From an uncultured Sphingomonas sp. (GTDB lineage: Bacteria > Pseudomonadota > Alphaproteobacteria > Sphingomonadales > Sphingomonadaceae), in the NCBI RefSeq assembly GCF_913777625.1, contig NZ_CAJYTI010000026.1, positions 1 to 64,000 of the forward strand: DNA of 64,000 nt, given 5' to 3'. Position numbers and translations under genes: made by a program. The notes under the pieces were generated by a model. It did no database searches, was not told the origin of the DNA, and worked only from the letters and a program-made list of their open reading frames with translations. Of this stretch, positions 1-64,000 are shown one piece after another. Numbering within the stretch: position 1 is the stretch's first letter; each line of letters opens with the position of its first letter.

Positions 1-913
1 CTGCACTGTCCTTGTCGTTCAGGCCCGGCACCGCCCAGTTGCGCGACAGCATCACCGCCGCGACGCGGTCCTTCAGCGTCACCGTCTTCGCCGCGGGCAG
101 CGTGACCACCGGCGCGACCGGCAATTGGCTCTTGGGGCCCGGCTTGATAGCACCGAAATACTTTTCGACCAACGGCTTGGCGGTCGCGGCATCGATATCG
201 CCCGACAGCACCAGCACCGCATTGTTCGGGCCGTAGTGGCTGCGGAACCAGTTCTTCACCGTCTCCAGGCTGGCGGCGTCGAGGTCCGCCATCGAACCGA
301 TCGTGTCGTGGCCGTATGGATGCGTCGTCGGGAACAGCCCCTCGGTCACCGCATAATCGAGCAGGCCATAGGGGCGGTTGTCGCCCTGGCGCTTTTCGTT
401 CTGGACGACGCCGCGCTGCTCGTCGAGCACGCCTTGCGTGATCGCCGGGGTGAGCCAGCCCATCCGGTCGCTTTCGAGGAACAGCGCACGTTCGAGCGCC
501 GGCTTGGGCACCGTCTCGAAATAATTGGTGCGATCGAAATAGGTGGTGCCGTTGAGGTCGGTTGCGCCGACCTGCTTCAGCGGCTCGAAGAAGTCGCCCG
601 GCGCGTTCTGCGAGCCGTTGAACATCAGATGCTCGAACAGATGCGCGAACCCGGTCTTGCCGGCAGGCTCGTGCTTCGAGCCGACATCGTACCAGACCGA
701 CAGCGCGACGACCGGCGCCTTGCGATCGGTATGGACGATCACCCGCAGGCCGTTCGAAAGGGTGAACTGCTCATAGGGCAGCTTGACCTGATCGACGAGC
801 GTGGCGAGCGGCGCCCGCGCGGTGGCGGCGGGCGCCTGCTGGGCGAAGGCGGGCAGGGCAGGCGCGGCCAGCGCGACGAGCGCGGTCGTGCAGAGCAAAC
901 GAATGGACGGCAT
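1..913 (-). CDS. M16 family zinc peptidase (insulinase-like), N-terminal part
   Basis: Partial gene; the 3' end lies beyond the left window edge and about 304 residues are visible. The ORF track misses it because it has no stop in the window. The start at 913 gives a signal peptide ending near AFAQ, so the product is periplasmic or envelope-bound. The inverse zinc motif HLFEH (HxxEH, typical of M16 pitrilysin-type peptidases) follows at about residue 90, with the usual downstream DYFxTVP and WLTPAI-like context. The family degrades peptides. In these bacteria M16 genes often occur as pairs, but the partner cannot be seen. Family assignment is firm; the substrate is unknown. Confidence 0.9.
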   Translation of the reverse strand, partial: MPSIRLLCTTALVALAAPALPAFAQQAPAATARAPLATLVDQVKLPYEQFTLSNGLRVIVHTDRKAPVVALSVWYDVGSKHEPAGKTGFAHLFEHLMFNGSQNAPGDFFEPLKQVGATDLNGTTYFDRTNYFETVPKPALERALFLESDRMGWLTPAITQGVLDEQRGVVQNEKRQGDNRPYGLLDYAVTEGLFPTTHPYGHDTIGSMADLDAASLETVKNWFRSHYGPNNAVLVLSGDIDAATAKPLVEKYFGAIKPGPKSQLPVAPVVTLPAAKTVTLKDRVAAVMLSRNWAVPGLNDKDSA

Positions 914-1071
914 CGAGAACGGATCCCCCGGACTAGTGACGCGGTATACCATAGCCGCGCGCGCCGGTCCGGCAAGCGGTGCCAAAGCCCTTGCCCCGGG
1001 CGCGCGGCGAATGGTAGCGCTACCGGAAGGCGGCATCGACTGCATCGACACAGAAAAGAGAGGATAGGCTG

Positions 1072-2199
1072 TTGCGTCTTTCGCTGGAATTTTCGACGGC
1101 TGTGGCCGCGCTGGCGCTGCTTGCGGGCTGTTCCACCGGTGGCCCCGCCAAGAACGAGACCGCCTCGAATGCGGCGGCGCAGGCCGATGCCGGCGGCGAC
1201 GCCCGCAGCCCGGACGGCAAGCGCTATCTCGCCCAGCCGCTGGTCAAGGACCTGTTCTTCGCCGATCCGTCCGCGCACGTGTTCGACGGCAAGATCTATG
1301 TCTATCCCAGCCACGACGTCGACATGGGCATCCCCGACGACGATCTCGGCAGCCAATATGCGATGCACGACTATCAGGTGCTCAGCATGGATCGCCCCGG
1401 CGGGCCGGTGACGGTGCACCGGGTCGCGCTCGACCTGAAGCAGGTGCCCTGGGCGTCCGAAAAGGCCTGGGCGCCGGACGCGGCGTTCAAGAACGGCACC
1501 TATTATCTCTATTTCCCGGCCAAGGATAAGCAGGGCGTGTTCCGCATCGGCGTCGCCACGTCCACGTCGCCGGTCGGTCCGTTCAAGGCCGAGCCGCAGC
1601 CGATCCAGGGCAGCTATTCGATGGACCCGGCGGTCTTCACCGACGACGACGGGCAGAGCTATCTCTATCTCGGCGGCATCTGGGGCGGCCAGCTCCAGCG
1701 CTGGGCGACCGGCAAATACGATCCCAAGGCCGGCGATACCGATCTCAAGAAGGACGACCAGCCCGCGCTCACCGGCAAGGTCGCGCGTCTGGGGCCGGAC
1801 ATGAAGAGCCTCGCCGAGCCGCTCCGCGACGCGGTAATCCTCGACGAAAAGGGCAAGCCGATCCTCGGCGGCGACCATGATCGCCGCTTCTTCGAGGCGG
1901 CCTGGATGTTCAAGCGCGACGGCAAATATTATTACATGTACTCGACCGGCGACACGCACTTCCTCGCCTATGCCATCGGCAAGAGCCCCTATGGCCCGTT
2001 CACCTATACCGGGCGGATCCTCGAGCCGGTGCAGGGCTGGACCAGCCATGGCTCGGTGTTCGCATTCCAGGGCAAATGGTATCTGGCGTACCACGACACC
2101 CAGCTGACGAATAAGAACCACCTCCGCTCGGCCAAGATCACCGAACTGACCTTCCGCCCCGACGGGACGATCGTCACGCTCAAGCCGTTCAAGGACTGA
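1072..2199 (+). CDS. Glycoside hydrolase family 43 lipoprotein
   Basis: Encodes about 375 residues from a TTG start preceded by a purine-rich AGAGAGGA site. The N-terminus has a lipoprotein signal with lipobox LLAGC, so it is probably membrane-anchored. The catalytic domain is a five-bladed propeller of GH43 type: FADPSAHVFDGKIYVYPS carries the probable general-base Asp, WAPDAAF the pKa-modulating Asp, and EAAWMFKRDGKYYYMYS the probable acid Glu. GH43 enzymes cut arabinan, xylan or galactan side chains; which one cannot be read here. It stands alone, with no sugar-transport genes next to it. Confidence 0.88.
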   Translation: MRLSLEFSTAVAALALLAGCSTGGPAKNETASNAAAQADAGGDARSPDGKRYLAQPLVKDLFFADPSAHVFDGKIYVYPSHDVDMGIPDDDLGSQYAMHDYQVLSMDRPGGPVTVHRVALDLKQVPWASEKAWAPDAAFKNGTYYLYFPAKDKQGVFRIGVATSTSPVGPFKAEPQPIQGSYSMDPAVFTDDDGQSYLYLGGIWGGQLQRWATGKYDPKAGDTDLKKDDQPALTGKVARLGPDMKSLAEPLRDAVILDEKGKPILGGDHDRRFFEAAWMFKRDGKYYYMYSTGDTHFLAYAIGKSPYGPFTYTGRILEPVQGWTSHGSVFAFQGKWYLAYHDTQLTNKNHLRSAKITELTFRPDGTIVTLKPFKD

Positions 2200-2281
2200 C
2201 GAGAGCGCCGCGCGGTCTGCGGGACAGCCCGTGGTCGCGCGGCATCTTCCACCGGCCGCGCTTTGGCGCTAGCACCCGGCG

Positions 2282-2929
2282 ATGGATACCCCCAAGCTCG
2301 CCATCCCCCGTTCGCTGTTCGTCTATGCCATTCTCTATGGCGGCATGGTCTGCATGGCGGGCGTGCTGGGGGTGAAGCAGGTGGCGCTCGGGCCGCTCGC
2401 GGTGGAGGCGGGGATCTTCGCCTTCCTGCTGCTCGTCGTGCTGTCGAGCGCGGTCGCCGAGCTGCACGGCCAGGCGATCGCCACCGGACTGGTGCGGCTG
2501 GGCTTCGTGCCGCTGCTGATGTCCGCCGCGCTGATCCAGCTGGTGCTGATCCTGCCGACCGATCCGGGCATGTACCCGCCGGCCGTCGCCGCCTTCCCGA
2601 TCGTGGTGGGGCAGGGGATGCGGATGATGCTGGCGGGGTTCATCTCCTACGGCACGTCGCAGACGCTCAACGTGTTCATCTTCAACAAGCTGCGCGGCCA
2701 GGCAGGCACCGGCGGGCTGGTCTGGTTCCGCGGCATGGTGGCGAGCGTGGTGTCGCAGATCGTCGACACCGTGCTGTTCATCAGCATCTCCTTCCTCGGC
2801 GAGCGGCCGATCCTCGAGCTGATGGCGGGGCAGATGCTCACCAAGGTGGTGCTGTCGATCGTGCTCGTGCCGTTCCTGATCACCGGCGCGGTGGCGCTGG
2901 GGCGCGCTCTCGATGGACGTAGGGCGTAA
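2282..2929 (+). CDS. Queuosine precursor transporter (VUT/YhhQ family)
   Basis: A 215-residue integral membrane protein with about six hydrophobic segments and the family hallmarks [10 protein letters not shown], a GMRMM segment and NVFIFNKLR. YhhQ-family proteins import the queuosine precursors preQ0 or preQ1 (or queuine) used to modify the wobble base of GUN-anticodon tRNAs. The partner enzyme tgt is encoded about 9 kb downstream in this window. The gene has its own spacing on both sides and may be transcribed with argB, which starts 20 bp later. Family call is strong; the exact substrate is inferred. Confidence 0.85.
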
Positions 2930-2949
2930 GCGGCACTAAAGGGCCGCGC

Positions 2950-3849
2950 ATGACCGACCACGCTCCCCATCCCGCGCTGCTCGCCAAGGCCGAAACTCTC
3001 ACCGAGGCGCTGCCCTATCTGCAGCGCTATGCCGGCGCCACCTTCGTCGTGAAATATGGCGGCCACGCCATGGGCGACCCCGAGCTGGCGCGCGATTTCG
3101 CCGAGGACGTGGTGCTGCTGAAGGCGGTGGGGATCAACCCGATCGTCGTCCATGGCGGCGGCCCGCAGATCGGCCGGATGCTCAAGCGGCTCGGCGTCGA
3201 GTCCACGTTCGTGGGTGGCCTGCGCGTCACCGACAAGGCGACCGCCGAGATCGCCGAGATGGTCCTGGCCGGCTCGATCAACAAGGAAATCGTCGCCTGG
3301 ATCGCGGCGGCCGGCGGCAAGGCGGTGGGCATCTCGGGCAAGGATGCGGGCCTGGTCCGCGCCGAGAAGGTGCAGCGCAGCGAGGCCGATCTGCTCCAGG
3401 GGATCGAGCGGCATGTCGACCTCGGCTTCGTCGGCGAGCCGGTGGCGGTCGATATTTCCATCCTCCAGTCGCTGGCGGCCTCGGGCTTCATCCCCGTGGT
3501 CTCGCCGATCGCGCTGGGCGCGGACGGGCATACCTACAACATCAACGCCGATACCATGGCCGGCGCGATCGCCGGGGCGTGCGGCGCCAAGCGCTTCTTC
3601 CTGCTCACCGACGTGCCGGGCGTGCTCAGCAAGTCGGGCGACCTGCTCACCGATCTCGACGCGGCGCGCGTGCAGGCGCTGAAGGACGACGGCACGATCT
3701 CCGGCGGCATGATCCCCAAGGTGGAGACCTGCGTGAACGCGGTCGCGGCCGGCGTCGACGCGGCGGTGATCCTCGACGGGCGGATCCCGCACGGCATGCT
3801 GCTGGAAATCTTTACCCGCCAGGGCGTAGGCACGCTCGTCCATAGCTGA
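2950..3849 (+). CDS. argB: Acetylglutamate kinase
   Basis: Phosphorylates N-acetyl-L-glutamate with ATP, the second step of arginine biosynthesis in the cytoplasm. Length of 299 residues is normal for ArgB. Visible motifs are KYGGHAM near residue 36, the glycine-rich phosphate loop [13 protein letters not shown], the substrate-binding region with [11 protein letters not shown], and the C-terminal [10 protein letters not shown] segment with the amino-acid-kinase fold. It heads a tightly packed plus-strand run (yggT, DUF167, folD, marC). A small hairpin follows the stop codon. Confidence 0.97.
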
Positions 3850-3853
3850 GCCA

Positions 3854-3872
3854 TCGGCGGATTGTCCGCCGA
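3854..3872. other. Small inverted repeat after argB
   Basis: TCGGCGGA and TCCGCCGA are perfect 8-bp arms around TTG, 5 bp after the argB stop. No T-run follows, so it is more likely an RNA-stabilising or attenuating hairpin than a strong terminator. Confidence 0.4.
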
Positions 3873-3918
3873 GCGATCCATCCTATATCGCACCTGAAAC
3901 GGTGTCGCGGAGAGTGAA

Positions 3919-4233
3919 TTGACCCAGATTGGCCTGATGTTGCTGCAGATCGTGCAGGTAGTGCTGACCGTCGTCTGGTGGATTATCGTGGTCCAGGCGG
4001 TGCTCTCCTGGCTGATCGCGTTCAACGTCATCAACACCCACAGCGATTTCGTCCGCTCGGTGTGGACCGCGCTGCAGCGGATGACCGAGCCGCTCTACCG
4101 CCCGATCCGGCGCATCCTGCCCGATTTCGGCGCGCTCGACATCTCGCCGATGATCGTGCTGCTGATCCTCTACATTCTGATGAACATCGTGATCCCGCGC
4201 ATCTACGTGATGGTCGCCGGCGCCGGGGTGTAA
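3919..4233 (+). CDS. YggT family membrane protein
   Basis: 104 residues from a TTG start after GGAGAGTGAA. Two hydrophobic blocks flank a polar middle with the family signature ALQRMTEPLYRPIRRILP. YggT proteins are small inner-membrane proteins whose role is not well settled; they are linked to osmotic or potassium handling and cell division in some bacteria. The stop TAA directly abuts the GTG start of the DUF167 gene, the classic yggT-yggU arrangement. Confidence 0.88.
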   Translation: MTQIGLMLLQIVQVVLTVVWWIIVVQAVLSWLIAFNVINTHSDFVRSVWTALQRMTEPLYRPIRRILPDFGALDISPMIVLLILYILMNIVIPRIYVMVAGAGV

Positions 4234-4542
4234 GTGCCTGCCTGGCGGCCCAGCGCCACGGGAATCGAGATTGCCGTGCGCGTGACGCCCCGGGCGTCGC
4301 GCGACGTGCTGGCGGCGGGCACGCAGGAGCATTTCGCCGCCCGCCTCGCCGCCCCGCCGGTGGAGGGCGCCGCCAATGCCGCGCTGGTGCCGCTGGTCGC
4401 CAAGACCTTCGGCGTGGCCAAGCGCGACGTGACGCTGATCGCGGGCGAGACCGCGCGGCTCAAGCGACTTTCGATCGCCGGAGACGGTGCGGCGCTGGAA
4501 CAAATCGCCCGCAGCCTCTATGGCGAGGGGCATGACGGCTGA
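4234..4542 (+). CDS. DUF167 (YggU) family protein
   Basis: 102 residues, GTG start immediately after the yggT stop. Contains the family core [10 protein letters not shown] followed by [20 protein letters not shown] and [11 protein letters not shown]. The fold is a small alpha/beta domain; biochemical function is unknown. It overlaps the folD start by 11 bp, so translation of the two is probably coupled. Confidence 0.9.
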
Positions 4543-5407
4543 GATCATCGACGGCAAGGCATTTGCCGCGGGCCTGCGCGCCCGCATCGCATCCCTGGTT
4601 CCTGCATTCGAAGCGGCGGCGGGGCGCGTGCCCGGCCTCGCCGTGGTGCTGGTGGGCGAGGACCCCGCCTCCGCCGTCTATGTCCGCTCCAAGGGCAAGC
4701 AGACCCGCGAGGCCGGCATGGCGAGCTTCGAGCACAAGCTGCCCGCCGACACCACGCAGGCGGACCTGCTCGCGCTGGTCGACCGGCTCAATGCCGATGC
4801 CAGCGTCGACGGCATCCTCGTCCAGCTGCCGCTGCCCAGGCATATCGACGAGCAGGAAGTGCTGCTGCGCATCCATCCCGACAAGGACGTCGACGGCTTT
4901 CACCCGGTGAACGCCGGCCGCCTCGCCACCGGGCTGGACGGCTTCGTGCCCTGCACCCCGCTCGGTTGCCTGATGCTGCTCCAGGACAAGCTCGGCAGCC
5001 TGTCCGGCCTCGACGCGGTGGTGATCGGCCGTTCGAACATCGTCGGCAAGCCGATGGCGGCGCTGCTCACCAAGGCGAGCGCGACCGTGACGGTGGCGCA
5101 TTCGCGCACCCGCAACCTGCCGCATTACCTCCGCCACGCCGACATCGTCGTGGCGGCCGTGGGTATTCCGCATTTCGTCAAGGGCGAGTGGCTCAAGCCC
5201 GGCGCGACGGTGATCGACGTCGGCATCAACCGCACCGAGAACGGGCTGGTCGGCGACGTCGACTTCGACAGCGCGGCGAGCGTCGCCGGCGCGATCACCC
5301 CGGTGCCGGGCGGCGTCGGCCCGATGACGATCGCCTGCCTGCTGCGCAACACTTTGGTCGCCGCGCACCGCAATGCCGGGGTGCCGCTCGAGGCAGACGC
5401 GATTTGA
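4532..5407 (+). CDS. folD: Methylenetetrahydrofolate dehydrogenase / methenyltetrahydrofolate cyclohydrolase
   Basis: Interconverts 5,10-methylene-, 5,10-methenyl- and 10-formyl-tetrahydrofolate in one-carbon metabolism, using NADP. The ORF track starts at 4487, but ATG 4532 ([12 protein letters not shown]) fits the family N-terminus and gives 291 residues, the usual size. Motifs: [14 protein letters not shown] with the catalytic Lys, VQLPLP, the dinucleotide-binding [17 protein letters not shown] and the C-terminal [12 protein letters not shown] signature. Its last bases overlap the marC start. Confidence 0.97.
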
Positions 5408-6027
5408 TCGAGCTCTACGTCTCCTCGCTTGTCACCTTCTTCGTCATCATCGACCCGCCCGGCTGCGCGCCGATCTTTGCGGGGCTGACGGCGGGGACGA
5501 ATTCGGTGCATCGCCGCGCGATGGCGGTGCGGGCGGTGATGGTCGCCTCGATCATCCTGCTCGGCTTCGCGCTGTTCGGCGAGGCGCTGCTCCACGCGCT
5601 GGGGATCAGCCTCAACGCCTTCCGCATCGCCGGCGGCATCATGCTGTTCCTGATCGCGCTGGAAATGGTGTTCGAGAAGCGCACCGAGCGCCGCGAGGAC
5701 CGCGCCGAAAAGGTGAAGGCCGAGGATCCGGTCGACATCTCGATCTTCCCGATGGCGATGCCGATGATCGCCGGGCCGGGATCGATCGCCTCGGTGATGC
5801 TGCTGATGTCTAAGAGCAACGGCATCGAGCAATCGGCGACCGTGCTGGCGGCGATGTTCTCGATCCTGCTGCTCACCCTCGTTGCGCTGCTCGCGGCCGG
5901 CCCGATCATGCGGATCGTGGGGGCGAAGATCGAGGCGGTGGTTTCGCGCCTGCTCGGCGTGCTGCTCGCGGCGCTGGCGGTGCAGTTCGTGATCGACGGC
6001 ATCCGCGCCGCGCTGGCGGCGGGGTAA
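5404..6027 (+). CDS. MarC family integral membrane protein
   Basis: 207 residues from a TTG start that overlaps the folD stop by 4 bp (TTGA). Six hydrophobic stretches and the family motifs [28 protein letters not shown] and [12 protein letters not shown] are present. MarC/UPF0056 proteins are inner-membrane proteins of uncertain function. The ORF track only shows it inside a long out-of-place ORF that begins within folD. Confidence 0.9.
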
Positions 6028-6330
6028 GATCCGCTAGCGCGGTGAACACCCCTCACGCTGCCTCAAGCGTCACCCCGGCGAAGGCCGGGGTCCATTGGGG
6101 TCTCGTTATCCGCACGTGCTGATACGGAGCGGCGAATGGATCCCGGCTTCCGCCGGGATGACGGCAAAGGGCGTGAGCGCGCACCTTGGCGTACGCGTCG
6201 TACCCGCTGCCATCCAGCGGCGGGATTCGGCGCGCATCCCGGATGGTTGCGCCCCAACCCTGCGCATGGTAGCGCCCGCGGCTTGAATGGGACCATTCCG
6301 CGTCCCTATTTTCAGGCTTTTCGGGAACCC
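6028..6330. other. Intergenic region with extragenic palindrome
   Basis: About 300 bp between marC and yajC. The first half holds a paired palindrome of family A (listed separately). The second half has no recognisable gene; it must contain the promoter for yajC-secDF, but I cannot point to a clear -35/-10 pair. Confidence 0.5.
6068..6163. repeat. Extragenic palindromic pair, family A copy 1
   Basis: Left arm CGTCACCCCGGCGAAGG and right arm CTTCCGCCGGGATGACG are each self-complementary hairpins and together form an inverted pair about 96 bp long, like REP/BIME elements. Further copies lie at 9648, 11145 and 51625. Typical of intergenic repeats in sphingomonads; possible roles in mRNA stabilisation or gyrase binding are inference. 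Confidence 0.8.
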
Positions 6331-6669
6331 ATGTTCGCCACTCCAGCATATGCACAGGCCGCAGGCGCGGCTGGCCAGGGTAGCACCCTCGCCGGGATCG
6401 TATCGGTTGCACCGCTCGTCCTGATCTTCGTCGTCTTCTACTTCCTGATGATCCGCCCGCAGCAGAAGCGCATGAAGACGCTGCAGGATTCGCTGAAGGC
6501 GGTGAAGAAGAACGACACCGTCGTCACCGCCGGCGGCCTGATCGGCAAGGTGAGCAAGGTCGACGAGACCGAGGTCGAGATCGAGCTCGCGCCGAACGTG
6601 AAGGTCCGCGCGGTCAAGTCGACGCTCGCCGAAGTGCGCCCGCACGGCGCCAAGCCCGCGAACGACTGA
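6331..6669 (+). CDS. yajC: Preprotein translocase subunit YajC
   Basis: 112 residues with one N-terminal transmembrane helix, the signature FLMIRPQQKRMK and a cytoplasmic tail with VVTAGGLIGKV. YajC associates with SecDF and assists SecYEG protein export. ATG 6331 (MFATPAYAQA) matches the family start; the ORF track extends too far upstream into the repeat. The stop overlaps the secD start by one base. Confidence 0.95.
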   Translation: MFATPAYAQAAGAAGQGSTLAGIVSVAPLVLIFVVFYFLMIRPQQKRMKTLQDSLKAVKKNDTVVTAGGLIGKVSKVDETEVEIELAPNVKVRAVKSTLAEVRPHGAKPAND

Positions 6670-8255
6670 TGCTGGATTTCCCGCGCTGGAAGGTCTGGTC
6701 GATCTCGCTCGGCCTCGCCATCATGGTCCTGCTCGCCGTGCCGAGCTTCGTGCCGGAGAACATCCGCAACACCTGGCCCAGCTGGGTGCCGAAGTTCGCC
6801 GTCAACAAGGGCCTCGACCTTGCCGGCGGCTCGTCGCTGCTGCTCGAGGGCGATGTCAGCGACGTGCAGCAGAGCAAGCTCGAGCAGATGCGCGAGCAGG
6901 TGCGCATGGCGATGCGCCGCGATCCGCGCGTGGAAATCGGCGACGTCTCGATCGCGGGCGGCAAGCTCAGCTTCATGGTCCGCGATCCCGGCAAGGTGGA
7001 CGCGGCGCGCGAGAAGCTGTTGCCGATGACCAACGGCGTCGGCACTACCGGCCAGCGCGACTGGGAAATCCAGGTCGTCGATTCGACCCGCTTCGTGCTC
7101 ACCCCCACCCAGGCGGGGCTGAACCAGCAGATCGAAACCGCGATGGGCGATGCCCGCGAAGTGGTCGACAAGCGCATCAACGCGCTCGGCACCCGCGAGC
7201 CGACCGTGATCCGCGAAGGCACCAACCGCATCGTCGTCCAGGTGCCGGGCCTGCAGGATCCCAGCCAGCTCAAGGAACTGCTCGGCAAGACCGCCAAGCT
7301 CGAGTTCAAGCTGGTCGACACCACCGTCACGCCGCAGCAGATCGCCAGCGGCGACATTCCCGTCACCTCGCAGGTGCTGCAGTACGAGAATGGCGCGCCG
7401 ATCGTGGTCAATCGCACCGCGATGATCACCGGCGACATGCTGGTCGACGCCAAGCAGAGCTATGACGAGCAGGGCCGTCCCGACGTGACGATCCAGCTCG
7501 ACGGCGCCGGCGCCAAGCGCTTCGCCCGGGTGACCCAGGAAAATACCGGCAAGCCGTTCGCGATCATCGTCGACAACAAGGTGATCTCGGCGCCGAACAT
7601 CAACACGCCGATCCTTGGCGGCAGCGCCTCGATATCGGGTGGCTTCACCGTCGACAGCGCCAACCAGCTGGCGGTCGCGCTGCGCTCGGGCAAGCTGCCG
7701 ATCAACCTCAAGGTCATCCAGGAATCGACCGTCAGCCCCGAACTGGGCGCCGATTCCATTCGCGCCGGCGTCACCGCGTCGATCATCGCGATCGTGGCGG
7801 TGGTGGCGTTCATGGTGCTCACCTATGGCCGCTTCGGCGTCTATGCGAACATCGCGGTGGTCATCAACGTGCTGATCATCCTGGCGCTGATGGGCCTGAT
7901 CAGCGCGACGCTGACGCTGCCCGGCATCGCCGGATTCGTGCTGACCATCGGTACCGCGGTCGACGCCAACGTGCTGATCAACGAGCGCATCCGCGAGGAA
8001 CGCCGCCGCGGCCGCAGCGTGATGCAGGCGGTGGAGCTGGGCTACAAGGAAGCCAGCCGCACCATCTTCGAAGCCAACGTCACCCACGCGATCGCCGGCC
8101 TGATCATGCTCGTGCTCGGCTCGGGCCCGATCCGCGGCTTCGCGGTGGTGCTGCTGTTCGGTATCGCCAGCTCCGTCTTCACCGCCGTGGTGTTCACGCG
8201 CATGCTCGTCACGCTCTGGTTGCGCAAGAAGCGCCCGAGCGAGATCCACATTTAA
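6669..8255 (+). CDS. secD: Protein translocase subunit SecD
   Basis: 528 residues. SecD uses the proton gradient, with SecF, to pull secreted proteins through SecYEG. One N-terminal membrane helix is followed by the KGLDLAGGSSLLLEGD motif, the large periplasmic P1 domain and, from about residue 350, five helices beginning at SPELGADSIRAGV and including GTAVDANVLINERIREE. Directly downstream of yajC and 12 bp before secF, the standard operon order. Confidence 0.97.
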   Translation: MLDFPRWKVWSISLGLAIMVLLAVPSFVPENIRNTWPSWVPKFAVNKGLDLAGGSSLLLEGDVSDVQQSKLEQMREQVRMAMRRDPRVEIGDVSIAGGKLSFMVRDPGKVDAAREKLLPMTNGVGTTGQRDWEIQVVDSTRFVLTPTQAGLNQQIETAMGDAREVVDKRINALGTREPTVIREGTNRIVVQVPGLQDPSQLKELLGKTAKLEFKLVDTTVTPQQIASGDIPVTSQVLQYENGAPIVVNRTAMITGDMLVDAKQSYDEQGRPDVTIQLDGAGAKRFARVTQENTGKPFAIIVDNKVISAPNINTPILGGSASISGGFTVDSANQLAVALRSGKLPINLKVIQESTVSPELGADSIRAGVTASIIAIVAVVAFMVLTYGRFGVYANIAVVINVLIILALMGLISATLTLPGIAGFVLTIGTAVDANVLINERIREERRRGRSVMQAVELGYKEASRTIFEANVTHAIAGLIMLVLGSGPIRGFAVVLLFGIASSVFTAVVFTRMLVTLWLRKKRPSEIHI

Positions 8256-8267
8256 GGAAGCGCCGAC

Positions 8268-9236
8268 ATGCGGCTCCTCAAGATCGTTCCCGACAACACC
8301 AATATCGGCTTCGTCCGCGTCCGGTTCATCGCCTTCGCGATCACCGCGCTGCTGACGATCGCCGCGATCGGTCTGGTCGCGGCGCACGGCCTCAACTTCG
8401 GCGTCGACTTTGTCGGCGGCGTGTCGATCGAAGAGAAGTTCACCACGGTGCCCCCCACCGACGAACTGCGCTCGACGATCACCGCGCTCGGCTATGGCGA
8501 ATCGACCATCCAGGGCACGGGCAAGAACACCGTGACCATCCGCCTGCCGGTGCCGCATTCGAACGACCCGGCGGCCACCAACACCATGGTGGAAAAGGTG
8601 AAGGGCGCGCTGGCGGCCAAGTTCCCGGGTGCGACCTTCTCCACCTATTCCACCGTCTCGGGCAAGGTATCGGGCGAGCTGATCCGTAACGGCGTGCTCG
8701 CCGTGCTGCTCGCGATCATCGGCATCGCGATCTTCTCGTGGCTGCGCTACGAATGGCAGTTCGGCGTCTCCACGGCCGTCGCCATCCTCCACGACGTGCT
8801 GATGACGCTGGGCTTCTTCGCGGTGACCGGCATGGTGTTCGACCTGAACATCGTAGCAGCCGTGCTGACGATCATCGGCTATTCGATCAACGACAAGATG
8901 GTGATCGACGACCGCATCCGCGAGAACATGCGCAAGTACCGCAAGATGGGGATGAGCGAGCTGATCGACCTGTCGGTCAACGAGACGCTGCCGCGTACCG
9001 TGATGACCTCGCTCACCATCCTGATCGCGCTCGCCTCGCTGCTGGTGTTCGGCGGCGAAGTGCTGCGCGGCTTCACCGCGGCGATGATGCTCGGCATCGT
9101 CGTCGGTACCTATTCGTCGATCTACGTCTCGTCCTCGCTGCTGATCACGCTGGGCCTCAAGCCGGGCGTGAAGCCGGAAAAGGCGGACTCGATCGCGAAC
9201 AATGCCGAGCGCGTGGGTCCGCGCGAGCGCCCTTAA
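8268..9236 (+). CDS. secF: Protein translocase subunit SecF
   Basis: 322 residues, partner of SecD. Contains GVDFVGGVSIEEKF after the first helix and the C-terminal membrane bundle with GYSINDKMVIDDRIREN. The usual TVVVFDR stretch of SecF is replaced by KMVIDDR, a variation I note but cannot judge. RBS AAGGAAG lies 12 bp before the ATG. A one-base gap separates it from the next gene. Confidence 0.97.
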   Translation: MRLLKIVPDNTNIGFVRVRFIAFAITALLTIAAIGLVAAHGLNFGVDFVGGVSIEEKFTTVPPTDELRSTITALGYGESTIQGTGKNTVTIRLPVPHSNDPAATNTMVEKVKGALAAKFPGATFSTYSTVSGKVSGELIRNGVLAVLLAIIGIAIFSWLRYEWQFGVSTAVAILHDVLMTLGFFAVTGMVFDLNIVAAVLTIIGYSINDKMVIDDRIRENMRKYRKMGMSELIDLSVNETLPRTVMTSLTILIALASLLVFGGEVLRGFTAAMMLGIVVGTYSSIYVSSSLLITLGLKPGVKPEKADSIANNAERVGPRERP

Positions 9237-9237
9237 G

Positions 9238-9609
9238 ATGAAGATCGAACGGCGCAGCGCCGAGGGGCCGCTGATCTCCGGATTTTCCGGCGGCGGCTTC
9301 CGCGTCGACGAGAATGTCTATCACGGCCTGATCATCACGCCGCAGCGTGCCGATGGCTGGTCGCCGCCCTCGGTCGCCGCGCTGACCGAGGCGGACCTGG
9401 CGCCGGCCCTGGCGCTGGATCCGCAGCCGGAATTCCTGCTGCTCGGCACCGGCGCGACGCTGGTGCGGCCGCCACTTGCGCTGGTGAAGGCGCTCGAGAA
9501 GCGCGGCATCGGCATCGAGGCGATGGACAGCCGCGCGGCGGCACGCGCCTGGGGCGTGCTCCGCGCCGAGCTGCGCTGGGTCGCCGGCGCGCTCTACCCG
9601 TTAAGCTGA
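9238..9609 (+). CDS. Mth938-like domain protein (DUF498 family)
   Basis: 123 residues. ATG 9238 lies one base after the secF stop; the ORF track start at 9202 is inside secF. Sequence features are FRVDENVYHGLIITP near the N-terminus, EFLLLGTGATLVRPP in the middle and GIGIEAMDSRAAARAWGVL near the end, all family hallmarks. Function is not established; homologues in mitochondria assist respiratory complex I assembly, and bacterial members are often found beside secDF. Confidence 0.85.
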   Translation: MKIERRSAEGPLISGFSGGGFRVDENVYHGLIITPQRADGWSPPSVAALTEADLAPALALDPQPEFLLLGTGATLVRPPLALVKALEKRGIGIEAMDSRAAARAWGVLRAELRWVAGALYPLS

Positions 9610-9647
9610 GCCTCGCCACCTCTTAGCCGTCACCCCGCCCCCTAAGC

Positions 9648-9736
9648 CGTCACCCCAGCGAACGCTGGGGTCTCTCATGGCTGGGCGATACCGAACAGCG
9701 CATCTGCGGGAGATGCCAGCGTTTGCTGGCATGACG
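9648..9736. repeat. Extragenic palindromic pair, family A copy 2
   Basis: Arms CACCCCAGCGAACGCTGGGG and ATGCCAGCGTTTGCTGGCAT form two hairpins in inverted orientation. It sits between convergent genes. A partial left arm GCCGTCACCCC also occurs 20 bp upstream, near 9627. The spacer GCGGGAGATGCCAGCG is shared with copy 3. Confidence 0.8.
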
Positions 9737-9758
9737 GGATGGGGGCGTCGATCCTCCC

Positions 9759-10970
9759 TCAAACCGAGGCTGTTCTATCGACCCCGAACAGCGCGGGCAG
9801 CGTCTGTGTGAGCCAGCCGAGCGCGCCTTCCCACCGGTCCGGATCGACCGGCCGCGCGATCCGCGCGAGCACATCGGCCTGCGGGCCGGTCGCATCGAAC
9901 GCGTCGTTGAGCAGGCACTGAGCGAACCAGAGCTGCGCATCCCCGGCCGCCGGGGCGCGGGCGGTACCCGCGGTGACGGCATCGAGGAACGCCGGCAGCT
10001 CGGCATAGGCGTTGAGCCAGCCGCCGGTCGCAAAGCGGGTCTGGCGGAGCATCGGGACGCCGAAAAAGGCGGCCAGCGCGAAGGTCTTCGAATCGCCGAG
10101 CAGCATGCCGTCGGCATGGCGCGCGATCGCCAGCGTCGCCGGATGCGCGCCGATGCCCGGCGGCAGCAGCACCGCATTGGGGCAGGCGGCGATCGTGCCC
10201 AGCAGCGCATCGGCATCGACATGCAGGTCGTTGAGCGGATGGTTGGTCACCGCCAGCGTGGCGCGGTCCCCCACCTGCTCGGAAACCGCGCGGACCAGCG
10301 CCGAATTGGGCTTCGGCCCCACCCGGTGCATCGCCAGGAAATTGTCCTCGGTCTCGCATTCCAGCGGCAGCAGCAGCACCGGGCGGTCCTGCGGGATGCC
10401 GAGCCGGTCGAACAGCGCCGCGCGCTCGCCGGACGGCGGGGCGAGGCGCTGCTGGAGCCGGTCCCAGGCGGGGGCGATCAGTGCGCGCAGCCGGTCCTGC
10501 TGGTCCGGATCGAGCGCGGCCGGCAGGCCGTAATCGTGGGGCCGCTCGGCCAGCAGGATCCAGCGGGGCGGCGGCGCGAAGGGCTCGAACCGCCCCTCCA
10601 TCAGCAGCCGCACGATGCCGGGGAAGCGGGCGGCGGTTGCGTAATCGGCGGTGCGGCACAGCACGACATCGGGTGCGAGGCTGTGGACGAAGCCGATCAG
10701 CCCCTCGGCATCCTCGGGCACGGTGCGGGTGCTCGGATGATCGGGGCCGTCCATGAGGTACCAGCGCACGTGCGGCAGGTCGGTGCAGCGCGCCAGCTCC
10801 TCGGGCCCGAGCCCGGTGCCGCACCAGGGCGCGGGCGCGAGGACGTGAACCTCGTGGCCCTCCTCGGCGAGGCGGCGGAGCAGCGGCTCGACGATCTGGA
10901 CGAACCACCAGTTCGTCACCATCGGCAGGTAGAACAGCACCCGCTGCGGTCGGTCGAGGGAAAGCGGCAA
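9759..10970 (-). CDS. GT-B-like glycosyltransferase or related protein
   Basis: 403 residues from a TTG start with GGAG six bases upstream. The N-terminus RVLFYLPMVTNWWFVQIVEP followed by RRLAEEGHEVHVLAP resembles the acceptor domain of GT-B glycosyltransferases. Later, RPVLLLPLECETEDNF and LLPPGIGAHPATLAIARHAD with GDSKTFALAAFFGVP look like the C-terminal nucleotide-sugar half. No signal peptide or membrane helix. The acceptor and sugar are unknown, and it could be a non-catalytic relative. It is flanked by family A palindromes on both sides. Confidence 0.55.
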   Translation of the reverse strand: MPLSLDRPQRVLFYLPMVTNWWFVQIVEPLLRRLAEEGHEVHVLAPAPWCGTGLGPEELARCTDLPHVRWYLMDGPDHPSTRTVPEDAEGLIGFVHSLAPDVVLCRTADYATAARFPGIVRLLMEGRFEPFAPPPRWILLAERPHDYGLPAALDPDQQDRLRALIAPAWDRLQQRLAPPSGERAALFDRLGIPQDRPVLLLPLECETEDNFLAMHRVGPKPNSALVRAVSEQVGDRATLAVTNHPLNDLHVDADALLGTIAACPNAVLLPPGIGAHPATLAIARHADGMLLGDSKTFALAAFFGVPMLRQTRFATGGWLNAYAELPAFLDAVTAGTARAPAAGDAQLWFAQCLLNDAFDATGPQADVLARIARPVDPDRWEGALGWLTQTLPALFGVDRTASV

Positions 10971-11307
10971 GCGAGGCTCCGGGCGACGATGGTCCTTCCC
11001 GGATTATAGGATGGGCGAAGGGGCGGGCGGGGCAGGGCGGCAAGTTTTGCCTAGTGGGAGCGAGCTAGGCCGCGTCTGTTGCGCGAGGTGAACGGCTGAC
11101 ATCGGGTGGTTCGTTGCCGATATCGAGGCGGCAATTCTACCAAGCGTCACCCCAGCGAAAGCTGGGGTCTCTCGGGGGCTTGGCCAGAACAGGACGGCAC
11201 TGCTGCGGGAGATGCCAGCGTCCGCTGGCATGACGATCATGGGGTGAGGGGCCGTCCACGCAGCTTGGTGGAACGCCCAGCGTTTGCGTCCGGCCCGTCC
11301 CTTATCC
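10971..11307. other. Intergenic region with extragenic palindrome
   Basis: About 340 bp between the glycosyltransferase-like gene and tgt. Holds family A copy 3 (11145-11235). The rest shows no convincing ORF or RNA gene. Confidence 0.5.
11145..11235. repeat. Extragenic palindromic pair, family A copy 3
   Basis: Arms CACCCCAGCGAAAGCTGGGG and ATGCCAGCGTCCGCTGGCAT, with the same GCGGGAGATGCCAGCG junction as copy 2. The middle spacer is only partly conserved. Confidence 0.8.
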
Positions 11308-12438
<1,131 letters not shown>

Positions 12439-12478
12439 CTATTGGCGCGTTTGGGGCCGGAATCCAAGGGAGGGCCGT

Positions 12479-13120
12479 GTGGCGGAACAGGACGACGAAC
12501 TGCGCGCGATGGCAACGCACCGCGGGCTGAAGCTGGTCAAGTCTCGGCGGCGCAAGGCCGGCGGCGACTTCGGGCTGTACGGGCTCAAGGATGCGAGCGG
12601 GGCGGAGGTGTTCGGCTTCGGCGCGGAGGGGCTCACCGCGGATGCGGAGGCGATCCGCGATTTCTTGCGCGGCGGCATGCGGAACGACTGGAGTACGTCG
12701 GTGGAAACCACACCCGGCCCGAAGCGGGTGTCGAAGCCGAAGCCTGCACCCAAGCCAAAGCCTGCGCCGCCGCCGCCGTCCAGGCCGCGCTTCCAGCCGG
12801 CGGTCGCCAATCTGCTGCGCGACCTGCCCGAGGCGAAGGCAGACGAGGCATTCGACGATCTGCTCCAGCGCCCCGGCATCCGCATCGAGCGCATCGTCTC
12901 GCGCGGCCAGGCGACGCCCGAAGACGCGCCGATGGTGCAGGGCTGGGACGAATGGGTGGTGCTGCTCGAAGGCGCGGCCGGGATCCGGATCGAGGATTCG
13001 GCCGAGGTGCGGCTGGGCCCGGGCGACCATCTGCTGATCAAGGCCGGGCAGAAACATTGGGTGACATGGACCGCGCGCGACCGGCCGAGCGTTTGGCTGG
13101 CCGTACATCTGGGCGAATAG
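12479..13120 (+). CDS. Two-domain protein: small N-terminal domain, Pro/Lys linker, cupin
   Basis: 213 residues from GTG 12479 with GGGAGG upstream; the track start at 12251 lies inside tgt on the other strand. Residues 1-65 form a small domain (LRAMATHRGLKLVKSRRRK, then FGLYGLKD). A low-complexity linker PKPAPKPKPAPPPPSRP follows. Residues about 125-213 are a cupin with GIRIERIVSRGQ, WDEWVVLLEG, LGPGDHLLIKAGQKHWVTWT and VWLAVHL. Cupins with this tail are common stand-alone proteins of unknown ligand. Some usual metal-binding histidines seem absent. It is followed 11 bp later by a zinc-binding mini-protein. Confidence 0.75.
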   Translation: MAEQDDELRAMATHRGLKLVKSRRRKAGGDFGLYGLKDASGAEVFGFGAEGLTADAEAIRDFLRGGMRNDWSTSVETTPGPKRVSKPKPAPKPKPAPPPPSRPRFQPAVANLLRDLPEAKADEAFDDLLQRPGIRIERIVSRGQATPEDAPMVQGWDEWVVLLEGAAGIRIEDSAEVRLGPGDHLLIKAGQKHWVTWTARDRPSVWLAVHLGE

Positions 13121-13131
13121 GAGCAGGACCC

Positions 13132-13293
13132 ATGGCCGAACCCACCCATCCCGGCGACGAAGCCGCCCCCGGTACGCCGGGTACCGGCGAGAACTGGTGC
13201 CGCACCTGCGGCGGATCGGGCCGGATCGAAACGGGCGCGTGCCCGGATTGCGGCGGGACCGGCAAGGTCGTGGAGGGGATCGGCGGGGCCTGA
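13132..13293 (+). CDS. Small DnaJ-type zinc-finger protein
   Basis: 53 residues; RBS AGGAGCAGG before ATG 13132. The core CRTCGGSGRI plus CPDCGGTGK is one CxxCxGxG pair, the DnaJ cysteine-rich repeat, enough for one zinc ion. No J domain is present. The N-terminus is acidic and disordered. It is likely co-transcribed with the cupin fusion gene. Function is unknown; a binding or metal-handling role is inference. Confidence 0.7.
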   Translation: MAEPTHPGDEAAPGTPGTGENWCRTCGGSGRIETGACPDCGGTGKVVEGIGGA

Positions 13294-13318
13294 GCGTCGA
13301 ACCGCGCTCCTGTGTTCC

Positions 13319-13403
13319 TAGTGCCCCTGCGAAAGCAGGGGCCCAGGGTCGCGGGCGACTCGCTTTCCTACCCTGGGCTCCTGCTTTCGCAGGAGCCCTA
13401 GGA
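13319..13403. repeat. Extragenic palindromic pair, family B
   Basis: TGCCCCTGCGAAAGCAGGGG and CTCCTGCTTTCGCAGGAG are hairpin arms, flanked inside by CCCAGGGT and ACCCTGGG, so the whole 85 bp is an inverted pair. It sits between convergent genes and could also stop transcription. It is related in layout, not in sequence, to family A. Confidence 0.75.
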
Positions 13404-13429
13404 GGGCAGTGGCGACCTTCCCTGCCGGT

Positions 13430-14683
13430 TTACGGCAGCAACAGACCCGCCAGCGCCGCCGACATCAGGTTGGCCAGGCTGCCCGCGATCAGCGCTTTCA
13501 CGCCCAGCCGTGCGATCACCGGGCGCTGGTTGGGCGCGAGGCTGCCGGTGGTGGCCATCTGGATCGCGATCGAGCTGAAATTGGCGAAACCGCACAGCGC
13601 GAAGGTGATGATCGCGCGCGAACGCGGGGCCAGGTCGGTCACCTTGCCCAGCTCGATGAAGCCGACGAACTCGTTGAGCACCACCTTGGTGCCGAACAGG
13701 CTGCCGGCGGTGAGCGATTCGTGCCAGGAAATGCCGAGCAGGTACATGACCGGCGCGAAGATCGTGCCGATGATCGCCTGGAAGCTGAGGCTCGGATAGC
13801 CGAACCAGCCGCCGACCATGCCGAGCAGCCCGTTCGCCAGCGCGACGAGTGCGACGAAGGCGAGCACCATCGCGCCGACGGCCACGGCGATCTTCACGCC
13901 GGTCGACGCGCCGTTGGCCGCCGCCATGATGATGTTGGCGGCGCGTTCTTCCTGGAGGTCGCCCTCGGCGACGCGGATCACCTCGTCCTCGCCGGACATC
14001 GGCGCGTCGAGCGCGGTGGGCTCGTCCGGCATGATGATCTTGGCCATCATCAGCCCGCCCGGCGCGGCCATGAACGAGGCGGCGAGGAGGTAGGGCAGCG
14101 AGGCCGGGCCGAGCAGACTGGCATAGGCGGCGAGGATCGTCCCTGCGACGCCCGACATGCCGACGCTCATCACCGCGAACACCTGCGAAGGCGAGAGGCG
14201 GGCGAGATAGGGGCGGATCACCAGCGGCGCCTCGCTCTGGCCGACGAAGATGTTCGCCGCCGCGCACAGCGATTCGACCTTGCTGACCCCGGTCACCTTC
14301 TCGATCGCGCCGCCGATCCAGCGCACCACCTGCTGCATGATGCCGACATGGTAGAGGATCGAGACGAGCGCGGCGAAGAAGATGATCACCGGCAGCGCGG
14401 CGATGGCGAGGCTCTGGCCGCCCAGCTCCGGCTTGGCGAGGTTGCCGAACAGCAGGCTGGTGCCGGCGCTGGCATAGCCGAGCAGCGCCGAGACGCCGTT
14501 CGCCATGCTGTGCAGCGCCACCTGGCCCCACGCGGTGCGCAGGACAATGATCGCCATGCCGGCCTGGAGCAGGAAGGCGGGCCCGACGATGCGCAGGCGG
14601 ATCGCGCGACGGTTGCTCGAAAGCAGGAAAGCGATCGCCAAAATCGCCAGCACCCCGAAAATGCCGATCGGGAAATGAGTCAT
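13430..14683 (-). CDS. Concentrative nucleoside transporter (NupC/CNT family)
   Basis: 417 residues from ATG 14683 (MTHFPIGIFGV); the longer track ORF adds a non-hydrophobic leader. About ten membrane segments with CNT motifs ANIFVGQSEAPLVIRPYL and SLFGTKVVLNEFVGFIEL. CNT proteins import nucleosides with protons or sodium. No nucleoside catabolic genes adjoin it. Strong family match; specificity unknown. Confidence 0.9.
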   Translation of the reverse strand: MTHFPIGIFGVLAILAIAFLLSSNRRAIRLRIVGPAFLLQAGMAIIVLRTAWGQVALHSMANGVSALLGYASAGTSLLFGNLAKPELGGQSLAIAALPVIIFFAALVSILYHVGIMQQVVRWIGGAIEKVTGVSKVESLCAAANIFVGQSEAPLVIRPYLARLSPSQVFAVMSVGMSGVAGTILAAYASLLGPASLPYLLAASFMAAPGGLMMAKIIMPDEPTALDAPMSGEDEVIRVAEGDLQEERAANIIMAAANGASTGVKIAVAVGAMVLAFVALVALANGLLGMVGGWFGYPSLSFQAIIGTIFAPVMYLLGISWHESLTAGSLFGTKVVLNEFVGFIELGKVTDLAPRSRAIITFALCGFANFSSIAIQMATTGSLAPNQRPVIARLGVKALIAGSLANLMSAALAGLLLP

Positions 14684-14799
14684 TCTGAAGTCGTACGTCC
14701 CCACGCCGGCGGTATCCCGGCCAGCAAACCCATCGACCATACACGGGATGGCGCCACTTGCCAGCCGCTAGCGTGTATGGCGGCGGGACAGGGGGCGGG

Positions 14800-15954
14800 T
14801 CAGCTGTGGGTAACCAGCCGTTTCAGCATCGCATCGGCGGTCGCCTGGGAAAGCGGGGTCACCGTGGGATTGTAGGTCGCGCTCGACTTCACCGTCTTGG
14901 CATATTCGTGCGGACGCCCGGCATAGGCGCGCACTTCGCGGCGCAGCTGCTCCATCGTCCCGAACGCCTCGGCCGCGTGCGCCATCGACAGGCCGTGGTC
15001 GATCGCGTTGAGATATTGCGCGAACTGGGTGCGATCGGTGGCGCTGAGGTTCGACATTACGAAGAAATGGGTGAGCAGCCAGGCGTGATAGGGCGTCCAG
15101 TCCATCCGCTTCGACGGCGCGTGGAGATAGCTGCCGGTGATCACCGCCCTCGTATCCAGCCGGCCATAGGCGCGCAGCATCGGCGTGAGGTTGGCCGGCT
15201 GCTCGCCATATTCGATCGAGCCGTCATGCTTGAACACGACGGTCGAGAAGATCGCGCCGATCCCGTCGAAATACCAGCGCGGATAGGCGTTGGGCACATA
15301 GTGCAGCATCAGATGCTGGGCATAGGCGCCGTAGAGGATCGACTCCCAGCTGCGGGATACCGGCGGGTGGTTGAGCGGCTTGCCGATGCAATCCGAGGCT
15401 GCGTCCGATTCGCCGTCATTGTCGGCCGCGCCGGTGTCACCGCAATCGGCGGCGTTGGCCTTGGCGGTGTCCGTGTCGATCACCTGATCGGCCCGCGCGA
15501 TCGCCAGCACCGCGCCGCTCGGGCGCGGGTCGTAGAAGCGCTGGCCGACGAACGGCTTGGCGAAGGGCCCCTCGTCCGCGCCGATGTTGCGCAGGCCGCT
15601 GTCGCGCAGGTCCTTGGCGGTGCTGAACAGCACGATCTCGATCCGCGGCGGCTCGGCGGTGCGGCTGCGCACGCGGTAGAGCCGGTCGAGCAGCGCGTGG
15701 AGCTTCTCGAGGTTGGTGGCGATGCGCCGCAACTGGCCCTCATCGCCTTCGGAATAGACGACGACGTCGTCCGCTTCGGCCCGCTTCCAGCGGCTCATCG
15801 GCTCGCCCGGCTTGTCGGTCGTGCCGGTCACGACGATCGGCGTGCTGTCCTGCCCGGCAGGCGCGGTCTGCGCCCAGGCCCCCAGCGCACCGCCGATCAC
15901 GCCGGACACGCACAACATCACTCCACAAACGGACCGAATCCGCATGCTCCGCAT
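14800..15954 (-). CDS. Secreted protein resembling gluzincin-like DUF1570 proteins, catalytic motif lost
   Basis: 384 residues with a signal peptide ending near AWAQ. The region at residues 203-240 (ILYGAYAQHLMLHYVPNAYPRWYFDGIG) lines up with the HEYxHHxxxx...PxWxxEG segment of peptidase-MA-like proteins, but the HExxH positions read GAYAQ. If the alignment is right, it is a non-catalytic relative. No close function known. It stands alone between the nupC-like gene and fixJ. Start at 15954 or the in-frame ATG at 15945. Confidence 0.55.
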   Translation of the reverse strand: MRSMRIRSVCGVMLCVSGVIGGALGAWAQTAPAGQDSTPIVVTGTTDKPGEPMSRWKRAEADDVVVYSEGDEGQLRRIATNLEKLHALLDRLYRVRSRTAEPPRIEIVLFSTAKDLRDSGLRNIGADEGPFAKPFVGQRFYDPRPSGAVLAIARADQVIDTDTAKANAADCGDTGAADNDGESDAASDCIGKPLNHPPVSRSWESILYGAYAQHLMLHYVPNAYPRWYFDGIGAIFSTVVFKHDGSIEYGEQPANLTPMLRAYGRLDTRAVITGSYLHAPSKRMDWTPYHAWLLTHFFVMSNLSATDRTQFAQYLNAIDHGLSMAHAAEAFGTMEQLRREVRAYAGRPHEYAKTVKSSATYNPTVTPLSQATADAMLKRLVTHS

Positions 15955-16023
15955 CCCCCAACCCAGACGCGCTCCGCTACCACGAGCGCGCGCGGTCGCG
16001 CCAGAACCCTTTCGGCGGGTCCG

Positions 16024-16638
16024 TCAGCCGTCCAGACCCGCGGCAAAGGCCAGCCGCAGCGCCTCGGAAAGGCTGCGCGCCTCGAGCTTGGCCATGGCGT
16101 TGGCGCGGTGCACCTCCACCGTGCGCGGCGAGATGCCGAGATCATAGGCGATCGTCTTGTTCGGATGCCCGCGCACCAGCCCGCGCAGCACGTCCTGTTC
16201 GCGCGGCGAGAGCAGGCCGATGCGCCGCTCCGCATCGGCCTGGGTGGCGTCGGCGGCGTCGCCTTCCTCGATCCGTTCGAACCCGCGCTCGAGTGCCTCC
16301 AGCAGCGCGTCGCGATCGAACGGCTTTTCGAGAAAGTCGATCGCACCGCCCTTCATCGCGGCCACCGCGGTGCCGACATCGCCGTGCCCGGTGAGCACGA
16401 TCACCGGCAGCTTCACGCCGCGCTTGCCGAGTTCGGCCTGCACCTCGATGCCGTCCATCTCGGGCATGCGCACGTCGAGCAGGATACAGCCCGGCCTGGC
16501 ATCCTGCACCTTCTCCAGGAAGGCGACGCCGGAGGGATAGGTGTCGACGTCATAGCCCGAGGTGCGCAGCAGGAAACTGGTCGATCGGCGGACCGACTCC
16601 TCGTCGTCGACCAGGTGGACGCGCTTGCGCTCGCTCAT
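16024..16638 (-). CDS. fixJ: Two-component response regulator FixJ
   Basis: 204 residues. Receiver domain 1-120 with acidic pair DD near residue 11, phospho-acceptor Asp55 in [16 protein letters not shown] and the KPF lysine. C-terminal LuxR-type helix-turn-helix ([15 protein letters not shown], then [23 protein letters not shown]). FixJ activates low-oxygen genes when phosphorylated by FixL. Its ATG overlaps the fixL stop by 4 bp, so the two are co-translated. The track ORF that reaches to 16980 is an upstream extension within fixL. Confidence 0.92.
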
Positions 16639-18149
16639 GCAGGCTCCTCGTTTGCGGACATCAGGGTGAAGTTGAAGATCGTTCCGCCCTCGGCGCGGGG
16701 CTCGGCCCAGATCCGGCCGCCATGCGCCTCGACGATGGTGCGGCAGATCGACAGGCCCAGCCCCATGCCGCGTTCCTTGGTGGTCGCAAAGGCCTGGAAC
16801 AGCCGGGGCGCCTGTTCGGGGGCGATGCCGGGGCCGGTATCGGCCACCCAGACGCGCACCAGGTTGCGCGGCGCCAGTTCCGATCCGATCGTGATCTCGC
16901 GCACCGGGCTCGCCGCCATCGCCTCGATCGCGTTGCGGATCAGGTTGACCAGCACCTGCTGGATCTGCACCCGGTCGCACAGCACCTGCGTCGCGTGCGG
17001 ATCGAGCGCGTAGAAGGCGCGCACGCCCAGCTCGCGCGATCCGGTGAGCGCCAGGCGGCTGGCCTCGTCGATCAGCCGGGGCAGGTCGACCAGCCCCATG
17101 TCCGCCTCGCCCCGCGCGACGAATTCGCGCAGGCGGCGCACGATGTTGCCGGCCCGCAGCGCCTCCTTGACCGATTCCTCCATCGCCTCCTGGATCATCG
17201 CCTGATCCTCGGGATCGCCGCTGTCGCGGTCCATCAGCGTGCGGCCCGCCTCCAGATAGTTGGCGATGGCGGTGAGCGGCTGGTTGAGCTCATGCGCCAG
17301 CGTCGAGGCCATGGTGCCCATGGCGGAGAGCCGCGAGACGTGGATAAGCTCCGACTGGAGCTCCTTCAGCTGCAGCTCGGCGCGCTGCTCGTCGGTCAGG
17401 TCGCGGATGAAGCCGGTGAAGATGCGGTGGCCGTCGCTGCTCGCTTCGCCGACCTGCAGCTCCATCGGGAAATCGGTGCCGTCGCGCCGCTGGCCGACGA
17501 CGATGCGGCCGATGCCGATCACCCGGCGCTCGCCGGTGGTGAGGTAGCGGGCGAGATAGCTGTCGTGCAGCTGCGCGTCGGGCGCGGGCATCAGCATGCT
17601 GACATTGCGGCCGATCACGTCCGCTTCCTTCCATCCGAACAGCCGCTCGGCCGCCGCGCTGAACGAGAGGATCACGCCCTTGTCGTCGATCACCACCATT
17701 GCCGAGGGCACGGTGGCGAGGATCGAGCGCAGGTGGAGCGCACTGCCTGCCAGCGCGGTCTGCGACGCCTTCAGGTCGGTGATGTCGCGGAACACCTCGG
17801 CATAGCCGTGCAAGGTGCCGTCGGCGGCGACCAGCGCGCTGAGCTGGACCTCGGCCAGATACTCGCTGCCGTCGCGGCGGATGCGCCAGCCTTCCTCGAT
17901 CAGCCGGCCGGCGGCACGGGCGCGGGCCAGATCGCGCGCGGGCTTGCCGGCGGCGGTTTCGGCAGGGGGATAGTGCAGCGCGAAATGGGCACCGTGCAGC
18001 TCGGCCGAGGTCCACCCGTCGAGCAGTTCCACCCCGCGACTCCAGCTGGCGATCCGGCCCTCGGCATCGAGCAGCAACACGCCACGATCGCTCGCCGCTT
18101 CGAACAGAAGCGCCATCGCGATCGGGTCGTGGCTCGGACGGTTCGCCAT
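16635..18149 (-). CDS. fixL: Oxygen-sensing histidine kinase FixL
   Basis: 504 residues. PAS 1 at about 12-125; haem PAS at about 138-252; dimerisation/phospho-acceptor H286 in AHELNQP; ATPase domain at about 385-500 with [14 protein letters not shown]. The second PAS matches rhizobial FixL closely: His195 in HDSYLARY is the expected proximal haem ligand, with Arg201 and Arg215 (GIGRIV) at the positions that sense bound oxygen. So it should be a cytoplasmic haem oxygen sensor. No transmembrane segments are seen. No nif or fix genes are in the window, so it probably controls micro-oxic respiration rather than nitrogen fixation. Confidence 0.92.
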
Positions 18150-18213
18150 AAAGTCCGTTACTTGTCCTGTATCCCTGAGAGGCGCGAGCGCGTGCGACGG
18201 GGTACGCTAGGGT

Positions 18214-18227
18214 TTGATCATCGTCAA
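18214..18227. promoter_or_regulatory. FNR/FixK-type box
   Basis: TTGATCATCGTCAA fits the anaerobox TTGAT-N4-ATCAA with one mismatch. It lies between fixL (minus) and a 38-residue ORF (plus). If its centre is at -41.5, transcription toward the small ORF would start near 18262, 18 bases before its ATG. The ORF track wrongly uses the TTG of this box as a start codon. Confidence 0.65.
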
Positions 18228-18279
18228 AGTAAAGGGACGCGTCTTCCGCGATGCTGCCGCCTTCCAGATGGAGGCGAAG

Positions 18280-18396
18280 ATGCTCGACGTCATCGGCAGC
18301 AATTATCTCTACATGGTGGCGGGTGCGATGGGGGTGTTCACCCTTGCGCTCGCGTTCGTCAGCCTCAGCGAGTACATGCATCCGCGCGATCGTTGA
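18280..18396 (+). CDS. 38-residue single-span membrane protein downstream of FNR/FixK box
   Basis: Starting at ATG 18280, with GGAGG five bases upstream, the product is MLDVIGSNYLYMVAGAMG... ending in EYMHPRDR: one hydrophobic helix (about residues 10-30) and a short charged tail. The longer ORF-track start lies in the regulatory box. No family is recognised; it is not clearly CcoQ, CydX or another known small oxidase subunit. The box and the neighbouring fixLJ suggest oxygen control. Confidence 0.6.
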   Translation: MLDVIGSNYLYMVAGAMGVFTLALAFVSLSEYMHPRDR

Positions 18397-18458
18397 TTTC
18401 GTGCGCTGCGGCCTGCACGGACTTCCCGAACGGCGCGCGGCGCGCTAGCGCGGGCGGC

Positions 18459-19349
18459 ATGACTGCAAACCTTTCGATCGCCGGCCTCGAGCTGGGCGGA
18501 ACCAAATGTGTGGCAACGCTGGGCAGCGGGCCGGAGGATGTGCGCGAGCGGCATGTCGTGCCGACCACCGACCCCGCGACGACGCTGGCGGCGATCGAGG
18601 CGGTGCTCGACGGCTGGGCGTTCGACGCGATCGGCATCGCCAGTTTCGGGCCGATCGAGCTCAACCCTGCACGGCCCAATTTCGGGTCGATCATCGCGAC
18701 CACCAAGCCCGGCTGGAACGACACCGATCTCACCCGGCGGCTTTCCGCCCGCTATGCCAAGCCGCTGGCGATCCAGACCGACGTCAACGGCGCGGCGCTG
18801 GCCGAAGCGCGCTGGGGCGCCTCGGCCGGGCTGTCGACCCATGCCTATATCACCATCGGTACCGGCGTGGGCGTGGGCCTCGTCGCCAATGGCCGCCCCA
18901 TCATGGGCTATGCGCATGGCGAGGCGGGGCACATGCGCTCGGCCCGCGCGCCCGGCGACAGCTTCGCCGGCTGGTGCCCGTACCATGGCGACTGTGCCGA
19001 GGGGCTGCTCTCCGGCCCGGCACTGGCGGCGCGATTCGGGCGGCCGGGGCAGGACGTTGCCGACGATGCGCCCGAATGGGACTATTTCGCGCATGACCTG
19101 GCGGCGCTGCTCCACAACCTGATCGTGTCGCTCGCCCCCGAGCGGATCGCGATCGGCGGCGGCGTGATGACCAAGCGCCCGCAGCTGTTCGGCGCGGTGC
19201 GCGAAAAGGTCGCGGCGATGATCAACGGCTATGGCGCGCTGGCCGGCTATTGCGCCGAGCTCGACACCCGGGTCGGCCCGCCGGGGCTCGGTGACATGGC
19301 CGGCCCGCTGGGCGCGATCGCGATGGGGCTGGAAGCGCTCGATCGGTGA
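18459..19349 (+). CDS. ROK family sugar kinase, probable fructokinase
   Basis: 296 residues. ROK hallmarks: AGLELGGTKC ATP loop, QTDVNGAALAEA, TIGTGVGVGLV and the ROK zinc cluster GHM...WCPYHGDCAEGLLSGPAL, which is typical of the fructokinase branch. Phosphorylates a hexose, most likely fructose, at C6 with ATP. Start ATG 18459 (MTANLSIAGL); the 875-residue track ORF is a shadow extension through fixL. Substrate is inferred from the CPYHGDC form. Confidence 0.85.
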   Translation: MTANLSIAGLELGGTKCVATLGSGPEDVRERHVVPTTDPATTLAAIEAVLDGWAFDAIGIASFGPIELNPARPNFGSIIATTKPGWNDTDLTRRLSARYAKPLAIQTDVNGAALAEARWGASAGLSTHAYITIGTGVGVGLVANGRPIMGYAHGEAGHMRSARAPGDSFAGWCPYHGDCAEGLLSGPALAARFGRPGQDVADDAPEWDYFAHDLAALLHNLIVSLAPERIAIGGGVMTKRPQLFGAVREKVAAMINGYGALAGYCAELDTRVGPPGLGDMAGPLGAIAMGLEALDR

Positions 19350-19407
19350 TTCGGGCGTTTGGGGGTTGCGTCCTGCGCCCAAGCGGCATACAGGGCGCAC
19401 CCTCGGT

Positions 19408-19484
19408 CGGGGCGTAGCGCAGCCTGGTAGCGCATCACACTGGGGGTGTGGGGGTCGCAGGTTCGAATCCTGTCGCCCCGACCA
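19408..19484 (+). tRNA. tRNA-Pro (anticodon GGG)
   Basis: 77 nt with encoded CCA. Acceptor CGGGGCG/CGCCCCG, D arm with AGCCTGGTAGCGC, anticodon stem TCACA/TGTGG around loop CTGGGGG (anticodon GGG) and T arm GCAGG-TTCGAAT-CCTGT all pair. Reads CCC and CCU proline codons. Confidence 0.96.
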
Positions 19485-19587
19485 AGCCACACCCAAGATA
19501 TCCTGCAATCGTCGGATCGTTGCGCAGACGCGACCTTAGGGGAACTCCCCCTTTGCACGCCCGCACCCGCCACCCATATGCGCGTCC

Positions 19588-20154
19588 ATGAGTGACAAGA
19601 ACACCGCGTGGCACGGCACGACGATCCTCTCCGTGCGCAAATCCGGCAAGGTAGTCATCGCAGGCGACGGCCAGGTTTCGGCCGGCAACACCGTGATGAA
19701 GCCCAACGCCCGCAAGGTCCGCCCCCTGGGCGACGGCAAGGTGATCGCGGGCTTCGCCGGCGCCACCGCCGATGCCTTCACCCTGTTCGAGCGGCTCGAG
19801 GCCAAGCTGGAGCGCCACCACGGCCAGTTGCTGCGCGCGGCGGTGGAACTCGCCAAGGACTGGCGGACCGACAAATATCTCCGCAATCTGGAGGCGATGC
19901 TGCTCGTCGCCGACAAGGACGTGACGCTGGTGATCACCGGCAATGGCGACGTGCTCGAGCCCGAGGCGCACGAGCACGGCACCGTCGCGGCGATCGGATC
20001 GGGCGGCAATTTCGCGCTCTCCGCGGCGCGCGCGCTGATCGAGTATGAGCCTGATGCCGAGGTCGTCGCCCGCAAGGCCATGGCGATCGCCGGCGAGCTG
20101 TGCGTCTACACCAACGACCGGCTGACCGTGGAGACGCTGGACGCGGCGAACTGA
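19588..20154 (+). CDS. hslV: ATP-dependent protease subunit HslV
   Basis: 188 residues, proteasome-like peptidase of the HslUV complex. The N-terminal [11 protein letters not shown] contains the Thr that becomes the catalytic N-terminus after processing (TTILSV). [10 protein letters not shown] and [14 protein letters not shown] are further family marks. Paired with hslU after a 128-bp gap that is almost filled by a palindromic repeat. Confidence 0.97.
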
Positions 20155-20160
20155 CTGCTT

Positions 20161-20271
20161 CTCCCCTCCCGCGTGCGGGAGGGGTCGGGGGTGGGCGCCC
20201 GCTCTCCTCCAAAGACATCGCTCGCGGATCGCGGGCGCCCACCCCTAGCCCCTCCCGCAAGCGGGAGGGGA
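20161..20271. repeat. Extragenic palindromic pair, family C (hslV-hslU gap)
   Basis: CCCCTCCCGCGTGCGGGAGGGG and GCCCCTCCCGCAAGCGGGAGGGG at the ends, with inner arms GGGTGGGCGCCCG and CGGGCGCCCACCC, make one long inverted repeat of about 110 bp inside a two-gene operon. It could adjust the hslV:hslU ratio by stalling or stabilising mRNA (inference). Confidence 0.75.
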
Positions 20272-20282
20272 ACGAGTAGACC

Positions 20283-21575
20283 ATGAACCAGAACCTCACC
20301 CCCAAGACGATCGTCGCCGCGCTCGACGCCCACATCATCGGCCAGAAGGACGCCAAGAAGGCGGTGGCCGTGGCGCTGCGCAACCGCTGGCGCCGGCAGC
20401 AGCTCTCGGCCGACCTCCGCGACGAGGTGACGCCGAAGAACATCCTGATGATCGGGCCCACCGGCTGCGGCAAGACCGAGATCAGCCGCCGCCTCGCCAA
20501 GCTGGCCGATGCGCCGTTCGTGAAGGTGGAAGCGACCAAGTTCACCGAGGTCGGCTATGTCGGCCGCGATGTCGAGCAGATCGCCCGCGACCTCGTCGAA
20601 GAGGCGATCCGGCTCGAGAAGGAGCGCCGTCGCTCGGCGGTGAAGGACAAGGCCGAGGAAGCGGCGATGGGCCGGCTGCTCGATGCGCTGACCGGCAAGG
20701 ATTCGAGCACCGCGACGCGCGAGGCGTTCAAGCAGCGCTTCAACGAGGGGCTGCTCGACAATACCGAGATCGAGATCGAGGTCGAGCAGGCGCCGCAGAT
20801 GCCGTTCGACATCCCCGGCGGCGCGCCGCAGATGATCAACCTGTCGGAGATGATGAAGGGCCTGACCGGCACGCCGCTCAAGCGCCGCAAATTGAACGTC
20901 CGCTCCGCATGGGAAAAGCTTGTCGAGGAAGAGGCCGACAAGCGCCTCGACCAGGACGAGGTTAGCCGCGTGGCGCTCGCAGATGCCGAGGCGAACGGGA
21001 TCGTCTTCCTCGACGAGATCGACAAGATCGCGGTCTCCGACGTGCGCGGCGGATCGGTGAGCCGCGAGGGCGTGCAGCGCGACCTGCTGCCGTTGATCGA
21101 GGGCACCACCGTCGCCACCAAATACGGGCCGATGAAGACCGACCATATCCTGTTCATCGCGAGCGGCGCGTTCCATGTCGCGAAGCCCAGCGACCTGCTG
21201 CCCGAGCTGCAGGGCCGCCTGCCGATCCGGGTAGAGCTCAAGGCGCTGACCGAGGAGGATTTCGTCGCGATCCTTTCGGACACCAAGGCGAGCCTGGTGC
21301 GGCAATACGCCGCGTTGCTCGGCACCGAGGGCGTCTCGATCGACTTCACCGAGGACGGCATCCGCGCGGTGGCGAAGATCGCCGCCGAGGTGAATGCCGA
21401 GGTCGAGAATATCGGCGCCCGCAGGCTGCAGACGGTGATGGAGAAGCTGCTCGAGGAAGTCAGCTTCGAGGCCGAGGACCGCTCGGGCAGCGCCGTGGTG
21501 ATCGACGCGGCCTATGTCGACCAGCAGCTGGCGAGCGTCGCGCGGAATACCGATCTGAGTCGGTACGTGCTGTAG
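20283..21575 (+). CDS. hslU: ATP-dependent unfoldase HslU
   Basis: 430 residues, AAA+ partner of HslV; unfolds and feeds substrates. Opens with [17 protein letters not shown], Walker [18 protein letters not shown], the VGYVGRDVE pore-loop region, Walker [12 protein letters not shown], sensor region [14 protein letters not shown], and ends with RYVL, the HslV-docking tail. Length is normal. Confidence 0.98.
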
Positions 21576-21585
21576 TCGACGTCTA

Positions 21586-21693
21586 AGCCCCTCCTCCTTG
21601 GAGGAGGGGTTGGGGTGGAGGGATTCCAGAACGCCGGTTGGTCTCTGCGAGACCCCGCCCCACCCCAACCCCTCCCCTGAAGGGGAGGGCTTG
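21586..21693. repeat. Extragenic palindromic pair, family C (after hslU)
   Basis: CCCCTCCTCCTTGGAGGAGGGG and CCCCTCCCCTGAAGGGGAGGG, with inner GTTGGGGTGG and CCACCCCAAC, form an inverted pair just after the hslU stop. It may act as the end of the hslVU transcript. Confidence 0.75.
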
Positions 21694-21749
21694 AAGTGCT
21701 CCTACGATCTGGCACGTTCCCCGGCATCGACTCGATCCGGGGGAAGTCC

Positions 21750-23867
21750 ATGAAGAAGCTCGCCATCGCCACGCTGCTGGCCGGTGCCGCCGCCGCGCCG
21801 CTGCTCGCCCAGACTGCGGCGCCCACGCCGCCGGTCGCCGCGAAGAAGCCCTATAGCGTCAAGGCCCCCTTCGGCGCGACGCGCGAGGATCCCTATTACT
21901 GGCTGCGCGACGATACGCGGAAGAACCCTGAGATGCTCGGCTATCTCGCCGCCGAGAACGCCTATGCCGACGCGGTGCTGGCCCCCACCAAGCCCAAGGC
22001 GGAGGCGCTGTACCGGGAGATCGTCGGCCACATCAAACAGGACGACGCGAGCGTCCCCTACGCCAAGCACGGCTATGTCTATTACACCCGCTTCGATACC
22101 GGTGCCGACTATGCGGTGGTCGCGCGCCGCAAGGGCAGCATGACGGCGCCCGAGCAGGTGCTGTTCGACGAGCCGGCGATGGCCAAGGGCAAGGGCTTCT
22201 TCCAGATCGGCAACTGGCGGGTGAGCCCCGAAAATACCCGCATCGCCTGGGCCGAGGATACGGTCGGCCGGCGGCAATATGTGCTGAAGGTGAAGAACAT
22301 CGCCACCGGCGCGGTGCTCGCCGATACGGTCAGCAACATCGAGCCGGATCTGGTCTGGTCGGCCGACGGCAAGACCCTCTTCTATGTCGAGAAGGACCCC
22401 GTCACGCTGCTCGGCACGCGGGTGAAGGCGCATGTGCTGGGCACGCCCGCCTCGGCCGACCGGCTCGTCTATACCGAGAAGGACGACACCTTCTACATGA
22501 GCATCGGCGCGACCACCGACGAGCGCTATATCTGCATCCACCTCCATTCGACGGTGAGCGACGAGCAGCGCTGCGCCCCCGCCGCCAACCCGGTGGACTT
22601 CAAGCCGGTGGCGCCGCGCGAGCGGGACTTACTCTACAGCGCCGATCACCTGGGCGGCCGCTGGATCGTCCGCACCAACTGGCAGGCGCCGAACTACCGC
22701 ATCATGGTGGTGCCGGACGGGAAGGCCGCGGCGGGTCGCGCTGCCTGGACCGATCTGGTGCCGACCAGCGACCAGGTGTTCATCGAAGGCTTCCAGCCCT
22801 TCGACAAGTTCCTCGCCATCGAGGAGCGTTCGGACGGGAACAAGCGGCTGCGGATGCTAACGCCTGCCGGCAAGAGCAGCTTCGTCAGCGCCGACGAGCC
22901 CGCCTATGTGATGAACCTCGACGTCAACGAGGATCCGGCCAGCCCGGTACTCCGCTACACCTATGGCTCGCTGGTGACGCCCACGACCACCTATGAGGTC
23001 GACGCCGCGACCGGCAAGCGCACCGTGCTCAAGGTCCAGCCGGTGCCGGGCTATGACCCGTCCAAATACGTGACGGAACGCGTCTGGGCGACGGCGCGCG
23101 ACGGCACCCGGGTGCCGGTGAGCCTCGTCTACGCCAAGGGCTTCCAGAAGAACGGCACCGCCGCGCTCTACCAATATGCCTATGGCAGCTACGGCTATTC
23201 CACCGATCCCAGCTTCCGGCCGACGCTGCCCAGCCTGCTCGATCGCGGCATGGTCTATGCCATCGCGCACATCCGCGGCGGGCAGGAAATGGGCCGTCAC
23301 TGGTATGACGACGGCAAGATCTTCCACAAGAAGAACAGCTTCACCGACTTCATCGACGTCACCCGCTTCCTGGTCGCGCAGGGCTATGCCGCCAAGGGCC
23401 GGGTGGCGGCGGAAGGCGGCAGCGCAGGCGGGCTGCTGATGGGCGCGGTCGCCAACATGGCGCCGCAGGACTATCGCGTGATCGTGGCGCAGGTGCCGTT
23501 CGTCGACGTGGTGACGACGATGCTCGACACCTCGATTCCGCTGACCACCGGCGAGTTCGACGAATGGGGCAACCCGGCCGAGAAGCGCTATTACGATTAC
23601 ATGCTCAGCTACTCGCCCTACGATAACGTGGCGGCGCAGGCCTATCCGGCGCTCTATGTCGGCACCGGGCTGTGGGACAGCCAGGTGCAATATTACGAGC
23701 CGACCAAATGGGTGGCCAAGCTCCGCGCGACCAAGACCGACCAGAACCCGCTGGTGTTCCGCGTCAACATGGAAGCCGGCCATGGCGGCAAGTCGGGCCG
23801 GTTCGAGCGCTACAAGCAGAATGCGGAGTACCTCGCCTTCGCGCTGGACCAGCTGAAGGTGCAGTGA
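21750..23867 (+). CDS. Oligopeptidase B-like S9 prolyl oligopeptidase, secreted
   Basis: 705 residues starting at ATG 21750 with a signal peptide (MKKLAIATLLAGA...ALLAQ type), so periplasmic. An N-terminal seven-bladed propeller precedes the alpha/beta-hydrolase domain. Catalytic triad visible: Ser558 in GGSAGGLL, Asp643 in GLWDSQVQYYEP, His678 in EAGHGGKSGRF. The VQYYEP-Lys context is that of oligopeptidase B (cleaves after Arg/Lys in short peptides) rather than prolyl oligopeptidase proper. Specificity is inferred. Confidence 0.9.
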   Translation: MKKLAIATLLAGAAAAPLLAQTAAPTPPVAAKKPYSVKAPFGATREDPYYWLRDDTRKNPEMLGYLAAENAYADAVLAPTKPKAEALYREIVGHIKQDDASVPYAKHGYVYYTRFDTGADYAVVARRKGSMTAPEQVLFDEPAMAKGKGFFQIGNWRVSPENTRIAWAEDTVGRRQYVLKVKNIATGAVLADTVSNIEPDLVWSADGKTLFYVEKDPVTLLGTRVKAHVLGTPASADRLVYTEKDDTFYMSIGATTDERYICIHLHSTVSDEQRCAPAANPVDFKPVAPRERDLLYSADHLGGRWIVRTNWQAPNYRIMVVPDGKAAAGRAAWTDLVPTSDQVFIEGFQPFDKFLAIEERSDGNKRLRMLTPAGKSSFVSADEPAYVMNLDVNEDPASPVLRYTYGSLVTPTTTYEVDAATGKRTVLKVQPVPGYDPSKYVTERVWATARDGTRVPVSLVYAKGFQKNGTAALYQYAYGSYGYSTDPSFRPTLPSLLDRGMVYAIAHIRGGQEMGRHWYDDGKIFHKKNSFTDFIDVTRFLVAQGYAAKGRVAAEGGSAGGLLMGAVANMAPQDYRVIVAQVPFVDVVTTMLDTSIPLTTGEFDEWGNPAEKRYYDYMLSYSPYDNVAAQAYPALYVGTGLWDSQVQYYEPTKWVAKLRATKTDQNPLVFRVNMEAGHGGKSGRFERYKQNAEYLAFALDQLKVQ

Positions 23868-23878
23868 AACTTGGGAAA

Positions 23879-24007
23879 TCCTCCCCTGAAAGGGGAGGTG
23901 TCGCGCAGCGACGGAGGGGTGTCGACGCTGGGGGCGCAGGCCGCCGCTCGACCGGTTACACCCCTCCGTCAGCCCTGCGGGCTGCCACCTCCCCTTGCAG
24001 GGGAGGA
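23879..24007. repeat. Extragenic palindromic pair, family C (after oligopeptidase)
   Basis: Outer arms CCTCCCCTGAAAGGGGAGG and CCACCTCCCCTTGCAGGGGAGG, inner GACGGAGGGGTGT and ACACCCCTCCGTC. It sits between convergent genes. Shares its layout with the copy at 35080. Confidence 0.75.
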
Positions 24008-24018
24008 TCGAGGACAGG

Positions 24019-24420
24019 TCAGCCCTTCGGCCGGGTGTACGGCGTGAACTGGCCGAGGCGGCAATAGCCGCTGGGGATGCTCGTGCCGGGCGTCAGCACG
24101 CGGAACTGGTCGTTGCGGCAAAGCTGGCTGCCGCGCATCTCGACGATCACCGTCGTCAGCGGCGCCAGCGACGGGCATTCGGAAACCAGGTCGTTGCGAT
24201 AGAGCCGGGATCCTTGCCGATAGATCAGCGTGCGGCTGTCGATGATCTGGGGGCCGTCGGTCATGCCGGGGTTGATGCAGTCCTGCGGCTTGCCGGGCAC
24301 GCGGTCGCCCAGCGTGCTGGCCAGTTCCTTGCGCCCCTCCGCGTCGCGCTGCGCCTGATAGGCGGCATTCTGCGCGCAGCCGGCGAGCAGCAGCGCGGCG
24401 AGCGTGAAAGCGATGCGCAT
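24019..24420 (-). CDS. Small lipoprotein, paralogue of upstream gene
   Basis: 133 residues from ATG 24420; lipoprotein signal with lipobox LLLAGC. The C-terminal half (RNDLVSECPSLAPLTTVIVE, then CRLGQFTPYTR) is similar in order and cysteine spacing to the next gene upstream (24423-24818). Both are cysteine-containing secreted proteins of unknown function, separated by only 2 bp. The track start at 24525 is too early. Confidence 0.75.
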   Translation of the reverse strand: MRIAFTLAALLLAGCAQNAAYQAQRDAEGRKELASTLGDRVPGKPQDCINPGMTDGPQIIDSRTLIYRQGSRLYRNDLVSECPSLAPLTTVIVEMRGSQLCRNDQFRVLTPGTSIPSGYCRLGQFTPYTRPKG

Positions 24421-24422
24421 CC

Positions 24423-24818
24423 TCAACCTCCTGATTTCGAATAGGGTATGAACGGGCCGAGCGCGCAGCTGCCGCTCAACCGGCCGTTCAGCGCCTCGCG
24501 GGTCTGCACCTGATCGCCTTCGCATGGGTCACCGCGCAGGCTGCGGACGATGACGATGTCGCCCCGGGCGAGGCCGGGACATTCTCCAACCACGCGGTTC
24601 AGATATTTGCGCGTCCGCCCGCCGACATAGAGCACCGCATCGGGTACGCCGTGCACTTCCGAGAAGCGCTCGCGCACGAGGCAGCGCATCGGTGCGCCCG
24701 GCGTGAGCCCGTGCAGGCTTTTTTCCAGCGCGATGGCGGCGGGGTCGGGGCGGCGCTGGTCGGCACTGGCGGTCCCTGCCAGCGCAAGGACCAGAACGGG
24801 AACTGTATAGCGGATCAT
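24423..24818 (-). CDS. Small secreted protein, paralogue of downstream lipoprotein
   Basis: 131 residues from ATG 24818; signal peptide MIRYTVPVLVLALAGTASA. Shares with the following lipoprotein the pattern LNRVVGECPGLARGDIVIV...CALGPFIPYSK. Function is unknown. The pair looks like a tandem duplication after which only one copy has a lipobox. Confidence 0.75.
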   Translation of the reverse strand: MIRYTVPVLVLALAGTASADQRRPDPAAIALEKSLHGLTPGAPMRCLVRERFSEVHGVPDAVLYVGGRTRKYLNRVVGECPGLARGDIVIVRSLRGDPCEGDQVQTREALNGRLSGSCALGPFIPYSKSGG

Positions 24819-24860
24819 CGGCTGTGTCCTTCTGCCGTCTGCCCCGCCGAGCATAACGCA

Positions 24861-25595
24861 TCAGCCGGCAAAAGCATCCTTGGCGGCGCGGCGCTCAGCG
24901 AGAATTTCCGCGCTGCTCGCGCGCAGGAAGGGGTTGGTCGCGCGTTCCTCGGCGATGGTGGTCGGCACCGTCGCCTCGCCGGCCGTGCGGAGCCGCTCCA
25001 CGGCCGCGAGTCGGGCGGCGGTCGCTGCGTTGTCGGGTTCCGCCGCCACCGCATAGCGCGCGTTGCCGAGGGTATATTCGTGCGCGCAATAGACCTGGGT
25101 TTCGCCCGGCAGCGCCTCGAACCGGCGCATCGCGGCGAACATCTGTTCGGCGGTGCCCTCGAACAGACGGCCGCAGCCCATCACGAACAGGGTATCGCCG
25201 ACGAAGACCAGGGCCTCCTCGGCGAAGTGAAAGGCGATGTGGCCGGCGGTATGGGCGGGCACCTCCAGCACCGTGGCGGCATGCGCCCCGATCGCCACCG
25301 TGTCGCCTTCGCCGACGAGCCGGTCGGCGGTGGGGATCTTCGCCGCCTCCGCCGCCGGGGCGACCACGGTGCAGCCGGTCGCGGCCTTGAGCGCCGCATT
25401 GCCGCCGGTGTGATCGGGGTGCCAGTGGGTGTTCCAGATCGCGCTGAGCTGCCAGCCCTGTTCGGCCAGTGCCGCCAGCACCGGATCGGCCGCGCCCGGA
25501 TCGACCACGATCGTCTCGGCCAAGACGGGGTCATGGACGAGCCAGATGTAATTGTCCTGAAAGGCGGGGACGCGGACGATCCGGAGCGTGGTCAT
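24861..25595 (-). CDS. gloB: Hydroxyacylglutathione hydrolase (glyoxalase II)
   Basis: 244 residues. Hydrolyses S-lactoylglutathione to lactate and glutathione, the second step of methylglyoxal detoxification. Metallo-beta-lactamase metal motif THWHPDHTGGN at about residue 55, FVGDTLFVMGCGRLFEG, and CAHEYTLGNARYA. Start ATG 25595 lies just 4 bp after the gloA-like stop; the track ORF adds an unlikely Arg-rich leader. Together with the next gene it forms a glyoxalase operon. Confidence 0.94.
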   Translation of the reverse strand: MTTLRIVRVPAFQDNYIWLVHDPVLAETIVVDPGAADPVLAALAEQGWQLSAIWNTHWHPDHTGGNAALKAATGCTVVAPAAEAAKIPTADRLVGEGDTVAIGAHAATVLEVPAHTAGHIAFHFAEEALVFVGDTLFVMGCGRLFEGTAEQMFAAMRRFEALPGETQVYCAHEYTLGNARYAVAAEPDNAATAARLAAVERLRTAGEATVPTTIAEERATNPFLRASSAEILAERRAAKDAFAG

Positions 25596-25599
25596 GGCC

Positions 25600-26034
25600 T
25601 CACCATTCGCCCGTGTTCGGCATCGAGGCCCAGGGCTCCTGCGGGGGCAGGCTGCCCTTCTGGAGCAGCTCGATCGAGATCGCATCGGGGGTGCGAACGA
25701 ACGCCATATGGCCGTCGCGGGGCGGGCGGTTGATCGTCACGCCCGCATCCTGCAGCCGCTGGCAGGTTACGTAGATATCGTCGACCTGGAAGGCGAGGTG
25801 GCCGAAGTTGCGGCCGCCCGTATAAGTCTCGGGATCCCAATTGTGGGTCAGTTCCACCTCGGCGCGGCCGCGGCCGGTCGCGGGATCGATATCCTCCTCG
25901 CTCGCCAGATAGATCAGCGTGAAGCGGCCCTTCTCGCTGGTGATGCGATGGGTTTCCTTGAGACCGAGCAGGTCGAAAAAGGCGATCGTCGCGTCGGGAT
26001 CGGTGACGCGGATCATCGTGTGGAGAAACTTCAT
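25600..26034 (-). CDS. gloA: Lactoylglutathione lyase (glyoxalase I)
   Basis: 144 residues. Vicinal-oxygen-chelate fold: MKFLHTMIRVTDPDATIAFF with the first metal-site His, EVELTHNWD with the Glu ligand, GHLAFQVDDI with the second His and the closing SIELLQ with Glu. Isomerises the methylglyoxal-glutathione hemithioacetal to lactoylglutathione, the substrate of the adjacent gloB. Confidence 0.93.
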   Translation of the reverse strand: MKFLHTMIRVTDPDATIAFFDLLGLKETHRITSEKGRFTLIYLASEEDIDPATGRGRAEVELTHNWDPETYTGGRNFGHLAFQVDDIYVTCQRLQDAGVTINRPPRDGHMAFVRTPDAISIELLQKGSLPPQEPWASMPNTGEW

Positions 26035-26100
26035 GGGGGTGCGCTCCCTGGAGTGGCCTTGGTCGCCAGATAGGGGCGCGGGCGGGCGCCCGCCACCCGG

Positions 26101-26934
26101 CTATTTGGCCGGGGGCGGATCGAACTGGGCGAGCGCCACCCGCGCGGCGGTCGCCTGCGGGCTGCTCGGCGCGGCGGCGATCACCTTGTTCCAGGCGGTC
26201 TTGGCCGCAGCCTCGTCGCCGCTCGCCGCGGCGATGTTGCCCGCCTCGAGCTGGACGGCGGCGTCGTCGCCCGCACGCTTGATCGCCTCGGCGATGTCCT
26301 TCTGCGCGCGCGGCAGATCGGCCATGCGCCGGGCCAGCGTCGCGGAGAGCAGCCAGGCGAGCGGATCGTCGCCGGCCTTGGCGATCGCCACGTCGATATC
26401 GGCCCGGGCGCCGGCATTCTCGCCCGAGGCGACGGCGGCGCGGGCGCGATCGAGATAGGCTTCGCCGAGCGACAGCCCCTTCAGCGCCCCGGTGGCGAGC
26501 GCGGCGTTGAAGCTGGCGCGGGCCTTGGGCGGCTTCTTGGCGGCGAGCCAGGCATTGCCCGCCTGGGTCCAGTAGGTAGCGGCGCGGGCGCCGTCCTTGG
26601 CGGTTTCCGCGTCGCCGGCGGCTTCCTCGAAGGCGGCGGCAGCCGACTCCCAGCGCGCCTGGTTGGCATAGGCGACGGCGAGGCACTGGCGCGCGAACAT
26701 GCCGCCCTTGTCGGCACGCCACTTCACCGCCTCGTCGATCGCGGCGGTGGGGTCGCCGGTGGCAAGATCCATGCACTTGGTGAAGCGCGGCGGCTCACCG
26801 GGCGGGGCAGCGGCGGCGGCATCGGCCTTGGCGGCGGCCGCCCTGGCGCGCTCGGCATCGCGCAGTACCGGGCCGGCCTTGGGTGCGATGGCAGTGGTCT
26901 GCTGGGCGATCAGCAGGAGGAAGGGGATGAGCAT
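26101..26934 (-). CDS. Secreted TPR-like repeat protein
   Basis: 277 residues, Ala-rich. A short hydrophobic N-terminus (MLIPFLLLIAQQ) looks like an export signal. Helical repeats from about residue 80 (YANQARWESAAAAFEEAAG, TYWTQAGNAWLAAKKPPKA, then ARADIDVAIAKAGDDP) have TPR spacing. Probably a scaffold. Its start overlaps the end of the alpha/beta hydrolase gene by 25 bp, implying one transcript. Partner unknown. Confidence 0.7.
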   Translation of the reverse strand: MLIPFLLLIAQQTTAIAPKAGPVLRDAERARAAAAKADAAAAAPPGEPPRFTKCMDLATGDPTAAIDEAVKWRADKGGMFARQCLAVAYANQARWESAAAAFEEAAGDAETAKDGARAATYWTQAGNAWLAAKKPPKARASFNAALATGALKGLSLGEAYLDRARAAVASGENAGARADIDVAIAKAGDDPLAWLLSATLARRMADLPRAQKDIAEAIKRAGDDAAVQLEAGNIAAASGDEAAAKTAWNKVIAAAPSSPQATAARVALAQFDPPPAK

Positions 26935-27635
26935 TCGGTCAGGATGTCCTCGGTGGCACGGCGCAGCAGGCGCATATCGCCCTCGCGCGACAGGCGGTGA
27001 TTACCGTCCTTGACGATCCATGTCTGGACGTTTTCTGAACGGATGGCGGCGGCAAGGCGCAGCGCCAGTTCCCACGGCACTTCCTCGTCCTGCTGGCCCT
27101 GGAGCAGGCGGACGGGGCCGTCAAAGGCGATCGGCGCATCGAGCATGCGATTGGCCTCGCCCGATTCCCAGAAGGCGCGGGTGGTGACCATCGGTTCGTC
27201 GGAATAGGCGCTGGGCTGTTCGAGCCGGCCTTGCTCACCGAGGATCCGCTTCTCCTCCTCGGTGAAGCCCCAGTCGGTGAAGTCGGGCGCGGCGGCGATG
27301 CCGACCATGCCAACGACCCGCTCGGGCCGCGCCTTGGCCACCAGCAGCATCAGCCAGCCACCCATCGACGAGCCGACCAGCACCACCGGACCCTCGACCA
27401 GCGTATCGATCAGCGAGAGCGCATCGTCGCGCCAGTCCGCGAGCGTGTAGTCCTCGAACGCACCGGGGCTTGTCCCGCAGCCGCGATAGTCGAAGCGCAG
27501 GAACGCCTGGCCGCGCGCCTGCGCCCAGGCCTCGAGCGCCAGGACCTTGGATCCCTGCATGTCGGAGCGATAGCCGGGCAGGAAGACGATGGTCGGCGAT
27601 GCGCCGGGGCTGTGGTGATGGGCAAGGCGGGTCAT
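26910..27635 (-). CDS. Alpha/beta hydrolase
   Basis: 241 residues, cytoplasmic. Nucleophile elbow GSSMGGW, oxyanion region FLPGYRSDMQG and DYRGCGTSPG, Asp in GQQDEEVPWE and His in DGNHRLSREGD complete the triad. Sequence context resembles the ABHD10-like group of acyl-thioesterase or esterases. The true substrate is not known. It heads a minus-strand run through the TPR protein to gloA-gloB. Confidence 0.82.
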   Translation of the reverse strand: MTRLAHHHSPGASPTIVFLPGYRSDMQGSKVLALEAWAQARGQAFLRFDYRGCGTSPGAFEDYTLADWRDDALSLIDTLVEGPVVLVGSSMGGWLMLLVAKARPERVVGMVGIAAAPDFTDWGFTEEEKRILGEQGRLEQPSAYSDEPMVTTRAFWESGEANRMLDAPIAFDGPVRLLQGQQDEEVPWELALRLAAAIRSENVQTWIVKDGNHRLSREGDMRLLRRATEDILTECSSPSSC

Positions 27636-27741
27636 GGTGGCGGTGTAGCGGCTTGCCCGCGCCGCGACCAGCGACGGAACCGATTACTGCGATCGGGATT
27701 GATGGTGGGACATTGCCAGCGAACAGGAGCAGGATCGCCGC

Positions 27742-27876
27742 ATGAGTACGGTAGAAAAAGCCATCGCCCTGCCGGTTCGCCGGTTCGTCCCCAGCCCGCA
27801 GCTCGTCTTCGGCGCAGCGATCGCCGTGTCCGGCCTGTCGGTCGCGGCGGGCAAGCTGCTGGGATTGCTGGTCTAG
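27742..27876 (+). CDS. 44-residue membrane-associated protein
   Basis: Too short for the ORF track. ATG 27742 is preceded by AGGAGCAGGA, a good ribosome site. Product: MSTVEKAIALPVRRFVPSPQ then a hydrophobic segment (LVFGAAIAVSGLSVAAG) and KLLGLLV. One helix predicted. No family recognised. It ends 1 bp before the end of the convergent M48 gene. Real-gene status rests on the ribosome site and GC-rich third positions. Confidence 0.45.
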   Translation: MSTVEKAIALPVRRFVPSPQLVFGAAIAVSGLSVAAGKLLGLLV

Positions 27877-27877
27877 T

Positions 27878-28939
27878 CTAGCGCACCGTCGCGCGAGCGG
27901 CGGTGGCGCTGCACATCGTGCGCAGCGCCTGCCACTGCGCCGGCGTCATCGCCGGCGTGTAGGCGACACCGGGCTTCACGCTCGCGGCGAAATGCTGCTC
28001 GCGCGACGACGACATCGGGTGCGACGACAGATAGTTGAGCAGACGGCCGGCATTGCCGGGGACCTCGTCCTCCTTGGCCAGCCGCGCGAACAGTGCGGCG
28101 GTCGGGCGGGGCGAGATGTTGGCGGCGGTCAGCTGGCCGATCGCATAGTCGTCCGCGCCGGCTTCCGCCTTGCGCGAATAGCGCGCGTTGAGCAGCGCAT
28201 TGCCATAGCCGCCGACATTGCGATCGAACCCGCCGAGCAGCAGGTTCAGGCCATATTGGCGGATCAGCGATTCCATTCCGTCGCGGTGGGCGACGTGGCC
28301 GAGTTCGTGGCCGAGCACCCCGGCGACCTCGTCCGGCGACTTCGCGCTCTGGATCAGCCCGTCGAACAGCACCACCTGCCCGCCGGGCAGGGCGACCGCG
28401 TTGATCATCGGCGCCTGGACGACATGGATCGTCACCCCGTCCTTCTGGTGCAGCCGGGTGGCGAGCGCCTTCAGCGCCGCCTCGCCCTGCGGCGTGGTGC
28501 AGGCCGAGCCGCCGAGATTGCCGACGATCAGCCGGCCCATCCGCTGCTCCACCGATTGCGGGATCATCCGCGCGATCAGCGGCGGCAGCTTGAGCGTGAA
28601 CCCCACCGCCAGCGCGGCGAGGATGGCGAGCACGCCGGCCGAGCGCCACAGCCCGAAGCGATCGATCCAGGCGCCGTAGCGGGCGGGCTTGGGCAGGTGC
28701 ACCGCGATCTCGGAGGGCGGGAATTCGAGGAAGGTGATCCGCCAGCCCGGCCGCCCCTTCAGCCCGAAGGCGCGCTCGTGGTGCGAGGTGCCGTGCGGGG
28801 TGAGATCGGCGAAGGCATAGGGGCCGGGTTCGGCCCCATCGCCTTCCAGCCGGAAGTGCCGCTCGTCCGCCGCGGGGAGGATCGCCGGCATGCGGCGTTC
28901 GCCGCTCTTGCCGTCATAATGCCAGACGCGCGTTTCCAC
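27878..28939 (-). CDS. M48 family metallopeptidase
   Basis: 353 residues. An N-terminal region of about 100 residues precedes a membrane helix (SAGVLAILAALAVGFTLKLP). The zinc motif HELGHVAHRDGME and the downstream Glu region around KAEAGADDYAIGQL are those of M48 (HtpX/Oma1-like) membrane-bound proteases. The gene lies 12 bp downstream of the DUF898 gene and is probably co-expressed with it. Confidence 0.87.
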   Translation of the reverse strand: METRVWHYDGKSGERRMPAILPAADERHFRLEGDGAEPGPYAFADLTPHGTSHHERAFGLKGRPGWRITFLEFPPSEIAVHLPKPARYGAWIDRFGLWRSAGVLAILAALAVGFTLKLPPLIARMIPQSVEQRMGRLIVGNLGGSACTTPQGEAALKALATRLHQKDGVTIHVVQAPMINAVALPGGQVVLFDGLIQSAKSPDEVAGVLGHELGHVAHRDGMESLIRQYGLNLLLGGFDRNVGGYGNALLNARYSRKAEAGADDYAIGQLTAANISPRPTAALFARLAKEDEVPGNAGRLLNYLSSHPMSSSREQHFAASVKPGVAYTPAMTPAQWQALRTMCSATAARATVR

Positions 28940-28951
28940 CGTCCGCTCTCC

Positions 28952-30037
28952 TTAGAACGCGCCCATGTCGAAGCTGTCGAACAGCCCCTCGCCCTGGCCG
29001 GGCGCGCGCGTGGTGGATTGGGTGAACTGGTCGAGCTCGAGCGTGCCATAGGCGCGCAGGTGACGGACGAAGAACGCCCAGTTGCGATAGGCGATGAAGA
29101 CCGCGCCGACGCCCAGCGTGCACACGACCAGCGCGGCGGTGCCGAAGATCAGCTTCAGCCATTCCTTGGTGCTGGCGGTGAACTCGAACTCGAGGTCCCC
29201 GAGCGACAACCCGCTGATCACCTTGCGGAAATAGGCGGCATAGAAGGCGGTGGCGACGAGCCCCAGCAGCACGAAGAACGCGAGATAGAGCAGCACGGCG
29301 AAGATCGCGAAGCCGACAATCGGTGTGGGGGACTGGTTGTGGACGCTGACCGCGGTCGCGATTCCCAAGGAAGCCACCACACCCAGTACCAGCGCGATCG
29401 GCAGCAGGTAGAACAGCAGGTAGCGCCCCATCAGCCCGTCGGTGTTCGCGCGCGAAACGAACCGGAAAGGACCGAAGCTCATCGCGTTCCAGCGCTTGTT
29501 CCACAGCGTGACCAGCGACCAGGGGACGAGCAGGCCGAAGGCGATGCCGCCCAGCATCGTCCGCCACAGATAGGACAGGCCGTAGCGAAAGCCCTGATCG
29601 TCGCTGCCGCCGCGGATGCCGTGCCAATAGGTGCGGCTCAGCCGGTAGCGCAGCGCCCGGAAGATCGCGACTCCGCCCAGGCCGAGCAGCACGACGTAGA
29701 AAAGCATCGCCAGGAAGAAGACGGCGAGATGCGCCTGCATGGTGCCCTGCGCCGCGAGCACGCCCATCAGCAGCTGGATGCCGCCCAGCGGCAGGAACAG
29801 CAGCACCATGACCAGCACATAGCCGATCAGCAGCTCCAGCCCGGTGCCGGTCCATTCCAGCTGGTCGTCGATGAAGCGGGTATGGCTCCACAGATATTGC
29901 CGGGTGCGGGTGCGGGCCCAGAAATTGTAGATGCCCAGCGTGACGATCGTCAGCAGCAGGTTGGTGAATGCGATCGGCGCATAGTCGCGCCACGAGCCGG
30001 TGAATTCGAACGCCCCGCGCTCGCCATGCTGATCCAT
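28952..30037 (-). CDS. DUF898 (YjgN) family membrane protein
   Basis: 361 residues with about eight hydrophobic segments and the family N-terminus FEFTGSWRDY...LLLTIVTLGIYNFWARTRTRQYLW, which recurs in shortened form as YRLSRTYWHGIRGG. Inner-membrane protein of unknown function. It often sits upstream of an M48 peptidase, as here. Confidence 0.88.
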   Translation of the reverse strand: MDQHGERGAFEFTGSWRDYAPIAFTNLLLTIVTLGIYNFWARTRTRQYLWSHTRFIDDQLEWTGTGLELLIGYVLVMVLLFLPLGGIQLLMGVLAAQGTMQAHLAVFFLAMLFYVVLLGLGGVAIFRALRYRLSRTYWHGIRGGSDDQGFRYGLSYLWRTMLGGIAFGLLVPWSLVTLWNKRWNAMSFGPFRFVSRANTDGLMGRYLLFYLLPIALVLGVVASLGIATAVSVHNQSPTPIVGFAIFAVLLYLAFFVLLGLVATAFYAAYFRKVISGLSLGDLEFEFTASTKEWLKLIFGTAALVVCTLGVGAVFIAYRNWAFFVRHLRAYGTLELDQFTQSTTRAPGQGEGLFDSFDMGAF

Positions 30038-30096
30038 ACCTGCGTCCCCCTTGGCCGCCCATCCAATAGCGGCCAGGGGTTTACGTCAAGTAAGGA

Positions 30097-30993
30097 TCAC
30101 TGCACCGCTTTGAACGTATCGCACTGGCGCGGGTCGCCGGTGTCGAGCCCGCGCTTCAGCCAGGCCATGCGCTGCGCCGAGGTGCCGTGGGTGAAGCTGT
30201 CCGGCACCACCGTGCCCTGGGCTTCCTTCTGCAGCGTGTCGTCGCCGATCGCGTTCGCTGCCGTCATGCCTTCCTCGATGTCGCCGGGCTCGAGCCGGTC
30301 GCGGTTGCGCGCGGCCCACACGCCGGCATAGCAATCCGCCTGGAGCTCCAGCTTCACCGACAGGCGGTTGCCCTCGGTCTTGGAGCCGCGGGCCTGGGCC
30401 TGCGAGACCTCGGTCGAAGTGCCGAGCAGGTCCTGGACATGGTGCCCCATCTCGTGCGCGATCACGTAATCACGCGCGAAATCGCCCTTGGCGCCGAAGC
30501 GGTTCTGCAGCTCGTCGAAAAAGGCGGTGTCGATATACACGCCCTTGTCGCTCGGGCAGTAGAAGGGGCCGACCGCCGAGGTCGCCGCGCCGCAGCCGGT
30601 ATTGGCGCCGCCCTGGAAGAAGTTGATCGTCGCGGGGCGATAATCGTCGCGGCCCATTTCCTGGAAGATCTTCGCCCAGGTGAGATCGGTGCTGCGCATC
30701 ACCCGACACGCCTCCAGCCGGCGTTCGTTGACGCGGCAGACCTGCTGGCCGGACTGGCCCGCGGTGGGCGAGCGCCCGGCGCTGCCGCCGCCGCTCTGCC
30801 CCAGCATGCCGCCGCCGCCGCCCAGGCCGAACATCACCAGCGCGATGATGCCGATCAGCACGATCCCGCCGCAACCCATGCCGCGGCCGAGGAACATCGG
30901 CAGCAGCCCGAGCAGCGGGAAGCCGCCGCCCCCGCCGCCGCCCGAGCCCAGGTCGCGGGCATTGTCGGTAGGATCCAGATCGTCGAGCCGCAT
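30097..30993 (-). CDS. YpfJ-type neutral zinc metallopeptidase
   Basis: 298 residues from ATG 30993 (MRLDDLDPTDN). Short acidic start, a Gly-rich stretch, one membrane helix (GIVLIGIIALVMFGL), then the extracytoplasmic domain with ...CPSDKGVYID, HEMGHHVQDLLG zinc motif and LELQADCYAGVWA Glu region. Family PF04228. Substrate unknown. Part of the envelope gene run on the minus strand. Confidence 0.9.
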   Translation of the reverse strand: MRLDDLDPTDNARDLGSGGGGGGGFPLLGLLPMFLGRGMGCGGIVLIGIIALVMFGLGGGGGMLGQSGGGSAGRSPTAGQSGQQVCRVNERRLEACRVMRSTDLTWAKIFQEMGRDDYRPATINFFQGGANTGCGAATSAVGPFYCPSDKGVYIDTAFFDELQNRFGAKGDFARDYVIAHEMGHHVQDLLGTSTEVSQAQARGSKTEGNRLSVKLELQADCYAGVWAARNRDRLEPGDIEEGMTAANAIGDDTLQKEAQGTVVPDSFTHGTSAQRMAWLKRGLDTGDPRQCDTFKAVQ

Positions 30994-31106
30994 CGGGCCT
31001 CCCCTTCGTTTGTCAGCCGTCACAATGCGTCAGGCCGGCTTGCGTTGCACGGCCCATATCAAGCTTCGTATTGCTCCGCAGCATGGGATGGGCCACATCG
31101 TGCGCC

Positions 31107-32255
31107 ATGGCCGATGCTGAGTCTCGCCCGCACCGCCGCCGCCATGCCGCACCAGGCATGCCGTTGCCGGATACCGTCGCGTTGGTGCTGCAGGGTGGGG
31201 GCGCGCTCGGCAGCTTCCAGGCCGGGGTGATCGAGGAACTCGCCAGCGCTCAGATCGAGGTCGACTGGGTCGCCGGCATCTCGATCGGCGCGGTCAACGC
31301 CGCCCTGTTCGCCGGCAATCCGCCCGAGAAGCGACTGGGGGCGATCCGCGCCTTCTGGGAGCAGGTAACCTCGGCGCTGCCCGATTTCTCGCTGCCGATG
31401 AACGACCAGTTGCGTGAGATCAGCCATGAATGGTCGGCGAGCGCGGTGATGTTCGGCGGCGTGCCGGGCTTTTTCCGCCCGCGCCCGATCCCGCCGGCCT
31501 TCGCGGTGCCGGGCACGCCCGAGGCGCTGAGCTTCTACGATACCAGCCCCTTGCTCGAGACGCTCGATCGGCTGATCGACTGGGACCTGCTCAACAACGG
31601 GCCGGTTCGGCTTTCGGTGGGCGCGGTCAATCTGCACAGCGGCAACTTCCGCTATTTCGACACGCGCGACGAACGCATCGACGCGCGGCACATCATGGCG
31701 TCTGGTGCGTTGCCGCCGGGGCTGCCGCCGGTCGAGATCGACGGTTGCTGGTATTGGGACGGGGGACTCGTCTCGAATACCCCGCTTACCCATGTCCTCG
31801 ATCGGCAGGAGGCCGAGATGCTCGTCTTCCAGGTCGACCTGTTCCCCGCCGAGAACGCGCTGCCGCGCACGATCATGGACGTGCTGGGCCGCGAGAAGGA
31901 AATCCGCTTCTCCAGCCGCACCCGCGCGATTTCGGACGAGCGGATGCGGCTGCGCAAGGCGCGCGAGACGGTGAAGGCGCTGCTCGACAAGCTGCCCGAG
32001 CACATCGCCGACGAGCCCGAGGTGAAGGCGGTGCGCGACCTGGTGACCGAATATCCGGTCAACGTCGTGCAGCTGATCTACCGCGCCAAGCTGTGGGAAG
32101 GCGGCTCGCGCGACTATGAATTCTCCGCGCGGACGATGCACGAGCATTGGGAGGCCGGCCGCATGGCCGTGGCCGAGAGCATGGCCAACAGCCGGCTCGT
32201 CGCGCAGAACATCCTCGACGGCAAGACCGCCGCCTTCGATCTCACCCAGCGTTAA
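31107..32255 (+). CDS. Patatin-like phospholipase with DUF3734 tail
   Basis: 382 residues from ATG 31107. Patatin catalytic dyad: oxyanion LQGGGALGSFQAGV, nucleophile Ser in GISIGAVN, Asp in YWDGGLVSNTP. The C-terminal SRTRAISDERMRLRKAR region is the DUF3734 extension. Such proteins often sit beside 3-hydroxybutyrate dehydrogenase and have been suggested to act in polyhydroxybutyrate turnover; here bdhA follows after 9 bp. Confidence 0.88.
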   Translation: MADAESRPHRRRHAAPGMPLPDTVALVLQGGGALGSFQAGVIEELASAQIEVDWVAGISIGAVNAALFAGNPPEKRLGAIRAFWEQVTSALPDFSLPMNDQLREISHEWSASAVMFGGVPGFFRPRPIPPAFAVPGTPEALSFYDTSPLLETLDRLIDWDLLNNGPVRLSVGAVNLHSGNFRYFDTRDERIDARHIMASGALPPGLPPVEIDGCWYWDGGLVSNTPLTHVLDRQEAEMLVFQVDLFPAENALPRTIMDVLGREKEIRFSSRTRAISDERMRLRKARETVKALLDKLPEHIADEPEVKAVRDLVTEYPVNVVQLIYRAKLWEGGSRDYEFSARTMHEHWEAGRMAVAESMANSRLVAQNILDGKTAAFDLTQR

Positions 32256-32264
32256 CAAGGGAGT

Positions 32265-33056
32265 ATGCCGATGTTCCTCAAGGGCAAGTCCGCGATCGTT
32301 ACCGGCTCCACCTCGGGCATCGGCCTGGCCTATGCCAAGGCGCTCGCCGCCGAGGGGGCGAACGTGCTGATCAACGGCTTCGGCGATGCCGATGCGATCG
32401 AGAAGGAGCGGGCGGCGCTCGCCGAGACCAGCGGCGGCAAGGCGCTGTACGACGCCGCCGACATGACCAAGCCCGAGGCGATCGCCGCGATGGTGGCGCG
32501 CGCCGAGAGCGAGTTCGGTGCGGTCGACATCGTGATCTCGAACGCCGGCATCCAGCATGTCGCGCCGATCGACGAATTCCCGATCGAGAAGTGGGACGCG
32601 ATTCTCGCGATCAACCTCAGCTCGACCTTCCACCTGATGCGCGCGGCGATTCCGGGCATGAAGGCGCGCAAATGGGGCCGGATCATCTCGACCGCCTCCG
32701 CGCACAGCCTGGTCGCCAGCCCGAACAAGGCAGCCTATGTCGCCGCCAAGCACGGCCTTGCCGGCCTCACCAAGACGGCGGCGCTGGAAGTGGCGACGCA
32801 CGGCATCACGGTGAACTGCATCTCGCCGGGCTATGTCTGGACGCCGCTGGTCGAGAACCAGATTCCCGACACGATGAAGACGCGGGGGCTGACCCGCGAG
32901 CAGGTGATCAACGACGTGCTGCTCGATGCCCAGCCGACCAAGGAGTTCGTGCTGCCCGAGCAGGTGGCGGCGCTCGCCCTGTTCCTGTGCCGCGACGAGG
33001 CCGCGCAGATCACCGGATCGAACTATTCGATCGACGGCGGCTGGACCGCCGAATGA
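32265..33056 (+). CDS. bdhA: 3-Hydroxybutyrate dehydrogenase
   Basis: 263 residues, short-chain dehydrogenase. NAD site TGSTSGIGLAYAKALA, NAGIQHVAPI, catalytic Ser in STASAHSLVASP and YVAAKHG (Tyr/Lys), plus the QPTKEFV segment typical of D-3-hydroxybutyrate dehydrogenases. Oxidises 3-hydroxybutyrate to acetoacetate. RBS AAGGGAG. Its stop overlaps the next start (ATGA). Confidence 0.92.
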   Translation: MPMFLKGKSAIVTGSTSGIGLAYAKALAAEGANVLINGFGDADAIEKERAALAETSGGKALYDAADMTKPEAIAAMVARAESEFGAVDIVISNAGIQHVAPIDEFPIEKWDAILAINLSSTFHLMRAAIPGMKARKWGRIISTASAHSLVASPNKAAYVAAKHGLAGLTKTAALEVATHGITVNCISPGYVWTPLVENQIPDTMKTRGLTREQVINDVLLDAQPTKEFVLPEQVAALALFLCRDEAAQITGSNYSIDGGWTAE

Positions 33057-33679
33057 TGCTGCGCACGGGTGTCGTCCTCGGTCTCGGCGCGGCGCTGGCG
33101 GGATGCAGCATTTACCGCGAGGCGACCACGCCGGGCATGGACATCAGCCACAACTGGCGCCGCACCGCGACCGATGCCGATCGCGAGAAGCTGCGCAACT
33201 GGCGCAAGGCGTGGAGCGAGGCGCTGCCCCTCGCCCGTGCCGCCGATGCCAAGCGGATCGACGGCGACCCCGAACTGTTCGACCCCGATCGGGCGCAGGC
33301 GGACGCGATGCCGCCCGCCGGCGCCTATCGCTGCCGCACGTACAAGCTGGGGGGCGGCGGCACCGCGGTCAGCGCGATCGTCGCCTATGACTGGCGGCCC
33401 TGCTCGATCGTCGAGGACGGCCAGGTCCGCCATTTCCGGATCGAGGGCGGGGTCCAGCGGCCCGACGGCAATCTGTTCCCCGACGTGAAGGCACGCGTGA
33501 CCTTCATCGGCACGCTGGAAGTGGGGGACGACGCCGCACCGCTCCGCTACGGGCTCGACAACAAGCGCAACCTGATCGGCTATGCCGAGCGGATCGGCGA
33601 GAAGCGCTGGCGGCTGGTGCTGCCGTTCCCGGGCTTCGAATCGAAGCTGGACGTGATCGAGATCGTGCCCGCGGCGTAA
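33053..33679 (+). CDS. DUF4893 lipoprotein (copy 1)
   Basis: 208 residues; MMLRTGVVLGLGAALAGC is a lipoprotein signal with lipobox ALAGC. The body has the family sequence NWRRTATDADREKLRNWRKAW, ELFDPDRAQ, PPAGAYRCRTYKLGG and a C-terminal EKRWRLVLPFPGFESKLDVIEIVP. Function is unknown. It overlaps bdhA by 4 bp and so belongs to the patatin-bdhA transcript. A second member lies at 37904. Confidence 0.85.
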   Translation: MMLRTGVVLGLGAALAGCSIYREATTPGMDISHNWRRTATDADREKLRNWRKAWSEALPLARAADAKRIDGDPELFDPDRAQADAMPPAGAYRCRTYKLGGGGTAVSAIVAYDWRPCSIVEDGQVRHFRIEGGVQRPDGNLFPDVKARVTFIGTLEVGDDAAPLRYGLDNKRNLIGYAERIGEKRWRLVLPFPGFESKLDVIEIVPAA

Positions 33680-33744
33680 CCAGCATGGTTTGACAGCGGC
33701 GCCGGCAGGCGAGACACTCCCCGCATGACCGACAAGGGGGTGCC

Positions 33745-35064
33745 ATGTTCACGTCTTTCCTGCTGGCCGGGGCAATGAGCCTCGGTACGCCCGCCGCTGC
33801 TGCTGCCGGCGCCGATCCGGTGCGCGAGGCGACGGCCAGGGCGATGCCGCAGCTGATGGCGCTCTACCGCGACCTCCACGCCAATCCCGAGCTCAGCCTG
33901 CACGAGGTGAAGACGGCCGCCAAGCTTGCCGCCGCGGCGCGCGAGGCGGGCTATGAGGTCACCGAGAAGGTGGGCGGCACCGGCGTCGTCGCGGTACTGC
34001 GCAACGGCGCGGGGCCGGTGCTGCTGATCCGCGCCGACATGGACGGGCTGCCGGTGGTCGAGAATACCGGGCTGCCCTTCGCCTCCAAGGTACGCGCGAC
34101 GACCGACGAGGGCATCGAGAGCGGCGTGATGCATGCCTGCGGCCACGACACCCACATGGCGAGCTGGGTCGGCACGCTGCGCAACCTGGCGGCGATGAGG
34201 AACCAGTGGCACGGCACCGTCGTGATGATCGCCCAGCCCGCCGAGGAGCGCGGGCGCGGCGCCAAGGCCATGCTCGACGACGGGCTGTTCACCCGCTTCC
34301 CGCGGCCCGCCTACGCCATCGCCTTCCACGACAGCGCCAGCCTGCCCGCCGGGCAGATCGGCAGCACGCCGGGCTATGCGCTGGCCAATGTCGATTCGGT
34401 CGACCTGGTGGTGAAGGGCGTGGGGGGGCATGGCGCCTATCCGCACACCACCAAGGATCCGATCGTGCTCGCCGCGCGGATCGTCACCACGCTGCAGACG
34501 CTGGTCTCGCGCGAGATGGACCCGCAGCAGCCGGCGGTGGTGACGGTGGGGGCGATTCATGGCGGATCGAAGCACAACATCATCGGCAACGACGTGACGA
34601 TGCTGCTCACCGTTCGCAGCTTCACGCCGGAGTCGCGCAAGCAGCTGCTCGACGGCATCGCCCGCATCGCCCGCGGCGAGGCGATCGCGGCCGGCGTGCC
34701 CGAGGATCGCATGCCGGTGGTGACGGTGAAGGACGAATATACGCCCGCCACCTTCAACACCCAGCCGCTCGCCGGGCGGCTGCAAGGGCTGTTCACCGCG
34801 CGCTTCGGCAAGGACCGGGTGGTCGAGCCCAAGGCGGTGATGGGTGGCGAGGATTTCAGCCGCTACTGGCTGGCCGACCAGCGCATCCAGAGCACGATCT
34901 TCTGGGTCGGCGGCGTGCCGCAGGCCAAGTGGGACGCGGCGCAGGGCGGCAAGGCGATGCTGCCCTCGCTCCACAGCGCCGAATGGGCGCCCGATGCCGA
35001 AGCGGTGGTCAGCACCGCGACCGAGGCGCTGACTGCGGCGGCGCTGGATATCCTGAAGCGGTAG
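33745..35064 (+). CDS. M20 family amidohydrolase / peptidase, secreted
   Basis: 439 residues with signal peptide (FTSFLLAGAMSLGTPAAA). M20D metal residues: ACGHDTHMA with Cys/His, QPAEERGRGA with Glu-Glu, AFHDSAS with His, and MGGEDFSRY near the end. Members cleave N-acyl amino acids or aminobenzoyl-type amides. Periplasmic location is inferred. The physiological substrate is unknown. RBS AAGGGGG precedes ATG 33745. Confidence 0.9.
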   Translation: MFTSFLLAGAMSLGTPAAAAAGADPVREATARAMPQLMALYRDLHANPELSLHEVKTAAKLAAAAREAGYEVTEKVGGTGVVAVLRNGAGPVLLIRADMDGLPVVENTGLPFASKVRATTDEGIESGVMHACGHDTHMASWVGTLRNLAAMRNQWHGTVVMIAQPAEERGRGAKAMLDDGLFTRFPRPAYAIAFHDSASLPAGQIGSTPGYALANVDSVDLVVKGVGGHGAYPHTTKDPIVLAARIVTTLQTLVSREMDPQQPAVVTVGAIHGGSKHNIIGNDVTMLLTVRSFTPESRKQLLDGIARIARGEAIAAGVPEDRMPVVTVKDEYTPATFNTQPLAGRLQGLFTARFGKDRVVEPKAVMGGEDFSRYWLADQRIQSTIFWVGGVPQAKWDAAQGGKAMLPSLHSAEWAPDAEAVVSTATEALTAAALDILKR

Positions 35065-35079
35065 GGAAGGGGCTCTTCA

Positions 35080-35210
35080 ATCCTCCCCCGCCAGGGGGAG
35101 GTGGCGCGCGAAGCGCGACGGAGGGGGCGGACGCACGCCGCTCGAGAGGGCCTGGCATCCTCCCCCTCCGAGCCGCTGCGCGGCCCACCTCCCCCTGGCG
35201 GGGGAGGATT
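35080..35210. repeat. Extragenic palindromic pair, family C (after M20 gene)
   Basis: CCTCCCCCGCCAGGGGGAGG and CCACCTCCCCCTGGCGGGGGAGG outer arms with inner GCGCGACGGAGGGGG and CCCCCTCCGAGCCGCTGCGC. The arrangement matches the copy at 23879. It lies between convergent genes. Confidence 0.75.
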
Positions 35211-35225
35211 AACCTGCGGAACCCC

Positions 35226-35852
35226 TCAGAGCTTGCCGAACACCGCCTCATAGCCGGCGACGTCGCCGGCCGCGAGCAAGCGGGCCTGCTCGATCCAGCG
35301 GTCGCGGGTCATGCGGCCCTGGAAATTGCCGAGCTGCGCATCGAGCGCCTGTGCGGCCGCCGGGTCGAGCGCGGCGAGCTGGGCGAGGCGGGTGATGCCG
35401 AGCTCGTTGAGCCGCGCCGCGAGCTTCGGCCCTACGCCCTTCAGCCGGGTGAGGTCATCGGCCCCGCCCTCGGCGACAGGCGCGGGCTCGGCATTGGTAT
35501 CGGCAGCGAGCGCCGCAGTCGCTGCGGCGACGGGCGCGGCGGCGGGGATCGGCTCGTCGTCGAGGCGGGTGGGGTCGGCGACCACCGGCGCACTGGGCGG
35601 CGGCGCCTCGGGCGCGCTCGGCGGCGGCGTCAGCGTCGCGATCGGTTCGGGGGCATCGGCGACCTTGAGTTCGCCGCGTTCCTCCAGCTCCGTACGGGCG
35701 TGGCGACGCTTGGCCGCAAGCCGCGCACCCCAGATCAGCACGAACAGCGCCAGCGCGACGCCCAGCGCGATCAGCACGAAGGAGGTGGTCAGCCAGCCGT
35801 TCGCGCTGTTGGCGGCCACGGCGCCATAGCCTTGGGAAACCTGATCATTCAT
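35226..35852 (-). CDS. Membrane-anchored helix-hairpin-helix protein
   Basis: 208 residues from ATG 35852 (MNDQVSQGYGAVAAN). One membrane helix at about 20-42 (WLTTSFVLIALGVALALFVLIW), a Pro/Ala-rich disordered linker, then a C-terminal HhH domain LTRLKGVGPKLAARLNELGI with a following helix pair. Such HhH tails occur in many alphaproteobacterial membrane proteins. The linker may give it reach; whether the domain binds DNA is unknown. The track ORF to 36128 reads into a low-complexity tract and is rejected. Confidence 0.75.
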   Translation of the reverse strand: MNDQVSQGYGAVAANSANGWLTTSFVLIALGVALALFVLIWGARLAAKRRHARTELEERGELKVADAPEPIATLTPPPSAPEAPPPSAPVVADPTRLDDEPIPAAAPVAAATAALAADTNAEPAPVAEGGADDLTRLKGVGPKLAARLNELGITRLAQLAALDPAAAQALDAQLGNFQGRMTRDRWIEQARLLAAGDVAGYEAVFGKL

Positions 35853-36542
35853 GCTCGCCGCTCCAACACTTCGGTTGCACGCCTCTTCCCTTAGCGTGCC
35901 CAGCGGGTTCGTCCAGACGCGCCGGCGGGTATGGGAGAGGTGTGGCCCGGCAACGACGGCGTCGACGGCGCTGCCACAGGCCGCAACGACGATTAGTTGG
36001 ACGGCTTCGCGGATGCAGCCGACAACGGCAGCAACGGCAGCAACGGCAACGGCAGCAGCAACAGCAAAGGCAACGGCGGCTACGGCAACGGCGGCGACGA
36101 CAAGGGCAACGATCGACAGCCGCCCCAACGGTCGACGCCTACGGTCGACGCCTAAGGTCGACGGCTAGGGCCGATCGGTAAACCTGCGGCAACCGAGGCG
36201 AAGGCATGGCGCGCCGCCGGTTGGGGGCGCCACGGAGACGGGGCCCCGCCGGTACCGCTCCTGGGCGCATGGCCAAGCCCTCGCGTGAACCAGGGTGCGG
36301 CTCCAGATCCCGTCTGCGCGCAAACGCGGAGGAGAGTTGCGGGTCTGCCGGAGCACCACCCCCGACAGACCCGTCCCCCGCGCTTGCGCGCTGCGGGTTT
36401 TGCGGGAGGGGGTTAAGGCCCGCGCCACCCGTTCTTAGCCGAAGCGCTCGCGCCCGGCGCTGTTGGCTGGGTCGCGTCTTCGTGCACCGGTGGTTCTAGC
36501 CTAGTCGGCGCGGCTTTGGGCGCGGACCTCGTCCGAAGCGGA
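35853..36542. other. 690-bp gene-free region with low-complexity tract
   Basis: No convincing gene between the HhH protein (start) and the globin (stop). The first 300 bp hold a CGGCAA/CGGCAG-rich tract (separate entry). The rest (36180-36540) has only weak ORFs of odd composition on both strands; I see no tRNA, riboswitch or repeat that I recognise. Confidence 0.5.
35931..36155 (+). pseudogene. Low-complexity Gly/Asn/Ser-rich reading frame with in-frame TAG
   Basis: Read from ATG 35931, the frame gives MGEVWPGNDGVDGAA...NDD, a TAG at 35994, then DNGSNGSNGNGSSNSKGNGG and a run to TAA at 36153-36155. The DNA is built from CGGCAA/CGGCAG units, and the end has GGTCGACGCCTA-like copies, one just past the stop. 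Both halves share a Gly/Asn/Asp bias, so this may be a decayed low-complexity gene. No good ribosome site is seen, so it may never have been coding. Confidence 0.3.
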
Positions 36543-36959
36543 TCAACCCGCGGCGGCCTCGGCCGCGGTGCGGGCCTGCACCGCCATGGCGCGGCACATG
36601 CGGTGCAGCGCCTCGCTCATCTGGCGGGCCGTCTCGGGGTCCAGCCCCGGATCGGCGCCGATCGCGCGGTCCATCGCGTGCGCCCATTGCGCCGCGGTAT
36701 GGCCGGTGACCTTGAGCTGGCGATGAAAGCCCATGATGCACATGCCGGGCCGTGCCTCGAACCAGTCGCGCGGGCCGCCGAGCCAGGCGACCAGGAAGCG
36801 GGTGAGCGAATGGCGCAGCGCGGTCAGGTCCGGCTGGTGCATCGCGTGGAGGGCGGCATAGGCCGGGTCCTGCTCGACCAGGTCGTAGAAGCGGTCGACG
36901 ATGGCGCGGACAGGCGCTTCGCCGCCAAGACGATCAAAGGGCAGGGAGGATTCGGACAT
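36543..36959 (-). CDS. Group II-like truncated haemoglobin
   Basis: 138 residues. Bacterial globin pattern: FDRLGGEAPVRAIVDRFYDLVEQDP, ALHAMHQPDL, RHSLTRFLVAWLGGP (WLGGP is typical of group II), FHRQLKVTGHTAAQW with the proximal His in GFHRQL and Trp in QWAHAM. Such globins bind oxygen or nitric oxide and can act in NO or ROS defence. The upstream FNR/FixK-like box puts it in a possible low-oxygen regulon. The usual RH before the proximal histidine is FH here. Confidence 0.88.
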   Translation of the reverse strand: MSESSLPFDRLGGEAPVRAIVDRFYDLVEQDPAYAALHAMHQPDLTALRHSLTRFLVAWLGGPRDWFEARPGMCIMGFHRQLKVTGHTAAQWAHAMDRAIGADPGLDPETARQMSEALHRMCRAMAVQARTAAEAAAG

Positions 36960-36995
36960 GGGATGCGCCTGTAGCGCAAATCCGCAGCGGGCGCG

Positions 36996-37009
36996 TTGAC
37001 GCGAATCAA
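36996..37009. promoter_or_regulatory. FNR/FixK-type box upstream of globin
   Basis: TTGACGCGAATCAA, inside CGTTGACGCGAATCAACG with perfect 6-bp arms, matches TTGAT-N4-ATCAA except one base. Its centre is about 43 bp before the globin ATG. If the centre is at -41.5, the transcript would start within a few bases of the ATG, i.e. nearly leaderless. Confidence 0.65.
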
Positions 37010-37051
37010 CGGCGATGCCGCCCTCCCGGTCGGGGAGGGCGGCAGGCTGGA

Positions 37052-37720
37052 TCAGAAGTGCGCGATCACACCCGCCATCGGGCGGAAGCTCTTCGCGTCG
37101 TTGAACGTGTTCATTTCCAGGCGCAGGCGCAGGCCGCTGCGGCCGGTGATGCCGCCCAGGCCGATGTCCTTCGGGCCGACCTCGACGCCGATGCCGTAGG
37201 TGACGGCGTTATAGTCGCGGCGGGTATCGGCAACCTTGTCGAAGTTCACCCACTGATAGCCGACCTTGCCGTAGATCAGGCCGCTGTCACCGGCGCGGAA
37301 CCCGAAACGGCCGGCGACGCCATATTCCCAGTCGATGTCGCCGCTCACGCCCTTGGCGACGTTACCTTCGGCGCCGACGAAGACCGGGCCCAGCGGCACG
37401 TTGACGCCGGCGACGCCCTGCACCAGCGCGCCGTCGAGGCGATACTTGTTCGGCGGGATCGGGATGCCGGCATTGGACTGGCGGTCGAACCGCTCCCAGC
37501 CGCCGAGCACGCCGACATAGGGCTCGATGCCGAATGCCTTGGAACCGTCCGGCGAACGCGGGGTCTCGCTGTCCTGCGCGGCGGTCGGGGTGCTCGTGGT
37601 GGTGGTGTCGGCCGACGTGGTCGCCGCGGTGCCGGAACCGGTGGTCATGTCCTGCGCGAAGGCGGGGACGGCGAAAGGAAGCGCGGCAGCGGCTGCCGCG
37701 ACGGCGATGATCGTACGCAT
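37052..37720 (-). CDS. Outer-membrane beta-barrel protein (OmpA/opacity-like)
   Basis: 222 residues from ATG 37720. Signal peptide MRTIIAVAAAAAALPFAVPAFAQ, then a Thr/Ser/Ala stretch, then alternating amphipathic strands (IEPYVGVLGGWERFD, FVGAEGNVAK, GVAGRFGFRAG, IYGKVGYQWV) ending in MAGVIAHF with C-terminal Phe, the mark for BAM assembly. Likely an eight-stranded barrel; function is unknown. Opposed to the longer track ORF by the signal peptide. Confidence 0.8.
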   Translation of the reverse strand: MRTIIAVAAAAAALPFAVPAFAQDMTTGSGTAATTSADTTTTSTPTAAQDSETPRSPDGSKAFGIEPYVGVLGGWERFDRQSNAGIPIPPNKYRLDGALVQGVAGVNVPLGPVFVGAEGNVAKGVSGDIDWEYGVAGRFGFRAGDSGLIYGKVGYQWVNFDKVADTRRDYNAVTYGIGVEVGPKDIGLGGITGRSGLRLRLEMNTFNDAKSFRPMAGVIAHF

Positions 37721-37903
37721 GGGGGAAAAACCTCTACGCTGGTGAAACACACATCCCTGCAGCGGCCCGCGGCGACAGGCGGGCGGCTGGAGATGGGCGG
37801 GTAATGCACCGGCGTGGGACATGGTTGCGTCGTCCCGCAGCTTTCGCTGTCGAGTGTTGCACTGCGGCAACGGTTTCTGTCCCCCGGATGAACGGGCAGC
37901 GGC

Positions 37904-38569
37904 TCAGCTCTTGGGTTGTCCTTCGGGCGGGACCGGCGTCAGTTCGTAGAGGTCGACGCTGCCCGGCACCGGCCCCGGTACCGCCAGCCGCCAGCGAAAC
38001 GCCCCGAACCGCTCGACCATGCCGACGACGTCGCGCGCGCCGGGATTGCCGTAGCCGATGTCGTTCGCGCCCGCCTTGGCCTGGCGGGCGCCGAGGAACA
38101 CGTAGCGCCTGCCGTCCGGGAACACATAGCCGGCGACGATGTCCGTTCCGGTCTGCTTGGCGAGGCCCAGCGGCGCGTCGTCGGCCTCTTCGGACGCCGC
38201 CGAGATGAAGCAGAAGCCGGCGGGGCTCGGCTGCACCAGTGCGCGGCCGGCGGGACCGGGCTTCAGGTGCAGCGTGCGGCAGCGATAGGAACCGGGCGGC
38301 AGCGCCGGGTGCGGCTGCCCGGCATCGGGATCGAGGACGGCACCCTGCAGCTTGCGGACCGGCGCACGCAGGCCTTCATAGAGCTGCCGCCAGTCGTCGG
38401 GCAGGCTCTCCAGCCGCGGCAGGTCGGCTTCGGCGATGCGGGTCCGCCACAAGGGTGGCGGCGGCGCGGCCTCGACGATGGCGGTGGGATGCGCACCCGA
38501 GTCCGCGCTGCCGGCATGGCACGCGGCCATCACGGGCAAGACGAGCATCGCGCAGGCGAGCCGGTACAT
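37904..38569 (-). CDS. DUF4893 lipoprotein (copy 2)
   Basis: 221 residues from ATG 38569. Probable lipoprotein signal MYRLACAMLVLPVMAAC. Shares with copy 1 the order WRTRIAEADLPRLESL, LDPDAGQPHPALPPGSYRCRTLHL, and FGAFRWRLAVPGPVPGSVDLYEL near the end. No function known. It is not next to copy 1; about 4.2 kb of other genes lie between. Confidence 0.8.
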   Translation of the reverse strand: MYRLACAMLVLPVMAACHAGSADSGAHPTAIVEAAPPPPLWRTRIAEADLPRLESLPDDWRQLYEGLRAPVRKLQGAVLDPDAGQPHPALPPGSYRCRTLHLKPGPAGRALVQPSPAGFCFISAASEEADDAPLGLAKQTGTDIVAGYVFPDGRRYVFLGARQAKAGANDIGYGNPGARDVVGMVERFGAFRWRLAVPGPVPGSVDLYELTPVPPEGQPKS

Positions 38570-38806
38570 TGATGATGATCCCCTGTGATCCGGGCGCGCG
38601 GCCCTGCCGCTACGTCCCCGCACCAGATTTCGTAAAGGAAGATGAATGAAAAGTAAAAATTGCGGCGATCCGCGCCTGGATGCGGCGAAGCGAGCCGTGC
38701 ATGCCGTCCAGTTCCCGGCCGTCCCAGGGTTGCGCGCGCTTGCCCCTTGGAACAAGCACGGCAAAGGCCCATTACGCTGCGCAACGACACGGTGTGGAGA
38801 CTGGCT
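38570..38806. other. Intergenic region before sodC
   Basis: About 237 bp between divergent genes DUF4893 copy 2 and sodC. It must contain promoters for both. It is less GC-rich around 38630-38660 (AAAGTAAAAATTG). I see no strong motif. Confidence 0.35.
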
Positions 38807-39343
38807 ATGAAGGCTTGGGGATTCGCGGCGGGCGTGGCGGGCGCCGCGCTGCTGCTCGGCGGCTGCGCCACCAAGGCGCGCAACGATCGCTACATGGCCG
38901 GGCATTTCCGCGCCCAGGCCGAATTGCACGACGCGACCGGCAAGGTGGTGGGCACCGCCGTCGCCGAGCAGGTGGAAGGCACCATCCGCGTGCTGGTCGA
39001 CGTGACCGGGCTGACGCCGGGGCCCCACGGCGTGCATGTCCATACCGTCGGCACCTGCACACCCCCCGATTTCGCCAGTGCCGGCGGCCATTGGAACCCG
39101 GGTGCGACCAAGCACGGCAAGGAAAACCCGATGGGTCCGCATGCCGGCGACCTGCCGAACGTGAAGGTGGACGAGAAGGGGCACGGCCATGTCACCTTCA
39201 CGCTGAGCGGCGGCACCTTCGATCAGCTGATGGACCAGGACGGCGCGGCGCTCGTCGTCCATGCCGGCGAGGACGACTACAAGACCGATCCGGCTGGCAA
39301 CAGCGGCGGCCGGATCGCCTGTGGCGTGTTCCAGACCGCCTGA
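38807..39343 (+). CDS. sodC: Cu/Zn superoxide dismutase lipoprotein
   Basis: 178 residues from ATG 38807. Lipoprotein signal with lipobox LLLGGC, so anchored in the periplasm. Copper/zinc ligands: HVHTVGTC, GGHWNP, HAGDLPN and HAGEDDY; the disulfide cysteines are in VGTC and IACGVF. Converts superoxide to peroxide and oxygen outside the cytoplasm. The track ORF to 38660 is an extension. Confidence 0.94.
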   Translation: MKAWGFAAGVAGAALLLGGCATKARNDRYMAGHFRAQAELHDATGKVVGTAVAEQVEGTIRVLVDVTGLTPGPHGVHVHTVGTCTPPDFASAGGHWNPGATKHGKENPMGPHAGDLPNVKVDEKGHGHVTFTLSGGTFDQLMDQDGAALVVHAGEDDYKTDPAGNSGGRIACGVFQTA

Positions 39344-39354
39344 CGGCGGTTTCA

Positions 39355-39405
39355 GGCTGCGGGCCCACCGGATCGGCAACTAGCCCCATCCGGTGGGACG
39401 CAGCC
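39355..39405. terminator. Long stem-loop after sodC
   Basis: GGCTGCG-gg-CCCACCGGAT pairs with ATCCGGTGGG-a-CGCAGCC, a 17-bp stem with a small bulge and a 14-base loop, starting 11 bp after the sodC stop. No T-run follows, so it could be a terminator or a 3'-end stabiliser. Confidence 0.45.
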
Positions 39406-39459
39406 GTTGCCAGCGCGGTGCGGACGGCGTACCCGTTTTACGAAAGGAGCGCGCGTACG

Positions 39460-39930
39460 ATGGCCGAACCGGCATTCCTGTTCGTCTGCCTGGGCAATAT
39501 CTGCCGCTCGCCGCTGGCCGAGGCGGCGTTCCGTGCGGCGGCGGACGCCGCCGGGATCTCGGTGATCGCCGACTCGGCCGGCACCGGCGGCTGGCATGCC
39601 GGCGAGAAGCCCGATCGGCGCTCGATCGCGGTGGCGGCGCAGCACGGCATCGACATTTCGGGCCAGCGCGCGCGGCAGGTGACGCGCGACGATTTCGACC
39701 GCTTCGACCACATCCTCGCGCTCGATCCGCAGAATCTCGCCGATCTGCGCCGCATCGCGCCGGCCAACGGCCGCGCCCGGCTGCGGCTGCTGCTCGATGC
39801 GGTGCCCGGCTGGGAAGGCCGCGCGGTCGACGACCCCTATTATGGCGGCCCCGAAGGCTTCGACCGCACCTGGGACGAAGTGCGCGCCGCCGCCGACCGG
39901 CTGGTCCAGGAACTCGTACAGACCCGTTGA
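39460..39930 (+). CDS. Low-molecular-weight protein-tyrosine phosphatase
   Basis: 156 residues from ATG 39460. Active-site loop CLGNICRSPLAEA with Cys10 (CX5R), and the general-acid Asp in VDDPYYGG. Removes phosphate from tyrosine. Often linked to polysaccharide export kinases in other bacteria, but none is visible here. RBS AAAGGAG lies before the start. Confidence 0.92.
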   Translation: MAEPAFLFVCLGNICRSPLAEAAFRAAADAAGISVIADSAGTGGWHAGEKPDRRSIAVAAQHGIDISGQRARQVTRDDFDRFDHILALDPQNLADLRRIAPANGRARLRLLLDAVPGWEGRAVDDPYYGGPEGFDRTWDEVRAAADRLVQELVQTR

Positions 39931-39951
39931 ACGAACCAGAGGAGAGGAACC

Positions 39952-41079
39952 ATGGCCCTTAGCGGACGCGAACTGCGCTCGACGCTCACCGAAGACGGCA
40001 CGCTGCGGCTGTCGCTGGAGCAGGTCGACTATGCCGATCCCGCCCCGGACGAGGTGACCGTCCGCATCGAGGCGGCGCCGATCAACCCCAGCGATCTGGG
40101 CCTGCTGCTCGGCCCGGCGCAGGTGGACACGCTGCGCGCGGAAGGCACGGCGGACGCGCCGGTGCTGGCCTTCGATGTGCCCAAGGGGCGGCTGGCGAGC
40201 ATGAAGGCGCGGCTCGGCCAGTCGATGCCGGTCGGCAACGAGGGCGCGGGCACGGTGGTCGCCGCCGGTGCCGAGGCGCAGGGCCTGCTCGGCAAGCGCG
40301 TCGCGATGATCGGCGGCGCGATGTTCGCCGACTATCGCACGCTCAAGGCGCGCGACGTGGTGCCGCTGCCCGAGGGCACCAGCGCGGCCGCAGGGGCGGC
40401 GATCTTCGTCAACCCGATGACCGCGCTCGGCTTTGTCGAGACGATGAAGCGCGAGGGCCACAGCGCGATCGTCCACACCGCCGCCGCTTCGAACCTCGGC
40501 CAGATGCTGCAGAAGATCTGCCTCGCCGACGGCATCCCGCTGGTCAACATCGTCCGCTCCGAGGAACAGGCGGCGATCCTGAAGGGCATCGGCGCCACCC
40601 ATGTGGTCAACAGCCGCGACGAGGATTTTCGTGCCCGGCTGACCGATGCGGTAGCAGAAACCGGCGCGACGATCGCCTTCGATGCGATCGGCGGAGGCAC
40701 GCTCGGCAGCGACGTCCTGCAGGCGATGGAAGCGGCCGCCGTGCGCCGGATGACCGAATATAGCCGCTATGGCTCCGATCAGTTCAAGCAGCTCTATATC
40801 TACGGCGCGCTCGATCTGGCGCCGACCACGCTCAACCGGCTGTCCTTCGGCTTCCAGTGGAGTGTGTCGGGCTGGCTGCTGCTGCCGTTCTTCCGCAAGG
40901 CCGGGATGGAGACGCTGGCGGCGATGCGCGCGCGTGTTCTGGCCGAGCTGACCACGACGTTCGCCAGCCGCTACACCCGCACGATCGGACTTTCCGAAGC
41001 GCTGAACGCCGATGTGTTGCGGGCATATGAACGCAAGGCGACCGGAGAGAAATTCCTGATCGATCCGGGGCTTGGCTGA
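39952..41079 (+). CDS. Zinc-free MDR-family dehydrogenase/quinone-reductase-like protein
   Basis: 375 residues, medium-chain dehydrogenase fold. N-terminal GroES-like half (IEAAPINPSDLGLLLG, VGNEGAGTVVAAG), then a Rossmann half (AIVHTAAASNLGQMLQKIC, GATHVVNSRDE). The catalytic-zinc Cys/His set is not apparent. Probably uses NADPH to reduce a carbonyl or quinone. It follows the phosphatase gene after 21 bp with AGGAGAGG, likely the same transcript. Substrate unknown. Confidence 0.82.
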   Translation: MALSGRELRSTLTEDGTLRLSLEQVDYADPAPDEVTVRIEAAPINPSDLGLLLGPAQVDTLRAEGTADAPVLAFDVPKGRLASMKARLGQSMPVGNEGAGTVVAAGAEAQGLLGKRVAMIGGAMFADYRTLKARDVVPLPEGTSAAAGAAIFVNPMTALGFVETMKREGHSAIVHTAAASNLGQMLQKICLADGIPLVNIVRSEEQAAILKGIGATHVVNSRDEDFRARLTDAVAETGATIAFDAIGGGTLGSDVLQAMEAAAVRRMTEYSRYGSDQFKQLYIYGALDLAPTTLNRLSFGFQWSVSGWLLLPFFRKAGMETLAAMRARVLAELTTTFASRYTRTIGLSEALNADVLRAYERKATGEKFLIDPGLG

Positions 41080-41214
41080 GTCATCCGGGGCGGCTGCGTA
41101 CCAATACCGATGGCCGTTCGACCATATTGTTTCCATAATTTGTCAAAATGGACCAATCGTTCTCACGTCGTCCTACAATGCGCTTGGGTGAGCTAAGAGG
41201 GCGGAAGACGCTAC

Positions 41215-41248
41215 TGCGTCGTTGCGCCCCGCACTGAGGGACGACGCA
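41215..41248. promoter_or_regulatory. Inverted repeat abutting chemoreceptor start
   Basis: TGCGTCGT (41215-41222) and ACGACGCA (41241-41248) are perfect arms around an 18-base loop that holds GAGGG, the likely ribosome site, and the ATG follows directly at 41249. In RNA this hairpin could control access to the start. Speculative, but the pairing is exact. Confidence 0.5.
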
Positions 41249-42634
41249 ATGCTGCATTGGTTTGAAGTAAAGGCTCCTATTCGTGAGAAGCTGAAAGTTG
41301 CCTTTGGGGCGATGCTCGGGATCATGACCGTTCTGGCGGTTCTGAACCTGGTGCTGCCGCATTGGGTGATGCTCGGGCTGAACGTGTTGGTGATCGCGGT
41401 TGCCTTCGGGGTCACCCGGATGTTCCGGCGCATGATCGCCGACCCCTATGTCGCGACCGTCGTGCGCATGGAGGGGCTCGCCGCCGGGGATCTCCAGGCG
41501 CCGATCGCCCATACCGACTATGAGGACTGTGTCGGTCGCATTTCGCGCGCGATGCTCGTGTTCCGCGATGCCGCCGTCGCCCAGAAGGAAGCGGCAGAGC
41601 AGCAGGCGGAGGTGGTGCGCGAGCTCGGCCAGTCGCTGGAGCGGCTTGCCCGCGGTGACCTCACCGCCGACGTGACGGCCGACTTCGCCGGCACCAACGC
41701 CGTGCTCAAGACCAATTTCAACGAGGCCCTGGCCGCGCTGCGCGAGCTCGTCCGCTCGGTCACCCTGTCGGCCGAGACGATCAGCACCGGCTCGCGCGAG
41801 ATCGCCAGCGCCTCGGAAGATCTGTCCCGCCGTACCGAGAGCGCGGCGGCAAGCCTGCAGCAGACCGTGCACTCGATCAGCGAGATGGACCAGCGCCTGC
41901 GCAGCACCGCCGGCAGCGCCAGCCAGACCGTGTCGCGCGCCGACGGCGCGATCGCCTCGGTCCAGGCGGGCCGCGACGTCGCCGACGAGGCCGTCTCCGC
42001 GATGGGCCGGGTTTCGGAAAGCGCCAAGGGCATCGACGCGGTCATCGAAGGCCTCGACAAGATCGCCTTCCAGACCCGCGTTCTCGCGATGAACGCCGCC
42101 GTCGAGGCGGGCCGGGCCGGAGAAGCCGGGCGTGGCTTCGCCGTGGTCGCCGATCTGGTGTCCGCGCTGGCGATGCGTGCCGAGGAAGAGGCCGGCCGCG
42201 CCCGCGACCAGCTGACCACCACCCAGGCCGACGTTACCGCCGCCGTGGGGATGGTGCAGCGCGTCGACGAAGCCTTTGCCGCGATCGCCACCGATGTGCG
42301 CGAAGTGCACGACCTGCTCGGCAACATGGCGACGGCCAACCAGGCCCAGGCCTCGTCGATCGGCGAGATCAGCACTGCGGTGACCGTGATGGACCAGGCG
42401 ACCCAGCAGAATGCCGCGATGGTCGAGCAGACCTCGGCCGCCGCGCGCAACCTCAGTGGCGAGGTCGAGGCGCTCAAGCGTCAGGCCCAGGCCTTCACCG
42501 TCGATGGTGGCCACAATGCACGGATGAGCCTGCCGCTGCGCCGCCCGGACTTCTCCACCCGCCCGTCGGCGACGCCGCGTGCGCGGCCCGCACCGGCGCC
42601 GGCCATGGCGGACGGGGACTGGGCGTCGTTCTGA
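41249..42634 (+). CDS. Methyl-accepting chemotaxis protein without periplasmic domain
   Basis: 461 residues from ATG 41249. Two membrane helices (about 20-38 and 40-60) separated by a couple of residues, so no outside sensor domain. Two HAMP-like segments follow (residues 70-100 and 130-160). Signalling tip GLDKIAFQTRVLAMNAAVEAG is close to the MCP consensus but has R where the usual N lies. C-terminus DWASF matches the xWxxF tether for CheR/CheB. It should sense a cytoplasmic or membrane signal. No other che genes are near. Confidence 0.9.
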   Translation: MLHWFEVKAPIREKLKVAFGAMLGIMTVLAVLNLVLPHWVMLGLNVLVIAVAFGVTRMFRRMIADPYVATVVRMEGLAAGDLQAPIAHTDYEDCVGRISRAMLVFRDAAVAQKEAAEQQAEVVRELGQSLERLARGDLTADVTADFAGTNAVLKTNFNEALAALRELVRSVTLSAETISTGSREIASASEDLSRRTESAAASLQQTVHSISEMDQRLRSTAGSASQTVSRADGAIASVQAGRDVADEAVSAMGRVSESAKGIDAVIEGLDKIAFQTRVLAMNAAVEAGRAGEAGRGFAVVADLVSALAMRAEEEAGRARDQLTTTQADVTAAVGMVQRVDEAFAAIATDVREVHDLLGNMATANQAQASSIGEISTAVTVMDQATQQNAAMVEQTSAAARNLSGEVEALKRQAQAFTVDGGHNARMSLPLRRPDFSTRPSATPRARPAPAPAMADGDWASF

Positions 42635-42649
42635 CGACGCCCAACCGCT

Positions 42650-43120
42650 TCACCCCGCGGCGCCGGCATGCGCCTGAAAGCGCTCGCGGCTCGACAGCAG
42701 CGTCCCCACCGGCTCGGCGATCGGCGCGAACATGCCGAGGCCGAGCCGCTGGCCGGGCAGGTTGACGTACACCGCCTCGATGCCGCGGGCGCTATAGGCC
42801 TCGTGCCAGAAGCCGGCGCCCTGCGGGTCCTTGAGAAAGTCGCGCCACCAATGGCTGTGCGGCGCGCTGCGGGTGAAGGCCTCGAGGCTGGGCAGGTCGC
42901 GCCAATATTGGCGGAAGCCGACATGGTTCCAGCCGAACAGCATGCCGTCCTCTGCCAGCAGCCCGTCGGGCGGGTCCTTGCGGATATCGGCCAGGCCCTT
43001 GCCGATGCGCATCATCGCCGGCAGCGCGCGCAGCCGGCGCAGCTTGAAGCCCAGAATAACGACGATCAGTTCGGGATAGGCAGCGAGATCGACCGTCTCG
43101 CGGCGCGGTTTGGCTTGCAT
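42650..43120 (-). CDS. DUF4188 family protein (monooxygenase-like)
   Basis: 156 residues. ELIVVILGFKLRRLRALPAM and FRQYWRDLPSLEAFTRSAPHSHWWRDF are hallmarks of the DUF4188 group, ferredoxin-like fold with similarity to small monooxygenases. RBS AAGGAGA upstream. It is divergent from a TetR regulator over a 56-bp gap with two palindromes, so is probably its target. Function unknown. Confidence 0.82.
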   Translation of the reverse strand: MQAKPRRETVDLAAYPELIVVILGFKLRRLRALPAMMRIGKGLADIRKDPPDGLLAEDGMLFGWNHVGFRQYWRDLPSLEAFTRSAPHSHWWRDFLKDPQGAGFWHEAYSARGIEAVYVNLPGQRLGLGMFAPIAEPVGTLLSSRERFQAHAGAAG

Positions 43121-43133
43121 GGCGAGTCTCCTT

Positions 43134-43148
43134 GTTTACACTGTACAC
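43134..43148. promoter_or_regulatory. Possible operator 1, TetR/DUF4188 divergon
   Basis: GTTTACACTGTACAC has half-sites GTTTAC and GTACAC (two mismatches from a perfect palindrome). It lies just upstream of the DUF4188 ribosome site. Together with operator 2 it forms a perfect 11-bp outer inverted repeat (CTTGTTTACAC ... GTGTAAACAAG). Confidence 0.6.
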
Positions 43149-43158
43149 GTTAGGTCAA

Positions 43159-43173
43159 GTTTACGGTGTAAAC
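43159..43173. promoter_or_regulatory. Probable operator 2, TetR autoregulation site
   Basis: GTTTAC-GGT-GTAAAC is a perfect 15-bp palindrome, typical TetR-family operator size, ending 3 bp before the TetR gene ATG at 43177. Binding here would block transcription into the tetR gene and, with operator 1, of DUF4188. Confidence 0.7.
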
Positions 43174-43176
43174 AAG

Positions 43177-43737
43177 ATGGAAGTTGCAGAGGGCGGTTTG
43201 CGCCCGCGATTGGTCGAGGCGGCGATCGCGCTGCTGGACCGCGAGGGCGAGGGCGGCATGACGCTGCGCGCGCTCGCCAAGGCGACCGGCGTATCGGCGA
43301 TGGCGCCCTATCGGCACTTTCCGGACAAGGCGGCGCTGCTGGGCGCGGTGGCCGAGGCGGGGTTCGCCGAACTGGCCGCCGCCCTTGCCGAGGCGGATCG
43401 GACGACGCCGGACAAGGCGGCGCTGGTCGCGCAGGGGCTGGCCTATTTCCGCTTCGCCCAGGCCCGGCCGGCGCTGTTCCGCCTGATGTTCGGCGGAACG
43501 CCGGTGTGCGATGCGCCGCCCAAGCAATATGGCGAGGCCTTCGGCATCCTGTCGCGGCGGGTTGCCAGCCTGGCGGCGGGCGACCCGGGCCCGGCGACCC
43601 TGGCGGCCTGGGGCGTGGTACACGGCCTCGCCACCCTGGCGCTCGACGGCAAGCTGCCGGCAGAGGACGGTGTCGTCACCGCCGCGGTGGGGCTGGTCGC
43701 CGACGGGATCGCCGGCGCTCAGCCGCGCAAGGGATAG
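43177..43737 (+). CDS. TetR family transcriptional regulator with WHG domain
   Basis: 186 residues from ATG 43177. N-terminal HTH (LRALAKATGVSAMAPYRHFPDKAALL) and C-terminal WHG-type domain (AAWGVVHGLATLAL). The track start, a TTG at 43132, would run through the palindromes. The gene overlaps the convergent thpR by 19 bp. Probably represses the divergent DUF4188 gene. Ligand unknown. Confidence 0.88.
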   Translation: MEVAEGGLRPRLVEAAIALLDREGEGGMTLRALAKATGVSAMAPYRHFPDKAALLGAVAEAGFAELAAALAEADRTTPDKAALVAQGLAYFRFAQARPALFRLMFGGTPVCDAPPKQYGEAFGILSRRVASLAAGDPGPATLAAWGVVHGLATLALDGKLPAEDGVVTAAVGLVADGIAGAQPRKG

Positions 43738-44255
43738 CGCTCGATCGCTTCATAGCTGGCGCCATCGCGGCCGAGATGGCTTTCGAACAGCAGGAAATTG
43801 TCGACCGCGAAGGGGGCGCTGGCGAGCCCGGCATGGGCTTCGAGGAAGCGGGCATTGGTGCCGGCCGCCACGTTCATGCGGGCAAGGGTGATGTGCGGCA
43901 GATAGGCGCGGCGTTCGGGGGCGAGGCCGATCCGTACCAGCGCCTGGTCGATCTTCTGGTGGAGCTGGGTCACCGCCTCCTGGGGGCGCAGGCCGGCCCA
44001 GACCGCGTTGGGGCGGCCGCGGGAGTCGAATTCGCCGACGCCGGCGATCGCCACCTCGAAGGGCGCGAAGCGGACGCTGCCGAGCGCGACCGCGATATCC
44101 TCCGCCACCGGCCGTTCCACCTCGCCGATATAGCGCAAGGTGCAGTGGAGCTGGTCGTCGCGCTGCCAGCGCGCGCCGGCAATGCCCCCGGCCAGCGCCA
44201 GCAGCGGGGCGCGAATGGCGGCGGGCGGGCGGAAGCCGACGAACAGACGATGCAT
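43719..44255 (-). CDS. thpR: RNA 2',3'-cyclic phosphodiesterase
   Basis: 178 residues of the 2H phosphoesterase superfamily with two HxT motifs, HCTLRYIG (about residue 37) and HITLAR (about 121). Start MHRLFVGFRPP is typical. Members open 2',3'-cyclic phosphate ends of RNA and can ligate tRNA halves. Its 3' end overlaps the tetR 3' end by 19 bp. Confidence 0.9.
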   Translation of the reverse strand: MHRLFVGFRPPAAIRAPLLALAGGIAGARWQRDDQLHCTLRYIGEVERPVAEDIAVALGSVRFAPFEVAIAGVGEFDSRGRPNAVWAGLRPQEAVTQLHQKIDQALVRIGLAPERRAYLPHITLARMNVAAGTNARFLEAHAGLASAPFAVDNFLLFESHLGRDGASYEAIERYPLRG

Positions 44256-44415
44256 CCCGTTCCTCTAGCGAATGGCCCAATCGGTTCAAAGGGTGCGCGA
44301 AGTTGATCTGGGCTCTGTATCGAAACGTTGCTAGACCGGGTTTCGCTTGAAAAGGCCCGCTCCGGGGCCGATATTCCAGCCATCCGGCATCGCGCCGGTC
44401 AAAGGAGTTTTTCGA

Positions 44416-45183
44416 ATGGCTAACTGGTCCGATCCCCGCACGAGCGAGTCGCCCTTCGCGACCGTGAGTGCACGCGCCGCGGCGCATGACGCGGGGCTCC
44501 GGTCGTACATGCTGTCGGTCTACAACTACATGCTCTCCGGCGTGCTGCTGACCGGCATCGTCGCGCTGGCGTTCGGCAAGGTCGCATCGTTGCAGGCGCT
44601 GCTGTTCCAGGTGGTGGAAACCGCCCGCGGCCTGTCGCTGCAGCCGACGCTGCTCGGCTGGGTCGTGATGATCTCGCCGCTGGCGATCGTGTTCGCGATG
44701 AGCTTCGGCCAGAGCCGCATGTCGGAGGGCACGCTGAAGGCGCTGTTCTTCGCCTATGCCGGCCTGCTGGGCGCGTCGCTGTCGACGATTTTCATCACCT
44801 ATACCGATCTGTCGATCGCGCAGGTGTTCTTCGGCACCGCCGCGGGCTTCGGTGCGCTGAGCCTCTATGGCTACACCACCAAGAAGGACCTGTCGGGCTT
44901 CGGCACTTTCCTGCTCATCGGCCTGGTGGGCATCCTGGTGGCGTCGATCGTCAACATCTTCCTGCAGTCGGGCACGATGAGCCTGGTGATCAGCGCCGTC
45001 GGCGTGCTGATCTTCGCGGGCCTCACCGCCTACGACACGCAGAAGATCAAGAGCATCTACAGCTATGTCGCGGGCACCCGCGAGCAGGGCAAGGTCGCGA
45101 TCATGGGGGCGCTGAACCTCTATCTCGACTTCATCAACATGTTCCTGTTCCTGCTGCGCCTGTTCGGCAGCTCGCGCGACTGA
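44416..45183 (+). CDS. Bax inhibitor-1 / YccA family membrane protein
   Basis: 255 residues from ATG 44416 (MANWSDPRTSE) with AAAGGAG upstream. Seven hydrophobic segments and the family motifs GYTTKKDLSGFGTFL, GLTAYDTQKIK and ALNLYLDFINMFLFLLRL. Inner-membrane channel-like protein of uncertain bacterial role. A clear terminator follows. Confidence 0.92.
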   Translation: MANWSDPRTSESPFATVSARAAAHDAGLRSYMLSVYNYMLSGVLLTGIVALAFGKVASLQALLFQVVETARGLSLQPTLLGWVVMISPLAIVFAMSFGQSRMSEGTLKALFFAYAGLLGASLSTIFITYTDLSIAQVFFGTAAGFGALSLYGYTTKKDLSGFGTFLLIGLVGILVASIVNIFLQSGTMSLVISAVGVLIFAGLTAYDTQKIKSIYSYVAGTREQGKVAIMGALNLYLDFINMFLFLLRLFGSSRD

Positions 45184-45210
45184 TCTTCCGCGCGAAGCGA
45201 AGCAACCAGA

Positions 45211-45244
45211 GCCCGGTGGAGCGATCCGCCGGGCCTTTTGTTTT
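45211..45244 (+). terminator. Rho-independent terminator after Bax-inhibitor gene
   Basis: GCCCGGTGGA-GCGA-TCCGCCGGGC stem followed by CTTTTGTTTT. A standard hairpin plus T-run 27 bp after the stop. Confidence 0.85.
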
Positions 45245-45321
45245 GCGCGGGTTGCACGGGGCGACGGAACGCGACTCCCGCCATGTCCGTTTAATCGCGG
45301 TAACGCACAGGAGAGTGCAGC

Positions 45322-45690
45322 ATGACCAGCAATCCCCTCGACCCCGCGATGGACCGGATGTCGGTCGCTCCGGATCCCCGGGCCGACGACGATGCCGCCA
45401 AGGGCCCCGTCCACTCCGCCGATGCCGGCACCGATGGTTCGATCGAGGAGCGTCTTGCCCGCGATCCGGCGAGCAAGGATGCGCGTCTCGATCGCGCGCT
45501 GGACGAGTCGATGGACGCCTCGGATCCGCCCGCCTCGACCCAGCCGATCCACAACCACCAGATCCCCGAAAGTTCGGGCTATGACGCCAAGGCCGAGGCC
45601 GAACGCGCCGAACGACAGCATGCCGAAGCCGAGGACAAGCCCGATCGCGGGCTGGTCGACAAGGCGCTCCACAAGCTCGGCCTCGACTGA
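45322..45690 (+). CDS. Small disordered acidic protein
   Basis: 122 residues with AGGAGAG before ATG 45322. Rich in Asp, Glu, Ala and Pro, no hydrophobic segment; short conserved-looking ends GLVDKALHKLGLD and ERLARDPASKDARLDRALDES. No recognised domain. Just 11 bp before the CDF gene, so probably co-transcribed. Function unknown. Confidence 0.65.
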   Translation: MTSNPLDPAMDRMSVAPDPRADDDAAKGPVHSADAGTDGSIEERLARDPASKDARLDRALDESMDASDPPASTQPIHNHQIPESSGYDAKAEAERAERQHAEAEDKPDRGLVDKALHKLGLD

Positions 45691-45701
45691 GGCAGGCCCG
45701 G

Positions 45702-46643
45702 ATGGCGGCGTCCCCCGCGTCGGGCTGGCGCGCCAATATCGTTCTCTACGCGGCACTCGCCGCCAATATCGGGATCGCCGTCGCGAAATTCGTCGCGGCG
45801 GCGATTACCGCGTCGTCCTCGATGGTGACCGAAGGCGTGCACAGCCTGGTGGACAGCCTCAACCAGATCCTGCTGCTCTACGGGCAGCGCCGCGCGAAGC
45901 GGCCGCCCGATGCCGAACACCCGTTCGGCTATGGCCGCGAGCTCTATTTCTGGGCGTTCGTCGTCGCGATCCTGATCTTCGGGCTGGGCGCGGGCGTTTC
46001 GGTCTATGAAGGCTATCTCCACATCCTCGACCCGGAGCCGCTGCGCGATCCCTTGGTCAATTACATCGTGCTCGGCATCGCCACCGCGATGGAAGGGACC
46101 AGCTGGGTGGTCGCGATCCGCGAGTTCCGCGCGAGCAAGGGCGATTGCGGCTGGTGGACGGCGATCCGCGAGTCGAAGGATCCCGCCGGCTTCATCGTGC
46201 TGTTCGAGGATTCGGCGGCGCTGGCGGGGCTGGTGGTCGCCGCGATCGGCATATGGGCGAGCCATGCCTGGGGCGACCCGCGGATCGACGGCATGGCCTC
46301 GATCGTAATCGGCCTGATCCTGGCGGCGGTCGCCACGCTGCTCGCGCGCGAGGCCAAGGGGCTGCTGATCGGCGAGCGCGCCAACCCCGAGCTGATCGCC
46401 CAGGTCCGAACGATGCTCGAGGCCGAGCCGCAGATCACCGCCGTCAACCATGTGCGCACGATCCACACCGCGCCCGACCGCGTGTTCGTGGCGATCAGTG
46501 CCGATTTCGACGATGCGCTGGCGATGGGCGCGGCGGAGACGCTGATCGAGCGGATCGAAGCGAAGCTGAAGGCGGCGCTCCCCCAGCTCAGCTCGATCTA
46601 CATCCGCCCGGAAAAGCGCGAAGACGCCGCGGTGGTGGCCTAG
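45702..46643 (+). CDS. Cation diffusion facilitator family transporter
   Basis: 313 residues, four to six membrane helices. CDF metal site EGVHSLVDSLNQ (HxxxD) and FEDSAALAG (DxxxA-type), plus the heavy-metal inner-membrane GYGRELYFWAF motif and a cytoplasmic C-terminal domain with HVRTIHTAPD. Exports divalent metal, probably zinc or another transition metal, by proton antiport; the specific metal is unknown. Confidence 0.92.
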   Translation: MAASPASGWRANIVLYAALAANIGIAVAKFVAAAITASSSMVTEGVHSLVDSLNQILLLYGQRRAKRPPDAEHPFGYGRELYFWAFVVAILIFGLGAGVSVYEGYLHILDPEPLRDPLVNYIVLGIATAMEGTSWVVAIREFRASKGDCGWWTAIRESKDPAGFIVLFEDSAALAGLVVAAIGIWASHAWGDPRIDGMASIVIGLILAAVATLLAREAKGLLIGERANPELIAQVRTMLEAEPQITAVNHVRTIHTAPDRVFVAISADFDDALAMGAAETLIERIEAKLKAALPQLSSIYIRPEKREDAAVVA

Positions 46644-46682
46644 CTCGATCCGCGACCTGGCGGTGGAGGGCTGCGCGCGACG

Positions 46683-47054
46683 TTACCCGCCCAGCGCGTC
46701 GAGCAATTCGTGTGTGCGCAGCGGCTTTTCGAGCAGTGCGGCATAGCCGGTCGCTTCTGCCTGCGCGGTCAGCGCCGGGCTCGGATAGCCGGTCATCAGC
46801 ACCGCGCGACCGGTCCAGCCCCGCGTCTTCAGCGCGCGCAGCAGTGCGATGCCGTCGCCGTCCGGCAGGTAATAGTCGGCGACCAGATAGTCCGCCGTCA
46901 TCGCGGCGGGATCGGCGAGCGAGGCCTTGGCCACGCTGTGCGCCCGCACCTGATAGCCCTGGCCGTGCAGCAGCAGCTGGGTCGACCGGCGCACGCCGTC
47001 ATCGTCTTCGACGAGCAACACGCTGGGGCGTCGGGCGGGGGGCGGAGTGGTCAT
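46683..47054 (-). CDS. Single-domain response regulator receiver
   Basis: 123 residues, only a receiver domain: SVLLVEDDDGVRRSTQLLL, phospho-Asp in LVADYYLPDGDG, MTGYPS and the conserved Lys in LLEKPLRTHELL. No output domain, so it may act through protein contact. The LLEKP tail and AVLMTGYPSPAL resemble FixJ-like receivers. No kinase adjoins it. Convergent with the CDF gene. Confidence 0.88.
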   Translation of the reverse strand: MTTPPPARRPSVLLVEDDDGVRRSTQLLLHGQGYQVRAHSVAKASLADPAAMTADYLVADYYLPDGDGIALLRALKTRGWTGRAVLMTGYPSPALTAQAEATGYAALLEKPLRTHELLDALGG

Positions 47055-47190
47055 CGAGCGGGCCTGATCGCGCTGCGTGGCATGTGCCGCCGCAGGCGTC
47101 TCTACGCAAACCTCCTAGGGTCGCAGCGCGGGCGCTGCTGGCCCAAGGGGCGGTTGCGGGCACCCCGGCGATGCGGCACCTTAGGCCACG

Positions 47191-47376
47191 ATGTTCTTCG
47201 ACGAGAATCGCGTCTGGCCCCGGCCGGAACCGCAGCCCCCGACGCCGGCGCCGCCGGGCCGGCGCGAGCGGTTTCTGACGCGGATGTTCCTGTTCTACGC
47301 GCTGGTGCTGCTGCTGCTGCCGGTCAGCGCGGGCGGGATCGCCGACCTGATCCGCTATCTGCTGGGCCTGCACTGA
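47191..47376 (+). CDS. Small membrane protein, 61 residues
   Basis: MFFDENRVWPRPEPQPP...RRERFLTRMFLFYALVLLLLPVSAG has a Pro-rich start, basic patch and one hydrophobic helix. The codon pattern is GC-rich like its neighbours. No clear ribosome site. A similar type of short inner-membrane protein is common in this group, but no function is known. Confidence 0.5.
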   Translation: MFFDENRVWPRPEPQPPTPAPPGRRERFLTRMFLFYALVLLLLPVSAGGIADLIRYLLGLH

Positions 47377-47448
47377 GAGGCTGCGACAACGACGTCATGC
47401 CAGCCAACGCGGCGTGACGGACTCGGTGGGCGTTCCACCAGGCCGGGC

Positions 47449-48159
47449 TCAGCCCAGTTCATCGTCCTTGTACTTGATCTGCAGGAAGTTGCCGCGGGTC
47501 GCCAGCGCGTCGAGATCGCCCTGGGCAAGCTGGGCGGTCATCTCGGCGATCTGCTCGTCGATCACCTGCAGGCCCTGCGCCAGCTGCTGGTCCGGGGTCA
47601 TGCCGTTGCGCGGCACGGTCCGCAGCGGCTCCGGCACGCGGCCATAGCCGTTGACCAGTTCGGGCAGCTGCTCCCCGATCAGCTTGCGCACTTCGTTGGC
47701 GGCGGGCGAGGCCTCGTCCAGCCGGGCGAGCTGCGGCGACAGCGTTTCCAGTTTCACCCCGATCGAATCGACCAGCGTGCGCGCCGGCGCGGGCAGCGCC
47801 AGCCGCTGCGTCTCCAGCCAGCGTTCGGTGGTGGCGGGCAGCGCCTTCAAGGGCACCTGCACGAGCTGCTCGACGCGCGGTGCGCTGGTCACCGGCAGCG
47901 AGGCGAAGACGAAGGTCGCCAGGATCAGCAGCGCCATCACCGCCAACGCGCCGAACATGCCGAGCGGCACGAACAGGCCGATCACGATCGCGGCAAGGAC
48001 GATCACCGCGTCCGCCGCCGCGATCCGGCCGAGCCGCGCGAGAATCTCCGCCTCGCGCCGCTTGCGGGTGCGGGTGGCGAGCGCGCCTTCGGTGCGGGCG
48101 CGCGAACGCTCGATCAGTTCCTCGCCGCGGGCGAGCAGGCGGTCCACGTCACTCGGCAT
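47449..48159 (-). CDS. XpaC-like membrane protein next to telA
   Basis: 236 residues. Charged coiled N-terminus, two hydrophobic helices (AADAVIVLAAIVIGLFVPL and ALAVMALLILATFVFAS), then a helical C-terminal region with VIDEQIAEMTAQLAQGDLD. XpaC-family proteins (5-bromo-4-chloroindolyl-phosphate hydrolysis) usually precede telA. Here sequence identity to XpaC is not strong by eye; the neighbour and layout suggest a counterpart. Function unknown; it would act with TelA. Confidence 0.6.
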   Translation of the reverse strand: MPSDVDRLLARGEELIERSRARTEGALATRTRKRREAEILARLGRIAAADAVIVLAAIVIGLFVPLGMFGALAVMALLILATFVFASLPVTSAPRVEQLVQVPLKALPATTERWLETQRLALPAPARTLVDSIGVKLETLSPQLARLDEASPAANEVRKLIGEQLPELVNGYGRVPEPLRTVPRNGMTPDQQLAQGLQVIDEQIAEMTAQLAQGDLDALATRGNFLQIKYKDDELG

Positions 48160-48165
48160 CGCGGC

Positions 48166-49374
48166 TTACATCGCCTCCAGCTTGAAGCCGTCGCTCGGGC
48201 CACCGAGCCGGTTCTGCTCGGCCCCCTCGGCGCGGGCGATATAGCCCTTCGACTTCTCGACTTCGTTCGACAGGGTGGTGACCGTGGTCTTCATGCTGTC
48301 GAGCGCCTTGAGCTTGAAGGTGTCGATCGCATCCATCGTGTCGTAGATGTTCTGGAAGGCGCGCTGCAGCGTCTCGACGGGAATCGTCGCGCTCGCCGCC
48401 TGTTCGTGGATCGCGGCGGTCTGGCTCTTGAGCAGCTGGCCGGTCGATTCGATCAGGTTGGCGGTGGTGGTGTTCAGCGCGGTGATCTGATCGAGCACCA
48501 GCTTCTGGTTGTTGAGTGCCTGCGCGACCGTCACCGCCGTGCGCAGTGCCGAGACGGTGGTGGTCGAGGCGCGGTCGACACCCTTGATCAGCTCGACATT
48601 GTTCTTCTTGACCAGATCGAGCGCGAGATAGCCCTGCACCGTCACCGCCATCTGGGTGAGCAGGTCCTGGGTGCGCTGGCGGACATAGAAGAGCGCGGTC
48701 TCGCGGATCGCCTTGGCCTTGGCGGGGTCGGTATGATCCAGCTCGTTGGCCTTGTCCTCGAGCTTCGTGTCCATCGCCTTGGACAGATAGATCATCTGCT
48801 CCAGCCGACCCATCGCGTTCCACAGATTGGCGCGCTCGGTGGCGATCGCGGCATTGTCCTGCAGCAGCTCGTCCTTGCCGTTGGCGAGGCTCTTGAGCAC
48901 CGCGTTGATGTGGCTCTGCGACGACTGGTATTTGCGGAAATAGTTGGTCAGCCCGCCGCCGCCGCCGAAAATCTTCGACAAAAAGCCGTCCTTGCCGCCG
49001 ATCAGCTTGCCGTTGCGCGAGGGGTCGAGCTCTTCCACCGTCTTGCGCAGCGCGAGCAGGTCGGCGCCGACACCGCCGTCGCTGCCCATCGCGCGCACCG
49101 GGCGATCGAGGAAGCGATTGGACTGGCCTGCTGCGTCGCGGATTTCCTTCTGCCCCATCGCCGCGATCGCATCGACGCGCTTGCCGAATTCGGGCGAGTT
49201 CACGTCCTGCGCGATCAGATCGTCGATGAAGCCGTCGACGCGCTTGTCGAGTTCGGACTTCTTGGTGTCTTCAACCGGCACCAGCCCGGCGGCCTTTTCG
49301 GGCGCCACGGCGGGCACGGGATCCGGGGGCGTGAGCACCAGACCCTGTTCTGCGGTTTCCGTCACAGTCGCCAT
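48166..49374 (-). CDS. telA: Toxic anion resistance protein TelA
   Basis: 402 residues, cytoplasmic, mostly helical. TelA (PF05816) hallmarks include FGKRVDAIAAMGQKEI, the helical RYQSSQSHINAVLKSL and the long run to LEAM. Named for tellurite resistance, it also affects cell-envelope and bacteriocin sensitivity in some Gram-positives; mechanism unclear. It lies 6 bp upstream of the XpaC-like gene, so they form one operon. Confidence 0.9.
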   Translation of the reverse strand: MATVTETAEQGLVLTPPDPVPAVAPEKAAGLVPVEDTKKSELDKRVDGFIDDLIAQDVNSPEFGKRVDAIAAMGQKEIRDAAGQSNRFLDRPVRAMGSDGGVGADLLALRKTVEELDPSRNGKLIGGKDGFLSKIFGGGGGLTNYFRKYQSSQSHINAVLKSLANGKDELLQDNAAIATERANLWNAMGRLEQMIYLSKAMDTKLEDKANELDHTDPAKAKAIRETALFYVRQRTQDLLTQMAVTVQGYLALDLVKKNNVELIKGVDRASTTTVSALRTAVTVAQALNNQKLVLDQITALNTTTANLIESTGQLLKSQTAAIHEQAASATIPVETLQRAFQNIYDTMDAIDTFKLKALDSMKTTVTTLSNEVEKSKGYIARAEGAEQNRLGGPSDGFKLEAM

Positions 49375-49699
49375 CGTCGCTCTCTCTTCCCAATTCCGTG
49401 GGGATAACCATGCAGGCGAAGCACGTATCCCGCAAGTGTGTCATGTAGATAGCACAGTTCGGAATGCAACTTGACCGGCGTCCGTGCGCAGCATTGTGCT
49501 GCCCCGTGGCAATGGGAGAGCGGGGATGCAGCGGCGCGGCGCGTGAAGGTTCGGCGCGTTCGGTGCGAATCACGGTGCACCGAATCCTGTAGCGGGAAAG
49601 TCCGGAGGCAGACCGGCGGCGTGGGGGGCCTTCCCGCGACGCACCATTTCGGCTATGGGCCCGCCCGTACGCGCGCTTCCGCGCCAATCAGGAAATCGC
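49375..49699. other. Intergenic region between telA and typA
   Basis: About 325 bp between two diverging genes. It contains an 8-bp inverted repeat TTCGGTGC/GCACCGAA (49559-49584), which could be a regulatory site, and it lacks a plausible ORF or known RNA. Both promoters must be here. Confidence 0.4.
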
Positions 49700-51541
49700 A
49701 TGAACCTCCGTAACGTGGCGATCATCGCACACGTCGACCATGGCAAGACCACCCTCGTCGACCAGCTCTTCCGCCAGTCCGGCACCTTCCGCGACAACCA
49801 GCGCGTCGAAGAGCGTGCGATGGACTCGAACGACCTCGAAAAGGAGCGCGGGATCACGATTCTCGCCAAGCCGACGTCGGTCGACTGGTCGCCCGACGGC
49901 ACGGAAGAGAACAGCATCCGCATCAACATCGTCGACACGCCCGGCCACGCCGACTTCGGCGGCGAGGTGGAGCGCATCCTGAGCATGGTCGACGGCGTGA
50001 TCCTGCTGGTCGATTCGTCCGAAGGCGCGATGCCGCAGACCAAGTTTGTGACCGGCAAGGCGCTCAAGCTGGGCCTGCGTCCGATCGTGGTCGTCAACAA
50101 GATCGACCGCGCCGATTCGCGCGTGCAGGAAGTGCTCGACGAAGTGTTCGACCTGTTCGTGACGCTCGAAGCGACCGACGAGCAGCTCGACTTCCCGGTG
50201 CTCTATGCCTCGGGCCGCAACGGCTATGCCTCGACCGATCCGGACGCGCGCGAAGGCACGCTGACCCCGCTGTTCCAGAAGATCGTCGACCATGTCCCGC
50301 CGCCGCAGGTGGACGAAGAGGCCGAGTTCAAGTTCCTGGTCACCCTGCTCGACCGCGACAACTTCCTCGGCCGCATCCTCACCGGCCGCGTCGAGAGCGG
50401 CACGGTGCGCCTCAACCAGCCGATCCACGCGCTGGATAACGACGGCAACATCGTCGAGACCGGCCGCGCCTCCAAGATCATGTCGTTCCGCGGCCTCGAC
50501 CGCGTGCCGGTAGAAGAAGCGCGCGCGGGCGACATCATCAGCCTTGCCGGCCTCGCCGTCGCCACCGTGTCGAACACCATCGCCGACACCTCGGTGAGCG
50601 AGCCGCTGCACGCGCAGCCGATCGATCCGCCGACGCTATCGATGCGCTTCGCCGTCAACGACTCGCCGATGGCGGGCCGCGAGGGCAGCAAGGTGACCAG
50701 CCGCATGATCCGCGACCGCCTGTTCCGCGAGGCGGAATCGAACGTCGCGATCAAGATCACCGAGAGCGACGAAAAGGACAGCTTCGAAGTCGCCGGCCGT
50801 GGCGAACTCCAGCTCGGCGTGCTGATCGAGACGATGCGCCGCGAGGGCTTCGAGCTCGGCATCAGCCGTCCGCGCGTGCTGTTCCGCGACGGCGAGAACG
50901 GCCGCGAGGAGCCGTACGAAACCGTCGTGATCGACGTGGACGAGGAATTCTCGGGCACGGTCGTCGACAAGATGAACCAGCGCAAGGCCGAGATGACCGA
51001 CATGCGTCCGTCGGGTGGCGGCAAGACCCGCATCACCTTCTCGGCACCGTCGCGCGGCCTGATCGGCTATCACGGCGAGTTCCTGTCGGACACCCGCGGC
51101 ACCGGCATCATGAACCGCCTGTTCGAGAAGTACGGGCCGTACAAGGGCAAGATCGAAGGCCGCAAGAACGGCGTGCTGATCTCCAACGGCGCCGGCGAAG
51201 CCCAGGGCTATGCGCTGGGTCCGCTCGAAGAGCGCGGCATCCTGTTCGTCGGTCACGGTGAGGCCCTGTACGAGGGCATGATCATCGGCGAGAACGCCAA
51301 GACGGAAGACCTCGAGGTCAACCCGATGAAGGCGAAGCAGCTGACCAACTTCCGCGCTTCGGGCGGCAAGGACGATGCGATCCGCCTGACGCCGCCGAAG
51401 AAGATGACGCTGGAACAGGCCATCGCCTACATCGACGACGACGAGATGGTGGAAGTGACCCCGAAGAACATCCGCCTGCGCAAGCGCTTCCTCGACCCGA
51501 ACGAGCGCAAGCGCGCCAGCCGGGCGAAGTCGGCCGCGTAA
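49700..51541 (+). CDS. typA: GTP-binding protein TypA/BipA
   Basis: 613 residues from ATG 49700 with AGGAA upstream. Translational GTPase: G1 [11 protein letters not shown]2 [10 protein letters not shown]3 [13 protein letters not shown]4 NKIDR, then EF-G-like domains and the BipA C-terminal stretch ([14 protein letters not shown], ending in [12 protein letters not shown]). Binds ribosomes under stress and cold. Length is normal. A strong terminator follows. Confidence 0.97.
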
Positions 51542-51562
51542 GCGCTCCCTTCCCGACGAAGA

Positions 51563-51597
51563 AAAGGCCCTTGCCGGCGACGGCGGGGGCCTTTTTC
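51563..51597 (+). terminator. Rho-independent terminator after typA
   Basis: AAAAGGCCCttGCCGgcgaCGGCggGGGCCTTTTT, stem with T-run, 22 bp after the stop. Confidence 0.88.
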
Positions 51598-51624
51598 GTT
51601 GGGGTCGTTCGCCGCCCGCTGAGC

Positions 51625-51720
51625 CGTCCTCCCGGCGGAAGCCGGGATCCATTGCCAGGACGTCCGGGATCGAGCCGGAACGGAGACCCCAATCAACCCC
51701 GGCTTTCGCCGGGATGACGG
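51625..51720. repeat. Extragenic palindromic pair, family A copy 4
   Basis: CGTCCTCCCGGCGGAAGCCGGG and CCCCGGCTTTCGCCGGGATGACG arms, with a GAGCCGGAACGGAGACCCC spacer. Between convergent typA and the rhodanese gene. Confidence 0.78.
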
Positions 51721-51740
51721 CGTTGGAGGAGCAGGCTGCC

Positions 51741-52268
51741 TCAGGCCGCCACGCGGTTCCACGGCATGCGCTGCAGCGCCATCCCCAGCCCGCACCAGCC
51801 GCTGACGCCGGCAAAGGCCAGCATGAAGCCGAAGAACCCCGCCGCATAGAAGCCCGGCGTGAAGCCCATCAGCCCGGCCAGCGTGCCGGCGAACACCAGC
51901 AGCCCGACGATCATCTGCACCTGGCGGAAGATGGAGACGCGCGGGGCACCGGCGCCCGCCAGCGGTAGCCCGGCGGCGCTCCAGGCTTCGATCCCGCCGT
52001 CTAGATTGCGCACCCGATCGCCGACGACCTGCTCGGCAAGCGCACAGGCCCGGCCGCCGCGCGCGCCCTTCTGGCACTGGAAGATCAGCAGTCGGTCGCC
52101 TGGTAGATCGGCATCGGCCAGCAGCGCCGGAAGCGCGCCCAGCGGCATCGAGGCGGCATAGGGGATGTGGCTGGCGCGGAACTCGTCGGGTTCGCGCACG
52201 TCGATCAGCAGGGCGGTGCCGTCGGCGAGCAGGCGGTGCGCTTCCAGTGCGTCGATCGTGGCGGTCAT
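51741..52268 (-). CDS. Rhodanese-like protein with inner-membrane DUF2892 tail
   Basis: 175 residues from ATG 52268. Residues 1-110 are a rhodanese domain with LIDVREPDEFRASHIPYA and active-site Cys65 in the loop CQKGAR. The C-terminal part has two hydrophobic helices (MIVGLLVFAGTLAGLMGF and AAGFFGFMLAFAGVSGWCG) of DUF2892 type, so the sulfurtransferase is held at the membrane. Overlaps the regulator gene by 4 bp. Likely handles persulfide sulfur. Confidence 0.88.
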   Translation of the reverse strand: MTATIDALEAHRLLADGTALLIDVREPDEFRASHIPYAASMPLGALPALLADADLPGDRLLIFQCQKGARGGRACALAEQVVGDRVRNLDGGIEAWSAAGLPLAGAGAPRVSIFRQVQMIVGLLVFAGTLAGLMGFTPGFYAAGFFGFMLAFAGVSGWCGLGMALQRMPWNRVAA

Positions 52269-52594
52269 TGGTCTTCCTTTCCGCAGAAATGGGCGTGGAG
52301 CACCGCCATCAGGTCGCGGGCGGCGGGATGGGTGATCGAATAGAAAAGCGTGCGATGCTCGCGCCGGGCGGCGACGATGCCCTCGTCCTTCAGCTTGCCC
52401 AGATGCTGCGACATCGAGGTCGGCGCGATGCCGGTCGCCGCGATCAGCGCGCCGACGCTCTGCTCGCCTTCGACCAGCGCGCACAGGATCAGCAGTCGGT
52501 GCGGATTGGCGAGGCCGGAGAGCAAGGCGGCGGCGCCGGCGGCCTTGGGCGCCATCGCCTCCATCAGGGGATTCACGAGGGGACTTGTGTTCAC
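52265..52594 (-). CDS. ArsR family regulator of SqrR/BigR type
   Basis: 109 residues from a GTG start. Winged helix with TGIAPTSMSQHLGKLKDEGIV. Cys38 (LLILCAL) and Cys104 (HAHFCG) are 66 residues apart, the same spacing as the persulfide-sensing pair of SqrR/BigR. It should repress a sulfide-detoxification operon and release DNA when the cysteines form a polysulfide bridge (inference from the family). It precedes a rhodanese gene, the usual partner. Confidence 0.85.
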   Translation of the reverse strand: MNTSPLVNPLMEAMAPKAAGAAALLSGLANPHRLLILCALVEGEQSVGALIAATGIAPTSMSQHLGKLKDEGIVAARREHRTLFYSITHPAARDLMAVLHAHFCGKEDQ

Positions 52595-52595
52595 T

Positions 52596-52617
52596 TCATG
52601 AATATATCAATTCATGA
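52596..52617. promoter_or_regulatory. Perfect palindrome between divergent regulator and AhpD-like gene
   Basis: TCATGAAT-ATATCA-ATTCATGA: 8-bp arms with no mismatch, in an AT-rich gap. It directly precedes the regulator start and is 25 bp before the AhpD-like ATG, so one bound repressor could control both directions. Confidence 0.72.
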
Positions 52618-52641
52618 GTAAACGAATCAAGAGGGAATCCC

Positions 52642-52986
52642 ATGACCAAGGACTATCGCGCGCTCACCCAGGACATTTCCGCCTATTCGGCGCAGCTGCG
52701 AAAGCTGGCGCCCGAAACGATGGCGGGCTTTCATGCGATGGCGAAGGCCGCGGGGGGCGAGGGCGCGGTCGACGCCAAGACCAAGGAGCTGATCGCGCTG
52801 GCGATCGGCGTCACCCAGCGCTGCGACGGCTGTATCGGCTTCCACGCCAAGGCGCTGGTCGGCATGGGCGCGCGCCGCGCCGAGGTCGCCGAGGTGCTGG
52901 GCATGTGCGTGTACATGGGCGGCGGCCCGGCGCTGATGTATGCCGCCGATGCGCTGCGCGCCTATGATCAGTTCGCGGAGGGGTGA
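52642..52986 (+). CDS. Carboxymuconolactone-decarboxylase/AhpD-like protein
   Basis: 114 residues. AhpD active-site pattern: Glu49, then Cys61-Asp-Gly-Cys64 and His68 (QRCDGCIGFHAKAL). Such proteins reduce peroxide or persulfide-linked disulfides with a CxxC pair. RBS AGAGGGAA. Its divergent neighbour is the SqrR/BigR-type regulator, so a persulfide or peroxide role is likely. It overlaps the convergent GST gene by 19 bp. Confidence 0.88.
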   Translation: MTKDYRALTQDISAYSAQLRKLAPETMAGFHAMAKAAGGEGAVDAKTKELIALAIGVTQRCDGCIGFHAKALVGMGARRAEVAEVLGMCVYMGGGPALMYAADALRAYDQFAEG

Positions 52987-53639
52987 GGCTCGGTTTTTGC
53001 AGCGGCCTCGAACACGGCCCGTTGCGCGGCGAATGCCCGCTGGAACGCAGGCCGTGCCTCGCCGCGCCCGATATAGGCCAGCAGTCGCGGCTGGTCGGGC
53101 AGCATCGTCGAGCGGCTCAACCGGCGCAGCACGCTGATCATCAGCAGGTCGGCGGCGCTGAAATCGCCTTCCAACCACTCGGCTCCACCCAATCGCGCGG
53201 CCAACTGGGCGAGGCGGGTGCGGACGCGGTCTTCCAGCATCGACTGGCGGGCCGCAAACCAGGGCGCATCGCGTTCCAGCATCCGCGCCATCGCCCATTC
53301 GACGATCGGCGGCTCGACCGTGCTCACCGCTCCGAACATCCAGGCGACGGCCCGGGCGCGGGCTGTCGGATCCTCCGGGAGCAGTCCGGCATGGCGCTTG
53401 GCGAGATGGTGGACGATTGCGCCGGACTCGAACAGCGTCAGTCCGTCCTCCTCGAAGCTGGGGATCTGGCCGAAGGGCTGGCGGGCGAGATGCTCGGGCG
53501 CCTTCATCGCGGCGAAGGAGATGAGGCGCACCTTGTAGGCGAGGCCCAGTTCCTCCAGCGCCCAGCGCACCGGCATGTCGCGCGCGAGGCCGCGGCCGCG
53601 GTCCGGGGAGGCTTCGAAGGCGGTGAGGGTGATCGGCAC
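52968..53639 (-). CDS. Glutathione S-transferase
   Basis: 223 residues. N-terminal thioredoxin fold with PVRWALEELGLAYKVRLI, PFGQIPSFEEDGLTLFESGAIV (cis-Pro and Glu-Ser glutathione site) and a C-terminal helical domain with EWLEGDFSAADLLM. Conjugates or binds glutathione; specific substrate unknown. Head-on overlap with the AhpD-like gene. Confidence 0.88.
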   Translation of the reverse strand: MPITLTAFEASPDRGRGLARDMPVRWALEELGLAYKVRLISFAAMKAPEHLARQPFGQIPSFEEDGLTLFESGAIVHHLAKRHAGLLPEDPTARARAVAWMFGAVSTVEPPIVEWAMARMLERDAPWFAARQSMLEDRVRTRLAQLAARLGGAEWLEGDFSAADLLMISVLRRLSRSTMLPDQPRLLAYIGRGEARPAFQRAFAAQRAVFEAAAKTEPHPSAN

Positions 53640-53755
53640 GGGCGGTGCTCCATGGGGGGCCTGGCGAGGCTAGCGCAGCGCCTTGATATGCGGAACCGGC
53701 TTCCGCTCTGGCTTCGGCCATGGTCTAACGGCGCATCCTGTCAGGAGGGTGCGTG

Positions 53756-54373
53756 ATGTTGCTGGCTGCGTTGTTGTTTTGGATGCCGCTCCAGGACCGG
53801 GCCGCCGCGCCTGCGACCAGTGCCACGGCGGCTGCGCCCGAGCAGACGGCCAATGGCGGGCAGCGCTGGTCGGTGCTCGCCGATCCCTGCGCCTCGGCCC
53901 AGACCAATGGCGATCAGATCGTGGTCTGCGGCAAGGGCGTCACCGCGCCGCGCCTGCCGCTGCCGGAGGAACGCGGCCCGCCCGACCGGCCACGGCCGAG
54001 CAACCCGGACCGGACCGGCATCGGCGCGCTGCAGGCTTCTTCCGCGCCCTGCGCCGCGCTTGTCGGCGGCTGTCAGGTCGGCGTCGATATCTTCGGCGGT
54101 GCGACCGCACTGGTGCGGGGCATCGGCAAGATCATCGATCCGAACAGCTGCTGCGAGGAGCCGGGCGAATCGCGCAACTTCATCAAGCTGGTGAGCGATG
54201 CCGGCAAGGGCGTCGGCCGGGCGTTCAAGAAGAAGCCCGACAAGTCGAACCGCGTGCCGATCGACCTTAACGATCCGGTGCCGTTCCGCTCATCTCCAGC
54301 AGCACCGCCCATTCCTCCGGCCGCACCGGCGTCACCGACAGGCGCGACTGGCGCACCATCTCGAGGTCCTTGA
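53756..54373 (+). CDS. Hypothetical secreted protein, long overlap with EVE gene
   Basis: 205 residues (or GTG 53753). AGGAGG precedes the start; the N-terminus MLLAALLFWMPLQDRAAAP may be an export signal. Cys pairs at GGC and CCEEPG. No known domain. The last 35 residues (PAAPPIPPAAPASPTGATG) overlap the convergent EVE gene by 107 bp. Composition there is unlike the rest, so the true end of the ancestral protein may be earlier. Confidence 0.6.
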   Translation: MLLAALLFWMPLQDRAAAPATSATAAAPEQTANGGQRWSVLADPCASAQTNGDQIVVCGKGVTAPRLPLPEERGPPDRPRPSNPDRTGIGALQASSAPCAALVGGCQVGVDIFGGATALVRGIGKIIDPNSCCEEPGESRNFIKLVSDAGKGVGRAFKKKPDKSNRVPIDLNDPVPFRSSPAAPPIPPAAPASPTGATGAPSRGP

Positions 54374-54680
54374 GCCGCGGCTCGGCCTTGATCTCGGGCA
54401 GCGGCACCGGACGGCCAAGCGGCTGCAGCGCCTTCACTTCGACGCTCGCCCATTTGCCGTCGTCGCCGTCCGGCTGCCAGGCGCGGGTGATCTCCATGAT
54501 CCCCACCGCGGCCTTCTGGATGTTCGAATGGTAGAAGATCGCCTGGTCGCCGGGGACCATGGTCTTCAGGAAGTTGCGCGCGGTATAGTTGCGCACGCCG
54601 TTCCATTCGGTGCTGCCGTCGCGCACCAGGTCGTCCCAGCCATAGACATCGGGTTCGGAGCGAAGGATCCAGTAGGCCAT
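54267..54680 (-). CDS. EVE domain protein
   Basis: 137 residues, near standard for the family. MAYWILRSEPDVYGWDDL and WNGVRNYTARNFLKTMVPGDQAIFYHS are EVE (thymocyte nuclear protein-type) marks; the domain reads modified bases in nucleic acids. Here it stands alone, with no nuclease or methylase beside it. Its coding end overlaps the hypothetical plus-strand gene. Confidence 0.92.
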   Translation of the reverse strand: MAYWILRSEPDVYGWDDLVRDGSTEWNGVRNYTARNFLKTMVPGDQAIFYHSNIQKAAVGIMEITRAWQPDGDDGKWASVEVKALQPLGRPVPLPEIKAEPRLKDLEMVRQSRLSVTPVRPEEWAVLLEMSGTAPDR

Positions 54681-54805
54681 GCCGCCCGTTAGCCAGCTAA
54701 ATCGCGGCTGAACAGCCGGTTCCGCACCCGTTCAGCCGGGATCCCGTACCAAAGGGCATCGGCGCCACCCCGACTCGGCGGCGCCCGGAGGTGAGGAGAA
54801 TCAGG

Positions 54806-55171
54806 ATGAACCATCTGGCCAAGAAGCTGGTGCTGGGCATCGCCACCGGGGCGAGCCTGCTGGCGGCCGCTGTGCCCGCCCAGGCGCAGGACTGGCGCTG
54901 GCACCGGCATTATTACCGCGATCGCGGCGGCGATGCGGCTGGCGCGGCACTGGTCGCGGGCATTGCGGGGCTGGCGATCGGCGCGGCGATCTCGAACGAT
55001 CACCGCTACGACTATGACCGCCGCTTCTACCGCGAGCGCGGCTATTACCCGACCGACGGCTATTGGTACCGCGATAACTACCCGCGCTATCGCTATTACG
55101 AGACCTGCGAGGTCCGGCGGACCTGGGATCCCTATCTCGAGCGCCCGGTGCTGATCCGCTACTGCAACTGA
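54806..55171 (+). CDS. Secreted Tyr/Arg-rich protein with Gly-zipper segment
   Basis: 121 residues from ATG 54806. Signal peptide LVLGIATGASLLAAAVPAQAQ; then Tyr/Arg-rich part (HYYRDRGGD), a small hydrophobic GAALVAGIAGLAIGAAI and a Tyr-Arg tail ending in VLIRYCN. Probable surface or periplasmic protein of the RcnB-like or YXXR kind, but I cannot name a family. Function unknown. Confidence 0.6.
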   Translation: MNHLAKKLVLGIATGASLLAAAVPAQAQDWRWHRHYYRDRGGDAAGAALVAGIAGLAIGAAISNDHRYDYDRRFYRERGYYPTDGYWYRDNYPRYRYYETCEVRRTWDPYLERPVLIRYCN

Positions 55172-55236
55172 CCGAACGCGCGCGACCATCTCTTTAGATG
55201 GCTCGCGCGCCGTGCGCAGGCGGCTAGGATGGCGCG

Positions 55237-56877
55237 ATGGCAGCCCCCGAATCGCTCGACCCGGCCGATCCCTATGCGCGATCCGCCCAGACCTTCCCGG
55301 TCCTGACCGCCGAGATGGCGGGGCGGGTCGCCGCCTTCGGCCGCGAGGAAGCGCTGCCCGAGGGTGCGCTGCTGTTCCGCCGCGGCGACCGCAGCGTCGA
55401 CTTCTTCCTGTGTCTCGCCGGCGGGATCGAGATCCTCGATACCGATTCCGACGGGCAGGCCCATCTCGTCCACACCCATGGCGCAGGCCAGTTCACCGGC
55501 GAGCTCGATCTGTTCAACGATCGCAAGGTGCTGGTGAGCGGTCGCGCACTGGCGGACACGCGGGTGGTGCGGATTGACCGTGCCGCCTTCCGCCGGATGA
55601 TGGCGGCCGAGCCCGATATCGGCGAGATCGTGATGCGCGCCTTCATTTTGCGCCGCGTCGGGCTGCTGCGCCACAGCGATGCCGGCGTCGCGCTGGCAGG
55701 GCCGGGCCATGCCGCCGATATGGGGCGGATCGAGACCTTCCTCACCCGCAACGCTTTTCCCCATCGCCGGATCGATACCGATCAGGATCCCGATGCGGCC
55801 GGCTTCCTCGAATGCCTGGCGCTGACCGAGGCCGATCTGCCGGTGGTGGTGCTGGAAGGCCGGGTGCTGCGCAATCCGAGCAACGCCGCGCTCGCCGATG
55901 CGCTGGGGCTCGCGACTGCGCTCGATCCCGAGCACGTCCATGATCTCGCGGTGGTCGGCGGGGGACCGGCGGGCCTCGCGGCCGCGGTCTATGCCGCGTC
56001 GGAGGGGCTCGACACGATCGTGATCGAGGCGGTCGCGCCGGGCGGGCAGGCGGGCACCAGCTCGAAGATCGAGAATTACCTGGGCTTCCCCACCGGCATC
56101 TCCGGTCAGGCGCTGGCGGGGCGCGCGCAGGTGCAGGCGCAGAAGTTCGGCGCGCGGCTGCTGGTCTCGCGTTCGGTGGTGCGGATCGATTGCGAGGAGC
56201 GGCCGCTGCGCCTCCACCTCGACGACGGCGCGACGCTGCAGGCGCGCGCGGTGGTCGTCGCGACCGGCGCGCGCTACCGAAAGCTCGATCTGCCGCTTTA
56301 TGCCGAGCTGGAAGGCAACGGCATCTACTACGCCGCCACCGCGATGGAGGCGGGGCTGTGCGCTGGTTCCGAAGTCGTGGTGGTCGGCGGCGGCAATTCG
56401 GCGGGGCAGGCGGCGGTGTTCCTCGCCCGCCACGCTGCGCATGTCCATGTGCTCGTCCGCGGCCCCGGCCTCGCCGCCACCATGTCGCGCTACCTGATCG
56501 AGCGGATCGAGGCGTCCGACCGGATCACCCTTCACCCCTTTACCGAAGTGACCGCGCTGGAAGGGGAGCGCGTGCTCACCGGCCTCGCCTGGACCAACCG
56601 CAACACTGGCGCGACCGAGCATCGCCCGGTCGGCGCGCTGTTCGTGATGATCGGCGCCGAGCCCAATACCGGCTGGCTGAAGGGCTGTGTCGACCTGGAC
56701 GGCGGCGGTTTCGTCCAGACGGGCAGCGGCGAGACCTTCTTCTGCTCTTCGGCGCCCGGCGTGTTCGCGGTGGGCGATGTGCGCGCGGGATCGGTCAAGC
56801 GAGTCGCCTCGGGCGTGGGCGAGGGATCGGTGGTGGTCTCCGCCATCCACCGCTATCTTGAACCCGCGGGCGAATGA
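55237..56877 (+). CDS. Fusion: cyclic-nucleotide-binding domain + thioredoxin-reductase-like flavoprotein
   Basis: 546 residues. Residues about 20-140 are a Crp-type beta-barrel (RRGDRSVDFFLCLAGGIEIL, GAGQFTGELDLF) without HTH. Residues about 155-225 look like a thioredoxin/glutaredoxin-like link without CxxC. Residues 230-546 are a pyridine-nucleotide flavoprotein: FAD site VVGGGPAGLAAAVYAAS, PGGQAGTSSKIENYLGFP, NADPH site VVVVGGGNSAGQAA, and GVFAVGDVRAGSVKRVASGVGEG. The usual CATC active site is replaced by IYYAATAMEAG, so it is not a thioredoxin reductase proper. Role and electron acceptor unknown. Confidence 0.85.
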   Translation: MAAPESLDPADPYARSAQTFPVLTAEMAGRVAAFGREEALPEGALLFRRGDRSVDFFLCLAGGIEILDTDSDGQAHLVHTHGAGQFTGELDLFNDRKVLVSGRALADTRVVRIDRAAFRRMMAAEPDIGEIVMRAFILRRVGLLRHSDAGVALAGPGHAADMGRIETFLTRNAFPHRRIDTDQDPDAAGFLECLALTEADLPVVVLEGRVLRNPSNAALADALGLATALDPEHVHDLAVVGGGPAGLAAAVYAASEGLDTIVIEAVAPGGQAGTSSKIENYLGFPTGISGQALAGRAQVQAQKFGARLLVSRSVVRIDCEERPLRLHLDDGATLQARAVVVATGARYRKLDLPLYAELEGNGIYYAATAMEAGLCAGSEVVVVGGGNSAGQAAVFLARHAAHVHVLVRGPGLAATMSRYLIERIEASDRITLHPFTEVTALEGERVLTGLAWTNRNTGATEHRPVGALFVMIGAEPNTGWLKGCVDLDGGGFVQTGSGETFFCSSAPGVFAVGDVRAGSVKRVASGVGEGSVVVSAIHRYLEPAGE

Positions 56878-56892
56878 CGGCATGAGCCGGGT

Positions 56893-57174
56893 ATGAGCGA
56901 TACCCCTCCCGATCGTCTGTCGGTCAACCCGAACAGCCCCTATTTCGTCCGCGAACTGCTGGAGCGCGGCGTCGGCATCAAGTTCAAGGGCGTCGAGCGC
57001 CGCGACGTCGAGGAATACAGCATCTCCGAAGGCTGGGTGCGCGTGGCGCTCGGCAAGAAGACCGATCGCAAGGGCAATCCGCTGACGATCAAGCTGGTCG
57101 GCCCGGTCGAAGCCTGGTTCCAGAGCGGCGGCGCGGCGGCTGCGGCCGAGGGCGAGGAAAACGCCGAGGGCTGA
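56893..57174 (+). CDS. DUF3297 family protein
   Basis: 93 residues. Start LSVNPNSPYFVRELLERGVGIKFKG and KTDRKGNPLTIKLVGPVEAW are family hallmarks; cytoplasmic, no function known. It follows the flavoprotein gene by 15 bp, probably co-transcribed. Its Ala/Glu tail is variable in the family. Confidence 0.88.
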   Translation: MSDTPPDRLSVNPNSPYFVRELLERGVGIKFKGVERRDVEEYSISEGWVRVALGKKTDRKGNPLTIKLVGPVEAWFQSGGAAAAAEGEENAEG

Positions 57175-57184
57175 GGCTCCGGAA

Positions 57185-57215
57185 GGGCGGCGGCCGGACC
57201 CCGGCGGCGCCGCCC
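57185..57215. terminator. GC-rich hairpin between convergent genes
   Basis: GGGCGGCGGCCGG and CCGGCGGCGCCGCCC can pair in both strands, just after DUF3297. CTATCTTTC follows. It could be a bidirectional terminator. Confidence 0.4.
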
Positions 57216-57222
57216 CTATCTT

Positions 57223-57936
57223 TCAATAGCCGATATCGAGCACGACGATCGTCAGCCGCCCGTCGATCCGGCCGGCCAGCGTCATGTTGCCGCCGGGCCA
57301 GTCGGGCCCGTTCATCGCGGCGATCGCGAACACCTCCATGCCGATGGCGAAGAACGGGTTGAAGGTCTTTGCCCCGGGGGGCGTGACCAGCGTCTCCCGT
57401 GCCTTGGCGTCCAGCCACGCCGAATAGCCCCAGGCCGTGCCGATATAGCGGAGCGTCGATCCCACGGGCGGGGCTGCGCTCGATGTATCGGCGATCCGCC
57501 GGGCTTCGCAGCCGATCGGACTCAGCCGGGCATTGGACAGGATGCCGCCGACATAATCCGCACCCAGCGCGAAACAGCTTCCGTCGCTGCGCTTCAGGTT
57601 GAGCGGCAGGTAGCCGAGCGCCCATGCATCGACGAAGCGTGCGCGGCGGGTCTCGGCGATGGTATAGGCGCCCACCACCCTGGCATGCGCATGCGCGGCA
57701 TTGGCATAGCCCGGGAGCAGGCGAATGCGCTGCTCGAGCGCGCCGCGATCCAGTGCCTCCAGAGTCGGTACGCCGCGCGCCGCAGGCGCGGCGATCGCAG
57801 GGCCGGGCCTACCGGAATAGCCGGCGGGCGGCACGAACTGCGCCCGTGCAGCGCCGGGCGCCCACAAGGCGACAGCGGCGAGCAACCCCGCGCTGGATCG
57901 AATCACGGCCTTTCCGCCCCCCATTGCTCGAATCAT
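57223..57936 (-). CDS. Hypothetical secreted protein
   Basis: 237 residues (start 57936 or in-frame ATG 57924). Signal peptide SSAGLLAAVALWAPGAARAQ. Middle region LRYIGTAWGYSAWLDAKARETL and C-terminal MTLAGRIDGRLTIVVLDIGY; a pair of Cys residues (SCFALG, GCEARR). No family recognised. Followed on the minus strand by nothing from the same run before DUF3297. Confidence 0.65.
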   Translation of the reverse strand: MIRAMGGGKAVIRSSAGLLAAVALWAPGAARAQFVPPAGYSGRPGPAIAAPAARGVPTLEALDRGALEQRIRLLPGYANAAHAHARVVGAYTIAETRRARFVDAWALGYLPLNLKRSDGSCFALGADYVGGILSNARLSPIGCEARRIADTSSAAPPVGSTLRYIGTAWGYSAWLDAKARETLVTPPGAKTFNPFFAIGMEVFAIAAMNGPDWPGGNMTLAGRIDGRLTIVVLDIGY

Positions 57937-57951
57937 TCGCTGCCCTGCTGC

Positions 57952-58629
57952 CTAGCGCGTCCCTGCGGCGCGGGACAGCTTGAGCATCGCTTCGCCGACC
58001 GTCGCGCGCACGGCGGCGCGGGTGAGGCGCACCGTCTGCCCCTGCTTGATGCAGGCGGTGAAGGCGGGCTTGAGCCTGTCGATCGCGGCGCTTTCCTCCG
58101 CGCTCGCGGCTTGGGCGAGCAACAGGGCATGGGCATCGGCGGTGTCCTCGCGCGCGACGCAGTCGCCGAACAGGCGCCCGGCGACGAAGTCCCCGGGCAG
58201 TTCCGCCGCGTCTCCGTCGAACTCGCTCGACAGGCGGAGCGGCGGCAGGGCCTTGAGGCCGATAACCGGCCCGGTCTTGCCGAATTCACGCCGGTAGAGC
58301 GAGGGGAACAGCGCGTCGCGGAAGCTGTCCGGCTGCAGCCGCATCTCGATCTTGCTCTGCATCCGCGCCGCGGCGCGGTTGAGGCAGGTGAGGTCTGCCG
58401 CCTTCATGCTCGCTTCGTAGAAGCCCGGGCGATCCGGGATCGTCCGGAGAAAGGCCTGGATGGCGGGCTGGCGCGCCTTTTGCGCAGTGACGCAGTCGGT
58501 GAACTCGGCGAGCAGCCGCAATTTCTCGGTCGCGCTCGGTTCTTCCGGCGCAGGTCGGGCCTGGGCGGCGGTGGCGGCGAGATGGCAGCCCATCAGCGCG
58601 AGCAGCGAAATCCATTTGCCAAGGTGCAT
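57952..58629 (-). CDS. Hypothetical secreted protein with four or more cysteines
   Basis: 225 residues from ATG 58629 (MHLGKWISLLALMGCHLAATAAQA). Signal peptide; helical body with FTDCVTAQ, LTCLNRAAARM, LFGDCVARED and FTACIKQG, so two likely disulfides. No known domain. It lies 15 bp upstream of the next minus gene, which may be co-transcribed. Confidence 0.7.
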   Translation of the reverse strand: MHLGKWISLLALMGCHLAATAAQARPAPEEPSATEKLRLLAEFTDCVTAQKARQPAIQAFLRTIPDRPGFYEASMKAADLTCLNRAAARMQSKIEMRLQPDSFRDALFPSLYRREFGKTGPVIGLKALPPLRLSSEFDGDAAELPGDFVAGRLFGDCVAREDTADAHALLLAQAASAEESAAIDRLKPAFTACIKQGQTVRLTRAAVRATVGEAMLKLSRAAGTR

Positions 58630-58891
58630 CGGTTCTCTCCCGGTCAGATCGTGTCGCGCGACGGATCTTGGTGCCCGTCGTCGTGCGCGGTGCGCCCGTT
58701 GGCTGCCATGGTACGGCGTTGCAGGGCAAATCACCACCATCGGGAAAGGCAGAGTGGCCGCCGGGCACTGCCCGACGACCACCCTGGGAGTTCCTGGCAC
58801 GGCTTCGTGCGCTGCGATGCCGTACCCGATGCCGTTTCCGCACCTTTGGCACCATCGACCGCCAGCGATCGACGGCGCCACGTGTCGCGGA

Positions 58892-59494
58892 TCAGGCGAA
58901 GCGGACTGCCGTCGACGTGCGCTTGCGGCGCAGCGCCGCACCGGCGAGGCCGAAGCCGCCGATCAGCATCGCCCAGGCCGCCGGTTCCGGCACGCCGGGC
59001 GCGGGCGGCGGGAGCGTGCTGCCGTTGACCGAGAGCGACGACTTCACGAGCGTCAGTTCCCAGCCGGCATTGGTGCTGTCGATATCGACCCACACCTTCA
59101 GGCCGCTGTTGATTTCGTCGTAGAAGTTGCTGCCGAGGGTGAAGGTGGTGAACGAATAGTCGTTGTTCACACCGGTCAGATGGCCGAGCAGGGTCTTCAC
59201 GCCATTGTCATAGGCGTAGACATTGTCGATCTCGCCCGAGGTTTCGTCGACATCGAAACCGCTGATGTTGAGCGTCGCGGACGTGAAGGTGCCGCTGATG
59301 GCATTGTGGGTCCAACCCCAATCATCGCTTGCGCTGCGATAGTAGGGGCTCGCATATTTCATCGAGTCGCTGGGAAGGAAATAGCCGGTCGGCGACTGGA
59401 TCGTATCGGTCTGTGCAAAGGCGCTGGTGGCGCCAAAGCTGGATGCCGCAAGAATCGTGGTAGCCGCAATGGCGGCGCTACGGAGAAGGTTCAT
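58892..59494 (-). CDS. PEPxxWA-CTERM sorting-domain protein
   Basis: 200 residues from ATG 59494. Signal peptide with AASSFGATSAFA; a body of Tyr/Asn/Asp-rich beta strands; C-terminus GVPEPAAWAMLIGGFGLAGAALRRKR is the PEPxxWA-CTERM sorting signal (PEP motif, helix, basic end). Such proteins are cleaved by an exosortase-type system and attached at the surface; the exosortase is not in this window. The track ORF extends further upstream. Confidence 0.9.
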   Translation of the reverse strand: MNLLRSAAIAATTILAASSFGATSAFAQTDTIQSPTGYFLPSDSMKYASPYYRSASDDWGWTHNAISGTFTSATLNISGFDVDETSGEIDNVYAYDNGVKTLLGHLTGVNNDYSFTTFTLGSNFYDEINSGLKVWVDIDSTNAGWELTLVKSSLSVNGSTLPPPAPGVPEPAAWAMLIGGFGLAGAALRRKRTSTAVRFA

Positions 59495-59948
59495 CCTCAA
59501 ATCCCCCAAGAATGGAATAACGGGGCGCGAGCGACCTTTATGTTCTGCGGCGCTATTCGCATGCGGGTATGGGTATTTCAATTCTGACGAGCGGGCTCTG
59601 GTTTGACCTTCGTCGGCGAGTCCCGAAAAGATACGCCATAGGGAATTGTAGCTGATTGACTTCTTGGTCGCCCGGGTTTGTCGAGACTCCTGCTGTATTT
59701 AAAAACAATAGTTTAGCCGACTCGGCCATCCTGGACTTGTTTCATTTGTCAAAACGGGGCGAAAAATTGCGCCCGCGTCGTCGCCGGGCGCTGGCAGGAA
59801 CAGTATAAGTCAATTTTGATGTCCGCCCTATAGAAGTGCAGTGCTGTGCAGGTACTAAAGGTTGAACTGTAGAATCAAAAGGATTTCCCGCTTTCTTGCG
59901 ATGAAGCGCGGACCGTCGCGACTTGCCGTCGCCGGCCGCCATGCCCGT
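59495..59948. other. 450-bp AT-richer gene-free region
   Basis: Upstream of the PEP-CTERM gene and downstream of the AlkA-like gene's stop. AT content is clearly higher around 59680-59870 (TATTTAAAAACAATAG, AAGTCAATTTTGATG). No ORF with a sensible start; GGGGCGAAAAATTGCGCCC is a small hairpin. It likely contains the PEP-CTERM promoter and may hold a small RNA, which I cannot demonstrate. Confidence 0.4.
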
Positions 59949-60572
59949 TCAGATCGCCCCTTTGACCATGCCGTAATGGTGCCAGGCGAAGATCGCCGCC
60001 GCGCCGCGATGGGGGCGCCAGGCCTCGGACCATTCCCGCGTCAGTTTTTCGCTCGGCCGTTCAGGATGGCCGAGGATACGGCCGATCTCGATCTGTACGG
60101 CCAGATCGCCCGCCGGCCAGATGTCCGGCCGCCCCTCGGCGAACAGCAGATAGATCTCCGCCGACCAGCGGCCGATCCCCTTGATGCGGGTGAGTGCTGC
60201 GATGGCGTCCTCGTCGTCCGCCGGCAGCGCCGCGAGATCGAGTGCGCCGCTGGTCACTTCCTCGGCAAGGCTGCGGGCATAGCCGATCTTTTGCCGTGAC
60301 AGTCCGGCGCTGCGCAGCAGCTCGTCGCTGGCGGCGGCGAGCAGCGAGGGTTCCTCGGCATTGCCGATCGTCGCATCCAGCTTGTTCCACACCGCCGTCG
60401 CCGCGGCGACGCTCACCTGCTGGCCCACGATCGTGCGGAGCAGCGTGGCATAGCCGCGCTCGCGCAGGCGCGGGGGCGGATAGCCGGCACGCTCCAGCGC
60501 GGCGGCAAAGGCGGGCTCGCGCGCGACCAGCGCGTCGATCGATCCCTTTAGCTGTTCGGCGGTCAACCCCAT
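59949..60572 (-). CDS. AlkA-type DNA-3-methyladenine glycosylase
   Basis: 207 residues. HhH-GPD fold: LLRTIVGQQVSVAAATAVWNKL, the hairpin LTRIKGIGRWSAEIYLLF and catalytic Asp in PAGDLAVQ. Removes alkylated bases from DNA in base excision repair. Closest to the short AlkA group without the E. coli N-terminal domain. A divergent ferredoxin gene lies upstream. Confidence 0.9.
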   Translation of the reverse strand: MGLTAEQLKGSIDALVAREPAFAAALERAGYPPPRLRERGYATLLRTIVGQQVSVAAATAVWNKLDATIGNAEEPSLLAAASDELLRSAGLSRQKIGYARSLAEEVTSGALDLAALPADDEDAIAALTRIKGIGRWSAEIYLLFAEGRPDIWPAGDLAVQIEIGRILGHPERPSEKLTREWSEAWRPHRGAAAIFAWHHYGMVKGAI

Positions 60573-60635
60573 GCAGGTGCTCCTTGAAACGGCCCCGGTT
60601 CACCGGCATGGACGCCGGAAACCAAGGAGATGCAG

Positions 60636-60953
60636 ATGCCCCAGCTTACGGTCGTGACGCGTGACGGAACCGAACGCACGGTAACCGGTGAGGCCGGCCT
60701 CAGCGTGATGGAAGTGATTCGCGACGCTGGCTTCGACGAACTGCTGGCGCTGTGCGGCGGCTGCTGCAGCTGCGCCACCTGCCACATCCATGTCGACCCG
60801 GAATTTGCGGACAAACTGCCCAAGATGAGCATGGACGAGGACGATCTGCTCGACAGCACGAGCGATCGCGACGCGACCTCGCGCCTGTCGTGCCAGCTGC
60901 CCTTCACCGATGCGCTGGACGGGCTGCGCGTGCGGATCGCCGCCGAGGATTGA
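60636..60953 (+). CDS. 2Fe-2S ferredoxin, adrenodoxin type
   Basis: 105 residues from ATG 60636 ([11 protein letters not shown]) with AAGGAG seven bases upstream. Cluster cysteines [10 protein letters not shown] plus a later Cys in RLSCQLP, the C-x5-C-x2-C-xn-C layout of vertebrate-type/bacterial [2Fe-2S] ferredoxins. Passes electrons to P450 or other oxygenases. No partner enzyme is next to it. Confidence 0.92.
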
Positions 60954-60960
60954 GGATTGT

Positions 60961-60986
60961 AAGGGGCGGGCAGGTCACCGCCCCTT
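60961..60986. terminator. Inverted repeat at ferredoxin/GH16 3' ends
   Basis: AAGGGGCGG and CCGCCCCTT are perfect 9-bp arms around eight bases. It overlaps the stop of the convergent GH16 gene and could end both transcripts. Confidence 0.45.
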
Positions 60987-61859
60987 GGTCTGCTCCGCTG
61001 TCTGCCAGACGCGGACATAATCGACCTCCATCCGCGACGGGAAGGCGGCGGGGTCGATGCCATGGGTGCCGCCCCAGCCGCCGACCGCGACGTTGAGCAG
61101 CAGATATTGCGGCGCGTCGAACGGCCAGGTGGCAGGATCGCCCTGATGGTCGTTGTCGAAGCGCATATAGGCGTGGCCGTCGACGCCGATCAGGATGCGA
61201 TCCCGGTTCCAGTCGAGCTGGTAGCGGTGGAACGCGGTGCACGCATCCGGCACGCGGGTGGTGGCGCCCTTCTGGCTGTGCTGGGCGTGGTTGTAGGCGC
61301 CGGTATGGATCGTGCCGTGGATCGTCTCCGGATCCCAGCCGACCAGCTCCATCACGTCGATTTCGCCGAGCCGCGGCCAGCCGGCCTTGCCGTCGGTGCC
61401 GAGCAGCCAGATCGCCGGCCACAGGCCCTTCCCGCACGCGAGCTTGGCGCGCACCTCGACAAAGCCATAGGTCCAGCTGGCGAGGCCGCGGGTGATCAGG
61501 CGGGCGGAGGTATAATCCTGGCCGCCATAATCGGGCGCGCTGGCCAGCCGCTCGCGGCGCGCCTCAAGGACGAGATGGCCGTTCTCGATCCGCGCATTTT
61601 CAGGCCGGTCGGCCGCGTAATATTGCAGTTCCTGATTGTACCAGCCCGCGCGATTGCGGGCGGTGTCGTAGGTCCAGCGCTTCGGATCGGGCAGGCCGCC
61701 GGTGCCGAACTCGTCCGCCCACACGAGTCGCGCGCCCCGAGTGACCTCGATCGGTTCGTCTGCGGTTGCGGGGACCGGGGGCAGCGCGGCCGTCTGCGCA
61801 TGCCCCGAAACCGGCAAAAAGGCGGCGGCGGCCGCAAGTGCCAGCCGCCGCGCGGGCAT
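60975..61859 (-). CDS. Glycoside hydrolase family 16 (beta-glucanase-like)
   Basis: 294 residues from ATG 61859 (an in-frame GTG lies one codon upstream). Signal peptide LALAAAAAFLPVSGHAQ. Catalytic motif GEIDVMELVG (ExDxxE) at about residue 175, typical of laminarinase-type GH16 that cut beta-1,3-glucans; WYNQELQYY and WPFDAPQYLLLNVAVGG are family context. Its start shares a base with the infC stop (TGATG), so translation may be linked. Confidence 0.9.
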   Translation of the reverse strand: MPARRLALAAAAAFLPVSGHAQTAALPPVPATADEPIEVTRGARLVWADEFGTGGLPDPKRWTYDTARNRAGWYNQELQYYAADRPENARIENGHLVLEARRERLASAPDYGGQDYTSARLITRGLASWTYGFVEVRAKLACGKGLWPAIWLLGTDGKAGWPRLGEIDVMELVGWDPETIHGTIHTGAYNHAQHSQKGATTRVPDACTAFHRYQLDWNRDRILIGVDGHAYMRFDNDHQGDPATWPFDAPQYLLLNVAVGGWGGTHGIDPAAFPSRMEVDYVRVWQTAEQTKGR

Positions 61860-62407
61860 CACTTGGGCGAGAGCACCATCAGCATCTGACGGCCTTCCAT
61901 GCGCGGATAGCTCTCCACCTTGGCCACTTCCGACGCATCCTGCTGGACGCGCTGGAGCAGTTGCATGCCGAGCTGGCCGTGCGAAAGCTCACGACCGCGG
62001 AAGCGCAGGGTGATCTTCACCTTGTCGCCTTCGCCGATGAACTTCAGCACGTTGCGCATCTTCACGTCGTAATCGTGATCGTCGATGTTCGGACGCATCT
62101 TGATCTCTTTGATCTCCTGCGTCTTCTGGGTCTTGCGTGCGAGGTTCGCCTTCTTCTGCGCCTCGTACTTGAACTTGCCCACATCGAGGAACTTGGCGAC
62201 GGGCGGATCGGCGTTGGGCGACACTTCGACGAGGTCGAGCCCGACCTCGGCAGCCTGCGCCATCGCCTCGCGCGTGTACATCACGCCAAGGTTTTCGCCG
62301 TCCTGGTCGATCACGCGAACCTTGGGCGACTGGATGAATTCGTTAAACCGCGGCCCGTTCAGCGGCATCGCGGGCGCCATCGGGCGCCGGGGCATGGGAG
62401 AACGTAT
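61859..62407 (-). CDS. infC: Translation initiation factor IF-3
   Basis: 182 residues if the ATA at 62407 is the start (or 178 from ATG 62395). IF-3 N domain ([24 protein letters not shown]) and C domain ([54 protein letters not shown]). AGGAG lies eight bases before the ATA, while the ATG is 20 bases away. Non-AUG starts at infC allow IF-3 to limit its own synthesis in E. coli. The longer track ORF is an extension. Confidence 0.95.
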
Positions 62408-62420
62408 AAGACTAGCTCCT
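62408..62420 (-). promoter_or_regulatory. Ribosome site that decides the infC start
   Basis: AGGAG (62416-62420, minus strand) followed by 8 bases and the codon ATA. This spacing is ideal for ATA at 62407 and poor for ATG at 62395. Confidence 0.6.
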
Positions 62421-62643
62421 GTAGTGGATAAGGGCCCTATATAGACAATCAAGGCGCAATAGAGAAGATCCCTCGCACTCCATTTCGCGCCGAATTCGGC
62501 GGGTCCTCGGGTTGCGGCGACGACGGTCTGCAACCTCGGTTGGAGAAAATAGCCAAGCAAATCCGTTATATGCGGTGGGACGCGGCTATAATGGCTTGGG
62601 GCGCCAACGGGGCGTCGACAATGCCGGCAACTTGGGGACGACC
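62408..62643. other. Intergenic region between infC and the outer-membrane protein
   Basis: About 236 bp between divergent genes. It includes an AT-rich stretch near 62440 (CCTATATAGACAATC, read on plus). No other feature recognised. Confidence 0.35.
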
Positions 62644-63336
62644 ATGACACGGATTTGGGTGGCGGCGCTGTGCGTCGCAGCAGCTGCGGCCACGCCCGCG
62701 CTCGCGCAGGATCGCGCGTCGACAAGCGACGGCAAGGCAAGTGTGGGCGTGACGGCGGGGTCGCTGGGGATCGGCCCGGAGATCGGCTACCGCGCCAACC
62801 AGACGATCGGCGTGCGCGCCAATGCCGGCTTCCTGGGGCTGGACCATGACTTCACCTCGGGCGGCATCGACTATACCGGCCATGCCAAGCTTTCCTCGGG
62901 CGGGGTGATCGTCGATCTCTATCCGTTCGGCGGTGGCTTCCGCCTTTCGGCCGGCGCCCGGTACAACGGCACCGACGGCCGCGTCCGCGCAACGCCCAAC
63001 GGCCCGACCAAGATCGGCAGCCTGGTGTTCACGCCGCAGCAGATCGGCACCATCACCGGCCGCGCGGACCTGCGCGAGTTCGCCCCGCAGCTGACGCTCG
63101 GCTATGGCGGCAAGCTGCGCAAGGGTCTCGCCTTCACGATCGAGGCGGGCGCGCTGTTCCAGGGCGCGGTGCGCATCCGCGACTTCACCTCGAACGGCAC
63201 GCTGGCCACCGATCCCACCGTGGCGGGGACGACGTACCGCAACGAACTCGCCAAGCAGCGCCAGAAGCTGCAGGATACGGCGAACGACTATCAGGTCTAT
63301 CCGATCCTGCAGGTCGGGCTGAAGTACCGGTTCTGA
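62644..63336 (+). CDS. Outer-membrane beta-barrel protein
   Basis: 230 residues from ATG 62644. Signal peptide [22 protein letters not shown]. Strand-like stretches ([70 protein letters not shown]) and the end [14 protein letters not shown] with terminal Phe. Likely a small barrel like those in the MipA or opacity group; function unknown. It separates infC from thrS. Confidence 0.82.
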
Positions 63337-63338
63337 AG

Positions 63339-63374
63339 CAATGCGGGCGGCACCCAGGGGTGCCGCCCGCATTG
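63339..63374. terminator. Bidirectional terminator between outer-membrane protein and thrS
   Basis: CAATGCGGGCGGCACCC and GGGTGCCGCCCGCATTG are perfect 17-bp arms around AG. The repeat sits between two convergent stop codons, so it can end both transcripts. Confidence 0.82.
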
Positions 63375-63386
63375 TTTGACTCGTCG

Positions 63387-64000
63387 TTATCGCAGGTCGG
63401 GCGCCAGCGCCTCGGTCTTGAGCCGTTCGATCGCCTCGTCCAGGGTCAGCATGGTCTGGCCCTGGCTGCCGAGCACGCGGAGCGCCACGGTGCTTTCCTC
63501 GGCCTCGCGCTTGCCGACGACCAGCAGGTTGGGCACCTTGGCCAGCGAGTGTTCGCGCACCTTGTAGTTGATCTTCTCGTTGCGCAGGTCGCTCTCGACG
63601 CGGATGCCCGCGGCCTGGAGCTTCGCCACCACCTCGCGGGCATAGTCGTCGGCATCGGACACGATCGTCGCGACCACCGCCTGCACCGGCGCGAGCCAGG
63701 TCGGCAGCTTGCCGGCGAAATGCTCGATCAGGATGCCGATGAACCGCTCGTACGAGCCGAAGATCGCGCGGTGGAGCATCACCGGGCGGTGCCGCTCGCC
63801 ATCCTCGCCGACATAGGACGCATCGAGCCGCTCGGGCAGCACCCGGTCCGACTGGATGGTGCCGACCTGCCAGGTGCGGCCGATCGCGTCGGTGAGGTGC
63901 CATTCCAACTTGGGCGCGTAGAAGGCACCTTCGCCGGGCAGCTCCTCCCAGCCATATTCGGGCGTGGCGAGCCCGGCGTCGATCACCGCCTGGCGCAGCT
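63387..64000 (-). CDS. thrS: Threonyl-tRNA synthetase, C-terminal part
   Basis: Incomplete: the upstream end passes the right window edge; about 204 residues are visible. Catalytic-domain end with [51 protein letters not shown] and the anticodon-binding domain [43 protein letters not shown]. Charges tRNA-Thr. The usual neighbour infC is nearby on the same strand, with an outer-membrane gene inserted between. Confidence 0.97.

Follow-up and report, generated by a model that had tools for sequence, protein, structure and literature searches.

A predicted leaderless truncated globin gene behind an FNR-type box in Sphingomonas

Neither FNR promoters nor leaderless mRNAs are new as such. In Sphingopyxis granuli TFA, whose transcription start sites have been mapped, a Fnr box of the form TTGAc/t-N4-g/aTCAA is located at −40.5 to −43.5 in most Fnr-activated promoters; at hemN2, the box stands at −42.5 relative to the mapped start (PMC7713065). 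Zymomonas mobilis, a member of the same order, has leaderless transcripts at 119 of 2,675 TSS-gene pairs (PMC7566282). A comparative study of Crp/Fnr regulators found only FnrN, and not FixK, in the Sphingomonadales examined, and listed hemN as an FnrN target (PMC4999443). A literature search retrieved no report of an FNR-type regulon with systematically leaderless targets. Here, a truncated globin gene with such a predicted architecture is described in a 64,000-nt stretch of DNA (hereafter the window) from an uncultured Sphingomonas sp., whose named relatives include Sphingomonas pituitosa, azotifigens and trueperi.

The globin gene and its FNR-type box

The family of the globin is clear from its Pfam match (Table 1), its PDB relatives and its residues, and it is therefore assigned as group II-like. 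Group II truncated globins are among the PDB relatives 4uur, 1ngk (HbO) and 2bkm, and the protein keeps Tyr24, His77 and Trp91, which we take to be positions B10, F8 and G8; with B10 Tyr, F8 His and G8 Trp, this member of the Bac_globin family fits a group II truncated globin (trHbO-like) in its sequence. The ATG at 36959 is the only plausible start, with no in-frame alternative upstream or within 60 nt downstream.

Table 1. Features of the globin locus and of related loci in the same genome
Feature	Position	Strand	Basis or remark
Truncated globin, group II-like, 138 aa	36543..36959	minus	Bac_globin (PF01152) match in Pfam, E 6.3e-21; PDB relatives; key residues
Predicted transcription start window	36959..36961	minus	predicted from geometry and the box positions mapped in Sphingopyxis granuli; leader 0–2 nt, ~3 at most
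−10-like hexamer TACAGG	36968..36973	minus	T at centre+29 (= −12 if box at −41.5)
FNR-type box CGTTGACGCGAATCAACG (+ strand letters)	36994..37011	.	perfect CGTTGA-N6-TCAACG palindrome
14-bp core of the globin box, TTGATTCGCGTCAA	36996-37009	minus	palindromic TTGAY-N4-RTCAA
GC hairpin between upstream gene and globin box	37016..37044	minus	−29.1 kcal/mol, z −4.8
Upstream codirectional gene, probable outer-membrane/beta-barrel (porin-like) protein	37052..37720	minus	ORF
FixJ-like response regulator ORF, follows FixL-like gene	16024-16980		Response_reg + GerE
FixL-like PAS histidine kinase	16635..18149	minus	NCBIfam FixL 528 bits, below 850 cut-off
Second FNR-type box TTGATCATCGTCAA	18214..18227	.	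between fixL-like gene and small membrane protein gene
Small membrane protein, 38 aa, probable true start MLDVIGSNYLYM	18280..18396	plus	SD GGAGG at ~18270-18274
FNR-type box with hcp (hydroxylamine reductase) on one side and a divergent NsrR-like Rrf2 gene on the other	L002:1501-1514, G000 C20:234976		
FnrL-like protein (L009/L233)	G000 C7:11022-11753		candidate activator

Read along the minus strand, the porin-like gene is followed by the GC hairpin, the palindrome, TACAGG and the globin ATG. On this strand the box (36994-37011) reads CGTTGATTCGCGTCAACG and is centred at 37002.5, 43.5 nt from the A of the ATG at 36959; the initial annotation, which had described the perfect CGTTGA/TCAACG arms and given 43, is thus confirmed. 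A box at exactly −41.5 would put the start at 36961, two bases before the ATG, and the −10-like TA is in register with a box at −41.5, the start position itself being taken from geometry. When the mapped box positions of S. granuli (−40.5 to −43.5) are applied to the globin, a leader of 0–3 nt is strongly predicted. Furthermore, no Shine-Dalgarno (SD) 4-mer precedes the ATG. The hairpin has arms conserved, with changes, in seven genomes and carries no T-run; probably, it is a T-less terminator insulating the globin promoter. Searches of Pfam and NCBIfam returned no match for the protein of the upstream gene. A reading of the TTGA half-site as a sigma-70 −35 element was rejected by inspection, because the −10 follows at about 30, where a −35 element would call for 17.

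At up to one mismatch, the motif occurs twice in the window against a shuffle mean of 1.92, a count like that of the shuffles, so that the window by itself proves nothing. The whole genome has eight perfect sites against one for the reversed control, and three of the eight precede conserved targets, while those in L001, L003, L006 and L007 sit inside coding ORFs and are probably chance occurrences. The globin is present in 20 of the 201 Sphingomonas genomes, and most orthologues have a perfect box with altered N4. Among 167 unique globin loci drawn from genus, family and named genomes, a perfect box lies within 330 nt upstream in 113 and a box with one mismatch in 11 more, whereas none of 117 downstream control segments has a box, even at one mismatch. 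The box is more than chance, since it recurs perfect, with a changed spacer and at a nearly constant distance, in orthologues; judged by this conservation, it is a functional element, and the FNR-type box claimed in front of the globin is well supported by the counts.

Sphingomonads also harbor a separate paralogue clade of the same globin family without the box (L028, L029, L031-L033, L041, L044, L046), located directly behind other genes. In Sphingomonas sp. S2M10 (L141), the globin and the −10 region are kept and the box has decayed to TTGATTCCCTACAA, a natural loss variant. Apart from the globins, TTGATTAATGTCAA is conserved in several genomes in the spacer that separates a LysR-type regulator from a TonB receptor (L008:1501-1514, G000 C33:33310); this site is probably LysR-type rather than FNR.

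Spacing between box and start codon

Among the globin loci, the distance from the box centre to the in-frame ATG is bimodal, with a sharp class at 40–43 nt (22 loci, counting L167, a probable misassignment in view of its SD-like run of purines and of further in-frame starts upstream) and a broad one at about 55–74 nt. An SD 4-mer is found in 2/22 close-class and 57/73 distant-class genes (p=6e-9; background 15%), and start codons are ATG in 22/22 of the close class against 53 ATG and 20 GTG in the distant class (p 0.005), both p-values being optimistic because loci related by descent are not independent. Both SD 4-mers of the close class fall within or beside the −10 region. In both classes TA dinucleotides peak at centre+29, the slot of the first two bases of the −10 hexamer if the box is at −41.5. 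The two classes thus bear the marks that leaderless and leadered genes would have when they share a single promoter type. For the window globin, the proposal of the initial annotation that it is possibly leaderless gains support from the 40–43 nt class, the SD counts and the TA peak, and leaderlessness is now a strong prediction. In the globin tree, the close class requires at least three changes forced by well-supported branches, and it is found in the Sphingomonas clade, in the genus of G287/G401 and in the lineage of Sphingobium SYK-6.

A similar arrangement is found at hemN. In boxed hemN genes of Sphingomonas (among L313-L371), the ATG is 40–43 nt from the centre in 40/40 unique perfect-box loci (41 or 42 nt in 37), and A occupies the −11 position in 38/40. 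SD 4-mers precede 10/40 boxed hemN genes, a little more than the 15% background would give, but 11/18 of those lacking a box (p 0.017). Leaderlessness seems to be the rule among boxed Sphingomonas hemN genes. No box was found at the window strain's own hemN (L328), and the rule is therefore inapplicable to this strain. Over the genus, box-N33-36-ATG occurs in 161/201 genomes versus 117 for N37-40 and 115 for N29-32 (z ~4.8), and hemN, cydD and cyoA are among the genes that follow sites of this kind. By its recurrence in other sphingomonad lineages and at hemN, the putative leaderless geometry is not peculiar to the window globin; in sphingomonads, genes with an FNR box (hemN, cydD, trHb) appear widely to have their ATG at +1 of the FNR promoter. 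Whether FnrN/FnrL activation is coupled to leaderless translation in Sphingomonas is evenly poised: if it is, the low-oxygen regulon would be largely leaderless (hemN, trHb of several lineages, cydD), and its translation may be controlled apart from that of SD-led mRNAs.

Candidate activator, other targets and alternative readings

The genome codes for seven Crp/Fnr proteins that score above the Pfam cut-off. One of them, the FnrL-like protein, carries C21-x2-C24-x7-C32, C110 and the recognition helix IETVSR. The FnrN subgroup has been described by a C-x2-C-x7-C pattern, a central Cys and an E..SR helix (PMC7713065), and because the protein fits this pattern, it is a candidate FnrN/FnrL Fe-S regulator. 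In NCBIfam, FnrL ranks first for it with 202.6 bits, below the 300-bit equivalog cut-off, and hence it is named FnrL-like and not FnrL. A match at E 1e-30 is found in 101/201 genus genomes versus 13/14 genomes with a boxed globin, the boxed globin of G043 being the one that goes without. Among the inspected members of the seven proteins there is no stand-out FixK candidate; another Crp/Fnr protein, L015, has a TTGA-compatible helix too, RETVSR. Of the original label "FNR/FixK-like", the FNR part stands with a candidate that has the four cysteines and IETVSR, and the FixK part finds no stand-out counterpart among the inspected proteins. The activator of the globin box is likely an FnrN/FnrL-type Fe-S protein, to judge from these residues.

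The second box of the window, on the fixLJ side, is perfect with a changed spacer in 12/12 relatives examined. In nine close genomes, a box is always present at both the globin and the small protein of the fixLJ side, and in six of the nine (G000, G002, G023, G054, G123, G141) also at hcp and the divergent NsrR-like gene. The shared regulation suggested earlier for the globin and the small protein is therefore supported for this pair, with a membership wider than proposed, as hcp and nsrR belong to it too. This set of globin, Hcp and NsrR may point to NO as well as oxygen. G123 has two hcp/nsrR-type boxes 283 bp apart.

The small membrane protein probably starts at 18280 behind the SD GGAGG and would hence be leadered; its homologues L079-L082 start at or near the same Met. 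It was considered as a leaderless gene and rejected on account of the GGAGG before the second Met, at offset 59. Since its start is 59–61 nt from the box centre, and those of hcp and nsrR, read from ORFs, are at 68–70 and 62–63 nt, only the globin of these four genes in the window's strain shows spacing of the leaderless kind. In L366/L080 (G098 C11:10127-10177), and likewise in G076 and G129, a leaderless-type hemN and the gene of the small membrane protein flank one box, which may act on both in opposite directions, the first being leaderless and the second leadered.

At the globin, the box, its conservation, the geometry, the −10 signal and the absence of an SD are seen in the sequence itself. 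We infer the identity of the activator, activation at low oxygen, the actual 5′ end and leaderless translation. In this model, a change in oxygen (or possibly NO) tension would lead an FnrN/FnrL-type [4Fe-4S] activator to bind TTGATTCGCGTCAA at about −41.5 and to contact RNA polymerase at the TACAGG −10 region; the transcript would begin at or just before A36959 and be translated leaderless, without an SD site. Such a dedicated class II FNR-type promoter with a start within 0–3 nt of the ATG is, in our estimate, very probably the correct reading.

That the box and its spacing are a matter of chance, or a LysR-type T-N11-A site, has next to no probability left: the motif is indeed no commoner than chance within the window, and the LysR/TonB-receptor spacer holds another conserved site of the same pattern, but conservation with a varied spacer refutes this reading, as the spacer changes freely across many genera at a fixed distance from the ATG and 0/117 controls have a box. 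It is rather unlikely that an NO-responsive Crp/Fnr protein of the FixK, NnrR or DNR kind uses the box in place of the Fe-S FnrN/FnrL protein, which would make the regulon one for NO stress instead of low oxygen. The box is common to hcp and the NsrR-like gene, which are NO-related, and L015 also offers a TTGA-compatible helix. As FNR itself is responsive to NO, however, the NO and low-oxygen readings are not exclusive. It is the FnrL homologue that has the best helix and the four-Cys pattern, and its occurrence goes together with that of the boxed globin; FnrN alone, not FixK, was found in the Sphingomonadales of one study (PMC4999443).

The box could also be a real FNR-type activator site at a gene whose main promoter gives a leader, by a start upstream of the box or by read-through from the outer-membrane gene. 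The globin start is a prediction, and about half of the Z. mobilis leaderless units have a leadered promoter as well (PMC7566282). We nevertheless consider a leader distinctly improbable, because a strong conserved hairpin parts the box from the upstream gene, SDs are generally absent in close-class and present in distant-class genes, and the position of the −10 signal agrees with transcription from the ATG. If the class II promoter with a leaderless transcript is real, the 5′ ends of dozens of genes would be predictable from sequence alone, natural matched sets with the same box and −10, with a leader or none, would be at hand for probing the role of leaderless translation at low oxygen, and the start codon would be able to slide into the promoter +1 repeatedly during evolution.

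Comparison with known systems

The globin shares B10 Tyr, F8 His, G8 Trp and a WLGGP motif with known group II truncated globins (HbO of M. tuberculosis, 1ngk; Geobacillus, 2bkm; 4uur). Before the F8 His, sphingomonad globins have (I/M)M(S/G)xH (residues 73–81 of the window globin), whereas the matched PDB group II chains have residues such as RxRH. A truncated globin under a Crp/Fnr-family activator is also known from Bradyrhizobium, bll6222 (PMC6710368); that one is a group III globin controlled by NnrR through a different box at −89, and the window globin differs in all of these.

The class II Fnr promoters of S. granuli TFA are alike in box consensus and bacterial order, and in the −41.5 placement and FnrN-type regulator predicted for the globin, but the globin is absent from the regulon listed there and leaderlessness is not a topic of that work (PMC7713065). 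The leaderless mRNAs of Z. mobilis (PMC7566282) and Caulobacter (PMC4287350) are alphaproteobacterial transcripts starting at the ATG, like the predicted globin mRNA; the accessible parts of these reports draw no link to FNR-type control, whereas the sphingomonad class recurs at the putative targets of one regulator. The globin promoter is made of ordinary parts in an unusual and recurrent combination.
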